This document shows positions 1-64,000 of a stretch of 64,000 bases of DNA, piece by piece (position 1 is the first letter of the stretch; each line of letters begins with the position of its first letter). Source of the stretch: Anaerolineae bacterium (GTDB lineage Bacteria > Chloroflexota > Anaerolineae > DRVO01). A program made the position numbers and the translations under genes. A model generated the notes under the pieces. The model made no database searches. It saw only the letters and a program-made list of their open reading frames with translations, and had not been told where the DNA came from. The stretch spans positions 1-64,000 of the forward strand of contig JABLXR010000017.1 of NCBI GenBank assembly GCA_013178015.1, read 5' to 3'.

Positions 1-1533
1 CGACTTGAGCAACTCCACCATCTCCACCACGTCCGGGTCCTCAGGGAGGAGAGGACTGACGCGCTGCGCCTCCTCCAGCACCGCGGACAGGCTGCTGTCC
101 TGGGCCCAGTAGCTCTCCCTCAGGATCTCGGCGAACTCGGCCACGATCACGCTCCACTGGAAGCGGGGTGAGGCAGCGTCGAAAGACTGAGCCATCCCTT
201 CGCTGGCGAACTCCCGACTCAACTCGGTGACCTCGCCGCTCTGCGGATCGGCCCAGCGCAAGTAGACGGTGGCGATGGTCCCCTCCGCCTCGGGGTGTCG
301 CTTGATCTCGTATAGGGCGGTGACGCTGTGCCCGGCACCGATCTCCCCTGCGTCCACCGTGTCGTCGCGGAACTCCTCGTCCTTGATGGCCCGGTTCTCG
401 AAGCCGACCAGCCGGTAGCGAGCCACTACCTCGGGGTTGAAGTCCACCTGCACTTTGGCGTCTCTGGCGATGACCTGCAAGGTGCTGGTGAGGTTATCCA
501 GGAACAGCCGGCGAGCCTCGTTGAAGGTGTCCACGTAGGCGTAGAAGCCATCGCCCTTATCCGCCAACTGCTCCATGAGCACGTCGTTGTAGTTCTCCAT
601 GCCGAACCCGACAGTGGTGAGGGTGATGCCTTCGGCGGCGTACTCCGCTATCTCCTTGAGGATGGACTCAGGGCCAGTCTGCCCCACGTTGGCCACTCCG
701 TCGGAGCAGAGGATGACCCGGTTGATGGCGTCCGGGCGCAGGGACTGGGCTGCCATCTGATAGCCGAGCCGCAGGCCCGCTTCGGCGTTGGTGGCCCCTT
801 CGGGCTGAAGCCGCGCGATCGCTTTCAGGATCAGGTCCCGGTCTTCGCCGCTGGTCGGCTCCAGCACCACTCGGGCATCGGTGCCGTAGACCACGATGCC
901 CACCGAGTCGGTGGGGCGAAGCTGGCTCACCAGCAGCTGCAAGGACCGCTTCACCAGCGCCAATCGGTTCTCCATGTCCATGGAGCCGGAGACGTCGATG
1001 ACGAAGGTCAGGGCGACGTCCTGGCGCTCCTCGGGGGGCACGGCGTAACCCTGAATGCCCACCCGTATCATCTCGTAGCGCTCAGTCTGGGAGAAGGGTG
1101 TGGGAGCGCCGTCCACGTAGATGGCAAAGGCATCTCCTGCGGCAGGGTAGTCGTAGTCTTGGCGGAAGTAGTTGACGAACTCCTCCACCCGGACGGCGTC
1201 TTTGGGCGGCAGGTTGCCCTGCTGCACGTAGCTGCGCACGATAGTGTAGGAGCCCGTGTCTACGTCCAGGGCGAAGGTGGAGAGATGGTCGTCCTCGGTG
1301 TCTATGAAGGGGTTGACGCCGTAGTTCTCGAAGAAGGTATCGGCATAGGGCTGGTCGTTGGGCGGAACCAGGGCTCGGGGCGGGCCGCCCTCCGACACCG
1401 GCAGTGGCGCTACGGGGTAGCTCTCGCCCTGCGACCTCTGCATCACCCCGCCTGGAACGCTGGCACAGGCCAAGAGCAGGAACGACAGCATGGCGATCAG
1501 CAGAACGGCCGTCTTGCGGGACGCTAAGGTCAT
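1..1533 (-). CDS. vWA-domain lipoprotein, C-terminus beyond window edge
   Basis: The frame is open on the complementary strand from ATG 1533 to the window edge, 511 codons without a stop, so the protein is incomplete. GGGAGG lies 6 bases before the ATG. A lipoprotein signal peptide is visible (residues 2-22, lipobox LLLAC with Cys 23). Residues about 87-130 hold the segment that precedes the vWA domain in YfbK-like proteins (DTGSY, GNLPP, VRVEEFVNYF). The vWA domain then begins near 155, with the metal-binding MIDAS motif DVSGS at 180-184. The region after the vWA domain matches the family's C-terminal domain. Likely an outer-face, metal-dependent adhesion or scaffold protein; the partner is unknown. 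It is divergent from the secreted protein at 1804. A long open frame on the opposite strand is an antisense shadow. Confidence 0.9.
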   Translation of the reverse strand, partial: MTLASRKTAVLLIAMLSFLLLACASVPGGVMQRSQGESYPVAPLPVSEGGPPRALVPPNDQPYADTFFENYGVNPFIDTEDDHLSTFALDVDTGSYTIVRSYVQQGNLPPKDAVRVEEFVNYFRQDYDYPAAGDAFAIYVDGAPTPFSQTERYEMIRVGIQGYAVPPEERQDVALTFVIDVSGSMDMENRLALVKRSLQLLVSQLRPTDSVGIVVYGTDARVVLEPTSGEDRDLILKAIARLQPEGATNAEAGLRLGYQMAAQSLRPDAINRVILCSDGVANVGQTGPESILKEIAEYAAEGITLTTVGFGMENYNDVLMEQLADKGDGFYAYVDTFNEARRLFLDNLTSTLQVIARDAKVQVDFNPEVVARYRLVGFENRAIKDEEFRDDTVDAGEIGAGHSVTALYEIKRHPEAEGTIATVYLRWADPQSGEVTELSREFASEGMAQSFDAASPRFQWSVIVAEFAEILRESYWAQDSSLSAVLEEAQRVSPLLPEDPDVVEMVELLKS

Positions 1534-1637
1534 GGTGTGCCTCCCTTCATCGAATTCCATGACGACCCCGAACCGCGGCGACTGGGCAGCCATTCCGTCT
1601 CACCAGTCCTCCGTAGCAGTCGGCGGGTCATGACCAC

Positions 1638-1651
1638 CTTACGCACGTAAG
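1638..1651. promoter_or_regulatory. Candidate operator palindrome in divergent spacer
   Basis: CTTACGCACGTAAG is a palindrome with 6-base arms around CA, placed in the 270-bp gap between the vWA lipoprotein (start 1533) and the secreted protein (start 1804). It could bind a dimeric regulator of either gene. There is no protein in view to pair with it, and a 6-base palindrome can arise by chance, so this is a weak call. Confidence 0.2.
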
Positions 1652-1803
1652 ACGCAGCGATCGTCTCAGGCGTTCCGCCCTGGGCAGCAGTCCGCCTGCC
1701 AGAAAGGCTCGCCCGCCGTACCCTAGCGCCGCACTTCACAAACACAGCCGGGTACATGTCGGTTCTGGTTGCGACGCGAGACATCTACTCCCGGAGGTCG
1801 TTG

Positions 1804-3684
1804 ATGAGACGAGCGAACATCGGCCTGGGCTGGGTTCTCCTCACCTCTCTACTCCTCACCGTCGGTGCACCCATCGAAGCTCAGGGCGATCGTGACACCT
1901 GGAGCCTACCTGAGGACTTCTCCTCCGTCCAGGGCCAGAACCAGTGGTACCATTACCGGGAGTACGCCGGCTCCTTCCTACCGCTGGTCTGGGACCCCTA
2001 CGTGAATCCCCTGGGCTACGTGGGCAACTGCTGGAGCCCCCAGGCGGGCGGGAGCGACAGCCCGCGCTACCTCTATATCCAGGGCAAGGACGGTGCCGTG
2101 GTGGTGCAGCCAGGAGAGCACGCCAACGTTGCCATCGGCTGGCAGGCCCCGCGCGCCGGCGCCGTCAACATCACCGCTACCATGACGGCAGTCTCCACCA
2201 GAACCGAGTACCCATCATGGTGCGCCGGCTGCAACGATGGCATAGATCTCTACATCCGTCACAACGCGGCTACGGTGGCGGGGCCGGCATTCGTCCTTCA
2301 TGGCTCAGCTGAGTTCCAGAGCAACACCCTCTCCGCCACCGTCAACGTGGCTGTGGGCGACTTCGTCTACTCCTATGTGGACCGGCTCAAATGGCAGGAC
2401 GAAGACCTCGCCTACGCCAACTTCACCATCTCCTACGGGGAGATCGAGGGTGTCTGGCAGCCCTTCCAAGCGGCGGAACACGTGAGCAACCGCCTCTACG
2501 ACCTAGCGGTCGTCTCTTCTACCCAAGCCTGGGCCGTGGGTAGCGGCGGTACCATCCTCCATTACCAGGTAGGCATGGGGCACAACATCGGGACCTGGAC
2601 CCGAGTGGCCAGCCCCACCGTCTATGATCTCCACGCTGTCGACATGCTCTCCGCCAACGAAGGCTGGGCGGTGGGCCAGGAAGGCCAGATACTGCACTAC
2701 GCCAACGGTGCCTGGAGCGTAGCGGAATCCGTGGCCAACGTGAACCCTGAACTGTCCACGGTCAGCAAGGTGCGGCTGCACGGGCTAGACATGCTCTCCA
2801 CCTCCGACGGTTGGGCCGTGGGGACCGGCACCTCCATCTTCCACCTGCAGGGCAATCGGTGGCAACAGCTGAGGGTGACGGGCCTGGCCCTCCCTGATCT
2901 GCACACCCTGCACGACGTCCAGATGCTGAGCCCGAGCGATGGCTGGGCGGTGGGGAGCGGGGGCAACATCCTACATTACGATGGCTCTCGGTGGCAGGTA
3001 GTGGCCAACATCACCTACAACCTGCCCGACACCGGCGTGTTCGTTGCCGCGCTGGCCACCGACAAAGGCTCCTACGCCGCGTCCGAGAGCGCCACCCTGA
3101 CGGCAGAGGTCACCAACAGCGGCACCGCCCGGACGATCAGGGCGGCGGCGCGGCTGTACAACGCCCGCACCGGCGGCGCCCTGGGCGAGAGCACCTTGGC
3201 CGAGGCCCTGTCCCTCCCCACCGGAGCCAGCAGCCAGACCTGGTCCTTCCCCCTGGACCAGTTCGGGGCCTCGCTGGAGGGCAAGAGGGTGGGAATCGAG
3301 CTGCAGCTCCACGACGCCACCACGGGAACGCTCCTCGCCAGCCGGGAGACGGCGGTGAGCGTCAGCGACCAGACCGGGCCCTGCACTCCTGTGGGTCTGG
3401 CTGCCCACCCTGCAGATGGGCAAGTCCTCCTAACCTGGCAGCCTTGCTCCGACGATGACGTGTGGACCTACCGGATCTACTGGGACACTGCCGCCGACGC
3501 CTTGAACCAGTGGGTGGACGTGCCCGCCTCCACCGCCTGCCACACCGTCACCGGGCTGGAGAACCTCAAGCCCTATCACTTCGCCGTCGCAGCCATAGAC
3601 CTGGCTGGACGCACGGGAGCGCGTTCCGCGGCAGTATCGGCAATGCCCGGCCTGAGGGCCTACTTGCCCCAGACGATGAGGTAG
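1804..3684 (+). CDS. Secreted beta-propeller / Fn3 protein with YLP tail
   Basis: A 626-residue exported protein. I start it at ATG 1804 rather than the in-frame ATG at 1756, because GGAGG sits 6 bases upstream and a signal peptide begins at once (MRRANIG, hydrophobic core, cleavage near IEAQ). After an N-terminal beta-rich domain come at least four repeats of the form GWAVGxxGxILHYxxGxW between about residues 240 and 400, as in YCF48/BNR-like propellers. A CARDB-like Ig segment follows (KGSYAASESATLTAEVTNSG), then a fibronectin type III domain, and the chain ends AYLPQTMR. Repeats of this kind often sit in secreted binding proteins, but the ligand is unknown. It is divergently transcribed from the vWA lipoprotein, which is also extracytoplasmic. 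Confidence 0.85.
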   Translation: MRRANIGLGWVLLTSLLLTVGAPIEAQGDRDTWSLPEDFSSVQGQNQWYHYREYAGSFLPLVWDPYVNPLGYVGNCWSPQAGGSDSPRYLYIQGKDGAVVVQPGEHANVAIGWQAPRAGAVNITATMTAVSTRTEYPSWCAGCNDGIDLYIRHNAATVAGPAFVLHGSAEFQSNTLSATVNVAVGDFVYSYVDRLKWQDEDLAYANFTISYGEIEGVWQPFQAAEHVSNRLYDLAVVSSTQAWAVGSGGTILHYQVGMGHNIGTWTRVASPTVYDLHAVDMLSANEGWAVGQEGQILHYANGAWSVAESVANVNPELSTVSKVRLHGLDMLSTSDGWAVGTGTSIFHLQGNRWQQLRVTGLALPDLHTLHDVQMLSPSDGWAVGSGGNILHYDGSRWQVVANITYNLPDTGVFVAALATDKGSYAASESATLTAEVTNSGTARTIRAAARLYNARTGGALGESTLAEALSLPTGASSQTWSFPLDQFGASLEGKRVGIELQLHDATTGTLLASRETAVSVSDQTGPCTPVGLAAHPADGQVLLTWQPCSDDDVWTYRIYWDTAADALNQWVDVPASTACHTVTGLENLKPYHFAVAAIDLAGRTGARSAAVSAMPGLRAYLPQTMR

Positions 3685-3731
3685 GGCGCGACCCGGGCAC
3701 TCTTGCCCGGCTCCGCCACTGGTGCTAGATT

Positions 3732-3751
3732 CCATAAGCGGTCGCTTATGG
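3732..3751. promoter_or_regulatory. Operator-like palindrome before ABC operon
   Basis: CCATAAGCG-GT-CGCTTATGG has two exact 9-base arms around a 2-base centre. Its short centre and AT-rich outer parts fit a dimeric repressor site (TetR-type sites look like this) better than a terminator hairpin. It lies 48 bases after the stop of the secreted protein and 213 bases before the ABC transporter operon. Regulation of the operon from here is inferred; no regulator gene is adjacent. Confidence 0.45.
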
Positions 3752-3964
3752 ATTGCATCTTCTTCCCCGATGCGCTTGCTCCGGCCCTGGCGCGGGCTCA
3801 GTTCGCCGCGTGTGCCCCCCGCCGGTTGCTGTGGCAGGGAAAAGGCCTTGCCCTGTGTGCCAGCGGTGTCGCCCCCGCCCGGCTGTACTTGACGGGAGTC
3901 TGCTCCGGTTGGCCCGTTCGCCCGCGCCTGGCGAGGAAGCACCCATTTCCGAGGAGGCTCCACC

Positions 3965-4975
3965 GTGACAAGCCATGTTGACCAGCCGCCGGCCATCGAG
4001 GCCAGCGGGCTCACCCGCGTCTATGGCGGCCCGAACGGCAGACACAGCGCTGTCCGCGCCGTGGATGGCATCTCCTTCGCCGTGGCCACTGGGGAGGTCT
4101 TCGGCTTCCTGGGCCCCAACGGTGCCGGGAAGACCACCACCATCCGCATGCTCACTGGCCTGTTGCGCCCTACCTCGGGCTGGGCTCGGGTGGCAGGGCA
4201 CGACGCAGTGAGCGACCGGGTGCGCCTCAAGGCCGCTGTAGGGGTGGTGCCCGAGCGCTCCAACCTCTACGACGAGCTGACCGGTCGCGACAACCTGATC
4301 TTCATGGCCCAGCTCTATGGCCTGCCCCGCTCGCGCTGGCGTCCCAGAGCAGAAGAGCTGCTGCAGGAGTTCGGCCTGGAGGAGGCGGCCGGCCGGCGGT
4401 TCGCCTCCTACTCGCGGGGCATGAGGCGCCGGCTGGCCATCGCCGCCGCCTTGGTGCACCGCCCCCAGGTCCTGTTCCTGGACGAGCCCACCACCGGCCT
4501 GGATGTGATGGCCGCCCGAGGTCTGCGTCAGACCATTCGTCGCTTGAACGAGGGCGGCACCACCGTATTCCTCACCACGCACCTCATCCACGAGGCCCAG
4601 GAGCTCTGCCATCGCGTCGCCATCCTGGTGCAGGGGCAGATCCGGGCCTTGGACACGCCCGAGGCCCTGCGTCGCCTGGCCGGGCAGCAGCCCTCGCTCA
4701 AGGTGACCTTCGCCGGGCCGGCAGACGGGGTGCTGGAAAAGCTCCGCCGCCATCCTGGCGTGCGCCTGATCGAGGGCGGGACGGCCGAGGTGCGCATCTC
4801 CAGCCCCGAACCTGCCCGAGCTGTGATTGTCCTGGGGGAAGCCCTGGCCGGTGAGCCGGTGCAGGTGGAGGACGTCCACCTGGAGGTGCCCTCGCTGGAG
4901 GACGCCTTCGTCCACATCACTGGGTTGGACCTGACCACCATGCTGCAGGAGAAGGGCAGCAGGAGGAACCAATGA
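3965..4975 (+). CDS. ABC-2 type exporter, ATP-binding subunit
   Basis: A 336-residue ATPase of the CcmA/DrrA type that powers an ABC-2 exporter. GTG 3965 follows GAGGAGG by 7 bases. Walker A GPNGAGKTT is at 50-58, the signature loop reads YSRGMRRR near 149-156 (the SxGM form usual for this family), and Walker B with the catalytic glutamate is LFLDE at 170-174, followed by TTGLD. Beyond about residue 235 is the C-terminal extension common in DrrA-like ATPases. The stop overlaps the start of the permease gene (ATGA at 4972-4975), so the two subunits should be made together. This is the first of four coupled transporter genes; the substrate cannot be read from the sequence. Confidence 0.93.
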   Translation: MTSHVDQPPAIEASGLTRVYGGPNGRHSAVRAVDGISFAVATGEVFGFLGPNGAGKTTTIRMLTGLLRPTSGWARVAGHDAVSDRVRLKAAVGVVPERSNLYDELTGRDNLIFMAQLYGLPRSRWRPRAEELLQEFGLEEAAGRRFASYSRGMRRRLAIAAALVHRPQVLFLDEPTTGLDVMAARGLRQTIRRLNEGGTTVFLTTHLIHEAQELCHRVAILVQGQIRALDTPEALRRLAGQQPSLKVTFAGPADGVLEKLRRHPGVRLIEGGTAEVRISSPEPARAVIVLGEALAGEPVQVEDVHLEVPSLEDAFVHITGLDLTTMLQEKGSRRNQ

Positions 4976-5718
4976 AGGAGCAGCTGGGGCGGGCCTGGTA
5001 CATCTGCCGCAAGGACCTGCGGGCCTACAGCCTCAAGCCACCCCTGATCAGCTGGGGACTGATGTTCCCCGCGGCCATGGTCCTGGCCTTCTACCTCCGT
5101 AACCCCACCGACATCGGTCAGGTCATCCCCGGCCTCATCGGCATCACCCTCCTCTTTGGCGCCACCTCCATGGAGGCCGTGGTCATCACCTTCGAGAAGC
5201 GCACCGGCGCCCTGGAGCGCCTGGCCATGGCCCCGGTGGCCCCGGCGGCCATCCTGCTGGGCAAGGTAGCCAGCGGCGGCATCTTCGCCCTGGCGATGGG
5301 AACGCTGGTCTCACTGGCATCTCTCCCCTTTGCCGGGCCGACGGCCATTTCCCTCTCGCGCGTGCTCTCTCTCCTGGTGACCCTGGTCTTGGGGGCTGTG
5401 GCCTTCTCGCTGCTGGGCGCCTTCGTGTCCGTCGCCGTGCGCGAGGTCTTCGACGCCATGACGCTGGCCAACTACTTCCGCTTTCCCATGCTCTTCCTCT
5501 CCGGAGTGTTCGCCCCCCTGGCCGCTATGCCCGGCCTACTTCAGGGGGTCGCCTACCTCCTGCCCCTCACCTACGTGGTGGACGCCCTGCGACACGCCCT
5601 CGGGGGCCCCGCGGCCTTGCCCCTAGCGCTGGACTGGGCGTTGACGCTGGCCTTCTGCGCCGCGCTCTGCCTGGGTGCCTGGCGGATGCTGCTCCGACAA
5701 CTGGAGGAACCACGATGA
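4972..5718 (+). CDS. ABC-2 type transporter permease
   Basis: A 248-residue integral membrane protein with about six hydrophobic segments, the size and layout of an ABC-2 permease. It forms the membrane channel for the ATPase encoded just upstream, with which it overlaps by ATGA. The segment after residue 75 (TFEKRTGALERLAMAPV) is the conserved cytoplasmic loop of this family, normally contacted by the ATPase, and a YFRFPMLFLSGVFAP stretch near 165 is the usual late transmembrane motif. It overlaps the next gene by ATGA at 5715-5718. The transported compound is unknown. Confidence 0.9.
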   Translation: MKEQLGRAWYICRKDLRAYSLKPPLISWGLMFPAAMVLAFYLRNPTDIGQVIPGLIGITLLFGATSMEAVVITFEKRTGALERLAMAPVAPAAILLGKVASGGIFALAMGTLVSLASLPFAGPTAISLSRVLSLLVTLVLGAVAFSLLGAFVSVAVREVFDAMTLANYFRFPMLFLSGVFAPLAAMPGLLQGVAYLLPLTYVVDALRHALGGPAALPLALDWALTLAFCAALCLGAWRMLLRQLEEPR

Positions 5719-7655
5719 GAGACGACGCTGGCAGGGGGCGGAACCGCAGGATGCAGACGAGCCCCCAGTCTCCAAGAGCTGCGGACTCACCACTGAGCGC
5801 GCCCCGCGTGGGCGGTCGGGGTCAAGGGGGCGGGCCCGGCCCTGGGGCCGGCCGAGGCCAGCCGCAGGGCCGGGCCTGGCCCGTCGTGCAGCGGCTGCTG
5901 GGCTACATGCGGCCTCACGCCCTCCTCATCGCCGGGGTGCTCTTGGCCCTCTCGGCCTCCACCGCCATGGAGTTGGCCCCGCCCTGGATCATTCGCTACG
6001 CCATAGACACGGTCATCCCCACCGGAGTAGCACGGGAGATATGGCTGGCCGCCGCGGCCATCGTGGGCGTCTCCCTGGTACAGGGCCTGCTGGACTTCCT
6101 GCGCCTCTACCTCATGGCCTACACCGGGCAGCGCATCATCTTCGGCATCCGCAACTCCGTTTTCGAGCATCTGAGCCGGCTGTCCTTCTCCTTCTACGAC
6201 CGGGCCCGCACCGGCGACCTGATGTCGCGCGTCACAGCTGACGTCGACGCCCTCAGCCAGTTCTTCAGCCGCTCCAGCGTGATCGTGGTGACCAACATTC
6301 TCACCATTCTGGGGATACTGGTGATAATGGGCCTCTGGAGCTGGCGGCTGGCTCTGCTCTACCTGCTCATGATCCCCCTCATGGCCCACGGCATCTGGGT
6401 GTACGCCCGCAAGGTACGCCCTGCCTTCGCCACAACCCGACGCGCCCTGGCCGCCCTCACCGCTACCCTGCGAGAGAGCCTCGTCGGCATCCAGGTGGTG
6501 AAGCTCTTCGGCGGCGAGGCCTTCGAGGCCCGCAAGGCCGAGGCCCAGAGCCGAGCCTACCGTCAAGCCAACGTACAGGCCGCCAGAATCACCTCCTTTT
6601 GGATGCCCTATACGGAGATGCTTCTGGGGGCCTTCACCGGCGCCGTTCTTTGGTACGGCGGCCGGGAGGTGATCGGCGGCACCATCTCCCTGGGCATGCT
6701 GGTGGGCTTCACCAGCTACATTGCCATGCTCTTCCGGCCCATCCGCCAGACGGGCATGATGTTGGCCGCTAGCCTCCAGGCGGTGGCCGCGGCGGAGCGG
6801 GTCTTCGAGGTGCTGGACACCGAGCCCGAGATCAGGGACGCCCCTGATGCCTATCCTCTGCCCAGGCCCCAGGGGCATGTCCGCTTCCAGAAGGTCTCCT
6901 TCACTTACGACGGGGAGCAAAGGGCGCTGGACGGGGTAAGCCTGGAAGCGAAGCCGGGGCAGATGATTGCCCTGGTGGGGCCATCGGGCGCGGGCAAGAC
7001 CACCTTGGTGCACCTGATCCCCCGCTTCTACGACGTACAGGAAGGCTCGGTGACCATAGATGGCCACGATGTGCGCTCGGTCACGCTCAAGAGCTTGCGC
7101 GATGCCGTTGGCGTAGCCATGCAGGACGTCTTCATCTTCGACGCCTCCATCAGGGAGAACATCGCCTACGGCAACCCCCACGCCAGCCAGGCGGACATCG
7201 AGAAGGCGGCTCGGGCGGTGCAACTGCACCAGTTCATCGCCTCCCTGCCCATGGGTTACGACACTCCTGTGGGTGAGCGAGGAGTGCGGCTTTCCGGCGG
7301 GCAGAAGCAGCGCCTGGCCCTGGCTCGGGTGCTCCTCAAGGATTCCCCCATACTGATCTTCGACGAGCCTACCTCCAGCGTAGATGCCGCCACCGAGATG
7401 CAGATGCAGCAGGCGCTGGACGAGGCGCGCCGTGGTCGCACTACCTTCGTCATTGCCCATCGCCTCTGGACCGTGCAGCGGGCGGATCAGATACTGCTGC
7501 TAGAGGACGGTCGCATCGTGGAGCGGGCCGAGACCGGGGACGGACGGTCCGCTCACGAGGCGCTGCTGGCCGCTGGCGGCCCCTACAGCGAGCTGGTGCG
7601 ACTTCAGTTGCGGGGCGAAGTCCCGACAGAGAGGCCGGAGGAGGTGCGGCCATGA
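5715..7655 (+). CDS. ABC exporter half-transporter, first of a pair
   Basis: A 646-residue fused permease-ATPase of the MsbA/MdlB/BmrA type. An unusual Gly/Pro/Arg-rich stretch (about residues 30-55) precedes the six-helix membrane domain. The nucleotide-binding domain has Walker A GPSGAGKTT near 422, LSGGQKQR near 525, Walker B ILIFDEP near 546 and the switch histidine in IAHR near 581, all intact. It overlaps both neighbours by ATGA. The half-transporter downstream is probably its partner, giving a heterodimer like TM287/288 or BmrCD, but such heterodimers commonly have one degenerate ATP site and here both sites look complete. The start could lie further in, since the basic N-terminal 55 residues are not typical. 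Confidence 0.92.
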   Translation: MRDDAGRGRNRRMQTSPQSPRAADSPLSAPRVGGRGQGGGPGPGAGRGQPQGRAWPVVQRLLGYMRPHALLIAGVLLALSASTAMELAPPWIIRYAIDTVIPTGVAREIWLAAAAIVGVSLVQGLLDFLRLYLMAYTGQRIIFGIRNSVFEHLSRLSFSFYDRARTGDLMSRVTADVDALSQFFSRSSVIVVTNILTILGILVIMGLWSWRLALLYLLMIPLMAHGIWVYARKVRPAFATTRRALAALTATLRESLVGIQVVKLFGGEAFEARKAEAQSRAYRQANVQAARITSFWMPYTEMLLGAFTGAVLWYGGREVIGGTISLGMLVGFTSYIAMLFRPIRQTGMMLAASLQAVAAAERVFEVLDTEPEIRDAPDAYPLPRPQGHVRFQKVSFTYDGEQRALDGVSLEAKPGQMIALVGPSGAGKTTLVHLIPRFYDVQEGSVTIDGHDVRSVTLKSLRDAVGVAMQDVFIFDASIRENIAYGNPHASQADIEKAARAVQLHQFIASLPMGYDTPVGERGVRLSGGQKQRLALARVLLKDSPILIFDEPTSSVDAATEMQMQQALDEARRGRTTFVIAHRLWTVQRADQILLLEDGRIVERAETGDGRSAHEALLAAGGPYSELVRLQLRGEVPTERPEEVRP

Positions 7656-9457
7656 CCATTCGCGGCGGATTCCTGGGGCGGCTGCAGACAGAAGAGGAGA
7701 GCTTCAGCCTCTCGCAACTCAGCCCGGGTGCCCTGGGGTTGCTGTGGGAGTACGTGCGGCCTCATCGAGCCAAGCTGGCGTTGGCGCTCCTGGCCATGCT
7801 CGTGGTCACCGCCGCCACTCTACTGGCGCCCTACCTCACTAAGGTGGCCATAGACGCCTACATCGTCCCCGGAGACCTATGGGGACTGACCCTGATCGCT
7901 CTTCTCTACCTAGTTGTCAGCGGCATCCAGTGGCTGGCCGCCTACTGGCAGGGATACCTATCCAGCCAGGTGGGCCAGGGCGTCATATACGATCTGCGGC
8001 GGGATCTGTTCCACCGGGTACTGCATCAGTCCCTGCAGTTCCACCGAGGAGAGCAGGTAGGCCAGGTCATGTCCCGGCTGACCAACGACGTCAATGCCCT
8101 GGCAGAGGCCGCGTCCACCAGCTTCCTCAACTCGGTGACAGACGTCCTCAGCCTGCTCGGTATAGTGGTGGTGATGCTTCTGCTAGATGTGAAGCTGGCC
8201 CTGGTGAGCTTCCTGGTAATCCCGGCCGTGGTGCTGAGCATGGGCTACCTGGGCAAGCAGATGCGCCGGGCCTACCGCCAGGTGCAGCAAGAGATAGCGG
8301 CCGTTAACACCGGCGTGGAGCAGGGCGTCTCCGGTATGCGGGTGACGCAGTCTCTCTCCCGCGAGTCCTTTACCGTAGAGCAGTTCGAGGACCTGAGCCT
8401 GCGCAACCTGCGGGCCAACCTCCGGGCCAGCCTCCTCTTCGCTGCCCTCTTCCCTACCATGACCATTACCGGCAGCCTGGGCACCGCCCTGGTGCTGGGC
8501 TACGGCGGAGTGCAGGTGGCCTCTGGCGCCATCACTATCGGCCTGCTGATGGCTGCCCTGGGGTACGTGCGCCGCTTCTTCAGCCCTCTGCGGGAGCTGA
8601 GCCTGGTGTACAATACCTTCCAGGCAGCGGCCGCTTCTCTAGACCGCATCGCCGACTACCTGAGCCGCCCAGTGGCGGTCGCTGAGCCAGAGCTCCCGTG
8701 CCGGCCAGAGGGCGGCTTTCGGGGGGGCATCGAGCTGGAGCACGTCTCCTTCGGTTACGGCGGCGAGAGGATAATCGAGGATCTCAGCCTCACCATCGAG
8801 CCGGGCGAGGTGGTGGCCCTCGTGGGGCCCACGGGCGCCGGCAAGACCACGGTGGTCAACCTGCTCACCCGCCTCTACGACGTGGACGAGGGCCGCATCC
8901 TGCTGGACGGAGTGGACGTGCGGCATATCGCCTTCGCCGACCTGCGCCGGCTCATCGCCGTGGTGCCTCAGGACATCTTCCTCTTCGATGGCACCATTGC
9001 CGACAACATCCGCTACGCCCGGCCCGACGCCAGCGACGAGCAGGTGGAAGCGGCCGCCCGCCAGGCCCAGGCGCACCAGTTCATCTCCCGGCTGCCCCGA
9101 GGGTACGAGACCCCGGTGGGCGAGGGCGGGGTGCGGCTCTCCGGGGGCCAGAGGCAGCTGGTGGCCCTGGCTCGGGCCATGCTGGCTGACCCCAGAGTCC
9201 TGATCCTGGACGAAGCCACCTCCCACGTGGACGCTCACACCGAGAGCCTCATTCAGGCAGGTATGGCGGAGCTACTGCGAGGTCGCACGGCCCTGCTCAT
9301 CGCCCACCGCTTCAGCACCCTCAGACGGGCAGCGCGAATCTACGTCATGGATCAGGGGCGGGTGGTGGCCGAGGGCAGCCACGAGGAACTGCTGGAATCC
9401 AGCCCCATCTACCGCGACCTGTACCGCAACCAGTGGGTGGGACCGGAGGCCGCATAG
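7652..9457 (+). CDS. ABC exporter half-transporter, second of a pair
   Basis: A 601-residue permease-ATPase fusion. Six transmembrane helices lie in roughly residues 35-320, followed by a nucleotide-binding domain with Walker A GPTGAGKTT near 391, LSGGQRQ near 496, Walker B VLILDEA near 518 and the switch histidine in IAHR near 552. It is coupled to the upstream half-transporter by ATGA at 7652-7655 and is the last gene of the operon, with a stem-loop 50 bases after the stop. Multidrug or lipid export is the usual role of this family; nothing in the sequence narrows it. All four genes of the operon are exporter parts, so the unit may handle one compound class by two routes. Confidence 0.92.
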   Translation: MTIRGGFLGRLQTEEESFSLSQLSPGALGLLWEYVRPHRAKLALALLAMLVVTAATLLAPYLTKVAIDAYIVPGDLWGLTLIALLYLVVSGIQWLAAYWQGYLSSQVGQGVIYDLRRDLFHRVLHQSLQFHRGEQVGQVMSRLTNDVNALAEAASTSFLNSVTDVLSLLGIVVVMLLLDVKLALVSFLVIPAVVLSMGYLGKQMRRAYRQVQQEIAAVNTGVEQGVSGMRVTQSLSRESFTVEQFEDLSLRNLRANLRASLLFAALFPTMTITGSLGTALVLGYGGVQVASGAITIGLLMAALGYVRRFFSPLRELSLVYNTFQAAAASLDRIADYLSRPVAVAEPELPCRPEGGFRGGIELEHVSFGYGGERIIEDLSLTIEPGEVVALVGPTGAGKTTVVNLLTRLYDVDEGRILLDGVDVRHIAFADLRRLIAVVPQDIFLFDGTIADNIRYARPDASDEQVEAAARQAQAHQFISRLPRGYETPVGEGGVRLSGGQRQLVALARAMLADPRVLILDEATSHVDAHTESLIQAGMAELLRGRTALLIAHRFSTLRRAARIYVMDQGRVVAEGSHEELLESSPIYRDLYRNQWVGPEAA

Positions 9458-9506
9458 GGTCGGATACAAAAGCCACCGCCAGGCTACTGATCCACTGTCC
9501 CCTCTC

Positions 9507-9539
9507 GCGCTAGGGTCGCCGCCCCCCTGGCCCTAGCGC
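9507..9539 (+). terminator. Stem-loop after ABC transporter operon
   Basis: GCGCTAGGG pairs exactly with CCCTAGCGC across a 15-base loop, 50 bases after the last ABC gene. There is no T-run after it, so it may be a transcript-end stabiliser rather than a classical intrinsic terminator. Confidence 0.45.
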
Positions 9540-9923
9540 ATTGACAGCAAGCCTCCCCCGCGGTAATGTCTCCTGGCCCGCGCAGGCGATGGCGACACAG
9601 TCCTCACCCAGAACAGGAGGCGCACCCCCCATGTCTGGCGCCAGAAGAAGCGGCCGAAGCCGCCCGAGCGGCAGCCTGTGCGCTGGGTCCGGCGGCGAGA
9701 GCACGGTACCGACGCCTAGCCGACCGGGCGATGCGGCGGTTCGCCGTGGCAAAGCCGCCCAGGACCTCCGGACGAGGCCCAGGCTATGCCTGCATCGTAC
9801 CCGGTAGTAGAAGGCCGGTGACAGCCAGATGCCCCTGGTCGTAAGGACACCTCACCCGGCCGAGCAACGGCCGGGGCTGCGCCATCGGCGTCCTGATCCC
9901 CGTCGTGCAGAAGGAGCCAAGCC
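9540..9923. other. Intergenic region without a supported gene
   Basis: Between the ABC operon stem-loop and the URO-D gene I see no gene. Two open frames of 88 and 92 codons (9541-9807 and 9566-9844) overlap each other, have no ribosome site and read as Pro/Arg/Ala-rich sequence typical of GC-rich chance frames. AAGGAG at 9911-9916 belongs to the next gene. Confidence 0.5.
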
Positions 9924-11096
9924 ATGCCCGCCATGACCTCACGCCAGCGCATGCTGGCAGCGTTGGACCGCCAGGAGCCAGATCACGTCCCCTGTAGCTT
10001 CATGCTCTACAACGCTCTGCGAGACGTGAGTACCGACTACAACGACTTCGTTCGACGACAAGTAGAGATGGGGCTGGACGCCTACGCCCAGATCCCTCCC
10101 CGACCGCCAGTAGTCGCCCACGATTACGTCAACCTGCACGGGCTGCCCGTGAGCCATCATCCCTCGGTCAGGATCGAGGAGTGGGTTGAGCACCCTAGCG
10201 ATGAAGCGGTGCCGGTGCTGGTCAAGGAGTACCGTACCCCGGCGGGCACTCTTCGTGCCGAAGTGCGCCGCACCGACGACTGGCCCTGGGGCGACCACGT
10301 CACCTTCCTGGACGACTACCTGACCCCGCGCTCCCGCCGCTTCCCGGTTCAGGGGCCCGAGGACCTGGCGGCGTTGCGGTGCCTGCTAGTGCCCCCCACC
10401 GGGAGCGAGATCGCCCGCTTTCGGGCCGAGTCCCAGGCCACCATCGACCTGGCTCGGGAGCACGACCTGCTCCTGGCGGGTGGCTGGGGCGTAGGGGCCG
10501 ACCTGATCGGGTGGGTGTTCGGGCTAGAGGAGATGGTCTTCGCCATCTACGATCGGCCCGAGTTCATGCATCGGCTCCTGGATCTGATCGCCCGCTGGAA
10601 CCGCTCTCGCATGGAGGTGGTGCTGGACGCGGGGGTGGACCTCTACATCAAGCGGGCCTGGTACGAGAACTGCGACTTCTTCACCCCTTCCTCCTGGCGG
10701 GAGTTCATCCTGCCCATCCTCAAGGCCGACGCCGACCTGGCCCACGAGCGGGGGGCGCGCCTGGGCTACATCATCACCTCCAACTGCATGCCCCTGCTGG
10801 ACATGATCGCGGAGGCGGGGGTGGACGTGGTCATCGGGGTGGACCCCGGGGAGTGGGACCTGGAGGCCGCCAGGCGCACTCTGGGCGGGAGGGTCTGCCT
10901 GTGGGGCGGCGTGAGCGGCCATCTGACGGTGGAGCAGGGCACGGAGGAGGAAGTGCGGGAGGAGGTGCGCCGGGCACTGAGGGTGTTGGGGCCGGACGGG
11001 TTCATCCTGTCCCCGGTGGACAACGTGCGGGAGAATAGCCCCACGGCCCGGGCCAACACCGCGGCCTTGCTGGACGAGTGGCGGCGGAGTTGGTGA
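9924..11096 (+). CDS. URO-D fold protein (uroporphyrinogen decarboxylase family)
   Basis: A 390-residue protein of the uroporphyrinogen decarboxylase superfamily. The N-terminal TSRQRMLAALDRQEPDHVP and the later SWREFILPILKADADLAHERG stretch are family signatures. AAGGAG lies 7 bases before ATG 9924. No haem genes are nearby, and many family members in anaerobes instead act as corrinoid or thiol methyltransferases (MtaA type). In that type a His-x-Cys pair binds zinc; the equivalent place here reads ITSNCM near 280, so the histidine is absent. The paralogue at 35739 keeps HNCG. The function is therefore open: a methyl transfer role is possible but not shown. It stands alone, transcribed from its own region. 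Confidence 0.85.
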   Translation: MPAMTSRQRMLAALDRQEPDHVPCSFMLYNALRDVSTDYNDFVRRQVEMGLDAYAQIPPRPPVVAHDYVNLHGLPVSHHPSVRIEEWVEHPSDEAVPVLVKEYRTPAGTLRAEVRRTDDWPWGDHVTFLDDYLTPRSRRFPVQGPEDLAALRCLLVPPTGSEIARFRAESQATIDLAREHDLLLAGGWGVGADLIGWVFGLEEMVFAIYDRPEFMHRLLDLIARWNRSRMEVVLDAGVDLYIKRAWYENCDFFTPSSWREFILPILKADADLAHERGARLGYIITSNCMPLLDMIAEAGVDVVIGVDPGEWDLEAARRTLGGRVCLWGGVSGHLTVEQGTEEEVREEVRRALRVLGPDGFILSPVDNVRENSPTARANTAALLDEWRRSW

Positions 11097-11182
11097 GAGT
11101 GCGACAGAGAGAAGGATAACCCACGCAGGTACGCCATCGGCCCGAAGCACACGCCCCGGGGCGATGGCTGCCTGTGCTGTTG

Positions 11183-11836
11183 TTACCGGTCGAGAGCTAG
11201 CATAGCCGGACTGCATGGCAGCCCGCTGGTGGCGTTGGTGAGCGTAGTCACGTAGCCCATGCCGCTCAGCGCCAGGGCCCGGGACCCGTCCCGTAGGCTC
11301 TTGTTGAAGCCGACCCAGAGGCACCGGCTGTTGCGGACCAACACCTCGGCCATCGCGTTAGCGGGCTAGCGTGAAAGAGCAGCGAAGAAGGTCTGGGCGT
11401 TGACGGGATCTCTTGGGTCTACCTGTGTCCATGCTGTCCGGTCCCCGCCGGCCGTCACTTGCAGGCTCTCGGCCCCCCGCACAAGCTCTACCGGCACCGC
11501 ACTAGTCTCGTTAGTGGCCTGGCAGACAGCGGAGGCGTAAGGGCCAGTGCCGATGTGGGCAAACACCACTTCGCTGGTGACCGGCAGCCACACAAGTTCG
11601 TCGTAGATGCCGAGATCCTCACCGCCGTCGAGGATCAGCACCGGGTCGCGGCCGTCTGCGTCCATCCACAGCTCCGGAGTATGGCCCTCCTTGGCAGCGA
11701 TGGCGTACATGATCCTGTCCCCTTCGGGAGACCAGGCGAAGGGATCCCTGGCCCAGTAGCTCACTTGATTGCTGACAAGGATGGCTTGCCCGCTGTCAAC
11801 ATCGAGGACGCTGAGGGTGGCGCAAGTGCCCACCAT
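11183..11836 (-). pseudogene. Decayed WD40/TolB-like propeller frame
   Basis: The complementary strand reads 156 codons from an ATG at 11836 to a TAG at 11366-11368. It contains propeller-like repeats (FAWSPEGDRIMYA, ELWMDADGRDP, LVWLPVTSEVVFA) of the PD40/TolB kind. Beyond the TAG the same frame stays open for 60 more codons to a TAA at 11183-11185 (AMAEVLVRNSRCLWVGFN), suggesting a longer coding region now interrupted. The open frame also runs upstream of 11836, but that part is not propeller-like and there is no ribosome site or signal peptide. I read this as the remnant of a secreted or periplasmic propeller protein. A short real protein ending at 11366 cannot be ruled out. Confidence 0.45.
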
Positions 11837-11979
11837 CTGTCTCTGGCGCGCTGGTCCACTCGGTGCGACAGGCCCCATGCGCCCATCGTGAGTCGGGGGA
11901 CCACCGGGAGCTGAACCTCCCGGCCACCTAGGCACAGCCTACCTGTCTGGGCTGAGAGACAACTTCGGCCGGCGTAGAT

Positions 11980-12007
11980 CCCGCCCTGAACCGAGTGAAA
12001 GGGCGGG
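11980..12007. other. Stem-loop upstream of recJ
   Basis: CCCGCCCT and AGGGCGGG pair perfectly around a 12-base loop, about 120 bases before the recJ start. It lies between the decayed propeller frame (other strand) and recJ, so it ends no obvious transcript; it may be a leftover terminator or part of the recJ leader. Confidence 0.4.
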
Positions 12008-12126
12008 CTTCAGGTGCCTGGTACCCCACACGCGGGTCTACCGCCTCTCCCTGGTGCGTGCCGCGCCCCCAGGACACAGCGTGTCAGAGCTGTCCCCCAC
12101 CACCCCCCTTCTGCTAAGCTTACCCT

Positions 12127-14445
12127 ATGCACGACCGATCTCCTTCCGAACTCACTGCCAGACGCTGGATCGAGCCGGCACCCGTCTCCGTCCCCGACGC
12201 ACTCCGCGCCCGCGTCGGCGGCCACCCCCTCCTGGCGCAGACCCTAGCCCGCCGGGGCTACACCGACCCCGACCGCGCCCTCGCCTTCCTGGACCCGGAC
12301 GCCTACACCCCCGCCCACCCCACCGATCTGCCCGGATTGGTCCGCGGCTGCCGGCGCATCGAGGCCGCCATCGCCGCCAAGGAGCGCATCCTCGTCTGGG
12401 GCGACTTCGACGTGGACGGCCAGACGGCCACCGCCCTCCTGGTCTCAATCCTGCAGGACCTGGGCGCCGACGCCACCTACCACGTGCCCATCCGCGCCGA
12501 GGAATCCCACGGGCTCAACCTCCCCGTCCTCCGCCGCCTGCTGGAAGACGGCCCTCGCCTCCTCATCACTTGCGATACCGGCATCTCCGACGTGGAGCCC
12601 ATCGCCTTCGCCCACGAGCAGGGGCTGGACGTCATCGTCACCGATCACCACGAACTGCCCGAGGTGCTCCCACCCGCCCTGGCCATCCTCAACCCCAAGC
12701 TCCTACCTGAGGACCATCCCCTGCGGGAGCTCTCCGGCGCGGGCGTGGCCTACGAGCTGGCTCAGGAGCTGTGTCGCCGGGCCGGCCGGCCCGGCGAGGA
12801 AGAACGCCACCTGGACCTGGTAGCCTTGGGGCTGGTGGCCGACCTGGCGGTGCAGACCGGAGACGTCCGCTACCTCACTCAGCGGGGGCTGCGCGCCCTG
12901 CGGGAGAGCGGGCGGATAGGATTGCGCGCCCTGATGGAAGTGGCCCAGGTGGAACAGTCGCGCCTGACCGAGAGCCACATCTCCTTCGCCCTGGCCCCGC
13001 GGCTGAACGCAGTGGGCCGGCTGGCGGACGCCAACGTCGCCGTGGAGTTGCTCACCACCTCCGACCTGAGCCAGGCGCGGGTGATCGCCAACGAACTGGA
13101 GGGGCTCAACGCCCGCCGGCAGCTCTTGTGCGAGCAAGTATTCCAGGCCGCCCAGGCCCAGATCGAGGCCGATCCCTCCCTGCTGGAGGCGGCGGCGCTG
13201 GTGCTGGACCATCCGGCCTGGCCGGCCGGTGTCATCGGGATCGTGGCCAGCCGCCTGGTGGAGCGTTACCACCGGCCTACCGTGCTCATCGCCGCCCCCG
13301 AGGGCGAGCTGGCGCGCGGCTCGGCCCGCTCCATCGAGGGCTGCAACATCACCGAGGCCATCGCCGAACAGGCCCACCTCCTGGCCGGCTTCGGCGGCCA
13401 CCCCATGGCCGCCGGGCTCACCATAGAGCCCGATCGCATCCCGGCCTTCCGCCGCGGGCTCGCGGCCACGGTCCTGCGCCTGGTGGGACGTCTTGAGGGG
13501 CCGCCGCCCCTAGCGGTGGACGGCTACTTGCCCCTGGCCGACCTGACCCCCCAACTGGTGGACGACATCGAGCGCCTGGCTCCCTTCGGCCCGGGCAACC
13601 CGCCCCTCACCCTAGCCACCCGGGGCGTGACCCTGAGGAGCCAGGCGGCCCTGGGCCGGGCGGGCGAGCACCTCCAGCTCTACGTGCAAGATCAAGCCGG
13701 AACCGTTCGTCGGGTGCTGTGGTGGAGCGGCGCCGGCTTCCCCCTTCCCGACGGCCCCTTCGACCTGGCCTACACCGTACGTGCCAGCGACTATCGGGGC
13801 CTGCGCGAGGTCCAGATTGAGTGGGTGGACTACCGCCCGGCCCAGGGCGCCCACCGGCGCCGGCCGCCGATCGAGGTGGTGGACCTGCGCCCGTACCAGG
13901 ATCCGGCCGGCGTTCTGGCGGCCCTGCGCCAGCAGGAGGAAGTCCAGGTCTGGGCCGAGGTGGAAGGCCCCCAGGGTTCAGTGGCCCGCGACGGCCTGCA
14001 GCCAAGCTCCCGACTGGCCATCTGGACCGTTCCGCCGGGGCCTGAGGAGCTGGAGCAGGCCCTGAGGAGCGTCTCGCCCACCAAGGTGTTCCTGTTCGCG
14101 CGGGACCCAGGCACAGACGAGCCGACGGCTTTCCTGCACCGACTCGCCGGGCTGGTGCGGTACGCCCTGCGCGCGCGCCAGGGCCGGGCCACCCTGGTGG
14201 GCCTAGCTGCCGCCACCGCCCAGCGGGAGAGCACGGTCCGGCTGGGCCTGGCCTGGCTGGCCGCCCACGGGGACGTGGTCGTTGCCGAGCAGGACGGAGA
14301 GCTGCGGCTGTCGAACGGGACGGGAAAGGCCCAGCATCATCTCCCCCAGGTAGAGGCGAGCCTGCGTGACCTGCTCCGAGAGACCAGGGCGTGGCGCCAG
14401 TACTATCGGAGCGCGGCCGCCGAGGGCCTAGTGGGGGAGAGCTAG
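12127..14445 (+). CDS. recJ: Single-stranded-DNA-specific exonuclease RecJ
   Basis: A 772-residue DHH-family 5'-3' exonuclease acting on single-stranded DNA in recombination and mismatch repair. The phosphoesterase motifs are intact: DFDVDG near 93, TCDTG near 143 and TDHHE near 172, the last giving the DHH motif. The DHHA1 domain carries GFGGHPMAAG near 422-431, followed by the OB-like domain. Beyond about residue 570 there is a C-terminal extension seen in many RecJ proteins outside the proteobacteria. No clear Shine-Dalgarno precedes ATG 12127, so the start could be leaderless or slightly different. It stands alone in its orientation. Confidence 0.95.
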   Translation: MHDRSPSELTARRWIEPAPVSVPDALRARVGGHPLLAQTLARRGYTDPDRALAFLDPDAYTPAHPTDLPGLVRGCRRIEAAIAAKERILVWGDFDVDGQTATALLVSILQDLGADATYHVPIRAEESHGLNLPVLRRLLEDGPRLLITCDTGISDVEPIAFAHEQGLDVIVTDHHELPEVLPPALAILNPKLLPEDHPLRELSGAGVAYELAQELCRRAGRPGEEERHLDLVALGLVADLAVQTGDVRYLTQRGLRALRESGRIGLRALMEVAQVEQSRLTESHISFALAPRLNAVGRLADANVAVELLTTSDLSQARVIANELEGLNARRQLLCEQVFQAAQAQIEADPSLLEAAALVLDHPAWPAGVIGIVASRLVERYHRPTVLIAAPEGELARGSARSIEGCNITEAIAEQAHLLAGFGGHPMAAGLTIEPDRIPAFRRGLAATVLRLVGRLEGPPPLAVDGYLPLADLTPQLVDDIERLAPFGPGNPPLTLATRGVTLRSQAALGRAGEHLQLYVQDQAGTVRRVLWWSGAGFPLPDGPFDLAYTVRASDYRGLREVQIEWVDYRPAQGAHRRRPPIEVVDLRPYQDPAGVLAALRQQEEVQVWAEVEGPQGSVARDGLQPSSRLAIWTVPPGPEELEQALRSVSPTKVFLFARDPGTDEPTAFLHRLAGLVRYALRARQGRATLVGLAAATAQRESTVRLGLAWLAAHGDVVVAEQDGELRLSNGTGKAQHHLPQVEASLRDLLRETRAWRQYYRSAAAEGLVGES

Positions 14446-14619
14446 GCCCATCCCTCTCCCGCCAGGCGCTCTCTCAGCTTCAGCGGCAGGTCCGGCCTCA
14501 GTACAGCTCGGAGGGCCTGGAGTAGGGGCCATTTGCCCTTTTATGCCCCAGGCGGCTCCGTTCGCTAGACTGAAGCACCGCTGCTAAGGCAGCCAGCTCA
14601 CAGATGGAGGTTGCAGATC

Positions 14620-15762
14620 ATGCCCGGATGGGAGGGCCGGTGGCATCGCCGGTTACTGCTAAGGACGCTGGCCGCAGTGGGCGCCATCGCCGCTGAGATG
14701 CCCCCTCGCCCCGCCCGAGCCCAGGCGGAGAGCCGCGTTCTCCTACCGATCCTGGGCCAGAATGCCGTCGCCCCTCACCTCGGCTATGGGGCCAACCTGG
14801 CCTCCACCGCCAACGCCCCCTACCTGGCCCAGATGGGGTTCGACTGGGGCAAGGGCTTTGTGGACGTGGACTACCTCGCCGGAGGGCGCGACTGGTCGGG
14901 GGCCGATAATCAGCTCGGAGCCCTGGTAGCAGCCGGCATCGCACGGGTCCTCTTGCGCCTAGATGCCTCCCGGCCGCCTCGGGACAACAGCGAACTCACC
15001 CGGTTCGGGGAGGCGGTGCGCACCTTGGCCACCCACGTTCGCCAAACCTGGCGCCCCCAGGGGCTGGAGACCATCGCCTACGAGGTGTGGAACGAGCCCA
15101 ACCTGCACTACTTCTGGAACGGCGGCAGCCCGGACCCCACTGCCTACACGGCCCTCCTCCGGGCCGCTCACGCCGGCATCAAGGCGGCCGACGGGGCAGC
15201 CCTGGTGGTCAGCGGGGGACTGGCCACCACAGGAGACGGGGGAGGTGCGGGGGTGTATGGAGATCTCGCCTTCATCCGGGGCATGTACCTGGCCGGGGCC
15301 CGAGGGCACTTCGACGCCCTGGGCTCTCACCCCTACGGCGGCTTCTCCCCTCCCGAGGACACCCTGGACGCCACCTACTTCCGCCGCGCCGAAGAGCAAC
15401 GACAGGTGATGCTGGAGTTCGAGGATGAGGGAACCCCCATCTGGGCTACGGAGTTCGGGTGGATCGTCCGCTCCCCAGAGTGCGACCTGGGCGAGCACGA
15501 GCCCTTCGAACAGACCGAAGGACAACAGGCAGACTACTTGGTGCGCGCCTTCCGCTACGCCCAGCGCCACTGGCCCTGGATGGGCCCTATGTTCGTCTTC
15601 AACCTAGACTTCGGCGCCGTGCCCTGGTACGAGCACTGTGATCCAGTGCGCTGGTACTCCATCCTGTACCGGCCGAACCGGGGCGACCAGGCCTCACCCA
15701 TCGTAGCCCGGCCGGCCTACAGCGCCCTGGCGGCCATGCCCAAAGCCCCGCGGGACTGGTGA
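14620..15762 (+). CDS. Secreted clan-A glycoside hydrolase-like protein
   Basis: A 380-residue exported (beta/alpha)8-type protein. I choose ATG 14620 because GGAGG at 14606-14610 is 9 bases away; the in-frame TTG at 14611 would touch the ribosome site. A signal peptide with a twin Arg (RRLLLRTLAAVGAIAAE) ends near RAQA, followed by VLLPILGQN. The catalytic residues expected of clan GH-A are visible: the acid/base Glu in YEVWNEPN near 159 and the nucleophile Glu in IWATEFGW near 278. SHPYGG near 232 is also typical. It resembles GH39/GH5-like proteins; the substrate is unknown. The gene stands alone, so it does not belong to a polysaccharide utilisation locus in this window. Confidence 0.82.
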   Translation: MPGWEGRWHRRLLLRTLAAVGAIAAEMPPRPARAQAESRVLLPILGQNAVAPHLGYGANLASTANAPYLAQMGFDWGKGFVDVDYLAGGRDWSGADNQLGALVAAGIARVLLRLDASRPPRDNSELTRFGEAVRTLATHVRQTWRPQGLETIAYEVWNEPNLHYFWNGGSPDPTAYTALLRAAHAGIKAADGAALVVSGGLATTGDGGGAGVYGDLAFIRGMYLAGARGHFDALGSHPYGGFSPPEDTLDATYFRRAEEQRQVMLEFEDEGTPIWATEFGWIVRSPECDLGEHEPFEQTEGQQADYLVRAFRYAQRHWPWMGPMFVFNLDFGAVPWYEHCDPVRWYSILYRPNRGDQASPIVARPAYSALAAMPKAPRDW

Positions 15763-15861
15763 TCGAGTCGCGGCCTCCAGACAAGGGCGCGGGTCGCCCC
15801 GGACCTGTCCTGAGCGACCCGCTGCATCGAAGCACCGCGCGAGAGACGCGTAAGGAGGACG

Positions 15862-16080
15862 CTAGCTGCGCGCTAACTCTGGCTCAAGGGACTGCTCCGG
15901 CCGCTCGGCGCCCTCGCCGAACGGCAGCCACTTCAGCACCCCGATCCGGAACAGCTCGCCCCAGCACTCCTCGCACAGCAGCTGGCTGTGGTGGTAGCGG
16001 ATGCATCCTTGATGCACCTGCCCACCACACCGCGAGCATTCGCTAACTGCCCCGTCAGCCTGAACTCGGTTCATGCCCAT
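15862..16080 (-). CDS. Small zinc-binding protein, unknown role
   Basis: A 72-residue protein. GGAGGTG lies 10 bases before ATG 16080; a longer open frame upstream has no ribosome site. Cys 15, Cys 18, His 23, Cys 26, Cys 36 and Cys 39 form CxxC...CxxC pairs able to hold zinc, and the rest is a short amphipathic helix (WGELFRIGVLKWL) and an acidic tail. I do not recognise the family; small treble-clef or zinc-ribbon proteins of this size are often partners of larger enzymes or regulators. It lies just downstream of the PAS/zinc-ribbon protein gene on the same strand, 197 bases away. Confidence 0.55.
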   Translation of the reverse strand: MGMNRVQADGAVSECSRCGGQVHQGCIRYHHSQLLCEECWGELFRIGVLKWLPFGEGAERPEQSLEPELARS

Positions 16081-16277
16081 TCCGCTGCTACACCTCCACG
16101 CCGAGCGGAGCACCGCCGTCGGTGCTTCCCGTGTCGTCCCTCCCATTGTACCACTCCTGCCCTCCCACGCGGGCGAGAGTGTCTCATATACCGTGGCCAA
16201 GAGCGACGACTGTGCCATATCACGTGGCTAGAGGTGAGGCTCGCGTCTCCGGATGGCCGGGCGAATTCCTGGCGTTG

Positions 16278-18542
16278 TCATTCGCTCACGCTAGCGCCCA
16301 GCCGCTCCAGGTGCTCCCTGAGCCAGCGGTACACCCCATCGTCGCGGCCCCACAGGAGCAGGCCCATGGACGCTCGGCGCCTCCCATCACCCGGGTTGAC
16401 GCTTTCCACGATCACCAACTCATCGCCCGCGGGGCAGTCCTCGTAGGGAAGAAGGCAGCTCACGTTCCGAGGTCGGCTTTGGCGCATCTCCTCTCCCTGG
16501 GCCCGTCCCATGCGCCAGGCCGAAGAGCGAGATAGCTTCAGCCCCGCCTCGCCCAGGAGACCGGTGATCTTGCCCAGGCTGAGGCCAAGGCCGTACAGAG
16601 CGGAGACCAGGGCCCGCGTCTCGCCCGCCTGGCGGCTGCGACTCACCCCGGGCGGGCGGTGGGAGAAGGTGCGGTCGCAGGCTCGGCACCGGTAGCGGAC
16701 CACTTCCACGCTGCTCCGTCGTCCGGCAAGGAGGCGGGACACCGTCTGGTGGCGCCGCAGCAGCTCGCTCCCACAGTAAGGGCAGCGTGCCGGACGGCGG
16801 GCAGTGGCGCCCTCGGTGGCCGGCATCATCACCGTCAGGCGGCGCCAGCCGCTCCAAGCAGGTGCCGGCCCGCCCGAATCTTCGCTGGGGGCAGCCGGCC
16901 TCGCCGGCCACCCGGCCGGGCGGGTGCGCTCGCTCACGTCAATGCAGCTCACCAGCAACTCGCCCTGCTCCAGCACCGCCCGATTCAGGAAGCGGTGGTA
17001 GGCGTCATCGGCGCAGCGCCAACGATACTCGAAGGACACCGAACCCAGGTGTAGCGCCCGCTGATACTGGGCCAGCACGCCCTCTCTATCCTCCGGGTGC
17101 AGCCGAGAGAGCCAGAAGCTCCCTTCCCGGGCGAAACGGTCGGGCGGATAACCGGTCACCGACCGGACCTTGTCGCTCGCCCACAAGGTGGGGAACGGGG
17201 GTCGGGCCTTCTTCCGGAAGAGTGCCACCGGCGCCGCTCCCAGGATCAGCTCTTGCTGTCGCTCGCTCTGGCGCAAGGCCTCTTGAGCGCGACGGCGGTC
17301 GGTCACGTCGCTGAGCACCCCTTCGACCGCCACCACCTCCCCCGAGGGACCCAGGATAGGGACCTGCCTCTGCTCCAACCAGATCACCGTGCCGTCCTTG
17401 CGCCTCCACCGCAAGGCCACCGGCCCCCGAAGAGTCTCCGGGGAGCGCGCCATGGCCTCGGCCACCAACCGGTCCTCCTCCACTACATTGTCCAGAAACC
17501 GATCCAGCCCGGCCTCGAACTCCTCCGGGGCGAAGCCAGTGACCGACCGCACCGACGGGCTTAGGTAATCGAACCCTGGCTGGGGAACCAAGCGGTACCG
17601 GTACACCACCGACTCGGTGACGTGATCGGCCAGCAGACGCATCCGGTCCTCCGTCAGGCGCAACGCTACCTCCATGCGCCTAAGGTCGGTCACGTCCCGG
17701 ACGCTGCAGGCGATGCTGACCGCCTCCCCGGTTCGGACCAGGTAGGCGATAGACTGCACCAGACGGCGCTTGCCGTCGGGCAACTCGATCTCCTGCTCCT
17801 GGAGCTCGTGAAGCCAGGGGGCGGCCCGGTCCCGCAGGGCCTCCGTCACCGCCTTCTCCAGCGCCGCCAGAGCCGCCGCAGTACGCTGCTCCTCTGGCAG
17901 GGCCCGGTGCTGCACCTCCCACAGCGGGCGCCCTCGGGTCTCGGACGCGGCCAAGCCGTAGATGCCCTCCAGAGCCCGGTTCCACTCCGCTATCCGACCT
18001 TGGGTGTCGGTCAGGTAGATGCCGTCAGGCGACTGCTGCACCATACTGCGGAACTTGGCCTCGCTCGCCTCCAGAGCTTCCTGGGCCTGTTTGTGCTGTA
18101 TGGCCTCCGTCAGACGCTCGGCCACCGCGTCCAGCAACCGCCTCTCGGCCAGCAGGAATGGTCCCTCATCGCTGGGAGGCCTCTCCTCCAGATAGGCCAC
18201 CTCCACCGCGCCCACCTTCTCCCCGCCGATGGCGATGTCACTCACTTGCTTCCAGGGGCTGTCTCGGAAGTTCGCGCTGGCGAAGACCTGATCCCGGTAG
18301 ATGATCCGGGCGCAGGTGACGTCGGGGTACTGCCAGGCCCGGGGGATCAACTTCACCGTGCCCTCGAAAATGCCCGGCAGCGAGATTCCGGGAACCAGAG
18401 TGAGGCGGGAGATGGCGTAGAGGCAGTCCAGCTCCTTGACCCGCTCACCCAGGTCGTGCGCCAGTTGCCTCAAGACGGGGTCGGCTTCTGTCGCGTGGGT
18501 TCCTTGCCCGCCTGGCAGGGCAGTGGGCACAGATGCCGTCAC
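16278..18542 (-). CDS. GAF-PAS-PAS-PAS sensor fused to transposase-type zinc ribbon/HTH
   Basis: A 754-residue soluble sensor. GTG 18542 is 8 bases after GGGAGGGG and overlaps the upstream stop (GTGA). Residues 36-150 form a GAF-like domain; PAS domains follow at about 160-290, 297-417 and 425-538, each ending in the DVT/DVS-(D/E)R stretch that normally leads to a kinase. No H-box or ATPase domain exists. Instead, after a Pro-rich linker (540-580), there is a zinc ribbon (Cys 587, 590, 619, 622) reading CPYCGS...YRCRACDRTF, then a helix-turn-helix at about 651-679, the arrangement at the N-terminus of IS1/ISL3-like transposases. The last 60 residues could be the first strands of an RNase H fold (ELVIVESV), cut short and without a catalytic Asp. 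I infer a one-component DNA-binding sensor; a chance fusion to a decayed transposase is the alternative. Confidence 0.75.
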   Translation of the reverse strand: MTASVPTALPGGQGTHATEADPVLRQLAHDLGERVKELDCLYAISRLTLVPGISLPGIFEGTVKLIPRAWQYPDVTCARIIYRDQVFASANFRDSPWKQVSDIAIGGEKVGAVEVAYLEERPPSDEGPFLLAERRLLDAVAERLTEAIQHKQAQEALEASEAKFRSMVQQSPDGIYLTDTQGRIAEWNRALEGIYGLAASETRGRPLWEVQHRALPEEQRTAAALAALEKAVTEALRDRAAPWLHELQEQEIELPDGKRRLVQSIAYLVRTGEAVSIACSVRDVTDLRRMEVALRLTEDRMRLLADHVTESVVYRYRLVPQPGFDYLSPSVRSVTGFAPEEFEAGLDRFLDNVVEEDRLVAEAMARSPETLRGPVALRWRRKDGTVIWLEQRQVPILGPSGEVVAVEGVLSDVTDRRRAQEALRQSERQQELILGAAPVALFRKKARPPFPTLWASDKVRSVTGYPPDRFAREGSFWLSRLHPEDREGVLAQYQRALHLGSVSFEYRWRCADDAYHRFLNRAVLEQGELLVSCIDVSERTRPAGWPARPAAPSEDSGGPAPAWSGWRRLTVMMPATEGATARRPARCPYCGSELLRRHQTVSRLLAGRRSSVEVVRYRCRACDRTFSHRPPGVSRSRQAGETRALVSALYGLGLSLGKITGLLGEAGLKLSRSSAWRMGRAQGEEMRQSRPRNVSCLLPYEDCPAGDELVIVESVNPGDGRRRASMGLLLWGRDDGVYRWLREHLERLGASVSE

Positions 18543-19126
18543 GGGCCCGTCCCCTCCCGGCTTTGCGGCCGCGGCCAGGGAAAGGCCAAGGGCTGGTCGC
18601 TATCGCGGTACACGTCCAAGAGCCTCCACCGCCGGATCGGGTTGCCTCCGGCGGCTCCCCAGTAGGGTCCCGCTGTGCCCACGTCGAAGGTGTAGAAGTG
18701 CAGGCGCGAGTCGTCACCGCCGACCACGGTTACGTGCAGGCGGGCCACCCCCGCGTGTTCCGGCGAGGAGATGGGGCCGGGCTCGCAGCAGTTCCGCCAC
18801 CACTCCACCCCATGGATCTGATACCGCAACCCGGGAGCCATCGCCAGTAGCTCATCGGTTACGGATTCCCGGCGCTCCTGTAACTCGAGGGCAGCACCAT
18901 CCCGGAGGGGCCAGGCGGCCAGAGCCGCCGGCCGGTCCTGCCGGTTGACCGCTCCCAGGTAGGATGCCAGCCGGCGCTCCGAAGTCTCGCCCATCAGCCG
19001 CTCGATCAGTACGTGCGACTCCGGGAAGACGAGGTCCAGCACCCCAGCGTAGGCAGCCCCGGCCACGAGCAGCACCAGGACCGCACCCGTCCCCAGAATC
19101 AGAACCAAGCGTAGCCGTCTGCCCAT
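18539..19126 (-). CDS. Membrane-anchored extracytoplasmic protein, unknown
   Basis: A 195-residue protein with one N-terminal transmembrane segment (about residues 6-28) and a soluble domain outside the membrane. The domain (SYLGAVNRQDRPAALAAW, then beta strands ending DVYRD) has the helix-then-sheet order of NTF2-like folds, but this is only a resemblance. GGGGG precedes ATG 19126. Its stop overlaps the GTG start of the multi-PAS protein (GTGA at 18539-18542), so the two are co-translated, and it may be a membrane partner or signal input for that protein. It is divergent from the methyltransferase at 19270. Confidence 0.7.
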   Translation of the reverse strand: MGRRLRLVLILGTGAVLVLLVAGAAYAGVLDLVFPESHVLIERLMGETSERRLASYLGAVNRQDRPAALAAWPLRDGAALELQERRESVTDELLAMAPGLRYQIHGVEWWRNCCEPGPISSPEHAGVARLHVTVVGGDDSRLHFYTFDVGTAGPYWGAAGGNPIRRWRLLDVYRDSDQPLAFPWPRPQSREGTGP

Positions 19127-19224
19127 CGCACCCCCAAAGCGGAATGCACCACCGGGCCCGCCGGTCGCTCAGGCGCCGGCAGCATAGGCAGGAGTCACCT
19201 CTCCGCCCCACCCCGGCAGACACC

Positions 19225-19253
19225 TCGACCGCTGCCTCACCAGTCAGTATACT
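19225..19253 (+). promoter_or_regulatory. Candidate promoter of the 19270 methyltransferase
   Basis: TCGACC (19225-19230), a 17-base spacer and TATACT (19248-19253) fit a housekeeping-sigma promoter with a good -10 and a 4-of-6 match at -35. The predicted start is close to the ribosome site at 19260-19265, so the leader would be very short. Confidence 0.35.
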
Positions 19254-19269
19254 CGACCAGGAGGGACCC

Positions 19270-20031
19270 ATGCAGGCGTACGGCGCCGCCTTCGCTCGAG
19301 TCTACAACCAGCACTGGGGAGGGTTCGCCCGGCAGCTGGCGCCTCGTATCGAGGCTCTCTACGCCGGCACCGAGTTGGGCCAGAGGGAGAAGAGCCTCCT
19401 CGATGTGTGCTGCGGCACCGGCCAGCTGGCGCGGTACTTCCTGGAGCGCGGCTATAGGGTCACTGGCGTGGACCTGTCGCCAGCCATGCTGAAGTACGCT
19501 CGGGAGAACAACCGCGATCACGTAGCGAGCGGCCAGGCTCGGTTCCTACGGGCCGACGCCTCTTCGTTCAGGCTCAAGGAGAGCTTCGGCCTGGCCGCAT
19601 CCACCTACGATGCCCTCAACCACCTGCCCGACGAAGAAGCGCTAGCCGGATGCTTCCGCTCGGTCTATGACGCTCTCCTCCCCGGCGGCACCTTCATCTT
19701 CGACCTTAACACCGAGATGGGCCTGCGGCGCCACTGGGGCGGGATCAGCGTCACCGACAACGAGGAGGCCATGATCGTCACTCGAGGCATCTACGACGAG
19801 GCCGGTCGTCGCGCCCTCATTCGGCTGTCCGGCTTCGCCCCGGTGGGGCCCCGTCGCTACGAGCGCTTCGACGAGGTGGTCTACAATACCGCCTTCCCGC
19901 TGGAGCGCGTGGCGGAGCTGCTGCTGGAGGTGGGCTGGCGCGACGCCTACTTCTCCAGTCAGGCCGACCTCCTCACCCCCGTCGAGGATCCCGAAGCCGA
20001 GATGCGCGTCTTCGCGGTGGCCCGGAAGTAG
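19270..20031 (+). CDS. Class I SAM-dependent methyltransferase
   Basis: A 253-residue methyltransferase. ATG 19270 is chosen over a longer upstream frame because GGAGGG is 4 bases away and the domain begins here. SAM-binding motif I is LLDVCCGTGQLARYF from about residue 43, the acidic motif II is VTGVDLS near 63, and the post-motif RADASSFRL is near 97. The substrate-side half (residues 130-253) resembles small-molecule methyltransferases with a beta-extension. The target molecule is not known. A nucleotidyltransferase-like gene begins 4 bases after the stop, so the two are probably co-transcribed. It is one of three class I methyltransferases within 4.5 kb; they are not close copies. Confidence 0.88.
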   Translation: MQAYGAAFARVYNQHWGGFARQLAPRIEALYAGTELGQREKSLLDVCCGTGQLARYFLERGYRVTGVDLSPAMLKYARENNRDHVASGQARFLRADASSFRLKESFGLAASTYDALNHLPDEEALAGCFRSVYDALLPGGTFIFDLNTEMGLRRHWGGISVTDNEEAMIVTRGIYDEAGRRALIRLSGFAPVGPRRYERFDEVVYNTAFPLERVAELLLEVGWRDAYFSSQADLLTPVEDPEAEMRVFAVARK

Positions 20032-20035
20032 GTCG

Positions 20036-20500
20036 GTGCTGGGCGAGCCGCATCTGAAGGCTCTGCGCACCGTGTGCTCCCGGCTAGAGGGTGCCGCCAT
20101 CAACTGGGTGCTCACCGACAGCACCGCCTTCGCCGCCCAGGGCCTTCCCCTGCAGCCGCACGACATAGACCTGCAGGCGGATGCAGCCGGGGCCCACGCC
20201 ATCGAGGCAGCCCTGAAGGAGTACATGGTGGAGCCGGTCGCCTTCTCCTCTAGCGGACGCATCCGCTCCCATTTCGGCCGCGCCATCCTGGCCGGAGTGC
20301 GCGTGGAGATCATGGGAGACGTGGAAGTCCTGCTGCCCGACGGCACCTGGCGACCGCCGCCAGACATCCCCCGGCTCCGGCGCTGGGTGACCGCGGGCGG
20401 CCTGCGACTACCCGTACTTCCCCTGGAGTACGAGTGTCGGGCCTACCTCCAGCTGGGACGCCTAGATCGGGCAGAGCTGCTGCGCCGGTACCTTAGCTGA
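20036..20500 (+). CDS. Nucleotidyltransferase-fold domain protein
   Basis: A 154-residue protein starting at GTG 20036, 4 bases after the methyltransferase stop. The run INWVLTDSTAFAAQGL with PHDIDLQ near 41-47 has the pattern of the nucleotidyltransferase fold (helix start, then DxD). The usual GS pair is replaced by TDS, so catalysis is uncertain. Later VEIMGDVEV and a Leu-rich C-terminal helix fit small aminoglycoside-nucleotidyltransferase-like or AbiEii-like proteins. No toxin or antitoxin partner is directly attached. Function unknown. Confidence 0.6.
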   Translation: MLGEPHLKALRTVCSRLEGAAINWVLTDSTAFAAQGLPLQPHDIDLQADAAGAHAIEAALKEYMVEPVAFSSSGRIRSHFGRAILAGVRVEIMGDVEVLLPDGTWRPPPDIPRLRRWVTAGGLRLPVLPLEYECRAYLQLGRLDRAELLRRYLS

Positions 20501-20609
20501 GGCCGGGCGACGGCTGGCGCTGCCCCGTCCCCACAGACACTCGCGTTGCCGGGAACCGGGCCCGGCTCCACCCCACGTGCCGGCCGGAAGGCGCGTGGTG
20601 GTAGGCGGG

Positions 20610-20638
20610 GCGACAACCGGCACGCTGTCGTGTATACT
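20610..20638 (+). promoter_or_regulatory. Candidate promoter of MNT/HEPN pair
   Basis: GCGACA (20610-20615), a 17-base spacer and TATACT (20633-20638) stand 33 bases before the MNT start at 20671. The -10 is strong and the -35 matches four of six positions. Confidence 0.45.
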
Positions 20639-20670
20639 TGCGTTGAACACCTACCTCGCATCGAGGAAGA

Positions 20671-21006
20671 ATGGCTAGCGAGCGAGACAGAACTGGGGTA
20701 GCCGCTGCACTGCGGGAGGCAGTCACTCGCCTCGTCGCCTGCCTCAACCCTGAGCGTATCATCATATTCGGTTCGCAGGCTCGATCGGATGCCGGCCCGG
20801 AGAGCGACATTGACCTCTTGGTGGTCCTGCGCGACGAGCAATCCGTGGGCCTGGCCGAGGACAAAGCCTACCGCGTCCTCGCCGACCTGGAGGTTCCGGT
20901 CGATGTGGTCGCCGTGAACGCGCGATTCCTGGAGACCTACGGAGACCTGGTGGGCACCGTGACGCGAACCGCCCTGCGAGAGGGCAAGGTGCTATATGCC
21001 AGGTGA
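20671..21006 (+). CDS. MNT-type nucleotidyltransferase antitoxin
   Basis: A 111-residue minimal nucleotidyltransferase. The GSx10DxD motif is exact: Gly 34-Ser 35, then Asp 46 and Asp 48 (GSQARSDAGPESDID). In MntA/HepT modules this protein adds AMP to the HEPN RNase partner and so silences it. GAGG precedes ATG 20671 by 4 bases and a good promoter lies upstream. The partner gene starts at 20996, overlapping the last 11 bases, the usual order and overlap for such pairs. The partner is damaged, so the antitoxin may be an orphan. Confidence 0.8.
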   Translation: MASERDRTGVAAALREAVTRLVACLNPERIIIFGSQARSDAGPESDIDLLVVLRDEQSVGLAEDKAYRVLADLEVPVDVVAVNARFLETYGDLVGTVTRTALREGKVLYAR

Positions 21007-21355
21007 ATCGCGCGAGGCTGCCGCGGAGCTAGCGCGGGATTGGCTCAGGCATGCCCGTGACGACCTGGCGGTAGCTCGCCTCGCCGGCGACGAGAGAGTC
21101 GCCCCGGGCATCGCAGCCTTCAGTGCTAAGCACGCAGCCGAGAAGGCCTTGAGAGCTCTCCTCGTCGCAAGGCAGGGGGCGGCTCGGTGGCGCGGCCCGT
21201 CCACCCACGGGTCCACGATGACGTCGTCACCGGGGTCGAACCAGTCCATCGGCTGGCTCAGCGCGGTCAACTGCCGGCCTCGAACCGCAACTCTACCGAA
21301 TCCGCCACCGGTTCGTATCCGATCTCCCGGTAGATGTGGTTCGAGGTGGGGTTAG
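20996..21355 (+). pseudogene. Broken HEPN toxin gene, partner of MNT antitoxin
   Basis: The first 60 residues are a clear HEPN helix pair (ARDWLRHARDDLAVARLAG, FSAKHAAEKALRALLVARQG). After about position 21180 the frame turns to Pro/Ser/Arg-rich sequence and runs into the 3' end of the acetyltransferase gene on the other strand. Reading one frame over between roughly 21210 and 21280 gives VHPRVHDDVV and VHRLAQ, resembling the HDL-type second half of HEPN proteins, so a frameshift plus truncation is likely. The second helix pair that would complete the RNase fold is missing. Without the ORF break this would be the toxin of a MNT-HEPN module. A genuine short protein is less likely. Confidence 0.65.
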
Positions 21356-22130
21356 CGAGGTCGGTGTAGAGGAAGCAGAACTGCCGCCCGCTGTCGAGCA
21401 CCAGCTGACTTACGGCGGCCACGCAGGCGCTGGCGTAGCCCCGGCGCCGCTTCTCGGGCGGGGTGTAGACCGCCCCGATGCGCATGCCGTGAGGCGTCGG
21501 GCCGGTGCACCCGGCCATGGAAACCGGCTCTCCGTCCTCCCAGAGGTAGAGGCCACGCGACCCAGACGTCAGGAAGCGATCGAGGCTCCTGTCGGGGTCT
21601 CCCACACCTCCCGCTGCCTCCCGATCGAAGCCGTAGAACCACCGGCGCAACAGAGGACGGTCCGACTCGGTGGCCCGCCGCAGCTGTCCGGGCACTCCCT
21701 CAGGAGGGCGGACTCGCTCCAGCTTGAAGATACGCTGGGCCATCCTGACGTTGTAGCTCCTCCCCGTTCGCTCCCGCCAAATGTCGGCGAAAGCTCGGGC
21801 CAGCTCAACCGGCCCCGTCACTCCAGGAGGCTCCCAGCCCCCCGCCAGGAGGTCGGAGGCGAACAGCGTCAACGCCTCCTGGTAGTCCGTGTCGGAGAGG
21901 ATCAGGTTATGCGGCGGGGTCATGACCGCCGCCGCCACCGGCTCGTCTTCCTCTTCCACCAGGGCCAGGTACGGTGGTGGATGTACCCACTCCGCTCCGC
22001 TGGCGATGCCGGCCGCGATGCCGAGGATCAGGTTGTGCTCCGCCTCCCGCTTCAGCAGGAACGGCTTCGCGCGCTCGTAGAAATCCGACCCCCTATCAAA
22101 CCGCTTCAGACGCACGCAGACCTCCCTCAC
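21267..22130 (-). CDS. GNAT-family N-acetyltransferase
   Basis: A 287-residue protein with a C-terminal GNAT domain. Motif A reads IGAVYTPPEKRRRGYASACVAAV near residues 215-240, the acetyl-CoA loop, followed by FLYTDLANPTSNHIYREIGYEPV, the usual motif B. The N-terminal half (residues 1-140) is another, weaker GNAT-like or accessory domain. GTG 22130 overlaps the upstream methyltransferase stop (GTGA); a second GTG at 22115, 5 bases after GGGAGG, is an equally good start and would shorten the protein by five residues. Substrate unknown. It is the last gene of a short operon and runs into the decayed HEPN gene. Confidence 0.85.
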   Translation of the reverse strand: MREVCVRLKRFDRGSDFYERAKPFLLKREAEHNLILGIAAGIASGAEWVHPPPYLALVEEEDEPVAAAVMTPPHNLILSDTDYQEALTLFASDLLAGGWEPPGVTGPVELARAFADIWRERTGRSYNVRMAQRIFKLERVRPPEGVPGQLRRATESDRPLLRRWFYGFDREAAGGVGDPDRSLDRFLTSGSRGLYLWEDGEPVSMAGCTGPTPHGMRIGAVYTPPEKRRRGYASACVAAVSQLVLDSGRQFCFLYTDLANPTSNHIYREIGYEPVADSVELRFEAGS

Positions 22131-22882
22131 CCGCGCTCCGCCACCACAATCAGCCGGCGGCTCTCGTTCCGGTCGTAGGGCTGGAAGCCGTATCCGCCAT
22201 AGAAGTGGACCGCGGCAAAGCCGGCTTCGTCCAACAGGCGCGCGTAGTCATCGCGGAGCAGAACCCGAGGGTAGTCGGTGCTCCACACCTTGAGTTCTCC
22301 CCCAGGCCGCCTGTGGTCCACGTCCACTATGTTGTAGCACGCCCCCTGGCCCTCGTAGTCAATGACGAACAGCCGGGTTACCTCGGGCGTGTCCAGCGCC
22401 AGAAGGAAGCGGGGCTTCTCCCGCCACTGCCGGTCGCTGGTGCCCTGGGTGAGCACCAGAATGCCGCCCGGGCGCAACACGTCGCGCATGCTGCGAAAGG
22501 CCTTGCCCGCCTCGTCCTCGTCCGGCAGGTGCAATATGGAGCTGGACAGGCAGACCACTGCGTCAAAGGGGCAGCCGAAGTACTCGGGCAGGTGGCGGTA
22601 GTCCACCCGATGTAGCGGTACCTCTAGCCCTGCCCCGTCCAGGTTGCGCCTGGCCTGGGCCAGCATGGAGGGGGAGATGTCGGACCCTACCACATCGCAG
22701 CCCAGCTGCAGGAACAGGGTCAAGTCGTGGCCCGTGCCGCAGGCGCAGTCCAGGAGGCGATGGACCTTGTGCTCCTGGAACAGGCGCCGGTAGAACGAAA
22801 CCACAACCTCATCGTGGACCCCGAACTCCCCCAGGAAGAGATCGTACCGCTCGGCGAAGCCTTCGTACAGGTCTTCAGGCAA
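22127..22882 (-). CDS. Class I SAM-dependent methyltransferase
   Basis: A 251-residue methyltransferase with motif I LLDCACGTGHDLTLF near 43, motif II GSDIS near 66 and the post-motif HRVDYRHLP near 92. The start is a TTG at 22882, 6 bases after GGGAGG. A conserved TRLFVIDYEG and WSTDYPRVLLRDDYARLL region in the C-terminal half is seen in glycine/sarcosine-type and ubiquinone-type small methyltransferases; the acceptor is not identifiable. It is coupled to the acetyltransferase (GTGA overlap), so acetylation and methylation of the same class of metabolite is possible but only inferred. Confidence 0.87.
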   Translation of the reverse strand: MPEDLYEGFAERYDLFLGEFGVHDEVVVSFYRRLFQEHKVHRLLDCACGTGHDLTLFLQLGCDVVGSDISPSMLAQARRNLDGAGLEVPLHRVDYRHLPEYFGCPFDAVVCLSSSILHLPDEDEAGKAFRSMRDVLRPGGILVLTQGTSDRQWREKPRFLLALDTPEVTRLFVIDYEGQGACYNIVDVDHRRPGGELKVWSTDYPRVLLRDDYARLLDEAGFAAVHFYGGYGFQPYDRNESRRLIVVAERG

Positions 22883-22928
22883 GGGCCCCCTCCCGGCCGG
22901 CCGGGAAAACTAGTTCTCGGCCCGGTGC

Positions 22929-23675
22929 TTACCAGTCCTTGCGAGCCCAAATGAAGATCCAACCCGGCCCAGATCGGATCCGGCGCACGTGGAAGGGGGA
23001 CTCCTCCAGCATGGACGAGACCTCCATGGGCGTGTAGCTCGCCAGGATGGAACCGGTGGGCTCTTCGATCTCGCGCAGGGGCCCGGGTACGACGAACTGC
23101 CGGGCGAACAGCACGCCCCAGTAGAAGATCCGTCGCGGGTCGCGCCGAGTATCGAAGATCAGAAGCTGCCCGCCAGGCTTGAGCACTCGATGTATCTCTT
23201 GTAGGCCCGCGTTAGGGGCAGACCAGTGGTGCAGCGAGAGCGAGCTGACCACGAAGTCCACGCTCTCGTCCTCGAACGGGAGATTGTGGGCATCTCCGGC
23301 ACGGAACTCGATTCGCTCACCGAGCCCTTCCCTCTCAGCGTTACGCCGGGCCAGCTCGACCATGTCGGCGGAGGGTTCCACCCCGATGAGCTTCAAGTTG
23401 GGATGGGCGCGCGCGATGTCCATCAAGAGATGTCCGGGGCCGCTGCCCACATCCACCAGCGTGCCCATGGGACCGAAGTGCTCCAGTTCCCTCAGCACCA
23501 GCTGCCGCAAAGCCTGGAGCTGGGGAAGCCTGGCCACCTGGTCGTAGGCCTCGACCAACCTCTGCCCCTCGATCCCTTCGCGACTGGGTTGTCGGGCCGA
23601 CTTGACCCGCGGCATGCCAAGGAACCCCAGAATCGCGCCGATGATTACCGGAAACGATAGCAACTTACGCTTCAT
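22929..23675 (-). CDS. Membrane-anchored UbiE-like methyltransferase
   Basis: A 248-residue class I methyltransferase with a basic, hydrophobic N-terminus (MKRKLLSFPVIIGAILGFLG) able to anchor it in the membrane. Motif I is LVDVGSGPGHLLMDIA near 74, motif II VEPSADM near 99, then GDAHNLPFEDESVDFVVS near 127-144, the UbiE/Coq5-type region. GGAG lies before ATG 23675. UbiE-like enzymes methylate quinone or lipid precursors, which fits a membrane location, but the substrate is not known. Downstream is the methyltransferase/acetyltransferase pair in the same orientation. Confidence 0.85.
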   Translation of the reverse strand: MKRKLLSFPVIIGAILGFLGMPRVKSARQPSREGIEGQRLVEAYDQVARLPQLQALRQLVLRELEHFGPMGTLVDVGSGPGHLLMDIARAHPNLKLIGVEPSADMVELARRNAEREGLGERIEFRAGDAHNLPFEDESVDFVVSSLSLHHWSAPNAGLQEIHRVLKPGGQLLIFDTRRDPRRIFYWGVLFARQFVVPGPLREIEEPTGSILASYTPMEVSSMLEESPFHVRRIRSGPGWIFIWARKDW

Positions 23676-23689
23676 GGGTGTCTCTCCTG

Positions 23690-23755
23690 TAAGTGGTGAG
23701 TAGTAAGTGGTGAGTAGTTGTGTGGCTCACCCAGTGGCACTCCCTACTCACCACT
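23690..23755. repeat. Tandem and inverted AGTGGTGAGTAG repeat at gene end
   Basis: A 14-base unit TAAGTGGTGAGTAG occurs twice in tandem (23690-23703, 23704-23717) and its 12-base core is repeated inverted as CTACTCACCACT at 23744-23755. The creatininase stop codon (23748-23750) is inside the inverted copy. The arms can pair to form a hairpin just after that gene. Confidence 0.85.
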
Positions 23756-24545
23756 CCCTCAGCCCTCGCTCGCGACGGAAGAACTCCTCCTCCAGCGCCG
23801 GCACCACCTGATCCGCCTTGACGGCGGCGATGAACTCCGCCAGCGTGTCCACCGCCATGTCCACCAGGATCTCGCCCTTCTCCCTCGAAGCGAAGCGAGC
23901 ATCCCCGGCATAGTGCTCGGGGTAGTTGGAGTACCAGCCGATGCCAGTGAAAGCATCTCCCAGATGGGCCAATCGTCCCCGGGCATGCCCGGGCTCATCC
24001 GGGATCCGCTCGCTGCGCACTAGGTGGGCGTGGTTGGCCAACGACACGCTGGTCTCCTGCTCCCCCGCGTGTCCGTCCTCCGTGGTCTCGCGGATGGCTC
24101 TCCAGCGCTCCTCTCGCTCCGGGGTAAGCCGCATGCTGGGAGCATACAGGCTGTAACCCTTCTCCTCCCACAGGCTGGCCTGCGCCAGGAAGCGGACGAA
24201 GTGAGTGTTGCCGCCGTGCCCGTTGAAGGCGATGATCTTGCCGAACCCGTTGCGGCCGATCTCGTCGAAGACGCTCTGCACTAGATCCAAGAGCAGGGTA
24301 GGCCTCAGCGTCACCGCCCCGGGGAAGGCCCTCGCTTCATAGATCTGCCCGAAGTAGAAGGGCGGGAACACCACCGCCGGCTCCTTCTCGGCCGCCAGGC
24401 TGGCGATCCGGTGAGCGTTGAGGTAATCCGTGCCCAGGGGAAGGTGATCGCTATGCCGCTCCAGCACTCCCATGGCCACCACGCACACGCTCACCTCCCG
24501 AGCGGCCCGGCCCAGTTCGGGCGCCGTCATCTGCTCCCATTGCAT
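23748..24545 (-). CDS. Creatininase-family amidohydrolase
   Basis: A 265-residue metal-dependent amidohydrolase of the creatininase superfamily. Metal-binding residues fit: Glu 29, His 31 and Asp 40 in LERHSDHLPLGTD, the NGHGGN motif at 107-112, His 158 and Glu 161 in GHAGEQETS. The family hydrolyses creatinine, formamides in riboflavin/deazaflavin synthesis, or peptide bonds in modified peptides. No riboflavin or mycofactocin genes are near, so the substrate is open. AAGGAGG stands before ATG 24545. Its stop codon is supplied by the iterated AGTGGTGAGTAG repeat. Confidence 0.87.
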   Translation of the reverse strand: MQWEQMTAPELGRAAREVSVCVVAMGVLERHSDHLPLGTDYLNAHRIASLAAEKEPAVVFPPFYFGQIYEARAFPGAVTLRPTLLLDLVQSVFDEIGRNGFGKIIAFNGHGGNTHFVRFLAQASLWEEKGYSLYAPSMRLTPEREERWRAIRETTEDGHAGEQETSVSLANHAHLVRSERIPDEPGHARGRLAHLGDAFTGIGWYSNYPEHYAGDARFASREKGEILVDMAVDTLAEFIAAVKADQVVPALEEEFFRRERGLREW

Positions 24546-24579
24546 CGTGACCTCCTTGCCTCCGCGTCTGCTCTGTGTT

Positions 24580-25188
24580 CTATGCCCGCCTGGTCCAGAC
24601 CGACCACCAGGGGGCTTGGTCTACTTCCGCGATCGGGCGGCCCCGGCGCACCCGTGCGCGCACCGGAGCGCTCGGCTGCTCCTCGGGGGGAGCCCCCTGC
24701 GCCTCCTCCCCCGGGGCTTTCACTGCCTGTACCGGTGCCACCGGGGCATCTCCCGGCGGCCCCTCGATCGGGATGCGCTCGGCTAGTGGCGGCCTCTGCT
24801 CCTTCGCCTCCAGGCGTTGGATGAGGGCATCCAACTCAGCGTTGAGCTGCCGGAGCGCCGCTACCAAGCGCGGGCGAAGCTCATCCAGGGCCTGGCTGCC
24901 GGCCGCGCGCGCCGTCTGCGCTACCTTCTCCACCGAGACTCGCACCTGCTCCGCTTCCGGGGTCGACGCCACCTCCTTGGCGATCTGCCCTACGTCCCGG
25001 GAGAGCGATTCCAAGCTCTCCTCCAGAGTCTGCATGCCCCGGCGGTTGGCCTCGCTCTCCCACGCCGCCCGGAGTGCCTGGGCCATGCGACGCCCCGCAA
25101 GCCGAAACTGCTCGCCCACCTCCTGCCAGGAGTCGGTCCGCTCCGCCTCCACCGACCTGTGCTCGCCCACGACTCCTTCCTCGTCCAT
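24580..25188 (-). CDS. Helical coiled-coil protein, paralogue of 33478-33846
   Basis: A 202-residue, highly charged, all-helical protein without signal peptide or membrane segment. GGAGGAG precedes ATG 25188. Residues about 20-125 align with the whole of the 122-residue protein at 33478-33846: both read W-E-GQF-GR-A-R-A-ESE-NRR, then an ALR-LN-EL-L-R end. A Pro/Ala/Glu-rich tail of about 75 residues (130-202) is unique to this copy. I do not recognise a function; such proteins could be scaffolds or phage-shock/ATPase-linked helical proteins. Neighbours on the same strand are the creatininase and a toroid protein. Confidence 0.7.
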   Translation of the reverse strand: MDEEGVVGEHRSVEAERTDSWQEVGEQFRLAGRRMAQALRAAWESEANRRGMQTLEESLESLSRDVGQIAKEVASTPEAEQVRVSVEKVAQTARAAGSQALDELRPRLVAALRQLNAELDALIQRLEAKEQRPPLAERIPIEGPPGDAPVAPVQAVKAPGEEAQGAPPEEQPSAPVRARVRRGRPIAEVDQAPWWSVWTRRA

Positions 25189-25217
25189 ATCCGCTCCTCC
25201 GATGCTACTGACCCTGG

Positions 25218-26201
25218 TTAGTCTACCTGAGCCAACGGGGGCCGGTAGCGCCCGGCGGCCCTGAGGACATAGAGTGCGTCCGCCGTGACGAACTCGTTCA
25301 TCCGCCTCTTGTCGGCACCGCCCCAGTCCGCCCGGGAACTGCCCGACTGGTTTGACTCGCTGACGGTGTAGTACTTGGCCTCCGCCGGGAAGCCGCCGTC
25401 CTCCAGCTGCTTCGACTGCAGCAAGTCCAGCGCCTCGTCACAGCGTCGGTCGCGGATGAGTCCCGCTTCGGCCAGCACCTTGAGGCCGAAGAGGATGTCA
25501 TAGTGCCAGTAGCAGGGGTAGTGCAGTTGCACGAAGCCGGGGCTGATCACGCTGCCGTCGCTCTGACGTCGGAACAGCCTTCGCTTCAGGAAGATGTTGG
25601 CAGCCCTTAGCGCCGACTGCATCGGCTTGCCGCTGCCGGTCAGCTTACTGTGCCAGGCCAGGCCGCGCAGGGGAATGAGAGTCTCCATGAAAGACGAGTT
25701 GGTGGCCTCGGGGCGCTTGTCGCAGTTCCATCCGCCGTCGTGCCACTGCCACTTCATCAGACGCTGGGCTAACTCCTCGGTGCGGCTATCCGCTAGGCCC
25801 AGAGCCAGCAGGTAGTAGAGCGCGTTGCCCTCCTGGGAGGCACACCGTCGCACCCGTCCGTTGATCTCCTTGATGCTCTTCTCGTGCCTCTCGGAGAACA
25901 GCCACTCATAGACCTGGTCTCGCAAGGGCAGCAGGGAGTCATCGCCCGGCGGGTATCCCAGATCGGCCAGCTGGGCCAAGACCCAGTGGGCACCGTACCA
26001 CTTCCTATAGGGATGATGCGGGATCCGTCCCTCCTCATCTCTTTCCGAGAGCAACGCCTGTACCCGAGGCGAGGAGACAATCTCCCGGCGCTTCACCATG
26101 CTGTCCCAGGAATAGGGATCGGCCCCCAGCACCAGCACTTGCGTCTTGACCCGAACGGCCGGGTCGTCCGACTGCAGCAGCCGCTCTATCACGCTCGGCA
26201 T
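25218..26201 (-). CDS. Alpha/alpha-toroid (prenyltransferase-like repeat) protein
   Basis: A 327-residue protein of the squalene-cyclase/prenyltransferase repeat type. Helical repeats carry WQWHDGGWNCDKRPEATNSSF near 150-170 and LLQSKQLEDGGFPAEAKYY near 270-288, the DGGW/GGF motifs of these barrels. The catalytic DxDD or zinc ligands of true cyclases and prenyltransferases are not evident, so it is probably a toroid-fold protein of other function. ATG 26201 is preferred to the GTG at 26204 because GGAGG is 6 bases away. Residues 56-75 (EGRIPHHPYRKWYGAHWVL) are a recognisable start of this family in GC-rich bacteria. Confidence 0.75.
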   Translation of the reverse strand: MPSVIERLLQSDDPAVRVKTQVLVLGADPYSWDSMVKRREIVSSPRVQALLSERDEEGRIPHHPYRKWYGAHWVLAQLADLGYPPGDDSLLPLRDQVYEWLFSERHEKSIKEINGRVRRCASQEGNALYYLLALGLADSRTEELAQRLMKWQWHDGGWNCDKRPEATNSSFMETLIPLRGLAWHSKLTGSGKPMQSALRAANIFLKRRLFRRQSDGSVISPGFVQLHYPCYWHYDILFGLKVLAEAGLIRDRRCDEALDLLQSKQLEDGGFPAEAKYYTVSESNQSGSSRADWGGADKRRMNEFVTADALYVLRAAGRYRPPLAQVD

Positions 26202-26443
26202 CACTCACCTCCAACTCCAACCCACAACGACCTTCTGGCCGGTGGGCCCTGCTTCCCGGCCGCCTCTCTAGCAACGATTCTAGCCGTTGGGGAACCAGGC
26301 ACAAGCCAGGACCCTCTCGAGGTGAGAACCCTAGGCGCCGTGCCCCGCCAACTCTCTCGTCACGCCGCCCTCAGTCACGAGCCTACCCTGAACGAAGGGA
26401 TCGGGCCGGCTTGCCCTCCTCCCGCCTCCGCGCCTCGCTATCT

Positions 26444-26582
26444 CCCGAGGAGTTCGCGCGCCCACGCGCGAAGGGGCGCTGGCGAGAGACGCCTTCGTCC
26501 GAGCGCCGCCGCGCCTGGGGGCGCGGACTCCTCGAGGGGAAGAGCCAGCAGCCCCCGAGGAGTGCGCGCGCCCACGCACGAA
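26444..26582. repeat. Mosaic REP-like repeat cluster A
   Basis: Three palindrome-rich units stand in alternating orientation: 26444-26472 (reverse), 26511-26540 (forward) and 26552-26582 (reverse). Outer units are subtype 1, with GCGCGTGGGCGCGCGAACTC in the reverse complement of the first; the middle unit is subtype 2 with GCGCCTGGGGGCGCGGACTC. All share CTCCTCG. Cluster B at 47.4 kb has the same order of subtypes reversed. Weaker traces of the unit continue to about 26640. Confidence 0.75.
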
Positions 26583-26695
26583 GCGACCTCGGGGCTTCCG
26601 TGGGCAGACGCGCGGCGACAGCGCGAACTCCCAGGCGACGCGGCGAACCTTCGCTACCTGCCGAAGTTGTCACGACCGGCCCCCTGGGCTAATCT

Positions 26696-26739
26696 CCACC
26701 CCAGCCCGGGCCCGACCTCCGCCACCCCAGCCCGGGCCC
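26696..26739. repeat. 18-bp direct repeat before dehydrogenase gene
   Basis: CCACCCCAGCCCGGGCCC occurs at 26696-26713 and again at 26722-26739, 26 bases apart. Each copy contains the palindrome GCCCGGGC. Located 18 bases before the start of the Gfo/Idh/MocA gene it could be a pair of operator sites; this is speculative. Confidence 0.5.
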
Positions 26740-26756
26740 ACCCGAGGGGAGGACAC

Positions 26757-28058
26757 ATGAGCCAGCCAGTCACCGCGGTAATCGTGGGCGCCGGCCATCG
26801 GGCGCTGACGTACGCCGCCTATTCCCGCCACCGGCCGGATGAACTCCAGATCGTCGGAGTCGCCGACCCTCTCGAGTACCGACGCCGTCAGGTCGCCGAC
26901 CTCTACGGGCTCCGGCCGGACCAGTGCTTCGAGACGGCCGAACAACTGGCCGCCCGGCCCAGGATGGCCGACGCCGTCATCAACGGCACCATGGATCACC
27001 AGCACGTGCCCACTTCCCTGCCCTTGCTGGAGGCTGGCTATGACATCCTGCTGGAGAAGCCTTTCGCCACCAACGAAGAAGAGATGTGGGACCTGGTGCG
27101 GACGGCGCGCCGGCATGGGCGTAAGGTGATGATCTGCCACGTGATGCGCTACGCCCCTTTCGCCACCGCTATGCGGCAGCGGGTGGCGCGGGGCGACATC
27201 GGCGAGATCATCAGCGTCCAGACGCTGGAGCACGTCAGCTACCACCACATGGTGGTGGGATACGTGCGGGGCAAGTGGAACCGTAAGGACGTGTGCGGCT
27301 CACCCATGCTCATGGCCAAGTGCTGCCACGACCTCGACTTCATCACCTGGATGAAGAGCGGCATCGCCCCCGTGCGGGTGAGCAGCTTCGGCAGCAACAT
27401 GCAGTTCCGCCCGGAGAAGGCCCCACCGGGAGCGGGCACCCGCTGCCTGGTGGACTGCCCCATCGAGGCCGACTGTCTCTACTCGGCCCGCAAGCACCAC
27501 ATAGACCACCCCCAGCGTTGGAGCTTCTACGTCTGGGCCGGGTTGGAGGAGATGGAAAACCCTACCATCGAGGACAAGATCCACTCCCTCAAGACAGACA
27601 ACCCCTTCGGCCGTTGCGTCTGGAAGTGCGACAACGATGTGGTAGACCACCAGTCGGTCATGATCGAGTTCGAGGACGGTTGCACCGCCACCCACAACAT
27701 GGTGGGCGGAGCCTCCAAGCCCATGCGGGCCATGCACCTGGTAGGCACCATCGGCGAACTGCAGGGCGTTCTCCACGACAGCCGTTTCGTCGTCCGGCAT
27801 ATTGACCCCCGCCCCGGGCACGAGTACTCCGAGGAAGTGGTCGAGGTGGATGTGAAAGGCGACATGGACGGCGCCTTTGGCGGGCACGCCGGGGGCGACG
27901 CCCGCCTGGCGGCGGACTTCATCCGGTTCGTCCGGGGCGAGACGCCCTCCATCTCCTGCACCAGCCTCGAGGACTCCATCCGCGGCCACCTGATCGGCTT
28001 CCGCGCCGACGTGGCCATGGAGGAGGGCCGCGTGGTTGACATACCCACCACCTGGTGA
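26757..28058 (+). CDS. Gfo/Idh/MocA-family oxidoreductase
   Basis: A 433-residue NAD(P)-dependent dehydrogenase. ATG 26757 follows GGGGAGGA by about 6 bases; the longer upstream frame is repeat DNA. The Rossmann motif VIVGAGHRALTYA is at 9-21 and the family motif EKPFATN at about 101-107. The C-terminal half contains a Cys-rich loop (CLVDCPIEADC near 230-240) with a CHD pair (KCCHDLD near 188), which distinguishes it from the second family member at 38998-39990 and suggests a bound metal. The substrate is presumably a sugar or inositol-type compound. It stands alone, flanked by repeat DNA and an opposing membrane protein gene. Confidence 0.87.
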   Translation: MSQPVTAVIVGAGHRALTYAAYSRHRPDELQIVGVADPLEYRRRQVADLYGLRPDQCFETAEQLAARPRMADAVINGTMDHQHVPTSLPLLEAGYDILLEKPFATNEEEMWDLVRTARRHGRKVMICHVMRYAPFATAMRQRVARGDIGEIISVQTLEHVSYHHMVVGYVRGKWNRKDVCGSPMLMAKCCHDLDFITWMKSGIAPVRVSSFGSNMQFRPEKAPPGAGTRCLVDCPIEADCLYSARKHHIDHPQRWSFYVWAGLEEMENPTIEDKIHSLKTDNPFGRCVWKCDNDVVDHQSVMIEFEDGCTATHNMVGGASKPMRAMHLVGTIGELQGVLHDSRFVVRHIDPRPGHEYSEEVVEVDVKGDMDGAFGGHAGGDARLAADFIRFVRGETPSISCTSLEDSIRGHLIGFRADVAMEEGRVVDIPTTW

Positions 28059-28120
28059 TCCGCACTTCCCGAGGGGCGATCTTCTCGGGCGCCGTGGGCC
28101 CCGAATGCGGTCAGCCCCCG

Positions 28121-28990
28121 TCAGGCGCCCGCGTCCGGGTTGGCCCGGGACCCGCGTCGGGCGGCGTACACCTGAGTGAACTCCGCCCCGAAGAAGAGAA
28201 TCTGAGCGGAGTAGTAGATCCACAGCAGCAGAATGATCAAGGAGCCTGCCGCCCCGAAAGCCGAAGCTACGCTTGCCCGGCCCAGGTAGAGCCCGATGAG
28301 ATACTGGCCTACGATGAAGAGCAGGGCGGTGAAGGCCGCTCCCACCCAGACGTCGCCCCAGGCAACCTCAGCATCAGGGACCAGTTTATACAGCAGGGCG
28401 AACAGCAGCGTCACCAGCCCGAAGGAGAGCACCAGGCTGCCTATCTGCCAGATGGCCTCGGCCCCGGGGACCAGGTTCTGCAATCGGGCCGTCAGCAGCG
28501 AGAGCGCCGCGCTGGCCACCAGAGTGAGCAGCAGCAGAGAGCCGGCCCCCAGGACCAGGGCAAAGGCGAAGAGCCGCTGCTTGATCACACCTACGATCCC
28601 ACCTCTTCGCGGCTGCGCCACGCCCCACATGTGGTTAAGGGCCTGCCGCAGTTGCTGAAACACTCCGGCCGCGCCCAGCAGGAGCGTCGCCAGGGCAATG
28701 GCGGAGGCGATGAGGCCGGAGGCGCCTCTGAGCGCATCGGAGCGCTCCACCATCGTCTCCACTAGGCCGGCAGCCTCCGATCCGATTACCTCTCGGGCCT
28801 GAGCCAGCAGCCGGTCCTGTACCGACTCCCTGCCCAGGAAGATACCCGCGATAGCGATGGCAATGACGAGCAGGGGCGCGAGCGAGAAGGCTGTGTAGTA
28901 GGACATCGCCGCTGCCCTCATCGAGGCGTTGTCCTCACTCCACTCGCGGTAGGTGTCCTTCAGCAGCGAGAACAGCGACTTGGCATTCAT
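28121..28990 (-). CDS. YihY/BrkB-family membrane protein
   Basis: A 289-residue integral membrane protein with six hydrophobic segments. The N-terminus (EDNASMRAAAMSYYTAFSLAPLLVIAIAIAG) and the later GAAFTALLFIVGQYLIGLYLGRA and SLIILLLWIYYSAQILFFGAEFTQ are YihY/BrkB signatures. The family was once annotated as ribonuclease BN but is now seen as a membrane protein of uncertain role. GGAG lies 7 bases before ATG 28990. It is convergent with the dehydrogenase at 26757-28058. Confidence 0.88.
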   Translation of the reverse strand: MNAKSLFSLLKDTYREWSEDNASMRAAAMSYYTAFSLAPLLVIAIAIAGIFLGRESVQDRLLAQAREVIGSEAAGLVETMVERSDALRGASGLIASAIALATLLLGAAGVFQQLRQALNHMWGVAQPRRGGIVGVIKQRLFAFALVLGAGSLLLLTLVASAALSLLTARLQNLVPGAEAIWQIGSLVLSFGLVTLLFALLYKLVPDAEVAWGDVWVGAAFTALLFIVGQYLIGLYLGRASVASAFGAAGSLIILLLWIYYSAQILFFGAEFTQVYAARRGSRANPDAGA

Positions 28991-29264
28991 GCCCTAACTC
29001 CATGCCTAACAAGACGATCATCCGATCCGACAACGTTCATGCGCGCCCGGTACCCGCGAGCGCCTTCCGCTCAAGTTAGTGGAGGAGGCCGCTCTCTACA
29101 AGCCAGAGGGCAAGCGCGGGCCCTGCCCCTGGAACAGACAGGGTCGCCATAGGGGTGAGAGCGCTAGGGCACCGCTCTGCTGTGGCGCTAGTCCCTGCCC
29201 TCCGGCCGTACCCATCGCCAGGAGAGCTCCGGGGTCCTGCTCCCACAAGCACGGTGCGGCAGGG

Positions 29265-30281
29265 TCAATCGTCGGCAGGACCGTCGCTCTCGATGATGGC
29301 ACCGGGGGCGATCTGTAGGTGATAGGTGGCGCTGGCCCCGGCCTGGAGCATTGCCTTCTCCAAGTGGGCCATGTCTGGGTAAGGCCAGAGTATAATGATG
29401 GTACCCCCATCGCCGGCGCCGGCCAGCTTGGCCGCTGGGGCACCGGCGTCCAGCGCGGCCGAGATCAAGGCCTCGTTCGCCTCGCCCGAACCTCCCAGCT
29501 GGCGCTGGATGGCGTGGTTCTCGTTCATGAGCCGGGCCAGCGAGTCCCAGTCCTGCAGCAGCAGGGCCTTCTTCCCCGCCCGGGCCAGCTCGGTGATCCG
29601 CTCGTAGCCGGAGCGCACCTCGGGGTCGCCCTCCAGCCAGCGCTCGCGCAGAGGTTTGTGCACCCGGTTGGACGAATGGTGCACTCCGGTGAAGGCCAGC
29701 AAGAAGGGAAGCGCGGGCACGTAGCTGGAAAGGGGCTCCACCGTGGCGAAGAGCTCAGCCTCGGTCTCGCGGTAGAACTGCTTGCCGCGGAAGTCCATAT
29801 AGTTGAGCCCACCGAAGGTGCACATGTAGGCGTCCTGGTAGCCTCCCACGATCTTCAGGTGGTTAAGCTCGATGTAGCGGGCCATCTCCGCCAACTGATA
29901 GTATCCCCGGGGCTGCCCCTCCCAAGTGAGGATGGCGTGCAGCATGGCCACCAGTAGAGCGGTAGAGCTGGACATCCCGCTCCCTACCGGGAGTTCGCTG
30001 CGGTACTCCACCCGGCAGCGCAGCCGGGGCAGGCGGAGGTAGTCCATGATGGCGCGGGGGATGTCGAAGTAGTCTCCCTGGGGCCGCAAGTCCTCCCGCC
30101 GAGCCAATACGCACTCTTGCTCGTTGGTGCAGAATACCGGGGCGTCGGCCGGGGTGACAGTGACCCAGGCCCGCATACCTACCGAGCAGGAGAGCACCGA
30201 GCCCCCGTACATGTCCGTCGGGTTCCCGATGATGCCCGCCCGGCCGGGCGCCGAGCAAACCAGCTTGCGCCTAGAGCTCAT
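29265..30281 (-). CDS. GHMP-family sugar kinase
   Basis: A 338-residue GHMP kinase. The ATP-binding motif PVGSGMSSSTALL is near residues 95-107 and the C-terminal KLAGAGDGGT motif is near 284. I start at ATG 30281, since the upstream part of the open frame lies inside galU and the family N-terminus (KLVCSAPGRAGIIGNPTD) begins right here. Its start overlaps the end of galU by 11 bases. This pairing suggests that a free sugar (for example glucuronate, galactose or a heptose) is phosphorylated at C1 and then turned into a UDP-sugar by the downstream-acting GalU. The exact sugar is not determined. Confidence 0.85.
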   Translation of the reverse strand: MSSRRKLVCSAPGRAGIIGNPTDMYGGSVLSCSVGMRAWVTVTPADAPVFCTNEQECVLARREDLRPQGDYFDIPRAIMDYLRLPRLRCRVEYRSELPVGSGMSSSTALLVAMLHAILTWEGQPRGYYQLAEMARYIELNHLKIVGGYQDAYMCTFGGLNYMDFRGKQFYRETEAELFATVEPLSSYVPALPFLLAFTGVHHSSNRVHKPLRERWLEGDPEVRSGYERITELARAGKKALLLQDWDSLARLMNENHAIQRQLGGSGEANEALISAALDAGAPAAKLAGAGDGGTIIILWPYPDMAHLEKAMLQAGASATYHLQIAPGAIIESDGPADD

Positions 30282-31173
30282 AGGCCTTGGCCTTGATGTA
30301 CTGACGGACCATGTAGCCGTAGCGCTCATCGGCCAGGGCGAAATCTATGAAGGTGCGGAAGTAGCTCTCGAAGTTGCCGACATCGTAGCGGCGATGCTCC
30401 GGCGGCAGCAACCAGGCGTAGACAGGCAGCCCCATCTGCACCAGGAGGCGTATCCCGTCCGTCAGCTGGATCTCGCCCCGGCGATCGGGCAGTACCCTGG
30501 GCAGCACCTCGAAGATCGCCGGGCTGAAGACGTAACGAGCCGCCACAGCTAGGTTACTGGGGGCTGTGCCTCGGGGCGGCTTCTCCACGATGTCGTCCAT
30601 GAGTACGGGCTCAGACACCGGGACGTCGGCCACCTTGGGGCTAACGATGCCATAGCGGAAGGTCTCTTCCGCAGGTACCTCCTCCACCGCCACGACAGCG
30701 GCTGCCTTAAGGTCGCGATGCGCCTGCATCATGTCCCGCAGGGGCCCAGATGGGTTGTCGCCGGCGATGAGAGAGTCGCCCAGGGCGACGACGCAGTTCT
30801 CGCCATCGGCGAACTCCGCTCCCAGGGCGATGGCGTCGCCCAGGCCTCGGGGGCTGCTCTGGCTGGTGTAGAAGAAGCGGGAGCGGGTCTGCATGTTCGT
30901 CAGTTCGGCCAGGAGCGGCTCGTTGCCAGCCTGCTCCAGAGTGGAAAGAAGGAAAGGATCAGGATCGAAGTGGTCCTCGATGGCCCGCTTGCGCCGCCCG
31001 GTGATGATGAGGATCTGGTCCAGCCCCGCGCCCTGGAGCTCCTCCACCACGTACTGCACAACCGGCTTGCGCGCCACGGGCAGCATCTCCTTGGGCTGCG
31101 ACTTCGTGGCGGGCAACATACGAGTACCCAGACCGGCGGCTGGCACAATGGCTTTGGCGATCCGCTGGCTCAT
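30271..31173 (-). CDS. galU: UTP-glucose-1-phosphate uridylyltransferase GalU
   Basis: A 300-residue nucleotidyltransferase with the family start AKAIVPAAGLGTRMLPATKSQPKEMLPVARKPV, including the G-x-G-x-R motif and the Lys that contacts the phosphates. VALGDSLI near 110 and the C-terminal AWLLPPEHRRYDVGNFESYFRTFIDFAL are typical of GalU. It makes UDP-glucose for cell envelope glycans. GAGAGGTGAG precedes ATG 31173. It overlaps a GHMP kinase, and its 5' side is the repeat-rich divergent region. Confidence 0.93.
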   Translation of the reverse strand: MSQRIAKAIVPAAGLGTRMLPATKSQPKEMLPVARKPVVQYVVEELQGAGLDQILIITGRRKRAIEDHFDPDPFLLSTLEQAGNEPLLAELTNMQTRSRFFYTSQSSPRGLGDAIALGAEFADGENCVVALGDSLIAGDNPSGPLRDMMQAHRDLKAAAVVAVEEVPAEETFRYGIVSPKVADVPVSEPVLMDDIVEKPPRGTAPSNLAVAARYVFSPAIFEVLPRVLPDRRGEIQLTDGIRLLVQMGLPVYAWLLPPEHRRYDVGNFESYFRTFIDFALADERYGYMVRQYIKAKAYEL

Positions 31174-31282
31174 GACTCACCTCTCACAGTGCATTGGCGC
31201 GCTCCCGTGAATCTTATGGCATCGCGGCGCCTGCGCAAGGAAGGAGGCAGGAGGGAAGGAGGGAAGGAGTAAAGGAGTAGAG

Positions 31283-31479
31283 GAGTGGAGGAGACAGGAG
31301 GGAAGAAGAACCTCGCCCCCGACTCCTACGCGGAGAGGGGAGGTCCGCTCCCCTTCCTGCACAGGGAACGCAGGAGGGAAGGAATAAAGGAGTGGAGGAG
31401 ACAGGAGGGAGGGAGGACCTCACCTCCGGCCTCTCTCCTACGCGGAGAGGGGAGGTCCGCTCCCCTCCCTGCACAGGGA
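31283..31479. repeat. Direct repeat of about 85-90 bp
   Basis: Copy 1 spans 31283-31367 and copy 2 spans 31390-31479. Their 44-base cores (31324-31367 and 31436-31479) differ at one position and start TCCTACGCGGAGAGGGGAGG. Each core ends with CACAGGGA. Upstream of each core is GAGTGGAGGAGACAGGAGGG. The offset is 107 in the first part and 112 in the core. Confidence 0.8.
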
Positions 31480-31783
31480 GGGGACTGGGGGAGTCAGGTT
31501 AGCCCTGTAGGGCAGGAAGCCTGCGCTCTGCGGGAACAAGTGGGCACACATGGCAATGATTATGCCCCCTACACCACCGGCGCCAGTCACGGCCGCAGGC
31601 CCTCAGCGGGCACCTTCAGCCGGCCGCGATCCTCCCCTCCTTGCGCCTCCCTCGTCCCCGCTCATGGCCCCAGCCTCAGTCGCGCAACTCGGCTCCAGCC
31701 CCTCCCACCTCCTCTCCTCCTGTCTCCTTCACTCCTTTACTCCTGTCTCCTCTCCTCCTGTCTCCTCTACTCCTCCCCTCCTA

Positions 31784-31792
31784 TGCTACAAT
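31784..31792 (+). promoter_or_regulatory. Extended -10 promoter of metallopeptidase gene
   Basis: TGCTACAAT is an extended -10 element (TGn then TACAAT at 31787-31792). Ten bases separate it from ATG 31802, so the transcript would start within a few bases of the start codon and be leaderless; no ribosome site is present. No -35 is seen, as expected for an extended -10. Confidence 0.5.
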
Positions 31793-31801
31793 AGCCGCAG
31801 C

Positions 31802-32170
31802 ATGGACATGGAGTCATTCCGCGAATTGGTGGCCGAAGCCCTGGACTCCCTGGACGAGGAGTTCCGCGAGCGGCTGGACAACGTGGCAGTGATGGTGGAG
31901 GACTGGCCCGACCGACGCACCATGAAGATGGCCGGCGTCCGTTCCCCCTATCACCTGCTCGGCTTCTATCACGGGGTACCCTTGTCCGGCCGGGGCACCA
32001 ACTATGGCCTGGTGACCCCGGACACTATAACCATCTACCGAGGGCCCATCGAGCGGCGCTGCCGCAACCGGCACGAGATGCGCGAAATCATCCGGCGGGT
32101 GGTGCAGCACGAGATCGCTCATCACTTCGGCATAGACGACGACCGCCTGCACCAGTTGGGGGCCTACTGA
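31802..32170 (+). CDS. Minimal zincin-like metallopeptidase
   Basis: A 122-residue protein of the short 'zinicin-like' metallopeptidase family (PF06262 type). The zinc motif HEIAHHFG is at 103-110 (His 103, Glu 104, His 107), followed by IDDDRL, where Asp 113 could be the third ligand. The preceding TDSYRGPIER-type segment (TITIYRGPIERRC, 76-87) is also family-typical. ATG 31802 is about 10 bases after the -10 element; a longer upstream frame is repeat DNA. It acts alone in this window, and its substrate is unknown. Length matches the family. Confidence 0.85.
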   Translation: MDMESFRELVAEALDSLDEEFRERLDNVAVMVEDWPDRRTMKMAGVRSPYHLLGFYHGVPLSGRGTNYGLVTPDTITIYRGPIERRCRNRHEMREIIRRVVQHEIAHHFGIDDDRLHQLGAY

Positions 32171-32190
32171 GCCGGCTTCGCTCCGCTCAG
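32167..32190. terminator. Shared terminator hairpin of convergent genes
   Basis: CTGAGC and GCTCAG pair across a 12-base loop, starting at the stop codon of the metallopeptidase gene and ending over the stop of the nitroreductase gene on the other strand. It would serve both converging transcripts. Six base pairs is modest. Confidence 0.4.
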
Positions 32191-32771
32191 CCGATTATGA
32201 TCTCCTCCAGCGACCGCTTGGGCACGTGGTGCACCGAGTCCTGGTCGCGCCAGTACTTGATGTCACCATCCGCACCCATGGGCTCTATGACCACCCTCTC
32301 CGCTGGCTTGCCCAGCGCCAGCACCAGCAGCACCTCGTACTGGGGCGGGATGCTCAGAGCCTGGCGCAGGGCCTCTCGCTTGACCGAACCGATGATGCAG
32401 CCCCCCAGCCCTTTCTCCGTCGCCCCCAGCATGATGGTCTGGGCCGCGATGCCGTGGTCGCAGCCGAAGTCATTCCTGATCTCCGTATCGCCCAGGATCA
32501 CGATATAGGCCGTGGGCCGCTCCCCCTGGGCAGGCCCGCCCCAGTCCCGCAGGAACCCCGCCCAACCCAGGCAGGGGAAGATGAGCTCGTTGCGCTCTCG
32601 GTCGGCCGACAAGATGTACTTCAGGGGCTGGCGGTTCGACGCCGAGGGCGCCAGGCGAGCCAGGTCCACCAGTTCCCTCAGGGTATCCAGGCTGACAGGC
32701 TCGCTTTCGTCGAAACGGCGGTAGCTCCTGCTCCTCGCCACTAGGTCACGCAACAGAGTCCTAGACTGCAC
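32187..32771 (-). CDS. Nitroreductase-family FMN protein
   Basis: A 194-residue nitroreductase-type flavoprotein. SYRRFDESEPVSLDTLRELVDLARLAPSASNRQP near residues 14-47 is the FMN-contacting N-terminal signature, and GLGGCIIGSV near 128 is the C-terminal one. GTG 32771 follows GGGAGG; an open frame reaching to 33062 is read-through into the neighbouring esterase gene. The family reduces nitro groups, quinones or dehydrogenates cofactors; the substrate here is unknown. It lies 16 bases after the esterase stop on the same strand, so the two are likely co-transcribed. Confidence 0.85.
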   Translation of the reverse strand: MQSRTLLRDLVARSRSYRRFDESEPVSLDTLRELVDLARLAPSASNRQPLKYILSADRERNELIFPCLGWAGFLRDWGGPAQGERPTAYIVILGDTEIRNDFGCDHGIAAQTIMLGATEKGLGGCIIGSVKREALRQALSIPPQYEVLLVLALGKPAERVVIEPMGADGDIKYWRDQDSVHHVPKRSLEEIIIG

Positions 32772-32787
32772 AGTCACCTCCCGATCG

Positions 32788-33459
32788 CTAATGGCGTTTG
32801 TGGGATAGGAACCAACGGTAGAGCTCGGGGTTGCTGTATGCCTCGTCCCAGGAGTTGTGGCCACACTCGGGGTACACCGTGAGCCGCACGTTGCCTCCCG
32901 CCGACTCCAGGTGTCGCACCATCTTCTCCGACTCGGCCAGAGGAACCACCTCGTCCCTGGCGCCGTGGAAGGCCCACACTGGCACCTCTCGCAATGCTGA
33001 TGCCCTGTCGGGGAACCCGAACTGGGGCAGCCCGCCCCCGCAGATAGGAGCCACCGCAGCAAACCGGTGAGGCGCCTTTGCCGCCAGGTGCCAGGCGCCG
33101 TAGCCGCCCATGCTCAGGCCCGTTAGGTACACCCGGTCCGGGTCCACAGCGTACTCCTGCAGGGCGTGGTCGAGCAGCGCCTCTAGGGCGTGCAGCTCCG
33201 CCGTCCACACCGAGTCCATCGGGCACTGAGGGGAGATGGCCACGAAGGGGAAGTCCGGGTTCTCCTCCACCAGCCTGGGGATGCCGTGCTCCTTCACCCG
33301 CTCCAAGTCGTCGCCTCGCTCGCCCATGCCGTGAAGGAAGAGGATCAGCGGCCAGCGCTCGCCCGGATCCGAGCCATAGCCGGGCGGGAGGTAGAGAAGG
33401 TAGCGAAGCCGCACTGGGAGCTCCACCACCGCGTCCAGCGTGCACTCCCTCTGCGTCAT
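32788..33459 (-). CDS. Alpha/beta-hydrolase, predicted esterase
   Basis: A 223-residue alpha/beta-hydrolase. The nucleophile is Ser 116 in GLSMGGYG, the acid Asp 169 in GARDEVVP, and the base His 201 in CGHNSWDEAY; LILFLHGMGERGDD at 38-51 forms the oxyanion region. It resembles carboxylesterases/phospholipases of the YpfH/feruloyl-esterase kind. No signal peptide is seen, so it is cytoplasmic. It sits between a helical protein gene and the nitroreductase gene, all on one strand. Confidence 0.87.
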   Translation of the reverse strand: MTQRECTLDAVVELPVRLRYLLYLPPGYGSDPGERWPLILFLHGMGERGDDLERVKEHGIPRLVEENPDFPFVAISPQCPMDSVWTAELHALEALLDHALQEYAVDPDRVYLTGLSMGGYGAWHLAAKAPHRFAAVAPICGGGLPQFGFPDRASALREVPVWAFHGARDEVVPLAESEKMVRHLESAGGNVRLTVYPECGHNSWDEAYSNPELYRWFLSHKRH

Positions 33460-33477
33460 AGACCTTACCCTCGCAAT

Positions 33478-33846
33478 CTAGTCCCTTCTGCTCATACGCT
33501 CCGTCAGGCGCTCCAGCTCATCATTCAGGCGGCGCAGCGCGGCTAGGATGTGGGGACGGGCCTCGTCGAGCGCCTGCTCCCCCGCCCTGCGTGCTGATTC
33601 CGCCGTTCGCTCCATCTGGGCCATCACCCGCTGGCCCTCGGGAGAGCTCACCCCCTCATCTATCGCCCGGCTCACGTCTTCGGCCATCCGCCGCAAGCCC
33701 TTCTCCAGCTCCTGCAAGCGGCGCCGGTTCTCCTCGCTCTCCGCTGCCGAGCGGATGGTGGCGGCCAGCGTTCTTCCCAACTCCTCGAACTGCTGCCCTA
33801 ACTCGCCCCAAACGTCCTTCTGCCCTTCACGCCCCTGGTCGCTCAT
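33478..33846 (-). CDS. Helical coiled-coil protein, paralogue of 24580-25188
   Basis: A 122-residue charged helical protein without signal or membrane segment. It matches residues about 20-125 of the protein at 24580-25188 with shared ESEENRR, ALDE-RP and ALRRLNDEL stretches. GGAGGTG lies 6 bases before ATG 33846. It is probably the minimal form of the family. The genes after it on the same strand are an esterase and a nitroreductase. Role unknown; repeated presence of two copies in one region suggests the family matters to this organism. Confidence 0.7.
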   Translation of the reverse strand: MSDQGREGQKDVWGELGQQFEELGRTLAATIRSAAESEENRRRLQELEKGLRRMAEDVSRAIDEGVSSPEGQRVMAQMERTAESARRAGEQALDEARPHILAALRRLNDELERLTERMSRRD

Positions 33847-34090
33847 TCAGACACCTCCATTCCCAACTCATGCCGGCCGCAGACTGTGTCCATAGTCCTC
33901 TGGAAAGCCGAAGGCAGCCCACCGAGTCCGCACGCCCTCGCCCGAGCGTACTGCTCTAGACGGACCGCTCATCCAACGCCGCCGCGCCTGGCAGGCTCCT
34001 CATAGAGACAGAGGCGCCACACCGCTCGCCCTGGCCTAGTTTGTACCAGAATCCGGCTGTAGCCGTAAAGCCAAGCCCGGGCACAACTAC

Positions 34091-34125
34091 AGAGCGGGTG
34101 GCACCCTGCAGATGCCACCCGCTCT
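34091..34125 (-). terminator. Strong hairpin after NADH dehydrogenase gene
   Basis: AGAGCGGGTGGCA pairs with TGCCACCCGCTCT without mismatch around a 9-base loop, 21 bases after the dehydrogenase stop. On the gene's strand it is followed by a weakly T-rich GTAGTTGTG. This is a good intrinsic terminator. Confidence 0.65.
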
Positions 34126-34145
34126 CCTGTCCTCCGCCGTGCCGG

Positions 34146-35450
34146 TTAGGCCTGGCGCACCGTCTCGCGCTCCAGCCCATCGTAGTCCAGCCGGGCCACA
34201 CTGGGCCCCTGGAGGAAGTTGAGTGTCCAGTCCGACAGAGCTCGGAACCGGCTCTGGAAGGTGGGCAACTTGCTCAGGTAGACATACTTGAACAGCAGCC
34301 ACCCGGATAGGCCGAACACGTTCCAGCCGAAGGGACAGCAGACCGCGTCCAGACTGCCTATGCTCACCAGGTCCCCGCGGTAGCGGAACTTGAAGGGGAT
34401 GGCCTCCCGTCCCTCCCACTCCGCGATTAGGTTCCGGGCCAACGCCGGACCCTGCTGCACCGCCACCTGGGCCGTGGTCGCCAGGGGCTCGCCGCTCTCG
34501 TCCGGGCAGTGAGCGTTATCGCCGATGGCGAACACCCCTGGCTTGCCGACCACTCGGAAGCAGCGGTCCACCATGATCCTTCCCGCCCGATCGTGCTCCA
34601 CCGGCAGATCGGCCACCAAGGGGTTGGCTTTCACCCCGGCCACCCAAATGAGGGTCTCGGTGTCCACCCGCTCGGTCTGATCGCCGCTCTTGAGTTCCAC
34701 GTAGCCAGGCCCGGCCGCGGTCACCAAGGTGTTCACTCGCACGTCAATGCCCCGGCGCCGCATCTTCTCCGTGGCCGCCTGCGAGACGGGCTCCTCCAGC
34801 GTGGGCAGCACCCGAGGTAGACCCTCCGCCAGGATCATGTGCACGTCCCGGTAGAAGTTGATGTTCCTGTACGTCTTGCCGGCCACCTTGTGAACGAACT
34901 CGGTGAGCTCGGTCATCACCTCCATGCCGCAGCAGCCAGCGCCTGCCTGCACGAACGTAAGCAAGCGCCGCCGCTCCTCCAGGTCGGTGGACCGATCCGC
35001 CTTCTCCAGGCAGTCAATCACGTGGTTGCGTAGCCGCAACGCATCGGGCATCCACTTATAGGGGAAGCCGTACTTCTCGAAGCTCTCATTACCGAAGTAG
35101 TTGGTCACGCCGCCCAGGCTGATCACCAGCACGTCACCTTCGTAGGTGCCGCGGTTGGTAATGGCACGCCTGTTGTCCAAGTCTATCTCCAGAATCTCTG
35201 CCTCCACGAACTCCACGTCCCGCTGGCCCAGGATGCGCCGGACCGGGGGGGTGATCGTGAGCGGGTTGATCTGATTGCTCACTATCTCAGGAAGGAAGGC
35301 GGTGAACAGGAGATAGTTCTTCCTGTCTATGACGGTGATCTTCGGCTTCGGAGCACTGCTCTCCCGCGCCAGATCGTGCAGGAATTCGGCACAGTAGAGC
35401 CCGGCGAAGCTAGCTCCGAGAATCAGTACCCGCTTTCCCTGCTCATCCAT
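34146..35450 (-). CDS. Type II NADH dehydrogenase-like flavoprotein
   Basis: A 434-residue FAD/NAD(P)-dependent oxidoreductase of the NDH-2 type. The FAD-binding start is VLILGASFAGLYCAEFL near residues 8-24, and a second nucleotide-binding region is near FVQAGAGCCGMEVMTEL at about 160. The later VFAIGDNAHC near 305 and the hydrophobic/aromatic end are family features. ATG 35450 follows AGGGGGAA; the open frame upstream has no ribosome site. It would pass electrons from NADH to quinone without pumping protons. Its promoter is unusually recognisable (35526-35552) and a terminator follows, so it is a single-gene unit. Confidence 0.87.
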   Translation of the reverse strand: MDEQGKRVLILGASFAGLYCAEFLHDLARESSAPKPKITVIDRKNYLLFTAFLPEIVSNQINPLTITPPVRRILGQRDVEFVEAEILEIDLDNRRAITNRGTYEGDVLVISLGGVTNYFGNESFEKYGFPYKWMPDALRLRNHVIDCLEKADRSTDLEERRRLLTFVQAGAGCCGMEVMTELTEFVHKVAGKTYRNINFYRDVHMILAEGLPRVLPTLEEPVSQAATEKMRRRGIDVRVNTLVTAAGPGYVELKSGDQTERVDTETLIWVAGVKANPLVADLPVEHDRAGRIMVDRCFRVVGKPGVFAIGDNAHCPDESGEPLATTAQVAVQQGPALARNLIAEWEGREAIPFKFRYRGDLVSIGSLDAVCCPFGWNVFGLSGWLLFKYVYLSKLPTFQSRFRALSDWTLNFLQGPSVARLDYDGLERETVRQA

Positions 35451-35525
35451 CTGCGTTCCCCCTGTCTTGCGCTTGTCCCATCCGCCTGACTTCTGGCGAC
35501 AGCTTCCAGACACACACCGGCCACT

Positions 35526-35552
35526 ATGATACGGGAGCGCCCGGGTTGTCAA
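35526..35552 (-). promoter_or_regulatory. Promoter of NADH dehydrogenase gene
   Basis: On the complementary strand TTGACA (35552-35547) is a perfect -35, and TATCAT (35531-35526) a likely -10 after a 15-base spacer. CATAGT at 35528-35523 is an alternative -10 with 18 bases. The leader would be about 65 bases. Confidence 0.5.
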
Positions 35553-35738
35553 ATTGTGAACCGTGCCACTAGCTCATTCGCGCCTCATCTCCTCCGATCT
35601 GGGGCCCCGGCTACAGCGTCGTTCCAGGTGTCACGCGGCTCGCTGGCCAAGCAGTCACCGACCTGACGCCGGCCTCCGATCCGCCAGGTGCGCGGCTGCC
35701 AGAGTCCGAGTATCCTGCTCCCAGACGGAGGGATCCTC

Positions 35739-36881
35739 ATGACCTCGAAGGAACGCGTTCGGGCCGCCGTATCCCGCCAGCCCGTGGACAAGACGCCCAT
35801 CGGGTTCTACGTAGTGGACTACGATACGATCGAAAGGGTCATCGGCCGCAAAACCTACGTGCGCAACAAGGTTGAATCACAGATCGCCTTCTGGGAGGGC
35901 CGCCGCGACGAGGTGGTGGAGAGCTACAAGGAAGACACGGTCGAGTTCTACCGCAAGGTGGGCATCTGCGACCTGGTGTGCTTCAAGGAGGCACCGCTGG
36001 TGCCACCCAAGGGCTACGTGCCCGAAGACCCTCCGCGCCGCGTGGCCGACGACCTCTGGCGGGACTCGAAGGGGCGAGTGTACAAGGTGTCCCTCGTCTC
36101 CAACGAGTTCACCCTGGTGGAAGACCCCACGCGCTGGACCACCGAGTACACGGTGGAGCAGTTCGAAGCCCCCATTGACAGCACGCCCCCGGACCCGACC
36201 ATGTTTGAGGCCATGGACTACGTCCTGGAGCACCTCGGGCCGACCCACTACATCGCCGGAAGGAGTGGAGGGCTGGATGCCCTGGTGCTCCTCGGGGGGA
36301 TGGAGCGGGGCCTGATGGAGTACCTCCTGCATCCAGAGGTGGTGCGGGCCGCCATCACGCGTTCCTGCCGGCAGGCTAACGCCCTGGACCAGTACTACAT
36401 ACGCCCCGGCCAGGACGGAGTGCTGTTCGAGGAGGATACCTCCGGGACGCTCGGCCCCCTGATCTCCCCCGGCATGTACCGCGAGTTCTGCCTACCCGCG
36501 CTCCGCTCCCGGGTGGAGAACGTCAAGGGCTTCGGCCAGCAGGTGCTCATGCACAACTGCGGCGACAACCGCCCCCTCCTCGACACATTCATCGAAGCAG
36601 GCATCGAGTGTCTGCAGTCCCTCCAGACCACCGCCGGGATGTACGTGCCCGACCTGCAGGACCGCTGGGGCGACAGTATCGCCTTCTGGGGCGGGGTGGC
36701 CACCGAGATTCTGATCGCCGGGACGCCCGACGACGTGCGGGCCAACGTCCGGGACGTCATGACCAAGGCGGGCCCGCGAGGCGGATTCATCCTCGGACCC
36801 AGCCACTCCATCGCCAAGGGCACCCGCTACGAGAACTTCATGGCCATGCTGGAGGAGTTCGACCGGCTGCGTGATACGTGA
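35739..36881 (+). CDS. URO-D fold protein with His-x-Cys motif
   Basis: A 380-residue protein of the uroporphyrinogen decarboxylase superfamily and a paralogue of the one at 9924. TSKERVRAAVSRQPVDKTP at the start and MYREFCLPALRSRV near 245 are family signatures. VLMHNCGDNRPLLDTF near 270-285 keeps the His-x-Cys that binds zinc in MtaA/MtbA-type methyltransferases, so a methyl-transfer role is more likely here than for the other copy. GGAGGG is 6 bases before ATG 35739. The last four codons and the stop (36870-36881) lie within the heptamer repeat. Confidence 0.85.
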   Translation: MTSKERVRAAVSRQPVDKTPIGFYVVDYDTIERVIGRKTYVRNKVESQIAFWEGRRDEVVESYKEDTVEFYRKVGICDLVCFKEAPLVPPKGYVPEDPPRRVADDLWRDSKGRVYKVSLVSNEFTLVEDPTRWTTEYTVEQFEAPIDSTPPDPTMFEAMDYVLEHLGPTHYIAGRSGGLDALVLLGGMERGLMEYLLHPEVVRAAITRSCRQANALDQYYIRPGQDGVLFEEDTSGTLGPLISPGMYREFCLPALRSRVENVKGFGQQVLMHNCGDNRPLLDTFIEAGIECLQSLQTTAGMYVPDLQDRWGDSIAFWGGVATEILIAGTPDDVRANVRDVMTKAGPRGGFILGPSHSIAKGTRYENFMAMLEEFDRLRDT

Positions 36882-36973
36882 CACGTGATGCGTGATACGT
36901 GATACGTGATACGTGATACGTGATACGTGATAAACGAACGTATGCCTGTCACGCATCACGCATCACGCATCAC
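36870..36973. repeat. Heptamer repeat array with inverted arm
   Basis: Nine heptamers of the type ACGTGAT (first, second and fourth vary slightly) run from 36870 to about 36932. The opposite arm at 36949-36973 has three to four copies of GTGATGC in inverted orientation. The arms could form a long hairpin. The URO-D stop codon (36879-36881) lies in the first arm and the LysM protein stop (36963-36965) in the second. Confidence 0.85.
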
Positions 36974-37877
36974 TGTTCACCACCCACTCCTCATCCTCGC
37001 CGCCGCGCACGTCGAAGGTGCCCGTGCGCGGTTCGGACTCGCCCTCCACGGCGATCTCGTAACCGTAAGGTCCCGGCAGCAGGCAGTAACGCCAGTTGCC
37101 CCCCGAATCCAGGCTGATTCCGTCTCGCCAGGCCACCTGCCGGCTGAACACGGTCACCCAGACGCGCTCCGCGCCTCGGTTGACCAGAAGGAAACAGCCC
37201 GGCTCGCTGGATAGAGGCACGAGGGGCGGGGTAGTAGCCGTAGCCGTGGGTTCTAGCTCCGGCGTGGGCGTGTCCGTGGGAGCTGATGGGACAGCCTCGG
37301 TCAGCTCCGCCGCTGAGGGAGTCTCGGTTGCCGGCACTCGGATGGTCTGTCCCACCTGGAGCAGCGCGTCGGCGTGCAGCTCCGGGTTCAGCGCCAGCAG
37401 CGTCTCCAGCTCCACGCCGTGATCCTGCGCAACTGCCAGGAGGCAGTCGCCGTCCTGCACCTGATACAGGGAGAAGAGCGGCTCCGGCTCCTCTTCGGGA
37501 GGGGCCTCAGTGGCAGTCGCGGCCGGGGGGGCGGTGGGATCGGGGCTAGGCGTGGGACTGGGCATGGGCGTGGGTGAGGCGGTCGGTGCAGGCTGCATGC
37601 TGGCCCGTCCGACGTCGTCGGTCGGCCCTACTACGTAGGCCACCCGTGTCGGAGGCGCCGGGGAGGAAGTGAGTTGCCGGTCGGCCGAGCCGGCCAGGTG
37701 CCCGCGCATAGCCATCAAAGATAGGCTGGCCATCAGGGCAGCCACGACCAGGACCGCCACGCCCCCCAGCTCTCGCTCTTCGGGCAGGGCTGCCCCACAG
37801 AGCGCGCAGGTGCGCGCCAACTGCGCTGTCCTGCTCCGGCACCTCGGGCAACGCCGATCGCCGGCCGGGCTCGCCAT
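36963..37877 (-). CDS. Zinc-ribbon, membrane-anchored LysM protein
   Basis: A 304-residue protein with four parts. A zinc ribbon at the N-terminus (Cys 10, 13, 24, 27), probably cytoplasmic; a transmembrane helix at about 38-58; Pro/Thr-rich linkers; and a LysM domain near 137-182 (YQVQDGDCLLAVAQDHGVEL, ending VGQTIRVP) that usually binds peptidoglycan. A final beta-domain (residues about 225-300) is unassigned. The layout of a zinc ribbon before a single-pass membrane anchor is common in Chloroflexi and Actinobacteria. The stop codon lies inside the heptamer array and the gene is convergent with the URO-D gene. Confidence 0.8.
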   Translation of the reverse strand: MASPAGDRRCPRCRSRTAQLARTCALCGAALPEERELGGVAVLVVAALMASLSLMAMRGHLAGSADRQLTSSPAPPTRVAYVVGPTDDVGRASMQPAPTASPTPMPSPTPSPDPTAPPAATATEAPPEEEPEPLFSLYQVQDGDCLLAVAQDHGVELETLLALNPELHADALLQVGQTIRVPATETPSAAELTEAVPSAPTDTPTPELEPTATATTPPLVPLSSEPGCFLLVNRGAERVWVTVFSRQVAWRDGISLDSGGNWRYCLLPGPYGYEIAVEGESEPRTGTFDVRGGEDEEWVVNSDA

Positions 37878-37981
37878 GAGCTGGCCCCTTTCCTATGCTG
37901 ATCGCCGATCCGGCTACGTTTTCACCCTTCCCGAACGCCTTAGTATCGGGCGCTCGCGGTCAGGTGTGTATGGGTAGAAGG

Positions 37982-38998
37982 TCAGGGCTGGACCGCCAGC
38001 CCGTTGAGAGCTTGAAAGACGCCGTGGTCCGGCTGCTTGTGCCCCCCGATCACCTCAGCGAGCGGCGCCAGTTCGACGTCGTACCCCCGGCAGACGGCAA
38101 CCACGCCCACACTACTGCGCGTGGCTGCGTCCACGCTACCAGGCGACGCCGATCCGCCCTGGTCCCGGCCCAGGTGAGACACGGCAGCAGCAGCGAACCT
38201 CTCCGCTAGCCACCGGTCCAGGAAGCTCGGTGCTCCTCCCCGCTGCGCGTGCCCGATCGAAGTCAGCCGCACTCGATGGCCGGCCGCCTCAGCCAGGTAG
38301 CTGGCCATGCTGGGCACGTCGCCGGCCCCTTCGGAGGCCACCGCCAGAGCGTACCCCTGCCGCGCCACGGCTGCCCGCATGCGTCTGGCCCCGTAGTCCA
38401 GATCCAAAGGGTACTCGGGTAGCAAGACGAGATCGGCATGCACCGCCTCAGCCACGGCCAACGCAATGAACCCCGTGTTCCCCCCCAGCGTCTCCAGCAC
38501 GAACATTCGACCGGGCAAAGCCTGGGCGGTGTCCCGAATCGCATCGGCGAGAGCGATGGCGCGGTTGCAGGCGGTGTCGAAGCCCAGGGTGCGATCCGTG
38601 CCCGGCACATCGTTGTCTATGGTGCAGGGGATGGCCGCACAGGTCACTCCCATGGCTTCCAGCGCCGTCGCTCCGTGCCGGATACTGCCATCCCCTCCCA
38701 GCACGATGACGCCATCTATGCCTTCCCGAGAGATCACTTGCAAGATACGGTCCCGGCCACTCCGGTCGCCAACCGTGCGGTCCCGGGAAGTGCCTAGCAC
38801 CGTACCTCCCCGAGCGGAGATGCCATCCACCTGTGCCGGCGTGAGCGTCTCCAGCTCGCCCTCAGCCAGTCCGGCAAAACCAGAACGCACCCCGAGAGTC
38901 TGCAGCCCCAGTCGATCGGCGTGCCGAACCGCCGACTCGATGGCAGCGTTGGTGCCAGGCGAGTCCCCTCCGCTGGTGAGTATGGCCAGACGTGGCAT
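37982..38998 (-). CDS. pfkA: ATP-type 6-phosphofructokinase
   Basis: A 338-residue phosphofructokinase of glycolysis. GGDSPGTNAAI at the N-terminus (residues 10-20) starts the ATP site; VLGGDGS at 99-105 has Gly at the 104 position, typical of ATP rather than pyrophosphate users; TIDND at 126-130 gives the catalytic aspartates. GTDRTLGFDTA is the sugar-binding signature. ATG 38998 overlaps the dehydrogenase stop by one base (TGATG), so the two genes are coupled. EGAGDVP and GHAQRGGAPS are also family stretches. Confidence 0.93.
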   Translation of the reverse strand: MPRLAILTSGGDSPGTNAAIESAVRHADRLGLQTLGVRSGFAGLAEGELETLTPAQVDGISARGGTVLGTSRDRTVGDRSGRDRILQVISREGIDGVIVLGGDGSIRHGATALEAMGVTCAAIPCTIDNDVPGTDRTLGFDTACNRAIALADAIRDTAQALPGRMFVLETLGGNTGFIALAVAEAVHADLVLLPEYPLDLDYGARRMRAAVARQGYALAVASEGAGDVPSMASYLAEAAGHRVRLTSIGHAQRGGAPSFLDRWLAERFAAAAVSHLGRDQGGSASPGSVDAATRSSVGVVAVCRGYDVELAPLAEVIGGHKQPDHGVFQALNGLAVQP

Positions 38999-39990
38999 CA
39001 CATCTCCCGCACCAAGACCGGCCGCCCCAGCCCCGCCGACCGCCAGGCCGCCTCGGTGAACTCGCTGACCCGCAAGCCGCACTCAGCGGGAACGCCCGGC
39101 TCCTCCAGGCCCAGGATGGCGCGGACAAAGTTCAGGTCGGGGTTGTTATCGGCAGGAGGGAGCTCCGGCGTCAGTGGTTCCTGCCCCACCCTGAGCACCT
39201 GGACGCCGTTGAGCCGGTCGTAGACCACGGCGCCCTCTGAACCCCACACCCCGAAGAACTCCCAGAAGGGAGTGGGCGAGGCCCCCATGATGGTCACGTT
39301 GCCCAGCGTCCCCCCCACGAAGCGAGCGACGATGGCGCTATCAATGTCCACCTCGCAGTCGTAGCGGTTGATCTCGGCGTAGACCCGATCGGCCTCCAGC
39401 CCGGTAGTCCAGAGCATCATGTCAACCAGGTGGCTGCCCGAGTCGTTGAGCTGTCCGCCACAGGATATCTCCAGGCTCTGCCGCCAGGTCCCGCGGGTGC
39501 CACGGAGCCAATCTTGGCTCAACACCAAGGAGACCATCTGCAGCCGGCCCAGGTCCCCTCCCTGGGCCATTTCACGGATGAACTGGTAGGTGGGCTCGTA
39601 GTGCCGCTGATACGAAATGGTGAGGATCTTGCCCGTCTCGTCCCGCCTGGCTATCACCGCCCGGGCATCGGCCACCGTCGAGGTCATGGGCTTCTCGCAA
39701 AGGACGTGCAGGCCGGCATCGAGCGCATCCAGTATCTGCCGGGCGTGGAAGCAGTGCGGCGAGTGGATCTCAACTCCGTCCATCGCCACCTTGTCCAGCA
39801 TCTCCCGGTAGTCACTGAAGGTGGGAACATCCGCCAACTCGGGCCGCGCTTCTTTCATGCGTGCCAGGCTTGCCTCGCTCGGGTCCGACAGCGCCACCAC
39901 TTCCGCCAACCCGCTGTCGTGCAGCCTCATAGCGTGGCCTATGGCGATGCCCCCAGAGCCAATGAACCCTATCCTCACCTTGTCGCCCAT
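38998..39990 (-). CDS. Gfo/Idh/MocA-family oxidoreductase
   Basis: A 330-residue dehydrogenase. The Rossmann motif IGFIGSGGIAIGHA is at 6-19, and EKPMTS near 98-103 is the family signature with the catalytic Lys. The stop overlaps the start of phosphofructokinase. Coupling of a sugar dehydrogenase with a glycolytic kinase points to a pathway feeding a sugar into glycolysis, but which sugar is unknown. GGAGGA is 3-4 bases before ATG 39990. Unlike the copy at 26757 it has no Cys-rich loop. Confidence 0.87.
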   Translation of the reverse strand: MGDKVRIGFIGSGGIAIGHAMRLHDSGLAEVVALSDPSEASLARMKEARPELADVPTFSDYREMLDKVAMDGVEIHSPHCFHARQILDALDAGLHVLCEKPMTSTVADARAVIARRDETGKILTISYQRHYEPTYQFIREMAQGGDLGRLQMVSLVLSQDWLRGTRGTWRQSLEISCGGQLNDSGSHLVDMMLWTTGLEADRVYAEINRYDCEVDIDSAIVARFVGGTLGNVTIMGASPTPFWEFFGVWGSEGAVVYDRLNGVQVLRVGQEPLTPELPPADNNPDLNFVRAILGLEEPGVPAECGLRVSEFTEAAWRSAGLGRPVLVREM

Positions 39991-40088
39991 TTGTCCTCCG
40001 AACTGGTCCGCCCAGAAGCGCGGCAGTGGTCCCCCCGCGCGCTGGCGACGTTATGCACCCGCACCATCACCCTGTCAAGGGCCAGCCG

Positions 40089-41431
40089 CCCGGGTGTAGG
40101 GCTTTCTCAAAGTCGGGGAGGTGAGCGGAGCAAGGGGTGAGCCGGAGGGGATGCGAAGCGAGCCTCACTTGGTTATTGTAAAGCTGAGAAGCAAGCACTA
40201 ACCAAGGAGGCTCAAGGTGCAGTATAGCACACTCTCCTCTGATCAGATGACAGCGGTGGGTCCGGTGGTCTTTGAGGTGCGCTCTCTGTGGCGCCGACTG
40301 GAGGCTCTGAGTGACAGGCGGCACCGGCAGGGCAAGCGCTATCCCCTGCCCCTGATCCTGCTCTTTGTGGTGCTGGCCAAGCTCTGCGGGGAGGATCGGC
40401 CTAGTGGGATTGCCGAGTGGGTCAGACACCGCCGAGAGCAGTTGGGGCGGGCCCTGGGGATGAAGCTGGCCCGGGTGCCTCACCACAACACCTACCGGCG
40501 GGTGCTGGCGGGGGCAGTGTGCCCGGAGGAGTTGGACCGGGCCATAGGGGCCTTCCTCCAGGAGTCGCCCCAGGCGGGTCTGGAGGTGCTGATCAGCATC
40601 GATGGCAAGACCATCCGGGGCACGGTGGACGCCCAGGACCCAGAGGGGCTCAAGTTGTTGGTGGCCTGCCTGCCCCAGAAGGGGATTGCCCTGTTGCAGG
40701 TGGCGCTGGACCCCCACACCAACGAGATCAGTGCTGCTCCGGTCCTGCTGGCCGGGCTGGACCTTGAGGGCAAGATCGTGACCGCTGATGCCCTCCACAC
40801 CCAGCGGGCCCTCTCCACTCAGGTCCTGGAGGCGGGAGGGCAGTACCTGTGGCTGGTCAAGGACAACCAGCCCGCCCTGCGCGCCGATATCGAGGAGCTC
40901 TTCAGCGGTGATGATCGCACGGTGGAGGGGGGACGGCTGGGCCATGACTTTGCCCGCGCCCAGCAGGTGGACAAGGGCCACGGCCGCAGGGAGCGTCGAA
41001 GGATCACGGTGAGTGGTGAGCTCAAAGGCTACAGCGACTGGCCGGGGCTAGAGCAGGTCTTTCAGCTGGAGCGGGAGCGGGTGCAGAGCAAGACCGGCAA
41101 GCACGAGCACGAGATCGTCTACGGCGTGACCAGTCTCACAGCAGATCAGGCCTCACCAGAACGGCTCCTTGAGCTGACGCGGGCCTACTGGGGAGTGGAG
41201 AATGGCCTGCACTACCGCCGGGATGTGACCTTCCGCGAGGACGCCACCCGTCTTACCCAGGGCCAGGCCGGCCACGTCATGGCCAGCCTCAACAACCTCG
41301 TCATTGGGCTGCTGCGCCTAGCTGGCTTCACCAACCTCGCCGCTGCCCGCCGCTACTGCGCTGCTCACCTGGCCTACGCCCTTGCCCTCCTCACCTCCTC
41401 ACCGCAAACATGAGAAAGCCCTACGCCCGGG
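40089..41431 (+). mobile_element. ISAs1-family insertion sequence
   Basis: A 1343-bp element bounded by terminal inverted repeats at 40089-40109 and 41411-41431, identical at 20 of 21 positions (core GTAGGGCTTTCTCA). It contains one complete transposase gene. I see no matching target duplication directly outside the repeats, so the exact outer ends or the insertion history are uncertain. It lies between a complete dehydrogenase gene and a 5'-less PRC-barrel gene. Confidence 0.85.
40217..41413 (+). CDS. ISAs1-family transposase
   Basis: A 398-residue DDE transposase. GTG 40217 lies 6 bases after AAGGAGG. Catalytic Asp 129 is in ISIDGKTIRG, Asp 191 in VTADALHTQ and Glu near 328 in YWGVENGLHYRRDVTF; all are intact, so the enzyme may be active. 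The N-terminal region (LEALSDRRHRQGKRYPLPLILL) is the associated domain of the ISAs1 family. The coding region ends inside the right terminal repeat. Confidence 0.92.
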   Translation: MQYSTLSSDQMTAVGPVVFEVRSLWRRLEALSDRRHRQGKRYPLPLILLFVVLAKLCGEDRPSGIAEWVRHRREQLGRALGMKLARVPHHNTYRRVLAGAVCPEELDRAIGAFLQESPQAGLEVLISIDGKTIRGTVDAQDPEGLKLLVACLPQKGIALLQVALDPHTNEISAAPVLLAGLDLEGKIVTADALHTQRALSTQVLEAGGQYLWLVKDNQPALRADIEELFSGDDRTVEGGRLGHDFARAQQVDKGHGRRERRRITVSGELKGYSDWPGLEQVFQLERERVQSKTGKHEHEIVYGVTSLTADQASPERLLELTRAYWGVENGLHYRRDVTFREDATRLTQGQAGHVMASLNNLVIGLLRLAGFTNLAAARRYCAAHLAYALALLTSSPQT

Positions 41432-41620
41432 TGCAATTCCGCCTGGGGTTGGACTGGGCGAGGGCAGCAGCCTCCGATACCTCGGGCCGCACCGAGGGCC
41501 GGTGCCCCACCGCCTCCTTCCTCGGTGCCCTCAGGGCAGGCTCTGAGCCCCTTGGCGTCATCTCGAGCACGCTCTCACCATCATGCCAAGCTTCACCTCC
41601 GTCATCCCGAGCGCAGCACC

Positions 41621-42034
41621 TTCCGCGGTAGCCAGCTCACGGGCTACGCCGTCCGTGACGCTACTGGCGAGGACACTCTGGGCGAGATCTCTGACTTCGT
41701 GATCGAGTTCGGCCAGCAGGGCCTGGGCGAGGCCGGCCAGTCACCCTTCGGTGCTCCCGCTCCCGTCGCCGCTCGGGCGAAGTACGCCATCGTAGGGTTC
41801 GGCGGCTTCCTCGGCATAGGGGAGCAGTACGCGCTCGTCCCCTTTGAGGCAATGAGCGTAGATCCCGACCCCTCCGTAAGGACCTTCTACCTGCCCACCA
41901 CCCGGGAGGCCTTCGAGAGCTCGCCTCGCTTCAGCCACGATATCCTCCCCGGTGAACTCTCGCCCGGCTGGGACGATGAGTTCGCCGGATTCTGGCACAC
42001 CGAGCTGGGCTGGGAAGAGACCGCACGCTGGTAG
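41621..42034 (+). pseudogene. 5'-truncated PRC-barrel protein gene
   Basis: About 137 codons encode a PRC-barrel domain (RGSQLTGYAVRDATGEDTLGEI, then KYAIVGFGGFLGIG) closely like the last domain of the neighbouring 42305-43663 protein. The frame runs back to a GTG at 41525, but the upstream sequence is not domain-like and there is no signal peptide or ribosome site. The 5' part was probably lost when the insertion sequence or other rearrangement arrived. The end WHTELGWEETARW looks like a natural C-terminus. A hairpin follows. Confidence 0.6.
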
Positions 42035-42108
42035 GACGGCGATGCAGCGCGCGGAACCCGGCCGACTTCCACGCGGCGGCCGGAGGTAGCCCCAGGAAGA
42101 CCTCAGAT

Positions 42109-42137
42109 GGCGGGAGGGGCCGGTCGCCCCTCCCGCC
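42109..42137 (+). terminator. Hairpin after PRC-barrel fragment
   Basis: GGCGGGAGGGGC and GCCCCTCCCGCC form a perfect 12-base-pair stem with a 5-base loop, 75 bases after the PRC-barrel fragment. Only a short, T-poor tail follows. Confidence 0.55.
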
Positions 42138-42304
42138 GCTTCATGCCCACGCCACTGGCCTCATCATCCCTTGGGGACAGCATGCCCCTCTTCCGATGAC
42201 GACCTCGATCGGCAGCTTCCGGATTGCGCTCCACAGACGCCGCCAGTTGTGGTACAGTTGGCGTCAGTTAGGTATCTCTTGCAGTTGGCTTGAGGAGTCA
42301 GCAG

Positions 42305-43663
42305 ATGAGAGCACTCATGAAGGTGCCACAACCCCTCGCGGCGGTTCTCCTGACCATCGGCGTCCTGTGTCTGGCCCTTGCCCCGACCAGCAGAGCCTGG
42401 GCCCAGGAGCCTACTCCCGTCCCCCAACCGGGGACGACGACTGAGCCGGAGCGGGTCATACAGGCGGGGCGCCTTCTAGGGTACCCCGTGCTCAGCCTCC
42501 AGGGAGAGACGCTGGGCACTGTCGAGGACCTGGTGGTGGAGCTCAGCTCCGTCCTCAGCGCCGCCCGCCTCACCGCACCGGTCGAAGGTCCCAGCCGATT
42601 GACCTACGCCGTCATCAACCTCCCTCTTCCGCAGGGACAGGGCAGCCGGACGGTGGCCGCCCCCCTGGCCGGCTTTGCCATTGACCTGGAGCAAGGCGCA
42701 CTCAGAACCGCCATCCAACGCGGGTTGCTGATCGCCGCACCCGCCTGGAACCCAGAGGCGCTGCTAGAGCCCAGCGACGTGCCCTGGGATCAGGATGTGC
42801 GCGCTTACTGGTTGCGCGTGAGCGTCCCAGTCCCCCAGCAGGCCGCCCCCGGGATCAGCGTGCCCGGGCCGGCGCTGCCGCTCACCCAGCTCCTGCAGTA
42901 TCCCATCACCGTGCTGGACGCCGATCAGCCGGCGACCTTCGAAGACCTGCTGGTAGACATCAGCGTAACTCGGGTCCAGCTCCTCCCCGAGCTGCCCTCT
43001 GAAGATCAGCCGGTACTGACGCCCACTCCCAGTTCGGCCAGAGTCATCTACGCTCTGGTGCAGTTCGAGCGGCAAGTGCTCATCCCTATGAGCGCCCTGC
43101 ACCTGGACGACGTGGATCAGAGGTTCATCCTGGCGGCCAGTCGCGCCATCCTGACCGGAGTCCCGGGCTTCACCGGCACCGAGCAGGGGTGGGACGACCC
43201 GGTCCGGCGCTTCTGGATGGGGCTGGGCTTCCCCGTGCCGCCCCTGGGGCCGGAGACGCCCGACCTGTTCCCCAGCGTCACTGTTCCGGCGTCGGTGGGC
43301 AGCCTGCTCTTCACTGCCAACGAGCTCATCGGCCACACCATCGTCAGCCTGGAGAACCAGATACTGGGGGTGATACGAGACCTGGTGGTCGAGGTGGCCC
43401 TCCCCGGGACGGACATGGAGAACCGGGTGCCCTTCGCTGTAGTCGGGTTCGGGGGGTTCCTGGGCATCGGCGAGACGTTGGTAACTGTACCTATGAGCGC
43501 CCTCTCGCTGGATCAGGTGCGCGACCTGTTCGTGTTGGACGCCAGTCAGGAGGAAGTGCGACAGGCTCCCCGGTTCCTGCGAGAGCAGTTGCCCTCCGTG
43601 GTCGAGCCCGACTCCTATACCACGGTGATCGAGTACTGGGAGCGAGTGCTGACGGGACCTTGA
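42305..43663 (+). CDS. Secreted protein with three PRC-barrel domains
   Basis: A 452-residue exported protein. ATG 42305 stands 7 bases after GAGGAG; a signal peptide follows (LAAVLLTIGVLCLALAPTSRAWAQ). Three PRC-barrel-like domains are visible: near 45-170 (LLGYPVLSLQGETLGTVEDLVVEL), near 205-310 and near 330-440 (ELIGHTIVSLENQILGVIRDLVVEV, then GFGGFLGIG). PRC barrels are normally cytoplasmic (RimM, photosynthetic reaction centre H subunit), so a secreted triple is unusual, though related proteins are found in Chloroflexi. The neighbouring fragment at 41621 matches its third domain. Confidence 0.75.
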   Translation: MRALMKVPQPLAAVLLTIGVLCLALAPTSRAWAQEPTPVPQPGTTTEPERVIQAGRLLGYPVLSLQGETLGTVEDLVVELSSVLSAARLTAPVEGPSRLTYAVINLPLPQGQGSRTVAAPLAGFAIDLEQGALRTAIQRGLLIAAPAWNPEALLEPSDVPWDQDVRAYWLRVSVPVPQQAAPGISVPGPALPLTQLLQYPITVLDADQPATFEDLLVDISVTRVQLLPELPSEDQPVLTPTPSSARVIYALVQFERQVLIPMSALHLDDVDQRFILAASRAILTGVPGFTGTEQGWDDPVRRFWMGLGFPVPPLGPETPDLFPSVTVPASVGSLLFTANELIGHTIVSLENQILGVIRDLVVEVALPGTDMENRVPFAVVGFGGFLGIGETLVTVPMSALSLDQVRDLFVLDASQEEVRQAPRFLREQLPSVVEPDSYTTVIEYWERVLTGP

Positions 43664-43746
43664 TGCGACACCAATGCCACTGATAGCATAGCGATTCACG
43701 CCGATCTTCGATCTGTCTTGCTCTCGTGATCTGCGTGCATCAGTTC

Positions 43747-43768
43747 ATCATCAGCGGCATCAGCGTTC
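43747..43768. repeat. CATCAGCG repeat between genes
   Basis: A 22-base segment carrying ATCAGCGGCATCAGCGTTC. It matches 56784-56805 at 21 of 22 positions. It lies 30 bases before the aldo/keto reductase start, and the same CGCTGAT word is iterated after that gene. Confidence 0.7.
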
Positions 43769-43797
43769 CATTCTGCTGTCAAACGGGGAGGGGCAAA

Positions 43798-44772
43798 ATG
43801 CAGTACCGCACCTTGGGCCGGACCGGCGTCCAGGTCTCAGCGCTCTGTTTCGGCACCATGTCGTTCGGCGGGGACGCCGACGAGGAGACTTCTGCGGCCA
43901 TGTTTCGTCGTTGCCGCGATGCCGGAATCAACTTCTTCGACTGCGCCGACGTCTACAGTCGTGGCCGCGCCGAGGAGATCCTGGGGCGGCTGATTCGCGG
44001 TTCCCGCGACGAACTGGTCATCACCTCCAAGGTCATGGGGCAGATGGGCGAGGACATCAACTCCCGCGGGCTCTCCCGCCGCCACATCATGCTCGCCGCC
44101 GAGGACAGCCTCAGGCGCCTGGGCACCGACCGACTCGATCTCTACTTCCTTCACAACTGGGACCCCACCCAGCCCATCGAGGAACCCCTGCGCGCCCTCG
44201 AAGACCTGACGCGGCAGGGCAAGGTGGTCTACCCCGCGGTGAGCAACTGGGCCGCCTGGCAGATCGCCAAGGGGCTGGGAATCCAGGCGCAGCGGGGATG
44301 GACCCGGTTCGAATGCCTCCAGCCCATGTACAACCTGGTCAAGCGACAGGCCGAGGTGGAGATACTGCCGCTCGCCAGGGCCGAGCAGGTGGGTGTGATC
44401 ACCTATAGCCCCCTAGGAGGCGGCCTGCTCTCTGGCAAGTACGGCACCGGAGCCCGCCCCGAGCACGGACGCCTAGTGGACAATTCCACCTACGCCAGCC
44501 GCTACGGCGAGCAACGCTACTACGAGATCGCAGACCGCTTCGTCGCCCACTCCCGCGAGCGCGGCCTTCACCCGGCCACCCTGGCTGTGGCCTGGGTTAT
44601 GTCCCACCCGGCGGTCACTGCGCCCATCATCGGAGCCCGCAACCTGGAGCAGCTGGAGCCGTCCCTGGCCGCAGCCGAAGTCCCCATGACCCCGGAGTGG
44701 CGGGCGGAGATCTCCGCCCTCTCGGTGGAGCCGCCCCCCGCCACCGATCGCAGCGAGGAGACGCAACGCTGA
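43798..44772 (+). CDS. Aldo/keto reductase
   Basis: A 324-residue NADP(H)-dependent aldo/keto reductase. ATG 43798 is used, with a GGGGAGGGGC stretch upstream, in place of an upstream TTG-type frame through repeat DNA. The catalytic four are Asp 48, Tyr 53, Lys 78 and His 119 (FFDCADVYS, VITSKV, FLHNW). SNWAAWQI near 155-165 and the C-terminal HPAVTAPIIGARN are family motifs. Carbonyl reduction of a sugar or aldehyde is likely. The stop codon lies within the first of the CGCTGAT repeats. Confidence 0.9.
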   Translation: MQYRTLGRTGVQVSALCFGTMSFGGDADEETSAAMFRRCRDAGINFFDCADVYSRGRAEEILGRLIRGSRDELVITSKVMGQMGEDINSRGLSRRHIMLAAEDSLRRLGTDRLDLYFLHNWDPTQPIEEPLRALEDLTRQGKVVYPAVSNWAAWQIAKGLGIQAQRGWTRFECLQPMYNLVKRQAEVEILPLARAEQVGVITYSPLGGGLLSGKYGTGARPEHGRLVDNSTYASRYGEQRYYEIADRFVAHSRERGLHPATLAVAWVMSHPAVTAPIIGARNLEQLEPSLAAAEVPMTPEWRAEISALSVEPPPATDRSEETQR

Positions 44773-44833
44773 TACTGCGCTGATCCCCGCTGATACCCTG
44801 TGGTTCTCCCCTTCGGATCAGCGTGAATCAGGG
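44767..44833. repeat. CGCTGAT iterations between convergent genes
   Basis: CGCTGAT occurs at 44767-44773, 44778-44784 and 44788-44794, and inverted as ATCAGCG at 44817-44823 with a degenerate ATCAGGG at 44827-44833. The aldo/keto reductase stop (44770-44772) and the PfkB kinase stop (44828-44830) both lie in repeat units on opposite arms. Confidence 0.8.
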
Positions 44834-45769
44834 TGTGATTCCAGCTAGGGCCAGGGCAGCAGACAAGTCGGGCGCCCCTTCCATGGGACCCAGCTTGGTG
44901 ATGGAGAGCGCTCCGACGGCGTTGGCAAAACGGGCCACCCGAGGCAGGTCCCAGCCCCACAGCAGGCCCACCAGGAAGGCAGCGTCGTAGCAGTCCCCGG
45001 CACCAGTCGGGTCCACCTCCTGCACCGGGAAGGAAGGGACGGGCAGCACTTCTGTGGCGGAATACACCGTGCTGCCCTCTGCCCCCCGCTTGAGGGCCAC
45101 GATGCGGCCGCCGCGGGCCAGGTCCCGGGCCGCCTCCCCGTCCGAAGGGGCCCCGGTGAGCATGCGCGCCTCCGCGCCGGAGGGTAGCACCACGTCGGCG
45201 ACTTCCAACACGGGGGCGCATACCTCCCGCACCCGCTCCAGCCCTAGGAGCTCTGGCCTCAGGTTTGGGTCCAGGCTCACCCGGGCCCCGGCCTCCCGTG
45301 CCAGCCGCACCGCCCGGTAGCAGGCCTCCCGGGAGGAGTCGCTCAGGGCGAGCGCCGAGCCCATCACGTGCAGGAAGCGGGCGCGGGCGAAGTAACCCTC
45401 GGGCACGTCCTCGGGGCCGAGCGTCCCGGCAGCGGCGTGGCGCAGGTGGAAGATGAAGCGACGGCTGCCGTCGGCGAAGTAGGCCACGAAGGCGCAGCCA
45501 GTGGTGTGTTCCGGCGCCACCCGAAGGCAGCTCAGCTCCACGCCGTCCTGCTCCAGCCGGCGACGCAGGCACAAGCCGAAGTCGTCCTCCCCCACCACGC
45601 CGATGAACCCGGTGCGCGCCCCCAACCGGGCGGCAGCGTCGGCGAAGATGGCCGGCGCCCCACTGGGGAAGGGCCCCACGAAGGGCCCGGCCCGGTCCAG
45701 AGGCAGGTCGCGCTCCGGACGCATGATCTCGACCAGGGCTTCACCGATGGCAATGATCTCCGGAGTCAC
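44828..45769 (-). CDS. PfkB-family carbohydrate kinase
   Basis: A 313-residue ribokinase-type sugar kinase. The N-terminal IIAIGEALVEI and the C-terminal DPTGAGDCYDAA near 245-256, with its catalytic Asp, are both intact. GTG 45769 lies 4 bases after GGAGG, 16 bases from the stop of prs. This arrangement suggests phosphorylation of a sugar (2-keto-3-deoxygluconate, fructose or ribose) linked to phosphoribosyl pyrophosphate supply. The stop is in the CGCTGAT repeat. Confidence 0.88.
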   Translation of the reverse strand: MTPEIIAIGEALVEIMRPERDLPLDRAGPFVGPFPSGAPAIFADAAARLGARTGFIGVVGEDDFGLCLRRRLEQDGVELSCLRVAPEHTTGCAFVAYFADGSRRFIFHLRHAAAGTLGPEDVPEGYFARARFLHVMGSALALSDSSREACYRAVRLAREAGARVSLDPNLRPELLGLERVREVCAPVLEVADVVLPSGAEARMLTGAPSDGEAARDLARGGRIVALKRGAEGSTVYSATEVLPVPSFPVQEVDPTGAGDCYDAAFLVGLLWGWDLPRVARFANAVGALSITKLGPMEGAPDLSAALALAGITP

Positions 45770-45785
45770 AGCCCCTCCAGCCTCC

Positions 45786-46733
45786 CTACTCCCCGAACAG
45801 CTCTCCCACCGAGATGCCGTAGTGAATGCGGCGTATCACCTCGGCCAGCAAGCTCGCCACCGATAGCACGGTCAGGTTGGGCAACCGCTTCTCCGCCGGA
45901 ATCGCCAGGGTGTTGGTGGTGATGAGTTCCGTCACCTCCGCTGCAGCCAGCCTGGCCACCGCCTCCCCCGCCAGAACCGCGTGGGTGAAGGCGATGTAGA
46001 TGTCCCTGGCGCCCTGCTGCTTCAGAATCTCCACCGCGCTGATCACAGTGCCCCCGGTAGCTATCTCGTCTTCAACAATGATACAGTCCTTGTCTGCCAC
46101 CTCCCCGATCACCGTCAGCGATTCGGTGGTGCTGCCCTTGCGTCCGGAGCGGCGCTTCTCCACGAAGGTGAGAGGCAGGTCCAAGGCCTCAGCGTAGTTG
46201 CGGGCCTTCTTGGCGAACCCCAGGTCGGCGGTGGTGATGACCGCCTGGCTCAGGTCTTTCTCCTTCAGGTACTCGCTCAGGATGTGGAAGGCCGTCAGTT
46301 CGTCCACCGGGATGTTGAAGAACCCCTGTATCTGCCCCGCGTGCAGGTCTATGGTAACCACGCGATCGGCTCCCGCCGTGGTGATCATGTCCGCCACCAG
46401 CCGGGCGGTGATGGGCACACGGGGCTGATCCTTCTTGTCCGTCCGGCCGTAGGCGTAGTAGGGCACCACGGCAGTGATCTGCCCGGCGCTGGCTCGCTTG
46501 AGCGTATCTATCATGATCAGGAGTTCCATGATGCTGCGGTTCACCCAGGGATAGGTGGGCTGGATGATATAGACGTCCTGACCCCGCACGCTCTGATGCA
46601 ATCTGACGAAGATGTTCTCATTGGGAAAGTCCACGATATCCACGCCGCTCACGGAGATGCCCAGCCGCTCCGCGATCTCCTGCGCCAGGGCAGGGTTGGC
46701 GCGCCCACTCAGGATCTTGATGCTACCGGTCAC
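45786..46733 (-). CDS. prs: Ribose-phosphate pyrophosphokinase
   Basis: A 315-residue PRPP synthetase. The start GTG 46733 overlaps the GNAT stop (GTGA). YYAYGRTDKKDQPRVPITARLVA at 92-114 is the ATP-binding/flexible loop region, ITIDLHAGQIQGFF-like VTIDLHAGQIQGFF at 127-140 carries catalytic residues, and CIIVEDEIATGGTV at 217-230 is the PRPP loop. The family supplies PRPP for nucleotide, histidine and NAD synthesis. The length is normal. A long N-terminal open extension in the same frame is not coding. Confidence 0.94.
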   Translation of the reverse strand: MTGSIKILSGRANPALAQEIAERLGISVSGVDIVDFPNENIFVRLHQSVRGQDVYIIQPTYPWVNRSIMELLIMIDTLKRASAGQITAVVPYYAYGRTDKKDQPRVPITARLVADMITTAGADRVVTIDLHAGQIQGFFNIPVDELTAFHILSEYLKEKDLSQAVITTADLGFAKKARNYAEALDLPLTFVEKRRSGRKGSTTESLTVIGEVADKDCIIVEDEIATGGTVISAVEILKQQGARDIYIAFTHAVLAGEAVARLAAAEVTELITTNTLAIPAEKRLPNLTVLSVASLLAEVIRRIHYGISVGELFGE

Positions 46734-47266
46734 CGTACCTCCCCACCGATTCGCTCGAATTCGTCCTTGAGCACAGCCATCACGTGCACGTCCCAATATC
46801 GGCCGTCCTTGTACGCCGCCTGGCGCAGCGTGCCCTCGAGGACGAACCCGCACTTCTCGTAAGATCGCAAGGCCCTCAAGTTGTCCGAGTGCACGTTCAG
46901 AAAGACTCGGTGCAGGTTGAGCTGGTCGAAGGCGAAGGCCAGCAGCAGCCTCATGGCGTCGGTGCCGTAGCCGCGCCCCCAGCATTCCTTGGCTCCGATG
47001 AAGATCCCCGCTTCCGCCAGGCGATAGCGAGTGTGGATGCCGTGCAGCCCGATCCCCCCGATGTGGCGGCCTTCGAGGGTCTCGATGGCGAACACCTCCT
47101 GACCGCCATCCCCTCTCAGGCGCTCGAACCAGTGCTCCTCGTCTTCCAGGGACAGCGGCCGGTAGAAGTTGAGATGGCGCCTCACCTCGGGATCGGCGAT
47201 CCACTCCACGTAGCGCGGCAGGTCCTCGCGGGTGACGGGCCGGAGGCGGACGAGTGAACCTTGCAT
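46730..47266 (-). CDS. RimJ/RimL-type GNAT acetyltransferase
   Basis: A 178-residue acetyltransferase. ATG 47266 (10 bases from GGAGGG) is preferred to a much longer frame that runs through the repeat cluster. VRLRPVTREDLPRYVEWIADPEVRR is the N-terminal RimJ/RimL signature; the acetyl-CoA site is IFIGAKECWGRGYGTDAMRLLL near 98-119 and SYEKCGFVLEG near 143 is the closing motif. It may acetylate a protein N-terminus or an antibiotic. It is the first gene of a run with prs and pfkB. Confidence 0.88.
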   Translation of the reverse strand: MQGSLVRLRPVTREDLPRYVEWIADPEVRRHLNFYRPLSLEDEEHWFERLRGDGGQEVFAIETLEGRHIGGIGLHGIHTRYRLAEAGIFIGAKECWGRGYGTDAMRLLLAFAFDQLNLHRVFLNVHSDNLRALRSYEKCGFVLEGTLRQAAYKDGRYWDVHVMAVLKDEFERIGGEVR

Positions 47267-47282
47267 GAGGGGGCCACCCTCC

Positions 47283-47713
47283 AAGGAAAACTGATGGTGC
47301 CGATGATACGCCGATGTCCCCGGATAGGGAAGAGAAGCGGAGAGCGCCCCGCCGGCGGAGACGAGTCTTCGTGCGCGACCCCTCTCAGGCCCCGCCCCTG
47401 AGGACTCCGCGCCCCCACCCCACGTCTCCCACTGGAGCCCCTTCGCGCATGGGCGCGCGAACTCCTCGAGAGGTAGCAACCACTCTTCCTCGCGAGGAGT
47501 CCGCGCCCCCAGGCGCGGGGCCCCACGGAGAAGTCTGCCACCAGGGCTCTCTCGCGCGTGGGCGCGCGAACTCCTCGAGGGGTAGCGAACTCCGGGGCCA
47601 GGAGGACACGAACCCTGCGCCTTCGCCTCCGTCAAGACGGGCGCGACCTCGCGCTCAGCTCCTCCCCGCTCCGAACTCACGCAAGAGAAGAGACACCACC
47701 CGGCATCGGCGTC
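47283..47713. other. Intergenic region with REP-like cluster
   Basis: No gene is supported between the GNAT gene and the membrane glycosyltransferase. Most of it is the repeat cluster; the rest is GC-rich and rich in chance frames reading as Arg/Pro/Ala. Confidence 0.55.
47399..47587. repeat. Mosaic REP-like repeat cluster B
   Basis: Units are 47399-47417 (subtype 2, reverse, partial), 47442-47477 (subtype 1, forward), 47491-47518 (subtype 2, reverse) and 47551-47587 (subtype 1, forward). Forward subtype 1 has GGGCGCGCGAACTCCTCGAG; reverse subtype 2 carries GGAGTCCGCGCCCCCAGGCG. Taken as reverse complement the last three have the same order as cluster A. Confidence 0.8.
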
Positions 47714-49786
47714 CTACGCCCCATCGCGCTCCACGCGCCCATCTCTCATAGTGAAGGGGCCCAGGAGCAACGTGTCACTCCCTGCGTCAGGGTCCGCCAG
47801 CAGCAGGCGCTCGCCGGTGCTCAGCAGGTACCAGCCGATCTCGACGTAATACTCGCCATCAGGAAGGCCCTCGGGCAAATCGAGAGTGTGGCTGTCCACC
47901 ACTATCTCGCCCGGTCTCCAGTGCGAAGTGGGATAGGTGCCTGCCCCTGGCATAGAGTCGGACTGGCACCACAAGGGAGTACCTGTCTCCGGGTTGGGCG
48001 GTCCGATGAAGTGGACGAAAGCGGTGTAGTCCTCAGGCTGGCTGGAGTCGGCGCTCCAGAAGACGTAGAACCTCACCTGGTTGATGCGAGGCAGCTCCAC
48101 CCGGACTGCCAGCCCCTCCAGCGCAATCCCGGTCTCCCATCGGGCGGTGAGCCGAGGCATGCGGGGAGGAGCGGGGAATCTGGGCTCCAACCCCAGGAGA
48201 GCGACCGCGTAGGCCTGCCCCAGGCGGTCGCGGAAGACGTGCTCTTCGACCGCCTCAGGGTAGAGGGTGCGGACCTTGCTCAGGGTGAGATGGTCCTCCC
48301 TCACCAGCACCAGGTACTGCACCGGCCCAGCACCGCCCGGAGGCAGGACGAAGGTCTCCCGGCCATCGAACGTCGCCGGGCCGCCCACATCGCGCATGAC
48401 GAAGTGGAGAGTGGCGTGGTCGGGCCGCACCGGGCTCAGGTACACGCGCTGGCCTTCCAGCGTCGCCTGGCGCATGTACTGGCCGATCTGGTAGATGCCC
48501 TCATCGAAGGCATAGTACAGGGCATTGTCGGTGCCCCAACGGACGAAGTACTGGTGCAGCGCCTGCCCAGCATGGCCCACCAGAACCGCAGAGGCCACTA
48601 GCCCCGCCACCCACCGCCGTCCCGACAGCCGCAGGACCAGGCCGCGCCACTCATCCAGCCCCCACCCCACCAGTAGGCATAGCGGAGGCGCCGCTCCGAT
48701 GGCCCGCTGGAAGCTAGGGGCATGGTCCGTGAGCACGCTGGGCAGGAGCATGATCCCGAACCACGCCAGCAGCAACCCGGCAGCCGGCCCGCGGCGCCCG
48801 CGGAAGGCGAACAGCAGCCCCACCAGTCCAGGCAGGGCCAGCCAGGGGGTGAGGGCGGGGGCGCCGGGCAAGTTGTTGCGCGGGTTCGCGTCCCCCTGCA
48901 CGAACAGAGCCTTGGCCCAGGCCCACACGTTGGCGGCCACGGTGACGACCCGCTCCCTCGGCTCTCCCTTGATCAACACCTGCCCCGCCCGGTGACTAAA
49001 GCTGTCCGGATGCCGGAGGAAGTAGGCCGCCAGCGGGGCGACCACCAGTGCTGCCGTAACCGCCACCAGCCCCAGGTTAAGCGCCACCCTTCGCCTCTCC
49101 GGACGGCCCGAGCGCCACAGCCACACCGCGCCCCACACAGCCACCACCACGGGCAGAAGCCTGGCGGCCATGTAACCATACAGGGCCAGTCCCAGGAACC
49201 CACCGGAGGCAACGTACCAGGCGCGTCGCCCGCTGCGCCATCCCAGCAGCAGGCACAGGAGGGCGGCATTCCCCAGCAGCGGCAGCAACTCCACCCGCAG
49301 TCCGTAGCGGCTGAAGTGCAGGTCCCAGGGCAGGAAGGCCTGCACCAGCGCCGCCAGTACCGCCGGCCAGCGACTGCCGGGGAACAGCAACCGGCCGATG
49401 CCGTAGGTGAGTGGGACGGCCAGCACCCCGGCCACGGCGGAGACAGCCCGGATGAGCGCCGGGCCAGGGGGGAACAGACTGAATGCCGCCGCCAGCAGGT
49501 AGATGAAGAGGGGCTCGCGCCCGAAGTTGCCCTCGAAGAACACGGGCCGGTGGCCCTGGAGAACGCCGAGCGCATCCAGAGCGTTGTACGCCTCGTCGAA
49601 GTGAAGCCCCGGCGGAACCTGCTCCAGGCCGGGGAGGCGCACCGCCCCCGCCACTAGAATTAGCAGCGCCACCACGACCGCCTCGGGCCTTCTCAGCCGC
49701 CGCGCGTTGCCCGTGGGCACGGAGACGCCCACTCTCGCGTCAGGCAGGATGTCACGGTGGATGGCCAGTGTCGCCTCCGGCAGCAA
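47714..49786 (-). CDS. GT39-like membrane glycosyltransferase with beta-sandwich tail
   Basis: A 690-residue membrane protein. After a short cytoplasmic start there is an acidic motif HFDEAYNAL near 60, the DE-type site of GT-C enzymes of the PMT/ArnT class, and about ten membrane helices to residue 420. From about 450 on it is outside. A C-terminal beta-sandwich near 575-670 (RFYVFWSADSSQPEDYTAFVHF, SHWRPGEIVVDSH, DGEYYVEIGWYLLSTG) is shared with the proteins at 52336 and 54642. It would transfer a lipid-linked sugar to an extracytoplasmic acceptor. The start is TTG 49786 after a strong -35; a GTG inside the N-terminus is possible. Confidence 0.8.
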   Translation of the reverse strand: MLPEATLAIHRDILPDARVGVSVPTGNARRLRRPEAVVVALLILVAGAVRLPGLEQVPPGLHFDEAYNALDALGVLQGHRPVFFEGNFGREPLFIYLLAAAFSLFPPGPALIRAVSAVAGVLAVPLTYGIGRLLFPGSRWPAVLAALVQAFLPWDLHFSRYGLRVELLPLLGNAALLCLLLGWRSGRRAWYVASGGFLGLALYGYMAARLLPVVVAVWGAVWLWRSGRPERRRVALNLGLVAVTAALVVAPLAAYFLRHPDSFSHRAGQVLIKGEPRERVVTVAANVWAWAKALFVQGDANPRNNLPGAPALTPWLALPGLVGLLFAFRGRRGPAAGLLLAWFGIMLLPSVLTDHAPSFQRAIGAAPPLCLLVGWGLDEWRGLVLRLSGRRWVAGLVASAVLVGHAGQALHQYFVRWGTDNALYYAFDEGIYQIGQYMRQATLEGQRVYLSPVRPDHATLHFVMRDVGGPATFDGRETFVLPPGGAGPVQYLVLVREDHLTLSKVRTLYPEAVEEHVFRDRLGQAYAVALLGLEPRFPAPPRMPRLTARWETGIALEGLAVRVELPRINQVRFYVFWSADSSQPEDYTAFVHFIGPPNPETGTPLWCQSDSMPGAGTYPTSHWRPGEIVVDSHTLDLPEGLPDGEYYVEIGWYLLSTGERLLLADPDAGSDTLLLGPFTMRDGRVERDGA

Positions 49787-49807
49787 CTGCTACACCTTCG
49801 GAGGAGA

Positions 49808-49837
49808 CATCTACACCCACGTAAGTGAGAGTGTCAA
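49808..49837 (-). promoter_or_regulatory. Candidate promoter of the 47714-49786 gene
   Basis: On the complementary strand TTGACA (49837-49832) is a perfect -35, and TAGATG (49813-49808) after 18 bases a weak -10. The TTG start lies 22 bases beyond the -10. Confidence 0.35.
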
Positions 49838-49934
49838 ATCATACGGCCTACCATAGTTGCAGCACGATGCTAGATTGGCCGACCTGACGGCAACGAACCT
49901 ACGGCGCAACCTGCGCCGGCCACTCGGGCGCCCC

Positions 49935-50420
49935 TCACTCCGGACACTGGATCTGAATGTACTCCAGCCAACCCAGTATATCGCCCGCCTCGGGCCAGCC
50001 CTCCTCACCCTCCGGCAGGAAGCGAGCGTAGACGGTGCCCCACCGGTCCAGCACGAAGACCGCCGGTCGCAGTTCGCCCTCCGGGCCAGCAGCGCCCACG
50101 GCCAGGTGAGCCTCGCCGCTCTCGTCCGCCAGGACGGAGAAGGGCAGGCGGGCCCGACGGGCGAAGGCGAGGGCTCCGGCCTCCGACCGCGGAATCACCA
50201 GGAGTACCAGGGCCCGCTCCAGCTCCAGATCCTCCTCTCGAGAAGCCAGCTTCCGAAGGAGGGCGCTGGCTGCTCCCTCCTCGTGCCCACCGGAGAACAC
50301 CACGACCAGGTTGTGGCGGCCTCGATAGTCGTCCCGGTCTACCCGGCGCGCGTCGCTCGAAGGAAGACGGAACCCGGGCATCCTCTCGCCCACCGCGGGG
50401 AGGCTCTTCACACGGCGCAT
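49935..50420 (-). CDS. Redoxin-fold protein without the active cysteine
   Basis: A 161-residue AhpC/TSA-like protein with the redoxin start VGERMPGFRLPSSDARRVDRDDYRGRHNLVVVF. The place of the peroxidatic cysteine reads FSGGHEEG, so Cys is absent, and the only cysteine is near the C-terminus (QIQCPE). It therefore cannot work as a classical peroxiredoxin. VFVLDRWGTVYARF is the expected family core strand. GGAGGAG lies 8 bases before ATG 50420. It could be a binding or regulatory form; role unknown. Confidence 0.75.
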   Translation of the reverse strand: MRRVKSLPAVGERMPGFRLPSSDARRVDRDDYRGRHNLVVVFSGGHEEGAASALLRKLASREEDLELERALVLLVIPRSEAGALAFARRARLPFSVLADESGEAHLAVGAAGPEGELRPAVFVLDRWGTVYARFLPEGEEGWPEAGDILGWLEYIQIQCPE

Positions 50421-50691
50421 GGCTTACGCTCCTCCTGACAGCTCAGCTAACGTCACTCGACCCGCCGACGACACGCACGCCGGCATGGCCCCATTATCGG
50501 GGCGATGGACCCGGAAGCAAACTCCCTGCCTTGCACCCCGAGGAGGGCGCTCCCCCGGCCAGGCGGCCGGGGGAGTGCCCTCCGCCACATGCACCTCAGC
50601 GGAGAGGAAACGCGCCCTATCGGCAAGGATTCGGCGTGCCTCTCCTTTCCATCCTATCTGCGGTCTCAGCGTTCTCTGCGGTGAACTCCCC
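50421..50691. other. Spacer between redoxin and permease genes
   Basis: The gap holds the long hairpin at 50542-50583. It also has a stretch near 50655-50690 with CTGCGGTCTCAGCGTTCTC and CTGCGGTGAA, iterations of a related word. No gene is seen. Confidence 0.45.
50542..50583 (-). terminator. Very stable hairpin after purine permease
   Basis: GGAGGGCGCTCCCCCGGCC pairs with GGCCGGGGGAGTGCCCTCC across the 4-base loop AGGC with a single wobble pair. It lies about 110 bases after the purine permease stop and before the redoxin gene, so it would end the permease transcript. Only the distance is unusual. Confidence 0.55.
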
Positions 50692-52083
50692 CTACAGCAG
50701 CGCCTGGATGGCGGGCAGCGCCAGGTACAGGACGAAGGCCACGGCCGTGCCGTAGAGCAGGCCGCTCACCTGTCGGCCTTTCCCCATAGCCACCTTCAGG
50801 AAGACGTAGGTGACGAAGCCCCAGGCGATGCCGTTGGTGATGCTCCAGGCGAAGGGCATGAACACGATGGTGAACAGAGCGGGCACCCCTTCCTCGATCC
50901 TGTCGAAGGGTATCTCCCGCACCTGCTGCACCATCAGGAAGCCGACCAGGATGAGGGCCGCCGCCGTCGCTTCCTGCGGCACTACCCCGGCCAGGGGCGA
51001 CAGGAACACGGCCAACAGGAATAGAATGCCCACCACCACCGAGGTGAGTCCGCTGCGGCCGCCTTCCTCCACTCCCGCAGCGCTCTCGATGTAGGTGGTG
51101 GCGCTGCTGGAGCCGGCGATGCCGCCGAACATGGCTGCCAGCGAGTCCACCACCAGAATCTCGCGCAGACGAGGCATGCTGCCCGTGCGCTCGTCCACCC
51201 AACCGGCCTGGGCGCCGATCCCGATGACCGTGCCCATGGTGTCGAAGAAGTCGGAGAGCATAAACGAGAAGATGGTGAGCGCTGCCGTGATGACCCCCAG
51301 CTTGCCGAAGACGCCCAGGTTCAGGCCCGATCCGAAGGTGGCGAAGGAGGGAGCCACCAGGATCTGGTCCAGCGGCGGGATCTCGGCTGCGCCCGGAACC
51401 ACGGAGGTCGGGTTGCCGGTCAGGTAGCGCAGGGCGATGGCGAACACGGTGGTGCCCAGGATGCCCCAGAGCAAAGCGCCCCGGACCCGGCGCGCCAGCA
51501 GCAAGAGCGTGAACAGCAACCCCACGACGGCCACCAGGATGGGCAAGGAGTTGTACAGGCCCAAAGCGGTGAGAGGACCGGTGAGAGAACCATCAGGGAG
51601 TGGGAACACCCCGGTCCGCACGAAGCCGGCGTTGAAGAGGCCGATGAACAGGATGAAGAGGCCGATCCCCACCGATATGGCCCGCTTCAGGCTCATGGGG
51701 ATGGCGTTCATGATAGCTTCCCGCAAGCCCGTAAGGACCAGGATGGTGATGAGCAACCCCTCCAGGAAGATGACCCCCATGGCCTCCTGCCAGGTGAGCC
51801 CCAGTTCGGCGTTGGTCAGGACCAGGGCCACCAGCGCCGAGTTGATGCCCATGCCCGGGGCGATGGCGTAGGGGTAATTGGTCCACAGACCCATCAGCAG
51901 CGTCATGGCCCCGGCCACCACGCAAGTGGCCACCAGGGCCGGCCCGGCGGGAACGCCCGCTGCCGACAGGATTGACGGGTTCACGAAGATGATGTAGGCC
52001 ATGACCATGAAGGTCGTCAGCCCGGCGACGATCTCCGTCCGTACGTTGGTGCCGCGTTCCTTGAGTCGGAAGAACTCCTCCAT
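50692..52083 (-). CDS. NCS2/AzgA-type purine permease
   Basis: A 463-residue transporter with about 12 membrane helices. TEIVAGLTTFMVMAYIIFVNPSIL (residues 16-39), GMGINSALVALV near 78 and GSSSATTYIESAAGVEEGGRSGLTSVVVG near 325 are motifs of the AzgA/guanine-hypoxanthine permease family. It would import adenine, guanine or hypoxanthine with protons. GGGGAGGA precedes ATG 52083. No purine riboswitch is evident upstream. It stands alone between glycosyltransferase-type genes. Confidence 0.92.
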   Translation of the reverse strand: MEEFFRLKERGTNVRTEIVAGLTTFMVMAYIIFVNPSILSAAGVPAGPALVATCVVAGAMTLLMGLWTNYPYAIAPGMGINSALVALVLTNAELGLTWQEAMGVIFLEGLLITILVLTGLREAIMNAIPMSLKRAISVGIGLFILFIGLFNAGFVRTGVFPLPDGSLTGPLTALGLYNSLPILVAVVGLLFTLLLLARRVRGALLWGILGTTVFAIALRYLTGNPTSVVPGAAEIPPLDQILVAPSFATFGSGLNLGVFGKLGVITAALTIFSFMLSDFFDTMGTVIGIGAQAGWVDERTGSMPRLREILVVDSLAAMFGGIAGSSSATTYIESAAGVEEGGRSGLTSVVVGILFLLAVFLSPLAGVVPQEATAAALILVGFLMVQQVREIPFDRIEEGVPALFTIVFMPFAWSITNGIAWGFVTYVFLKVAMGKGRQVSGLLYGTAVAFVLYLALPAIQALL

Positions 52084-52122
52084 CCTGTCCTCCCCCGAGC
52101 ACGGTCTGCGTGCGCTGATCTA

Positions 52123-52136
52123 GCCCGGCGCCGGGC
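52123..52136. promoter_or_regulatory. 14-bp palindrome upstream of purine permease
   Basis: GCCCGGCGCCGGGC is a perfect palindrome located 40 bases before the permease start. It might be an operator or part of an RNA hairpin of the leader. Confidence 0.25.
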
Positions 52137-52335
52137 GCAGGCCTCCACACGCCACCGGCGCCAGCCTACCTGCAAAGCAAGTGCATTGTGCGTGCCAGTT
52201 CACAACCAACGCTTGCTGCGGAGAGCGCCAAGAGCGCGCGAAGGGAGCAGTGTAAGGAAGGGACGGAATGGGCGCAGCCGGACGACGACAGGTACCCACC
52301 ACGTCCCAGGGCGGGCCACGCCCCCACCTCCCAAG

Positions 52336-54645
52336 TCAAGGCGAGAAAGGCACGTCCACAGCGTCCACCCCGCCCGTCCACTCGAGCCGCTGCCCGCTGT
52401 CGGCATCGTAGAGCCCCACCCGCACCAGAGTCGGCGCAGTCCCTGAAGGAAGCACGAGGCCGTGCCGATCCACGATGGCCTCTCCCGGCCGCCAGGTACT
52501 GGTCGGTCGGGTCCACCCCACGGGGACGGCGTCACTCTGCGCCAGCAGGGCCCCGGAGCGGTCCAGCACGTGCACGAACACCTTGTAGTCCCGCGAGGGC
52601 CGCGAGTCGGCCAGCCAGGTGAGGCGCACCAGCAAATCGTCCCCTTGCCTGAGCGTGGCCACCTCCTGTAGCACCGCCCCGTCGACCGTGCGCCGGTCCA
52701 CGCCAGTGGCCGCCAGCGGGCCGGAGGCCATCAGGTACAGGGACAGGCGGCGATCGCCGGAGCCGGCGGTCAGGGCAGGGTAGGCGTCGTCGCCCAGCCA
52801 CGATTCCGCCCCCGTCCCTGAGGCTTCGGCTAGCACCCAGAAGCGCCGATAGCGCGACACCAGCCCGGCCGGCAGGTCCTCGTCGGGCGCAGCCGTCGAG
52901 TATACCGGCAGGCGCCCCTCGTAGCGGTCGGAGAAGGGCACCGAGTCGGCGGGGACTAGAGCCAGCAACGCATCGCCGGGCCGCTCCTGTGCCTCGACCA
53001 GTCGCAGCAGGGGGTCGAGCGCGTGAGTGCCGCCTGCGTGAGAGCGGACCAGCGACAGGCTCCACGAGCCCACCAGCGCCAGGGCGGCCACCGCCAGCAG
53101 GACACCAGCCCGTCCCCGCAGGGCGCGCAGGAGCGCCGCCGTCGCCAACCCCAGTGTGACTAGGAGCACCCCCAGAGCGGAGAGGTCGAGAGGCGCAGGG
53201 GCGCCCGCCCGCCGGGCCCAGGCGAAGTCCAGGGCCTCCGGCCGGACGTAGGCCCACTGGCGCAGGAGGGGCGAGTAGGCCGGGTCCCAGAAGGTGCGTC
53301 CGTCGAAGAGGGGCAGGCCGGTCAGAAGCAGGTCGTCCTGAAAGGGGGCGAAGTGGACCAGGGAGCCCAGCACTTGCGGCACCAGGCTGAGAGCGCCCAG
53401 GGCGAGGAAGCCCCCTCGCCACGGCCCGCCCCGCTCCCACACCGGCGCCAAGGCCAGGGCCAGAAAGGGCAGCGTGGGCAGCAGGAAGCGAGGCCCCCAG
53501 CAGTAGCCCCCATGCCACATGAACCACTTGCCGTAGATGAGCACGTGCAGGACGAAGACGCCCAGCACCAGCCAGGCGGTCTCGGCGTCGCGCCGCCGGA
53601 GCCCGAGCCATCCGGGAAGGGCCAGGAGCAGGATGGGGGCGTACAGGAACAGGCCCCGGCCGGGGCTCACCAGCAGCCCGGCCACCCCGGCTACCAGGTC
53701 TCCGGAGAACGACTCCTGAGGCAGGTACCCGCTCGTCAGGGGGTGGCCGAAGCGGATCAGGTTGAACCACCCGGACAGGGCCACGAAGATGGCTAGCCCC
53801 AAGCCGAAAGCCAGCAGATGGGTCAGGCGCCACCCCGTCCCCCCACCCCTGGCCTGAGCGGAAGAAGGGGAAGGCAAAGCCCGCTCGCCCTCGGCCCCTC
53901 TCCCGCCCGTGGCTGAGGCGAGATCTAGCTCCCCCCGTCCTGTCCAGCGAAGAGCCTGTCTTGAGCCCGACAAAGGAGGGGTTGGGGCGGTCAGGCCGGC
54001 TCTCTCCCACCAGAGCGCCAGGGCGAAGACCGGGGCCAGCGCCAGCGAGGTGGTGCGGGTGAGGACGGCGACGCCGAGCGCCGCTCCTACCCCTGCCGCC
54101 ATCAGCGCCGACGGCCGCGCCCGGTAGCGCAGCCAGCCGGCGAAGGCGCCGAATAGGGCCAGCCCGGTGAGAGGATCGCTGAAGAAATACTTGCCGTAAG
54201 GCAACACGGGCGTGGCCAGCCCCAGCGCCAGCGCCGCCACCAGTGAAGCCGCCAGCGAGTAGCCCAGCCCAAGCAAGCACCGGTACAGCAGCCAGCCGGT
54301 GCCGGCAGCGACCAATGGGCCCAGCAGCATGGAGGCCTGGAACAGGCCCACCGCCTTCGTCCGCAGGCCCAGCCGGGCCAGCGGCAGCGCCGCCAGGCTT
54401 TGCCCCATGCCCTTGCGCGAGTAGAGCTCCCCGTCGGGGCCGAAGGACCCCTGCTGCAACCCCATCCACAGAAAGGAGTTCATGTCCAGGTCGCCGCGCC
54501 GCACCAGGCTCTCGGCGGTAGCGAGCATGGCAATGCCATCGCTGGAGTGGGGCACGCCGCTGAAGTTGAGGGCCTGCACCGCGAGGAGCAGGAGGAACAG
54601 GGCCGCTCCCACCCGCCGGCCTCGAGTAGCCTCCCCCACCTTCAT
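52336..54645 (-). CDS. Polytopic membrane glycosyltransferase-like protein
   Basis: A 769-residue membrane protein of the GT-C type (roughly 12 helices). The N-terminal SSDGIAMLATAESLVRRGDLDMNSF is the acidic, periplasmic first loop typical of these proteins. A Pro/Gly-rich insertion sits near residues 215-265. The final beta-sandwich (LTWLADSRPSRDYKVFVHVLDRSG, TSTWRPGEAIVDRHGLVLP, LYDADSGQRLEW) is shared with the two neighbouring proteins. ATG 54645 overlaps the upstream stop (ATGA). It probably adds sugars to a surface polymer; donor and acceptor are unknown. Confidence 0.75.
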   Translation of the reverse strand: MKVGEATRGRRVGAALFLLLLAVQALNFSGVPHSSDGIAMLATAESLVRRGDLDMNSFLWMGLQQGSFGPDGELYSRKGMGQSLAALPLARLGLRTKAVGLFQASMLLGPLVAAGTGWLLYRCLLGLGYSLAASLVAALALGLATPVLPYGKYFFSDPLTGLALFGAFAGWLRYRARPSALMAAGVGAALGVAVLTRTTSLALAPVFALALWWERAGLTAPTPPLSGSRQALRWTGRGELDLASATGGRGAEGERALPSPSSAQARGGGTGWRLTHLLAFGLGLAIFVALSGWFNLIRFGHPLTSGYLPQESFSGDLVAGVAGLLVSPGRGLFLYAPILLLALPGWLGLRRRDAETAWLVLGVFVLHVLIYGKWFMWHGGYCWGPRFLLPTLPFLALALAPVWERGGPWRGGFLALGALSLVPQVLGSLVHFAPFQDDLLLTGLPLFDGRTFWDPAYSPLLRQWAYVRPEALDFAWARRAGAPAPLDLSALGVLLVTLGLATAALLRALRGRAGVLLAVAALALVGSWSLSLVRSHAGGTHALDPLLRLVEAQERPGDALLALVPADSVPFSDRYEGRLPVYSTAAPDEDLPAGLVSRYRRFWVLAEASGTGAESWLGDDAYPALTAGSGDRRLSLYLMASGPLAATGVDRRTVDGAVLQEVATLRQGDDLLVRLTWLADSRPSRDYKVFVHVLDRSGALLAQSDAVPVGWTRPTSTWRPGEAIVDRHGLVLPSGTAPTLVRVGLYDADSGQRLEWTGGVDAVDVPFSP

Positions 54646-56753
54646 CGCGGCGCCACTCGAACGCCCGAGCCCACCTCCAGGTCGGCCAGCACGCGGTAGT
54701 CGCTTCCGTCCGCGGTGAGCAGGCGGCGCCCCGACTGGGGTTGGTACAACCCCACCAGCAGCAGGTAGCGCCCCTCGGCCAGGCCCCTCAGGTCAAGCGG
54801 GTGCCGACCCAGGACGTTCCCCTCGCCCCAAGCCGGAGGTCCATCGCTTTGGGTCAGGGGACGCAGGTCCTCGGCGGTAAGATGCAGAAAGGCGGACGTG
54901 GACATTTCCAGCGGCCCATCGCGGCGCCAGATCAGCTCGACCGTCAGCGCCTCCCCGCCCTCCGCCACCGCCCACCGCCACGCCACCAGCTCCACCGAGG
55001 GCCCGAAGCGGACCCCCGGCTCCAGCACCGTCAGCCCAGCGCGGGGAATCCAGTGGGAGAGGCGATACGGCCCCGACTCCACCTCGCCCACCAAATAGGC
55101 AAGGGCCGCGAGCGCGCGCCTTGCATCAGGGGCGAGAGTCGGCTCGTCCTCCCGAGGCAGAGCAAGCCACAGGCCCGTCGCCGGCAGAGCCGCCACCTGC
55201 CGCTCCAGATACCCGCTCAGGTCGCCGTCGTGGGGGCGGTCGTCCAGCGTGCGCAGGTGCAGAGAGCGATGCAGGTGGGGATAGAAGCGCTCCAGGTCAG
55301 GCTGGCGCAAGAACAGGAGCGTCTCCCCCGGCCGGCTCTCCGCTTGCAGGAACTCCACCGCCGGTCGGGCCGGGTCCGCCAGGTAGCGAGAGCGGGAGTA
55401 GGCCTCCACCAGCCGCCAGGAGAGCAGGGCCAGCCCCACCACCGCCAGGACGGCAGCAGCCGGGGCCAGCCGACGCAGGAGTGCCAGCGGCCAGGGCCGG
55501 CCCAGGTAGTCCAGCGCCAGGCCGCTCGCCAGACCCAGCAGGAGCACCGTCCGCGCCGAGGTCGTGAGCACCAGCAGCCAGTCTTCCTCCGGCAGCAGGA
55601 TGAAGTACCCGTGGGACTCGAGGTAGTTGACGAACGTTAGACTCAGCGCCAGCACGACCCCCCGCCAGTCCGGCCACAGCACGGCCACGAAAGGCAGCAG
55701 CCAGAGCAGGTACTGCGGGCTCCAGCCCTTGCTCAGCACGAAGAGCGAGGCCAGGCTTAGGCCGGCGAAGGCCACCGCGGTGCGGGGTCGGTGCCAGTCG
55801 GCCCGAGCCAGGTACAGCCCGAGGTATAGCCCCGCGAACGCCAGGGTGAGAAGCCCGTAAGGCACCCGGCCCTGCCAGGCCGGCCCGCTCAGTGCCGCCA
55901 GGTCGCGCACGTCCGCCGGAGCTACCCCAAACCCGTAGTACCCGTCCAGCACCGCCCAGACAGTCTGCCAAGGTGGGCGGATGCGCTGGACGTCCAGGGG
56001 CGCCAGGAGCAGCCGAGGGTTCAGATAGAGAAAGGGCGCCGCCACGGCCAGCACGGCGGCCGCGCCCCCGCCGAGGTAGCGAAGAACAGCCCGCCCGGCG
56101 ACAACCTGTCGAAGATACGTTCGGTCAGGCGCCAGGCGACGCAGGCCCACCGGGAAGGCCAGGGCGGGCAGCAACTTGGTCATCGCTCCCACTCCGCCCG
56201 CGAGCCCCGCCAGGACCCATCGGCCCTCCAGAGCCAGCCACAGTGACAGCAGCAGCAGGAACACAGGCAGGCTGTCGAAGTGAGCCTGGGCGGTGTAGGC
56301 GGGCAGGAACAGCAGAGCGTAGAACGCCGCCGACCGCAGGGCCCGTCCGCGTCCCCCCACGCGGCGGGCGAGAGCATGCACCATGGTCAAGGTGCCGGCC
56401 TCGGAAATAGCCATCACCGAGCTCAGGAGCAAGTTGAACACCAGCTGGGGCTGCTCCCAGGGCGGCAGCAGGAGCGAGAGTCGGTACAGGCCCACCAGCA
56501 GCCAGGGAAACACGGGCGGGTAAGGGCTCCAGATGTTGACGTAGGGGTATAGGCCCCGGTCGGACAGGGCGGCATACTCGCGGTAGTAGTAGTAGTCGGA
56601 GAAGTCGGCCAGGAACCCGCCCGGCCGGAACAGGAACAGCGAGCCCAACCTGAAGGCGACGAACAGCGCCAGCAGCAGCACAAAGCCGCCACCGTGCCCA
56701 AGGGAACGCTGGTGCGCCTGATAGAACGCTGATCCACGCTGATCTTTCACCAT
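54642..56753 (-). CDS. GT87-like polytopic glycosyltransferase
   Basis: A 703-residue GT-C-type membrane protein. LADFSDYYYYREYAALSDRGLYPYVNIWSPYPPVFPW near 45-80 is a GT87/DUF2029-type first periplasmic loop. About 11 helices follow and then a beta-sandwich tail (LIWRRDGPLEMSTSAFLHLTAEDL, VGLYQPQSGRRLL). ATG 56753 is inside the CGCTGAT-type repeat, so residues 4-13 (DQRGSAFYQA) are encoded by repeat DNA. No other start is plausible before the first helix. It overlaps the next gene by ATGA. Confidence 0.78.
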   Translation of the reverse strand: MVKDQRGSAFYQAHQRSLGHGGGFVLLLALFVAFRLGSLFLFRPGGFLADFSDYYYYREYAALSDRGLYPYVNIWSPYPPVFPWLLVGLYRLSLLLPPWEQPQLVFNLLLSSVMAISEAGTLTMVHALARRVGGRGRALRSAAFYALLFLPAYTAQAHFDSLPVFLLLLSLWLALEGRWVLAGLAGGVGAMTKLLPALAFPVGLRRLAPDRTYLRQVVAGRAVLRYLGGGAAAVLAVAAPFLYLNPRLLLAPLDVQRIRPPWQTVWAVLDGYYGFGVAPADVRDLAALSGPAWQGRVPYGLLTLAFAGLYLGLYLARADWHRPRTAVAFAGLSLASLFVLSKGWSPQYLLWLLPFVAVLWPDWRGVVLALSLTFVNYLESHGYFILLPEEDWLLVLTTSARTVLLLGLASGLALDYLGRPWPLALLRRLAPAAAVLAVVGLALLSWRLVEAYSRSRYLADPARPAVEFLQAESRPGETLLFLRQPDLERFYPHLHRSLHLRTLDDRPHDGDLSGYLERQVAALPATGLWLALPREDEPTLAPDARRALAALAYLVGEVESGPYRLSHWIPRAGLTVLEPGVRFGPSVELVAWRWAVAEGGEALTVELIWRRDGPLEMSTSAFLHLTAEDLRPLTQSDGPPAWGEGNVLGRHPLDLRGLAEGRYLLLVGLYQPQSGRRLLTADGSDYRVLADLEVGSGVRVAPR

Positions 56754-56809
56754 AGTCTCTTCCTGATCAGCGTTGATCTGCGGATCATCAGCGCCATCAG
56801 CGTTCTATC
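56720..56809. repeat. Inverted CGCTGAT repeat at a gene start and a gene end
   Basis: GATAGAACGCTGAT (56720-56733) and its exact complement ATCAGCGTTCTATC (56796-56809) are 62 bases apart, with further CGCTGAT/ATCAGCG words between them. One arm is in the first codons of the glycosyltransferase and the other carries the stop of the macro-domain gene. 56784-56805 matches 43747-43768. Confidence 0.85.
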
Positions 56810-57330
56810 GTCACCCCAGGCGGCAGCGGCCGCGAGGATAGCTCCGCCTCGAAGGCGTCGTAGGTCTGGCTGCCGAAGAGGGCGAAAACGATGAGCTCCA
56901 GCCCGGTGCCCCGCTCCAGGTGGGCCAGGACCTCGTCCACCATGGCCCGCGCGGCCTCGGCGGGCGGGAAGCCGCCCACGCCGGTTCCCAAGGCGGGGAA
57001 GGCTACGCTGCGCAGCGACAACTCGTCGGCAAGGAGCAGGGTGTTGCGGGTGGCAGCGCGGATCTTCTCCTCGTCGGTGATGAGGTCGGGCCCCATAGCA
57101 GCCGCGTGAATGACGTAACGCGCCGCCAGCTTCCCGGCACCGGTAGCCACCGCTTCCCCTACGCCGATGGGCCCCTTGGCCAGCGCCTCCTTCTCTATCT
57201 CGTCGCCCCCGCGCCGCTTGATGGCCCCGGCCACGCCCGCACCCATCCACAAGGAGGAGTTGGCAGCGTTGACGATGGCATCTGCCTCCAGCTCAGTTAT
57301 GTCACCTCGATACAGGCGAATCTTGGCCAT
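56797..57330 (-). CDS. Macro-domain protein (ADP-ribose binding)
   Basis: A 177-residue macro domain. AIVNAANSSLWMGAGVAGAI near 19-38 holds the adenine/ribose-binding loop and Asn residues, and FPALGTGVGGFPPAEAARAM near 109-128 the phosphate loop. GGGAGGG precedes ATG 57330. It probably removes ADP-ribose or binds its derivatives (YmdB/Poa1p type); NAD-linked metabolism is the usual context. The stop codon is in the CGCTGAT repeat. Confidence 0.9.
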   Translation of the reverse strand: MAKIRLYRGDITELEADAIVNAANSSLWMGAGVAGAIKRRGGDEIEKEALAKGPIGVGEAVATGAGKLAARYVIHAAAMGPDLITDEEKIRAATRNTLLLADELSLRSVAFPALGTGVGGFPPAEAARAMVDEVLAHLERGTGLELIVFALFGSQTYDAFEAELSSRPLPPGVTIER

Positions 57331-57360
57331 GATCCCTCCCTACTTCATCCCGTATCGTAT

Positions 57361-58710
57361 CTAGCTGACCTCCTGGAGAGCCTTCGTCGCCGCCTCGACG
57401 AGGGTCTCGAATCCCAAAGGGCTGACGTTGGCCACACCTGCTTCGTACCCTCCCTGCTGGAACGTCTCGGGCGTGGGCACGTAGCCGAGGCTGTAGTCTA
57501 TCGGGGCCACCGGAACCAGGTTGAGGTCGGGGAATTGGCGCCAAAGGCTCTCGGCGATCTCCAGGAAACATTCGCCCGGCAGCAAAGCGGCGGCGAAGCT
57601 ACCCCAACGCAAGGCGGCCACGTCGGTGGGCAGCACCCCATCCTCAGTCAGTCGGAGAAGTTGGAGCTTGTGCGCCAGGCGGCGAATGTCACCGCCTCCG
57701 GGCAGTCGTCGGCCCTCGCGCTGCGCCTGCCGGTATACTTCCACCGCTGCCCTCAGCTGCCCCTCCAGCTTCGCCCGCGTCGGCAGGTCCTCTCGCAGGG
57801 GCATGCGCACGGTGCGGCTGTGGAAGCGAAGTCCGTCGCCCTGGACTGGCTCCATCTCCCGCAAGGCGGCCCGCACCCCATCCGCCAGGTTGCGACCCAG
57901 CACTCTCACGTCGCGCACACGGTCGGAGGGCTCCTGCCCGTCTCCCACGTACTTGCCCGGGTTGATGTTGCCGCAGGGGCCGGTGAAGTAGGTGCAGTAG
58001 CGGTAGGGGCGCTCCGTCTCCAGCAGGCGCATGGCTTCCCCGGGAAAGTCGGCGGTGACGTACCATTCCTCGTCGCCGCCAGCCGCGGTGGGATGGCAGC
58101 AGTAGTTGAGCAGCAGTACCTCCCGCGGCCCGCCGATCTCGCTCAGGCGCAGCACCCGCACCCACGGGTCTATCTCCCCCTCCGGCAGTTCGCGGGCCTC
58201 GGCCGGGGGCCGGCTGGAGCGCCAGTGCAGGCGGCCCTGCTCGTCGAGTATGCGGCGGTTGCTGGCCACTCCCACCACTCGCCCCCGTCCCCAACTCGCC
58301 TCGACCTCGAAGGTGTCCGACACGGCCTCCTGCGCCGCAGCCACTGCCCGGTCCAAGAAGGTGCGGTAGTAGCTGGGGTCGGCGAACACCAGGCCATAGG
58401 GCTCGAGAGGCTCGTTGTTGGCCACCTGGACGGTGGGAGCCTCGTGGGTGTGCGTGGCGTGAGCGAGGATACGACCTTCGGGTAGACCGGTGGCGGCGCC
58501 GATAGCCCGCTTCAGGTCGAGCTGGTTGCGGCGCTGCAGGCCGATCAAGTCGGTCGAAAGCAGCAGGACGCGGTCCTCGCCATCGGAGAGAAGCAGGGCG
58601 CGCACGTGAGGCGGATCGAAGATCTCCTGGCACTCGTCGTCCAGCCCCAGGCTGCACGGTACCCCCAGCGGCGGGGTTATGTCCTGCCTGGCGAACCCAA
58701 TCCTAAGCAT
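57361..58710 (-). CDS. Neutral/alkaline ceramidase-like hydrolase
   Basis: A 449-residue protein of the ceramidase-type superfamily, without signal peptide. Family signatures are IGFARQDITPPLGVPCSLG at the start, ATHTHEAP near 84-91 (zinc-binding His residues) and NYCCHPTAAGG near 203. CGNINPG near 246 also matches. It lacks the C-terminal domain of true ceramidases and is half their length, so the substrate may be an amide of another kind. GGGAG is 8 bases before ATG 58710. Confidence 0.78.
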   Translation of the reverse strand: MLRIGFARQDITPPLGVPCSLGLDDECQEIFDPPHVRALLLSDGEDRVLLLSTDLIGLQRRNQLDLKRAIGAATGLPEGRILAHATHTHEAPTVQVANNEPLEPYGLVFADPSYYRTFLDRAVAAAQEAVSDTFEVEASWGRGRVVGVASNRRILDEQGRLHWRSSRPPAEARELPEGEIDPWVRVLRLSEIGGPREVLLLNYCCHPTAAGGDEEWYVTADFPGEAMRLLETERPYRYCTYFTGPCGNINPGKYVGDGQEPSDRVRDVRVLGRNLADGVRAALREMEPVQGDGLRFHSRTVRMPLREDLPTRAKLEGQLRAAVEVYRQAQREGRRLPGGGDIRRLAHKLQLLRLTEDGVLPTDVAALRWGSFAAALLPGECFLEIAESLWRQFPDLNLVPVAPIDYSLGYVPTPETFQQGGYEAGVANVSPLGFETLVEAATKALQEVS

Positions 58711-58852
58711 GGTTCCACTCCCTGGTGTCCTCTGTGCAGCTGAACCGATGAGCGCGGGCACACACGCTGCGCAGACGAACCTCGTGTTCGCCCCTAGGCG
58801 GGCTCGGTGGCCTGCGCCCACGGCCCAACGGCAGTATGACCTGGCCTCTTGC

Positions 58853-59866
58853 CTAGCTCCCCACCCCCTCAAGGAGAACCTCGACCACCCGTCCCACTCT
58901 CTCCAGAGATTCGGGAGCCACCTTGTCGGCCGTGTCCTGGCCAGTATGCCAGTAGGGATAGTCGAAGTCTATCACGTCCAGTGCTGGTATGCCTCGCTCA
59001 AGAAACGGTGTGTGGTCGTCCAGCATGGCCCACCGGTACTCGTCTATGAAGTACTCCCCATAGCCCAGACGGGCCGCCAGTGCCCAGACCCGATCCTGCA
59101 GCGCCGGGGTCGAGTTCCGCTCCTTGTACAGCTGCTGATCGGCGTCCCCCACCATGTCAGCAATGATGACGAACTCCGGCTCCACCGCCAGGTTGGCGGC
59201 GAAGTGGCGCGAGCCGGCGATGAACTCCCATCCATCCAGCCCTCCGTTGTCCTCAGCGTCGAAGAACACCAGCCACACTTCGTGAGAGAGCTTCTCCGGC
59301 TCCAGAGCGCGGGCCAGCTCCAGCAGCACCGCCACCCCGCTGGCCCCGTCGTTAGCTCCCAGGACCGGCTCTGTGCGCCGGGCCGGGTCAGGGTCCTGGT
59401 CGGCATGGCGGCGGGTGTCGTAGTGAGCCCCGATGAGGGCGATGGGGCCAGAGCCCGCCCGGCCGATGACGTTACGGCATGGGGTGCCGCGGTAGGTGAA
59501 GTCCTGAAACTCGACCTCCCAGCCCAGACGGCGCAGGTGCTCGGCGATGTAATCAGCGGTGCGAAGCGCGGCCTCCGATCCGGTGGGCCGGGGGCCCAGG
59601 TCCACCTGGGCCAGAACGTGCCCGTAGGCTTCCTCCCCCTGGAATACCGCCGGGAGGGGCGTCACGGTGGGCACAGGCGAGAGCCGAGCGGTCGGTGGCA
59701 CCGAGGTCGGGCCGCAGGCCGCTACCTGCAGACACAGCACCAGAGCGGCCAGGCAGCGCAGCAACCCTGCCGCCGCGCCCGAGGGCCACCGCAACCACAT
59801 CACGCCGGTGGAGCCCTGGCCCCGGGCCACCAGTGCCCCACCCTCCATCACGTGGCTATCCTTCAT
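58853..59866 (-). CDS. M28 peptidase / glutaminyl-cyclase-like lipoprotein
   Basis: A 337-residue exported zinc enzyme. The signal peptide ends at a lipobox-like LQVAAC (Cys 51). Zinc ligands are His and Asp in GAHYDTR near 144-150, Asp in GANDGASG near 170, Glu in FFDAEDNG near 200 and His in WHTGQDT near 310. DDHTPFLERGIPALDVIDFDYPYWHT is close to the glutaminyl cyclase motif, so it may cyclise rather than cut peptides. ATG 59866 overlaps the glycosyltransferase gene by 11 bases; an internal ATG 22 codons on would give a more usual signal peptide length. Confidence 0.82.
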   Translation of the reverse strand: MKDSHVMEGGALVARGQGSTGVMWLRWPSGAAAGLLRCLAALVLCLQVAACGPTSVPPTARLSPVPTVTPLPAVFQGEEAYGHVLAQVDLGPRPTGSEAALRTADYIAEHLRRLGWEVEFQDFTYRGTPCRNVIGRAGSGPIALIGAHYDTRRHADQDPDPARRTEPVLGANDGASGVAVLLELARALEPEKLSHEVWLVFFDAEDNGGLDGWEFIAGSRHFAANLAVEPEFVIIADMVGDADQQLYKERNSTPALQDRVWALAARLGYGEYFIDEYRWAMLDDHTPFLERGIPALDVIDFDYPYWHTGQDTADKVAPESLERVGRVVEVLLEGVGS

Positions 59867-61532
59867 GACGACGCTCCATCAGGTACACCGACGCACCCCG
59901 GGCGGAGAACGCCATCGCAGGTGTGTAGGCAGCGCTCAGCTGCGCCAGGAGCTGATTCTCCTCGTCTGGTGCCGTGTGCGCCGTCACCAGCCAGAAGGAC
60001 CCAGTGCCATCGGGTAGCGCTGAGAGCACGGCAGCGCCTCTGGCCTCCGGGCTTAGGTGCCTCAGCCACGCGCCGTAGACGACGCCATCGGCGATGCAGA
60101 AATCCGCCTCAGCCTCCCCAACCCAACACGAAGCATACCAGCCCGGCGGGAGATCTTCCTGCTCCAGGCCGGCCCGGAGCAGGTAGTAGCGGAATGCGGG
60201 CACCGCCCCGTAGTACACGTAGGTGGGCTCCGGACTCCGGCGGCGCTCCCGCCAGAAGCCAACCACTTCCCTGACGTCCTCCGTCTCCGGCCACGCCAGG
60301 GCCCCCCGGGTCACCTGAGAGATGCTCCTGTTCGGCAGCCAGATCAGCGACAGCCCCACCAGTAGGGCCAACGCCGCCCAGGTCGCCCTGGGATGGCGCC
60401 GCTCGTGCCAGGCGAAGACGCCGCCCAGGACCACGGCCAGGAGCGGAGAGAGGAATAGGGAGTAACGGAAGCCCGGCTGCCCATAGGCGTACCAGCCCAG
60501 GCGCAGCGCCAGGTAGTAGGCCGCCAGCGACAGGCCCAGCCAGAGCAACGGCGTCCCTCCGATGGCCCCTGGCCGCCGGGAGACCGCCGCCAGCGTGGCC
60601 AGGACCAGCAGCACCGGAACCGCGATCTGCCATGCGGTGGGGAGGCCAGCGTAGGGCCAGCCCGTGAGAAGGAAGAGCACCACGGCCCCGCAAGCCCGGG
60701 CCAGACGAGCCAGCTCTGCCATCGGCATCTGCAGCGGTTCTGCGGCCGCATCCGCCGCCGTGCCCAGGAGCTGGCCGGGCAGATATGGATGTACCAGCAG
60801 GCCCACGCCGATGAGGGAGGCCACGCCCACGGCCAGCTGGCCGGCGACGGCGGTCCGGCGTCCGGCCCGCGCATGGCCGACCCAGACGGCCAGAGCAGGA
60901 GGCGCCAGGACGAGCGCGGCCCCGTAGTGCGTCAGCGCCGCCAGAGCACTGGCCAGGCCCCAGGCGCCCCAGCGCGCCAGCGAAGGTGCCATGCGAGCCC
61001 GGTCCAGTGCCAACAGAGACAGGGCGACCAGCCAGACGCCCAGAGCGTACTCACCCACCTCCTGGGAGTACTTCACCGCCGCGGGCGACACGGCCAGGAT
61101 CAGGGCGGCAACAGCCCCGGCGCGCCCTCCGTACGCCCTGCGGGCCAGGGCGAACCCGCTGCCCACCGTCCCCACACCGCAGGCGACCGACAGGAGGCGG
61201 AGCCAGCTCTCCGCGTGGCCCAGCCGGCTCCACCAGTGGAGCACGTAGGTGTACAGCGGCGGCTGCCTGGCGGTGGCGATGCCCAGGGAGAGAGAGGAGA
61301 GCGGGGCGCTGGCCACCCAGTACTCCACCGCCTCGTCGAACCAGAGGGAGCGGGCCGCGAGGTCCCAGAGCCGCAGCAGCAGCGCCGCCGCCATCAGCGA
61401 CCCGACGGCTATGGCAGCGAAACGGGATTCACCGCCGGCAAGCCACCGTTGGGCCACGGAGCCACCGGGCGTCGGCCCGGGGGGCGCACCTAGAGGCCCG
61501 CCTTCACCAAGGGCTGCCCGGCCTGCCGTCAC
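59856..61532 (-). CDS. GT39-like polytopic glycosyltransferase
   Basis: A 558-residue membrane protein with about 11 helices. GTG 61532 overlaps the deformylase stop (GTGA), and residues before it in a longer frame overlap deformylase. SLWFDEAVEYWVASAPL near 62 carries the Asp-Glu of GT-C enzymes, and RQPPLYTYVLHWWSRLGHAE near 85 is the usual second motif. Unlike the other three it ends shortly after the soluble region without the beta-sandwich. Coupling with peptide deformylase is odd, and presumably reflects genome packing. Confidence 0.82.
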   Translation of the reverse strand: MTAGRAALGEGGPLGAPPGPTPGGSVAQRWLAGGESRFAAIAVGSLMAAALLLRLWDLAARSLWFDEAVEYWVASAPLSSLSLGIATARQPPLYTYVLHWWSRLGHAESWLRLLSVACGVGTVGSGFALARRAYGGRAGAVAALILAVSPAAVKYSQEVGEYALGVWLVALSLLALDRARMAPSLARWGAWGLASALAALTHYGAALVLAPPALAVWVGHARAGRRTAVAGQLAVGVASLIGVGLLVHPYLPGQLLGTAADAAAEPLQMPMAELARLARACGAVVLFLLTGWPYAGLPTAWQIAVPVLLVLATLAAVSRRPGAIGGTPLLWLGLSLAAYYLALRLGWYAYGQPGFRYSLFLSPLLAVVLGGVFAWHERRHPRATWAALALLVGLSLIWLPNRSISQVTRGALAWPETEDVREVVGFWRERRRSPEPTYVYYGAVPAFRYYLLRAGLEQEDLPPGWYASCWVGEAEADFCIADGVVYGAWLRHLSPEARGAAVLSALPDGTGSFWLVTAHTAPDEENQLLAQLSAAYTPAMAFSARGASVYLMERRHEG

Positions 61533-62101
61533 GGCTGGCCCTGGAGTGGTTTCGGCCCCGCAGGCGGAGGCTCGGGGACGACGAGGTGGCTCTGGCTGCG
61601 CAGGGCGAAGGAGCGTCCATCCACGGCCCGGGACACCGCCAGGACACCATCCAGGTGGTCGCACTCGTGCTGCAGCAACTCGGACAGGTCGCCTTCCAGG
61701 TCCCACACCCGGGGCCGCCACTCCAGGTCGCGGTACTCCAGCCTGCAGGCCCGGTGCCGGAGCACGCGCACCAGCAGGTCGGGGAAGCACATGCAGTCGT
61801 CCCACACGGTCATCATCTCGTCGCTGCGCCAGGTGAACTGCGGATTCAGGAGGACCATCGGCCCTTCGGCCAGATGCGCGGAGGTAGTGCCCTCCAGGTG
61901 AACGTAGACCAGCCGCTTCCTCACCCCGATCTGGGGCGCAGCGATGGCCCGCCCGGCCCCGTAGCGCCCTCGAAAGGCGAGCAGCGTGTCCCGCAAGTCG
62001 GCCACCACTGCCGCCATCTCGGCCAGGTCTTCCGGCTCGACCGCACTGCTGACGCGGTAGAGAAGCGGGTTGCCCAGAAGCAAGATTTCCCTTTCGGCCA
62101 C
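61529..62101 (-). CDS. def: Peptide deformylase-like protein with altered motifs
   Basis: A 190-residue deformylase that removes formyl groups from nascent proteins. Metal ligands and the acid are kept: Cys 103, His 145, Glu 146, His 149 (HECDH). Motif 1 reads GRAIAAPQIG near 50-59, where a second glycine is expected, and motif 2 reads WDDCMCFPD instead of EGCLS. It may be a divergent active enzyme or a PDF-like protein with another substrate. GTG 62101 follows GGAGAG. The next gene upstream is a response regulator 17 bases away. Confidence 0.82.
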   Translation of the reverse strand: MAEREILLLGNPLLYRVSSAVEPEDLAEMAAVVADLRDTLLAFRGRYGAGRAIAAPQIGVRKRLVYVHLEGTTSAHLAEGPMVLLNPQFTWRSDEMMTVWDDCMCFPDLLVRVLRHRACRLEYRDLEWRPRVWDLEGDLSELLQHECDHLDGVLAVSRAVDGRSFALRSQSHLVVPEPPPAGPKPLQGQP

Positions 62102-62118
62102 GATGCTCTCCGAATCGG

Positions 62119-63345
62119 TCAGATGCCGATGATCTCGGCCACGGCGTTGAGCAGTTGCTCCCGGCCGACCGGCTTCTTCAGCAGGGCCGTGGCCCCCAGA
62201 GCCCGGGCAAGCTCGGGCTCGTTGATCACGGAGCAGACCAGCACCGGGATGTCCTGGGTGCCGGGATCGGCCTTGAATTGCTGCAGGATGGCCCAGCCGT
62301 CCATGTCCCGCATCATGACGTCCAGCACCACCAGTCGGGCCCGGTTCTCCCGCGCCAGCCGCAGGGCCTCCGACCCCTCGGCGGTGCTGACCACCCGGTA
62401 ACCGTGCCCCGCCAGGTAGCGCTCGAACAGGCGGAGCATGCCCGGGTTGTCGTCCACCAAAACGATGGGAGGCTCCTCGAAGCGAGGCCAGTAGAGCCCC
62501 AGAAGCTCGTCTCCCTCGTCCCGGGAGAGAAGGGTGAGCTCGCCTCCCTGCTGCTCCATCAGCCGGCGCGCACGCACCAGGGCCTCGTCCTCGGTTGAGG
62601 ATGAGGCCGGGGCCGGGGGTGGCGCAGCCGTCTCATAGTGGAGGAAGATGGCCTGCTTCTGAGGGCAGGGCACCACTTCCAGGCCCACGTCGCCCTGGGC
62701 GCGGCGCAGAGCGAAGGACAGGGCGGCGATGATCGCCTGGCGGGAGAGGGCAGCGTCGGCCACGGCCACCGCCGGGACATCGGTGCACGCCAGGTGTACC
62801 GAGCTCCCACGGGACCGGGCCAGCTCCTGCAGCAAGGGAAGCGACTCGGCGCCCAGGCGGTTGAGGTCCAGCCGCTCAAAGAGGAGGCCCATTCCCTCCA
62901 AGCTGGCGGTAAAGGCGTCGGGCTCGACCTCTTCGGGCGGGGAAGCCCGAGCCCGTAGGGCAGCGGTGAGCAGCGTCACCCCTGCCTTCAAGTCGCGGAA
63001 GAACTGACGTTCTGAGATGCCAAGGTCGCTGCGGATCTTGTCGTCGGAGGCACCGTCCAGGTAGCGGTACACCAGGATGCCATAGGGCCGCCACTCCCGG
63101 CTGCGGGCCACCACCGGCGGCGGCGGTCGCAGCTCCTGGATGGCCTCGATAATAACGGTTCGCAGGGCCTGGGTGCGTGCCAGAGGGTCGGGCATGTGGC
63201 GGCGCACCAGTAGGGGGAGCAGAGGATGGTCGCGCAGGTAGGCGCTGTCGTACAGGTGCGCCAGAGCATCCCGAACCAGCTCTTCGCTGACGTCGTCGTC
63301 CGCGCCCTGGCCACCACCCCGGTTCACCCCAAGGCGTTCCTCCAT
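62119..63345 (-). CDS. HTH/ATPase-like protein with C-terminal receiver domain
   Basis: A 408-residue protein. ATG 63345 is preferred over GTG 63348 because GAGG is 4 bases away. An N-terminal helical region has an HTH-like part near 95-118 (LDGASDDKIRSDLGISERQFFRDL). The centre (residues about 145-290) looks like a decayed histidine-kinase ATPase domain (VAVADAALSRQAIIAALSFALRRAQ, then MEQQGGELTLLSRDEGDELLGLYWP) without H-box or full N and G motifs. A complete receiver domain follows: acidic pair at 298-299, phospho-Asp near 342 (DVMM) and Lys near 390 (LLKKP). It may be an odd output-before-receiver regulator. Confidence 0.8.
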   Translation of the reverse strand: MEERLGVNRGGGQGADDDVSEELVRDALAHLYDSAYLRDHPLLPLLVRRHMPDPLARTQALRTVIIEAIQELRPPPPVVARSREWRPYGILVYRYLDGASDDKIRSDLGISERQFFRDLKAGVTLLTAALRARASPPEEVEPDAFTASLEGMGLLFERLDLNRLGAESLPLLQELARSRGSSVHLACTDVPAVAVADAALSRQAIIAALSFALRRAQGDVGLEVVPCPQKQAIFLHYETAAPPPAPASSSTEDEALVRARRLMEQQGGELTLLSRDEGDELLGLYWPRFEEPPIVLVDDNPGMLRLFERYLAGHGYRVVSTAEGSEALRLARENRARLVVLDVMMRDMDGWAILQQFKADPGTQDIPVLVCSVINEPELARALGATALLKKPVGREQLLNAVAEIIGI

Positions 63346-63406
63346 CACGCCTCGCTTCCCCGGCGTCCCGGCAGGCTGAAGCTCGCGGACCGCATCCTAC
63401 TCGCTC

Positions 63407-64000
63407 TCACCCCTTGCGGTAGTGGTTGGTGATGGGCAGGCGGCGGTCCTTGCCGAAAGCGCGCCGCGAGACGCGCACGCCCGGGGCCGCCTGGCGCCGC
63501 TTGTACTCATTGACGTCCACCATCCTCACCACCCGCTCCACCAGCGGCCGATCGTATCCTAGGCTCACGATGTCCTCGATGGAGCGGTCCTCCTCCACGT
63601 ACGCCTCCAGGACGGGATCTAGGACTCGATATGGAGGCAGCGTCTGGTCGTCGCGCTGGTCGGGCCGGAGCTCGGCCGAGGGCGGCCGGGTGATGGCCTC
63701 CTCCGGGATAACCGGCGACACTGAGTTGCGAAAGCGAGACAGCTCGTACACCAGCATCTTGGGCACGTCCTTGATGACAGCATACCCCCCGGCCATGTCG
63801 CCGTACAGTGTGCAGTAGCCCACGGCCAGCTCGCTCTTGTTGCCGGTGGTCAGCACCAGCCAGCCGAACTTGTTGGAGAGGGCCATGAGGATGTTGCCCC
63901 GAATGCGGGCCTGGATGTTCTCCTCGGTGACGTCGGGCGCCACGTCCCGGAACGAATCGGCCATCATCTGCAGGTAGGCCTCGAAGGTGTCGTCTATGCC
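63407..64000 (-). CDS. nadE: NAD+ synthetase NadE, C-terminal part
   Basis: The frame runs to the right window edge, 197 residues from the C-terminus. [34 protein letters not shown] is the NadE synthetase core with the ATP and NaAD loops, and [16 protein letters not shown] follows. The C-terminal [28 protein letters not shown] is also family-typical. It amidates deamido-NAD, probably using glutamine through an N-terminal domain outside the window. It lies 61 bases from the response-regulator gene on the same strand. Confidence 0.92.

Follow-up and report, generated by a model that had tools for sequence, protein, structure and literature searches.

The 754-codon gene on the reverse strand of the 64,000-nucleotide stretch analyzed here (the window) was deduced to encode, more likely than not, a cytoplasmic one-component regulator with a transposase-derived predicted DNA-binding domain. 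The protein consists of a GAF domain and three PAS domains that continue, in one frame, into the complete N-terminal zinc ribbon-helix-turn-helix (HTH) part of an ISL3/IS66-like transposase whose catalytic part is gone (Table 1). A broader scenario is judged to be slightly favored: bacteria of this phylum would have repeatedly cut one transposase type at the same point to yield selected zinc ribbon-HTH regulators in metabolic and metal-transport operons, one of which became attached to a GAF-PAS sensor, making it a regulator under signal control.

Table 1. Features of the fusion gene, its neighbors and the stand-alone relatives placed in conserved gene orders (positions in the window unless another locus is named)
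Feature	Position	Strand	Basis or remark
Fusion gene, 754 codons: GAF, three PAS, linker, zinc ribbon, HTH, truncated RNase H	16278..18542	-	ORF, Pfam, NCBIfam, codon-position bias
GAF-fold sensor head, residues 20-165, WQYPDVTC motif	18048..18485	-	Head identities; AF2 and Foldseek
PAS domain 1, residues 163-283	17694..18056	-	Pfam PAS/PAS_4/PAS_9
PAS domain 2, about residues 300-430	17253..17645	-	Second PAS_3/PAS stretch; NF041777 328-441; approximate boundaries; ends DVTDRRR
PAS domain 3, about residues 432-540	16923..17249	-	Pfam PAS_3 454-523; ends DVSERTR
Pro/Ala-rich linker, 25 residues (541-565)	16848..16922	-	Odd codon composition; all frames free of kinase sequence
Zinc ribbon, residues 585-633; Cys587, Cys590, Cys619, Cys622	16644..16790	-	Alignments; AF2; NrdR and ISCth4 matches
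Helix-turn-helix, residues 636-688	16479..16637	-	AF2 helices; structural matches to NarL, VqmA and IstA HTHs
N-terminal part of RNase H-like fold, no catalytic Asp motifs	16281..16463	-	Alignments; low-confidence beta-beta-alpha-beta in model
Upstream membrane-anchored gene (UP) overlapping the sensor	18539..19126	-	51% identical in G001, no sensor after it
Small zinc protein	15862..16080	-	Conserved beside UP in sister species, not tied to sensor
Stand-alone module in IclR - cyclase - sugar ABC transporter operon	L060 3638-4318 (G006); L061 4139-4792 (G053)		
Stand-alone module near Fur and cbiM	L115 5049-5735 (G717); L116 4939-5721 (G672)		

The reading of a single chain with both sensor and output is supported by the following data. 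ORF analysis returned one uninterrupted frame, as first described, with a GTG start, and the codon-position bias reached the last codon, with GC1/2/3 of 0.72/0.48/0.83 for residues 691-754 versus 0.71/0.46/0.84 for residues 1-540. The PAS domains exceeded the Pfam cut-off (PAS_3 at 95 bits, PAS_4 at 59 and PAS at 57). The head had no match in Pfam and was assigned to the GAF fold from its AF2 model (pLDDT 89), for which the Foldseek matches were GAF-type structures, namely the A. aeolicus NLH1, NifA and CodY GAF domains. Both parts of the sensor proposed in the preliminary description were thereby recovered, the PAS domains by Pfam and the GAF domain by model and fold match. The head was 42-50% identical to the heads of kinases and regulators in other organisms, and these relatives carry histidine kinase (L031, L033 and L034, the first two read by eye from the sequence), sigma-54 AAA/Fis (L032) or LuxR HTH (L035) outputs. 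Judged from these sequences, the transposase module sits in the output slot that they fill. A search of the genome contigs with the whole protein matched relatives of the sensor domains only. The HisKA and HATPase domains of a sensor histidine kinase are missing from the protein (Pfam and NCBIfam), and inspection by eye of the alternative frames, both at the junction and further downstream, showed neither.

The origin of the C-terminal module was deduced from alignments with full-length relatives. A 347-residue transposase from G003, which scored above the Pfam cut-off for both DDE_Tnp_IS66 and DDE_Tnp_ISL3, aligned with nearly the whole module (E 3e-19, 34%), while matches of the module itself to the ISL3/IS66 transposase models of NCBIfam were weak, at 22.9-26.4 bits versus cut-offs of 180 bits. 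The initial assignment to an IS1/ISL3-type N terminus was therefore retained for ISL3 and abandoned for IS1, as the closest transposases are ISL3/IS66-like. The four cysteines claimed for the zinc ribbon were located as two CxxC pairs. The DDE catalytic domain is lacking, as the protein stops before the second Asp and the first Asp motif is unconserved; no downstream frame resembled the catalytic part, which is absent rather than frameshifted. Terminal inverted repeats around the gene amounted to weak short matches, none of them convincing, and the genome search found the module in single copy. No match was obtained for the full-length transposase in a plasmid search, PADLOC gave no hit, and a sequence search of the PDB found nothing meaningful.

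In the AF2 model of the module, most of the zinc ribbon had block mean pLDDT values of about 94-96 and the HTH 82-87, with helices at 65-80, 85-94 and 101-117 (module numbering), while the tail was not confident. Structure comparison gave modest similarities, of the zinc ribbon to the ribbon of the NrdR repressor (Z 5.0, 2.0 A over 45 residues), of the module to the ISCth4 transposase (Z 5.7), and of the HTH to those of NarL, VqmA and IstA (Z 4-4.5). Foldseek found no match for the module at E<=0.001. The DNA-binding output is a predicted one, assigned by homology and model.

At the junction, the module has kept the N-terminal strand native to the transposase family, with LTV in 'WRRLTV' aligned to VTL in 'MAIVTL'. 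Since the alignment reaches this strand, the join was placed at or just before the ancestral start codon of the module. The linker region (30 codons, residues 541-570) was alone in being atypical, with a GC2 of 0.90 and a negative in-frame coding score, and is possibly former intergenic DNA. A frameshift or hidden kinase at this point was considered and rejected, as the remaining frames held stops and nothing recognizable.

A single genome yielded the fusion, and the sister species G001 lacks it. The PAS-zinc ribbon order did not recur among the matches listed from somewhat more than 700 genomes sampled across the phylum, nor among those from the class sample or the order sample of three genomes; the genus was represented by one other genome, G001. 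No paper on PAS-transposase fusions was found in the literature. In the tree, the fusion module fell within a transposase subgroup (support 85/92) on a long branch of length 1.63. Since the cysteines and HTH were kept along this branch, the fusion is not a recent insertion, and a recently inserted IS was ruled out by the long branch together with the lack of a second copy. The stand-alone genes were scattered among the transposases with three to four changes of label over a weak backbone. Their repeated domestication is likely, and a single origin would also be compatible with the starred branches. The fusion module is probably another, independently derived copy.

These stand-alone relatives were recovered from the phylum and class samples as intact free-standing frames, some 205-230 residues long, that contain the same module (G006, G053, G208, G502, G717, G672, G481 with two, G586, G453, G465 and G493, and the expanded set of G095), so that modules of like length are known from at least nine genomes of the phylum besides that of the fusion. 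They end 9-34 residues past a common position, compared to 6 residues for the fusion and a further 160 for the transposase relative; this comparison left out G095, and G493 as a near-copy of G465. The RNase H-like tail of the fusion, proposed to be an abortive start, stops where they stop and is more plausibly the regular C terminus of a domesticated module that recurs. The fusion thus shares module and end point with this family but is not free-standing, as it has GAF-PAS in frame. The dN/dS values were 0.006/0.099 for G465/G493, 0.27/1.16 for G717/G672 and 0.20-0.35/0.73-1.19 within another family, the synonymous sites of the distant pairs being close to saturated, and show that the stand-alone modules are under purifying selection. 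Gene order was also shared. In G006 and G053, which belong to different families, an IclR regulator, a cyclase, the module, a sugar-binding protein and an ABC transporter follow in that order, and in the two species G717 and G672 a Fur-family regulator and the module lie beside cbiM (cobalt/nickel uptake). This evidence from selection and synteny belongs to the stand-alone relatives, the fusion itself being present in one genome. Three of the stand-alone proteins were tested against Pfam at 0.01 and had no match. Taken together, the relatives would look like selected, domesticated proteins with a putative DNA-binding role, and this recurrent family may be more interesting than the fusion. In G095, up to ten module matches were counted (L008, L017, L022, L026, L029 and others), a lineage-specific expansion; those that were read are truncated and have variable C-terminal tails.

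The GTGA overlap with the upstream gene was confirmed from the coordinates, the UP stop TGA lying at 18539-18541 and the sensor GTG at 18540-18542. UP has no Pfam family; the invariant motifs EWW..CCEP and YWG.GG.PIRRW are present in both UP and its sister-species homologue. In G001, the UP homologue (51%), a methyltransferase and the small zinc protein occur in the same order, but no sensor gene separates UP from the zinc protein. In the window, UP runs about eight residues past its conserved end before its stop overlaps the sensor start, and the overlap is probably a by-product of the insertion of the sensor; alternatively, the sensor gene could have been lost in G001. No conserved association of sensor and UP was seen in this comparison with one other genome, and UP is probably a neighbor rather than a functional partner. 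Since UP and the small zinc protein adjoin in G001 with no sensor between them, the suggestions that UP is an envelope-sensing partner and that the zinc protein is a third part were both left unsupported. What survives of the earlier one-component proposal is the sensor chain with a transposase-derived output, most likely a regulator, detached from the envelope and the zinc protein. Elsewhere in this region, a nucleotidyltransferase and an overlapping HEPN-domain gene at 20671-21355 (+) form a typical MNT/HEPN pair (Pfam NTP_transf_2 and HEPN), and a nucleotidyltransferase-like gene at 20036-20500 (+) (Pfam Aminoglyc_resit) follows the methyltransferase in G001 too.

The main rival to a working regulator is decay, in which the end of a sensor gene that had lost its kinase acquired a fragment of an old transposase; the tail would be functionless, and the sensor might still work or the gene be dispensable. 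Confinement to a single genome, absence from the sister species, loss of the catalytic part, the atypical linker and the placing of the module among full-length transposases, apart from the stand-alone genes, are all consistent with this. However, the frame has no stop or frameshift, codon bias is normal across the module, the four cysteines and the HTH have been kept at 1.63 changes per site, the truncation point is that of the selected stand-alone genes, and neither IS ends around the gene nor transposase remnants downstream of it were found. Decay was accordingly deemed unlikely, while still deserving serious weight. The preliminary description had held that a decay or assembly product of a single strain would speak against it; the restriction to one genome was indeed observed, but no sign of decay was.

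An assembly chimera, or a sequencing indel joining two genes, was considered very improbable. The host genome is a metagenome-type assembly in 97 contigs in which the fusion was seen once, and the linker differs in composition, but both flanks are syntenic with the sister species, sensor and module share one codon-position pattern, and neither gene continues in an alternative frame at the junction. It is likewise very improbable that two products are made, the zinc ribbon-HTH being additionally translated from an internal GTG/ATG near 16829-16832 and acting like the stand-alone proteins. The codons of V571-M572-M573 do lie close to where members of the module family natively begin, but a well-placed ribosome-binding site was not seen by eye, and the native N-terminal strand, which lies upstream of these codons, would presumably be lost.

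For the preferred reading, a transposase-derived regulator under sensor control, the gene would have arisen from the joining of a sensor gene to a module gene, probably just before the module start codon, with the linker as the former gap. A ligand, redox or light signal received by the GAF and PAS domains would alter dimer geometry, which in turn would control DNA binding by the zinc ribbon-HTH, and the bound domain would repress or activate promoters. Its target sites may once have been the ends of old transposons. If this is correct, it would represent the capture of a transposase by a bacterial signaling protein and a route by which signaling proteins gain new DNA-binding specificities, and the module would define a small family, amenable to testing, for which Pfam yielded no match.

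The fusion resembles known PAS/GAF one-component regulators, such as the LuxR-type PAS-HTH protein VqmA and the GAF-PAS-sigma54 protein L032, in having sensor and (predicted) DNA-binding output in one chain, and it has the GAF head in common with its homologues L032 and L035. These regulators use a LuxR or Fis HTH as output, whereas the fusion has the zinc ribbon-HTH of a transposase in that place. With ISL3/IS66-like transposases such as the 347-residue protein of G003, it shares a zinc ribbon, HTH and RNase H start alignable to the whole module, but it differs in having no DDE part, added sensor domains, a single copy and no terminal repeats found. The stand-alone zinc ribbon-HTH-half RNase H proteins have the same module and end point and likewise no catalytic part, but they are without sensor domains, and in the tree the fusion module clusters with another subgroup of transposases.

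The recycling of transposase DNA-binding domains as regulators is well described in eukaryotes, and the best-known bacterial case is TldR. In the eukaryotic regulators, host proteins reused the transposase DNA-binding domain or were joined to it (PMC10027918, PMC12062965), and the transposases concerned belong to superfamilies other than that of the fusion. The TldR proteins are nuclease-dead TnpB transcription factors that are RNA-guided and tied to host genes (PMC13418256, citing Wiegand 2024). They are comparable in being bacterial transposon proteins that lost catalysis and were turned into regulators. They differ in being RNA-guided and unrelated in sequence, while in the fusion recognition would be a task of the protein, to which sensor domains have been added. 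The present family would then be a recurrent, protein-guided bacterial version of such recycling, one copy of which was wired to a GAF-PAS sensor.
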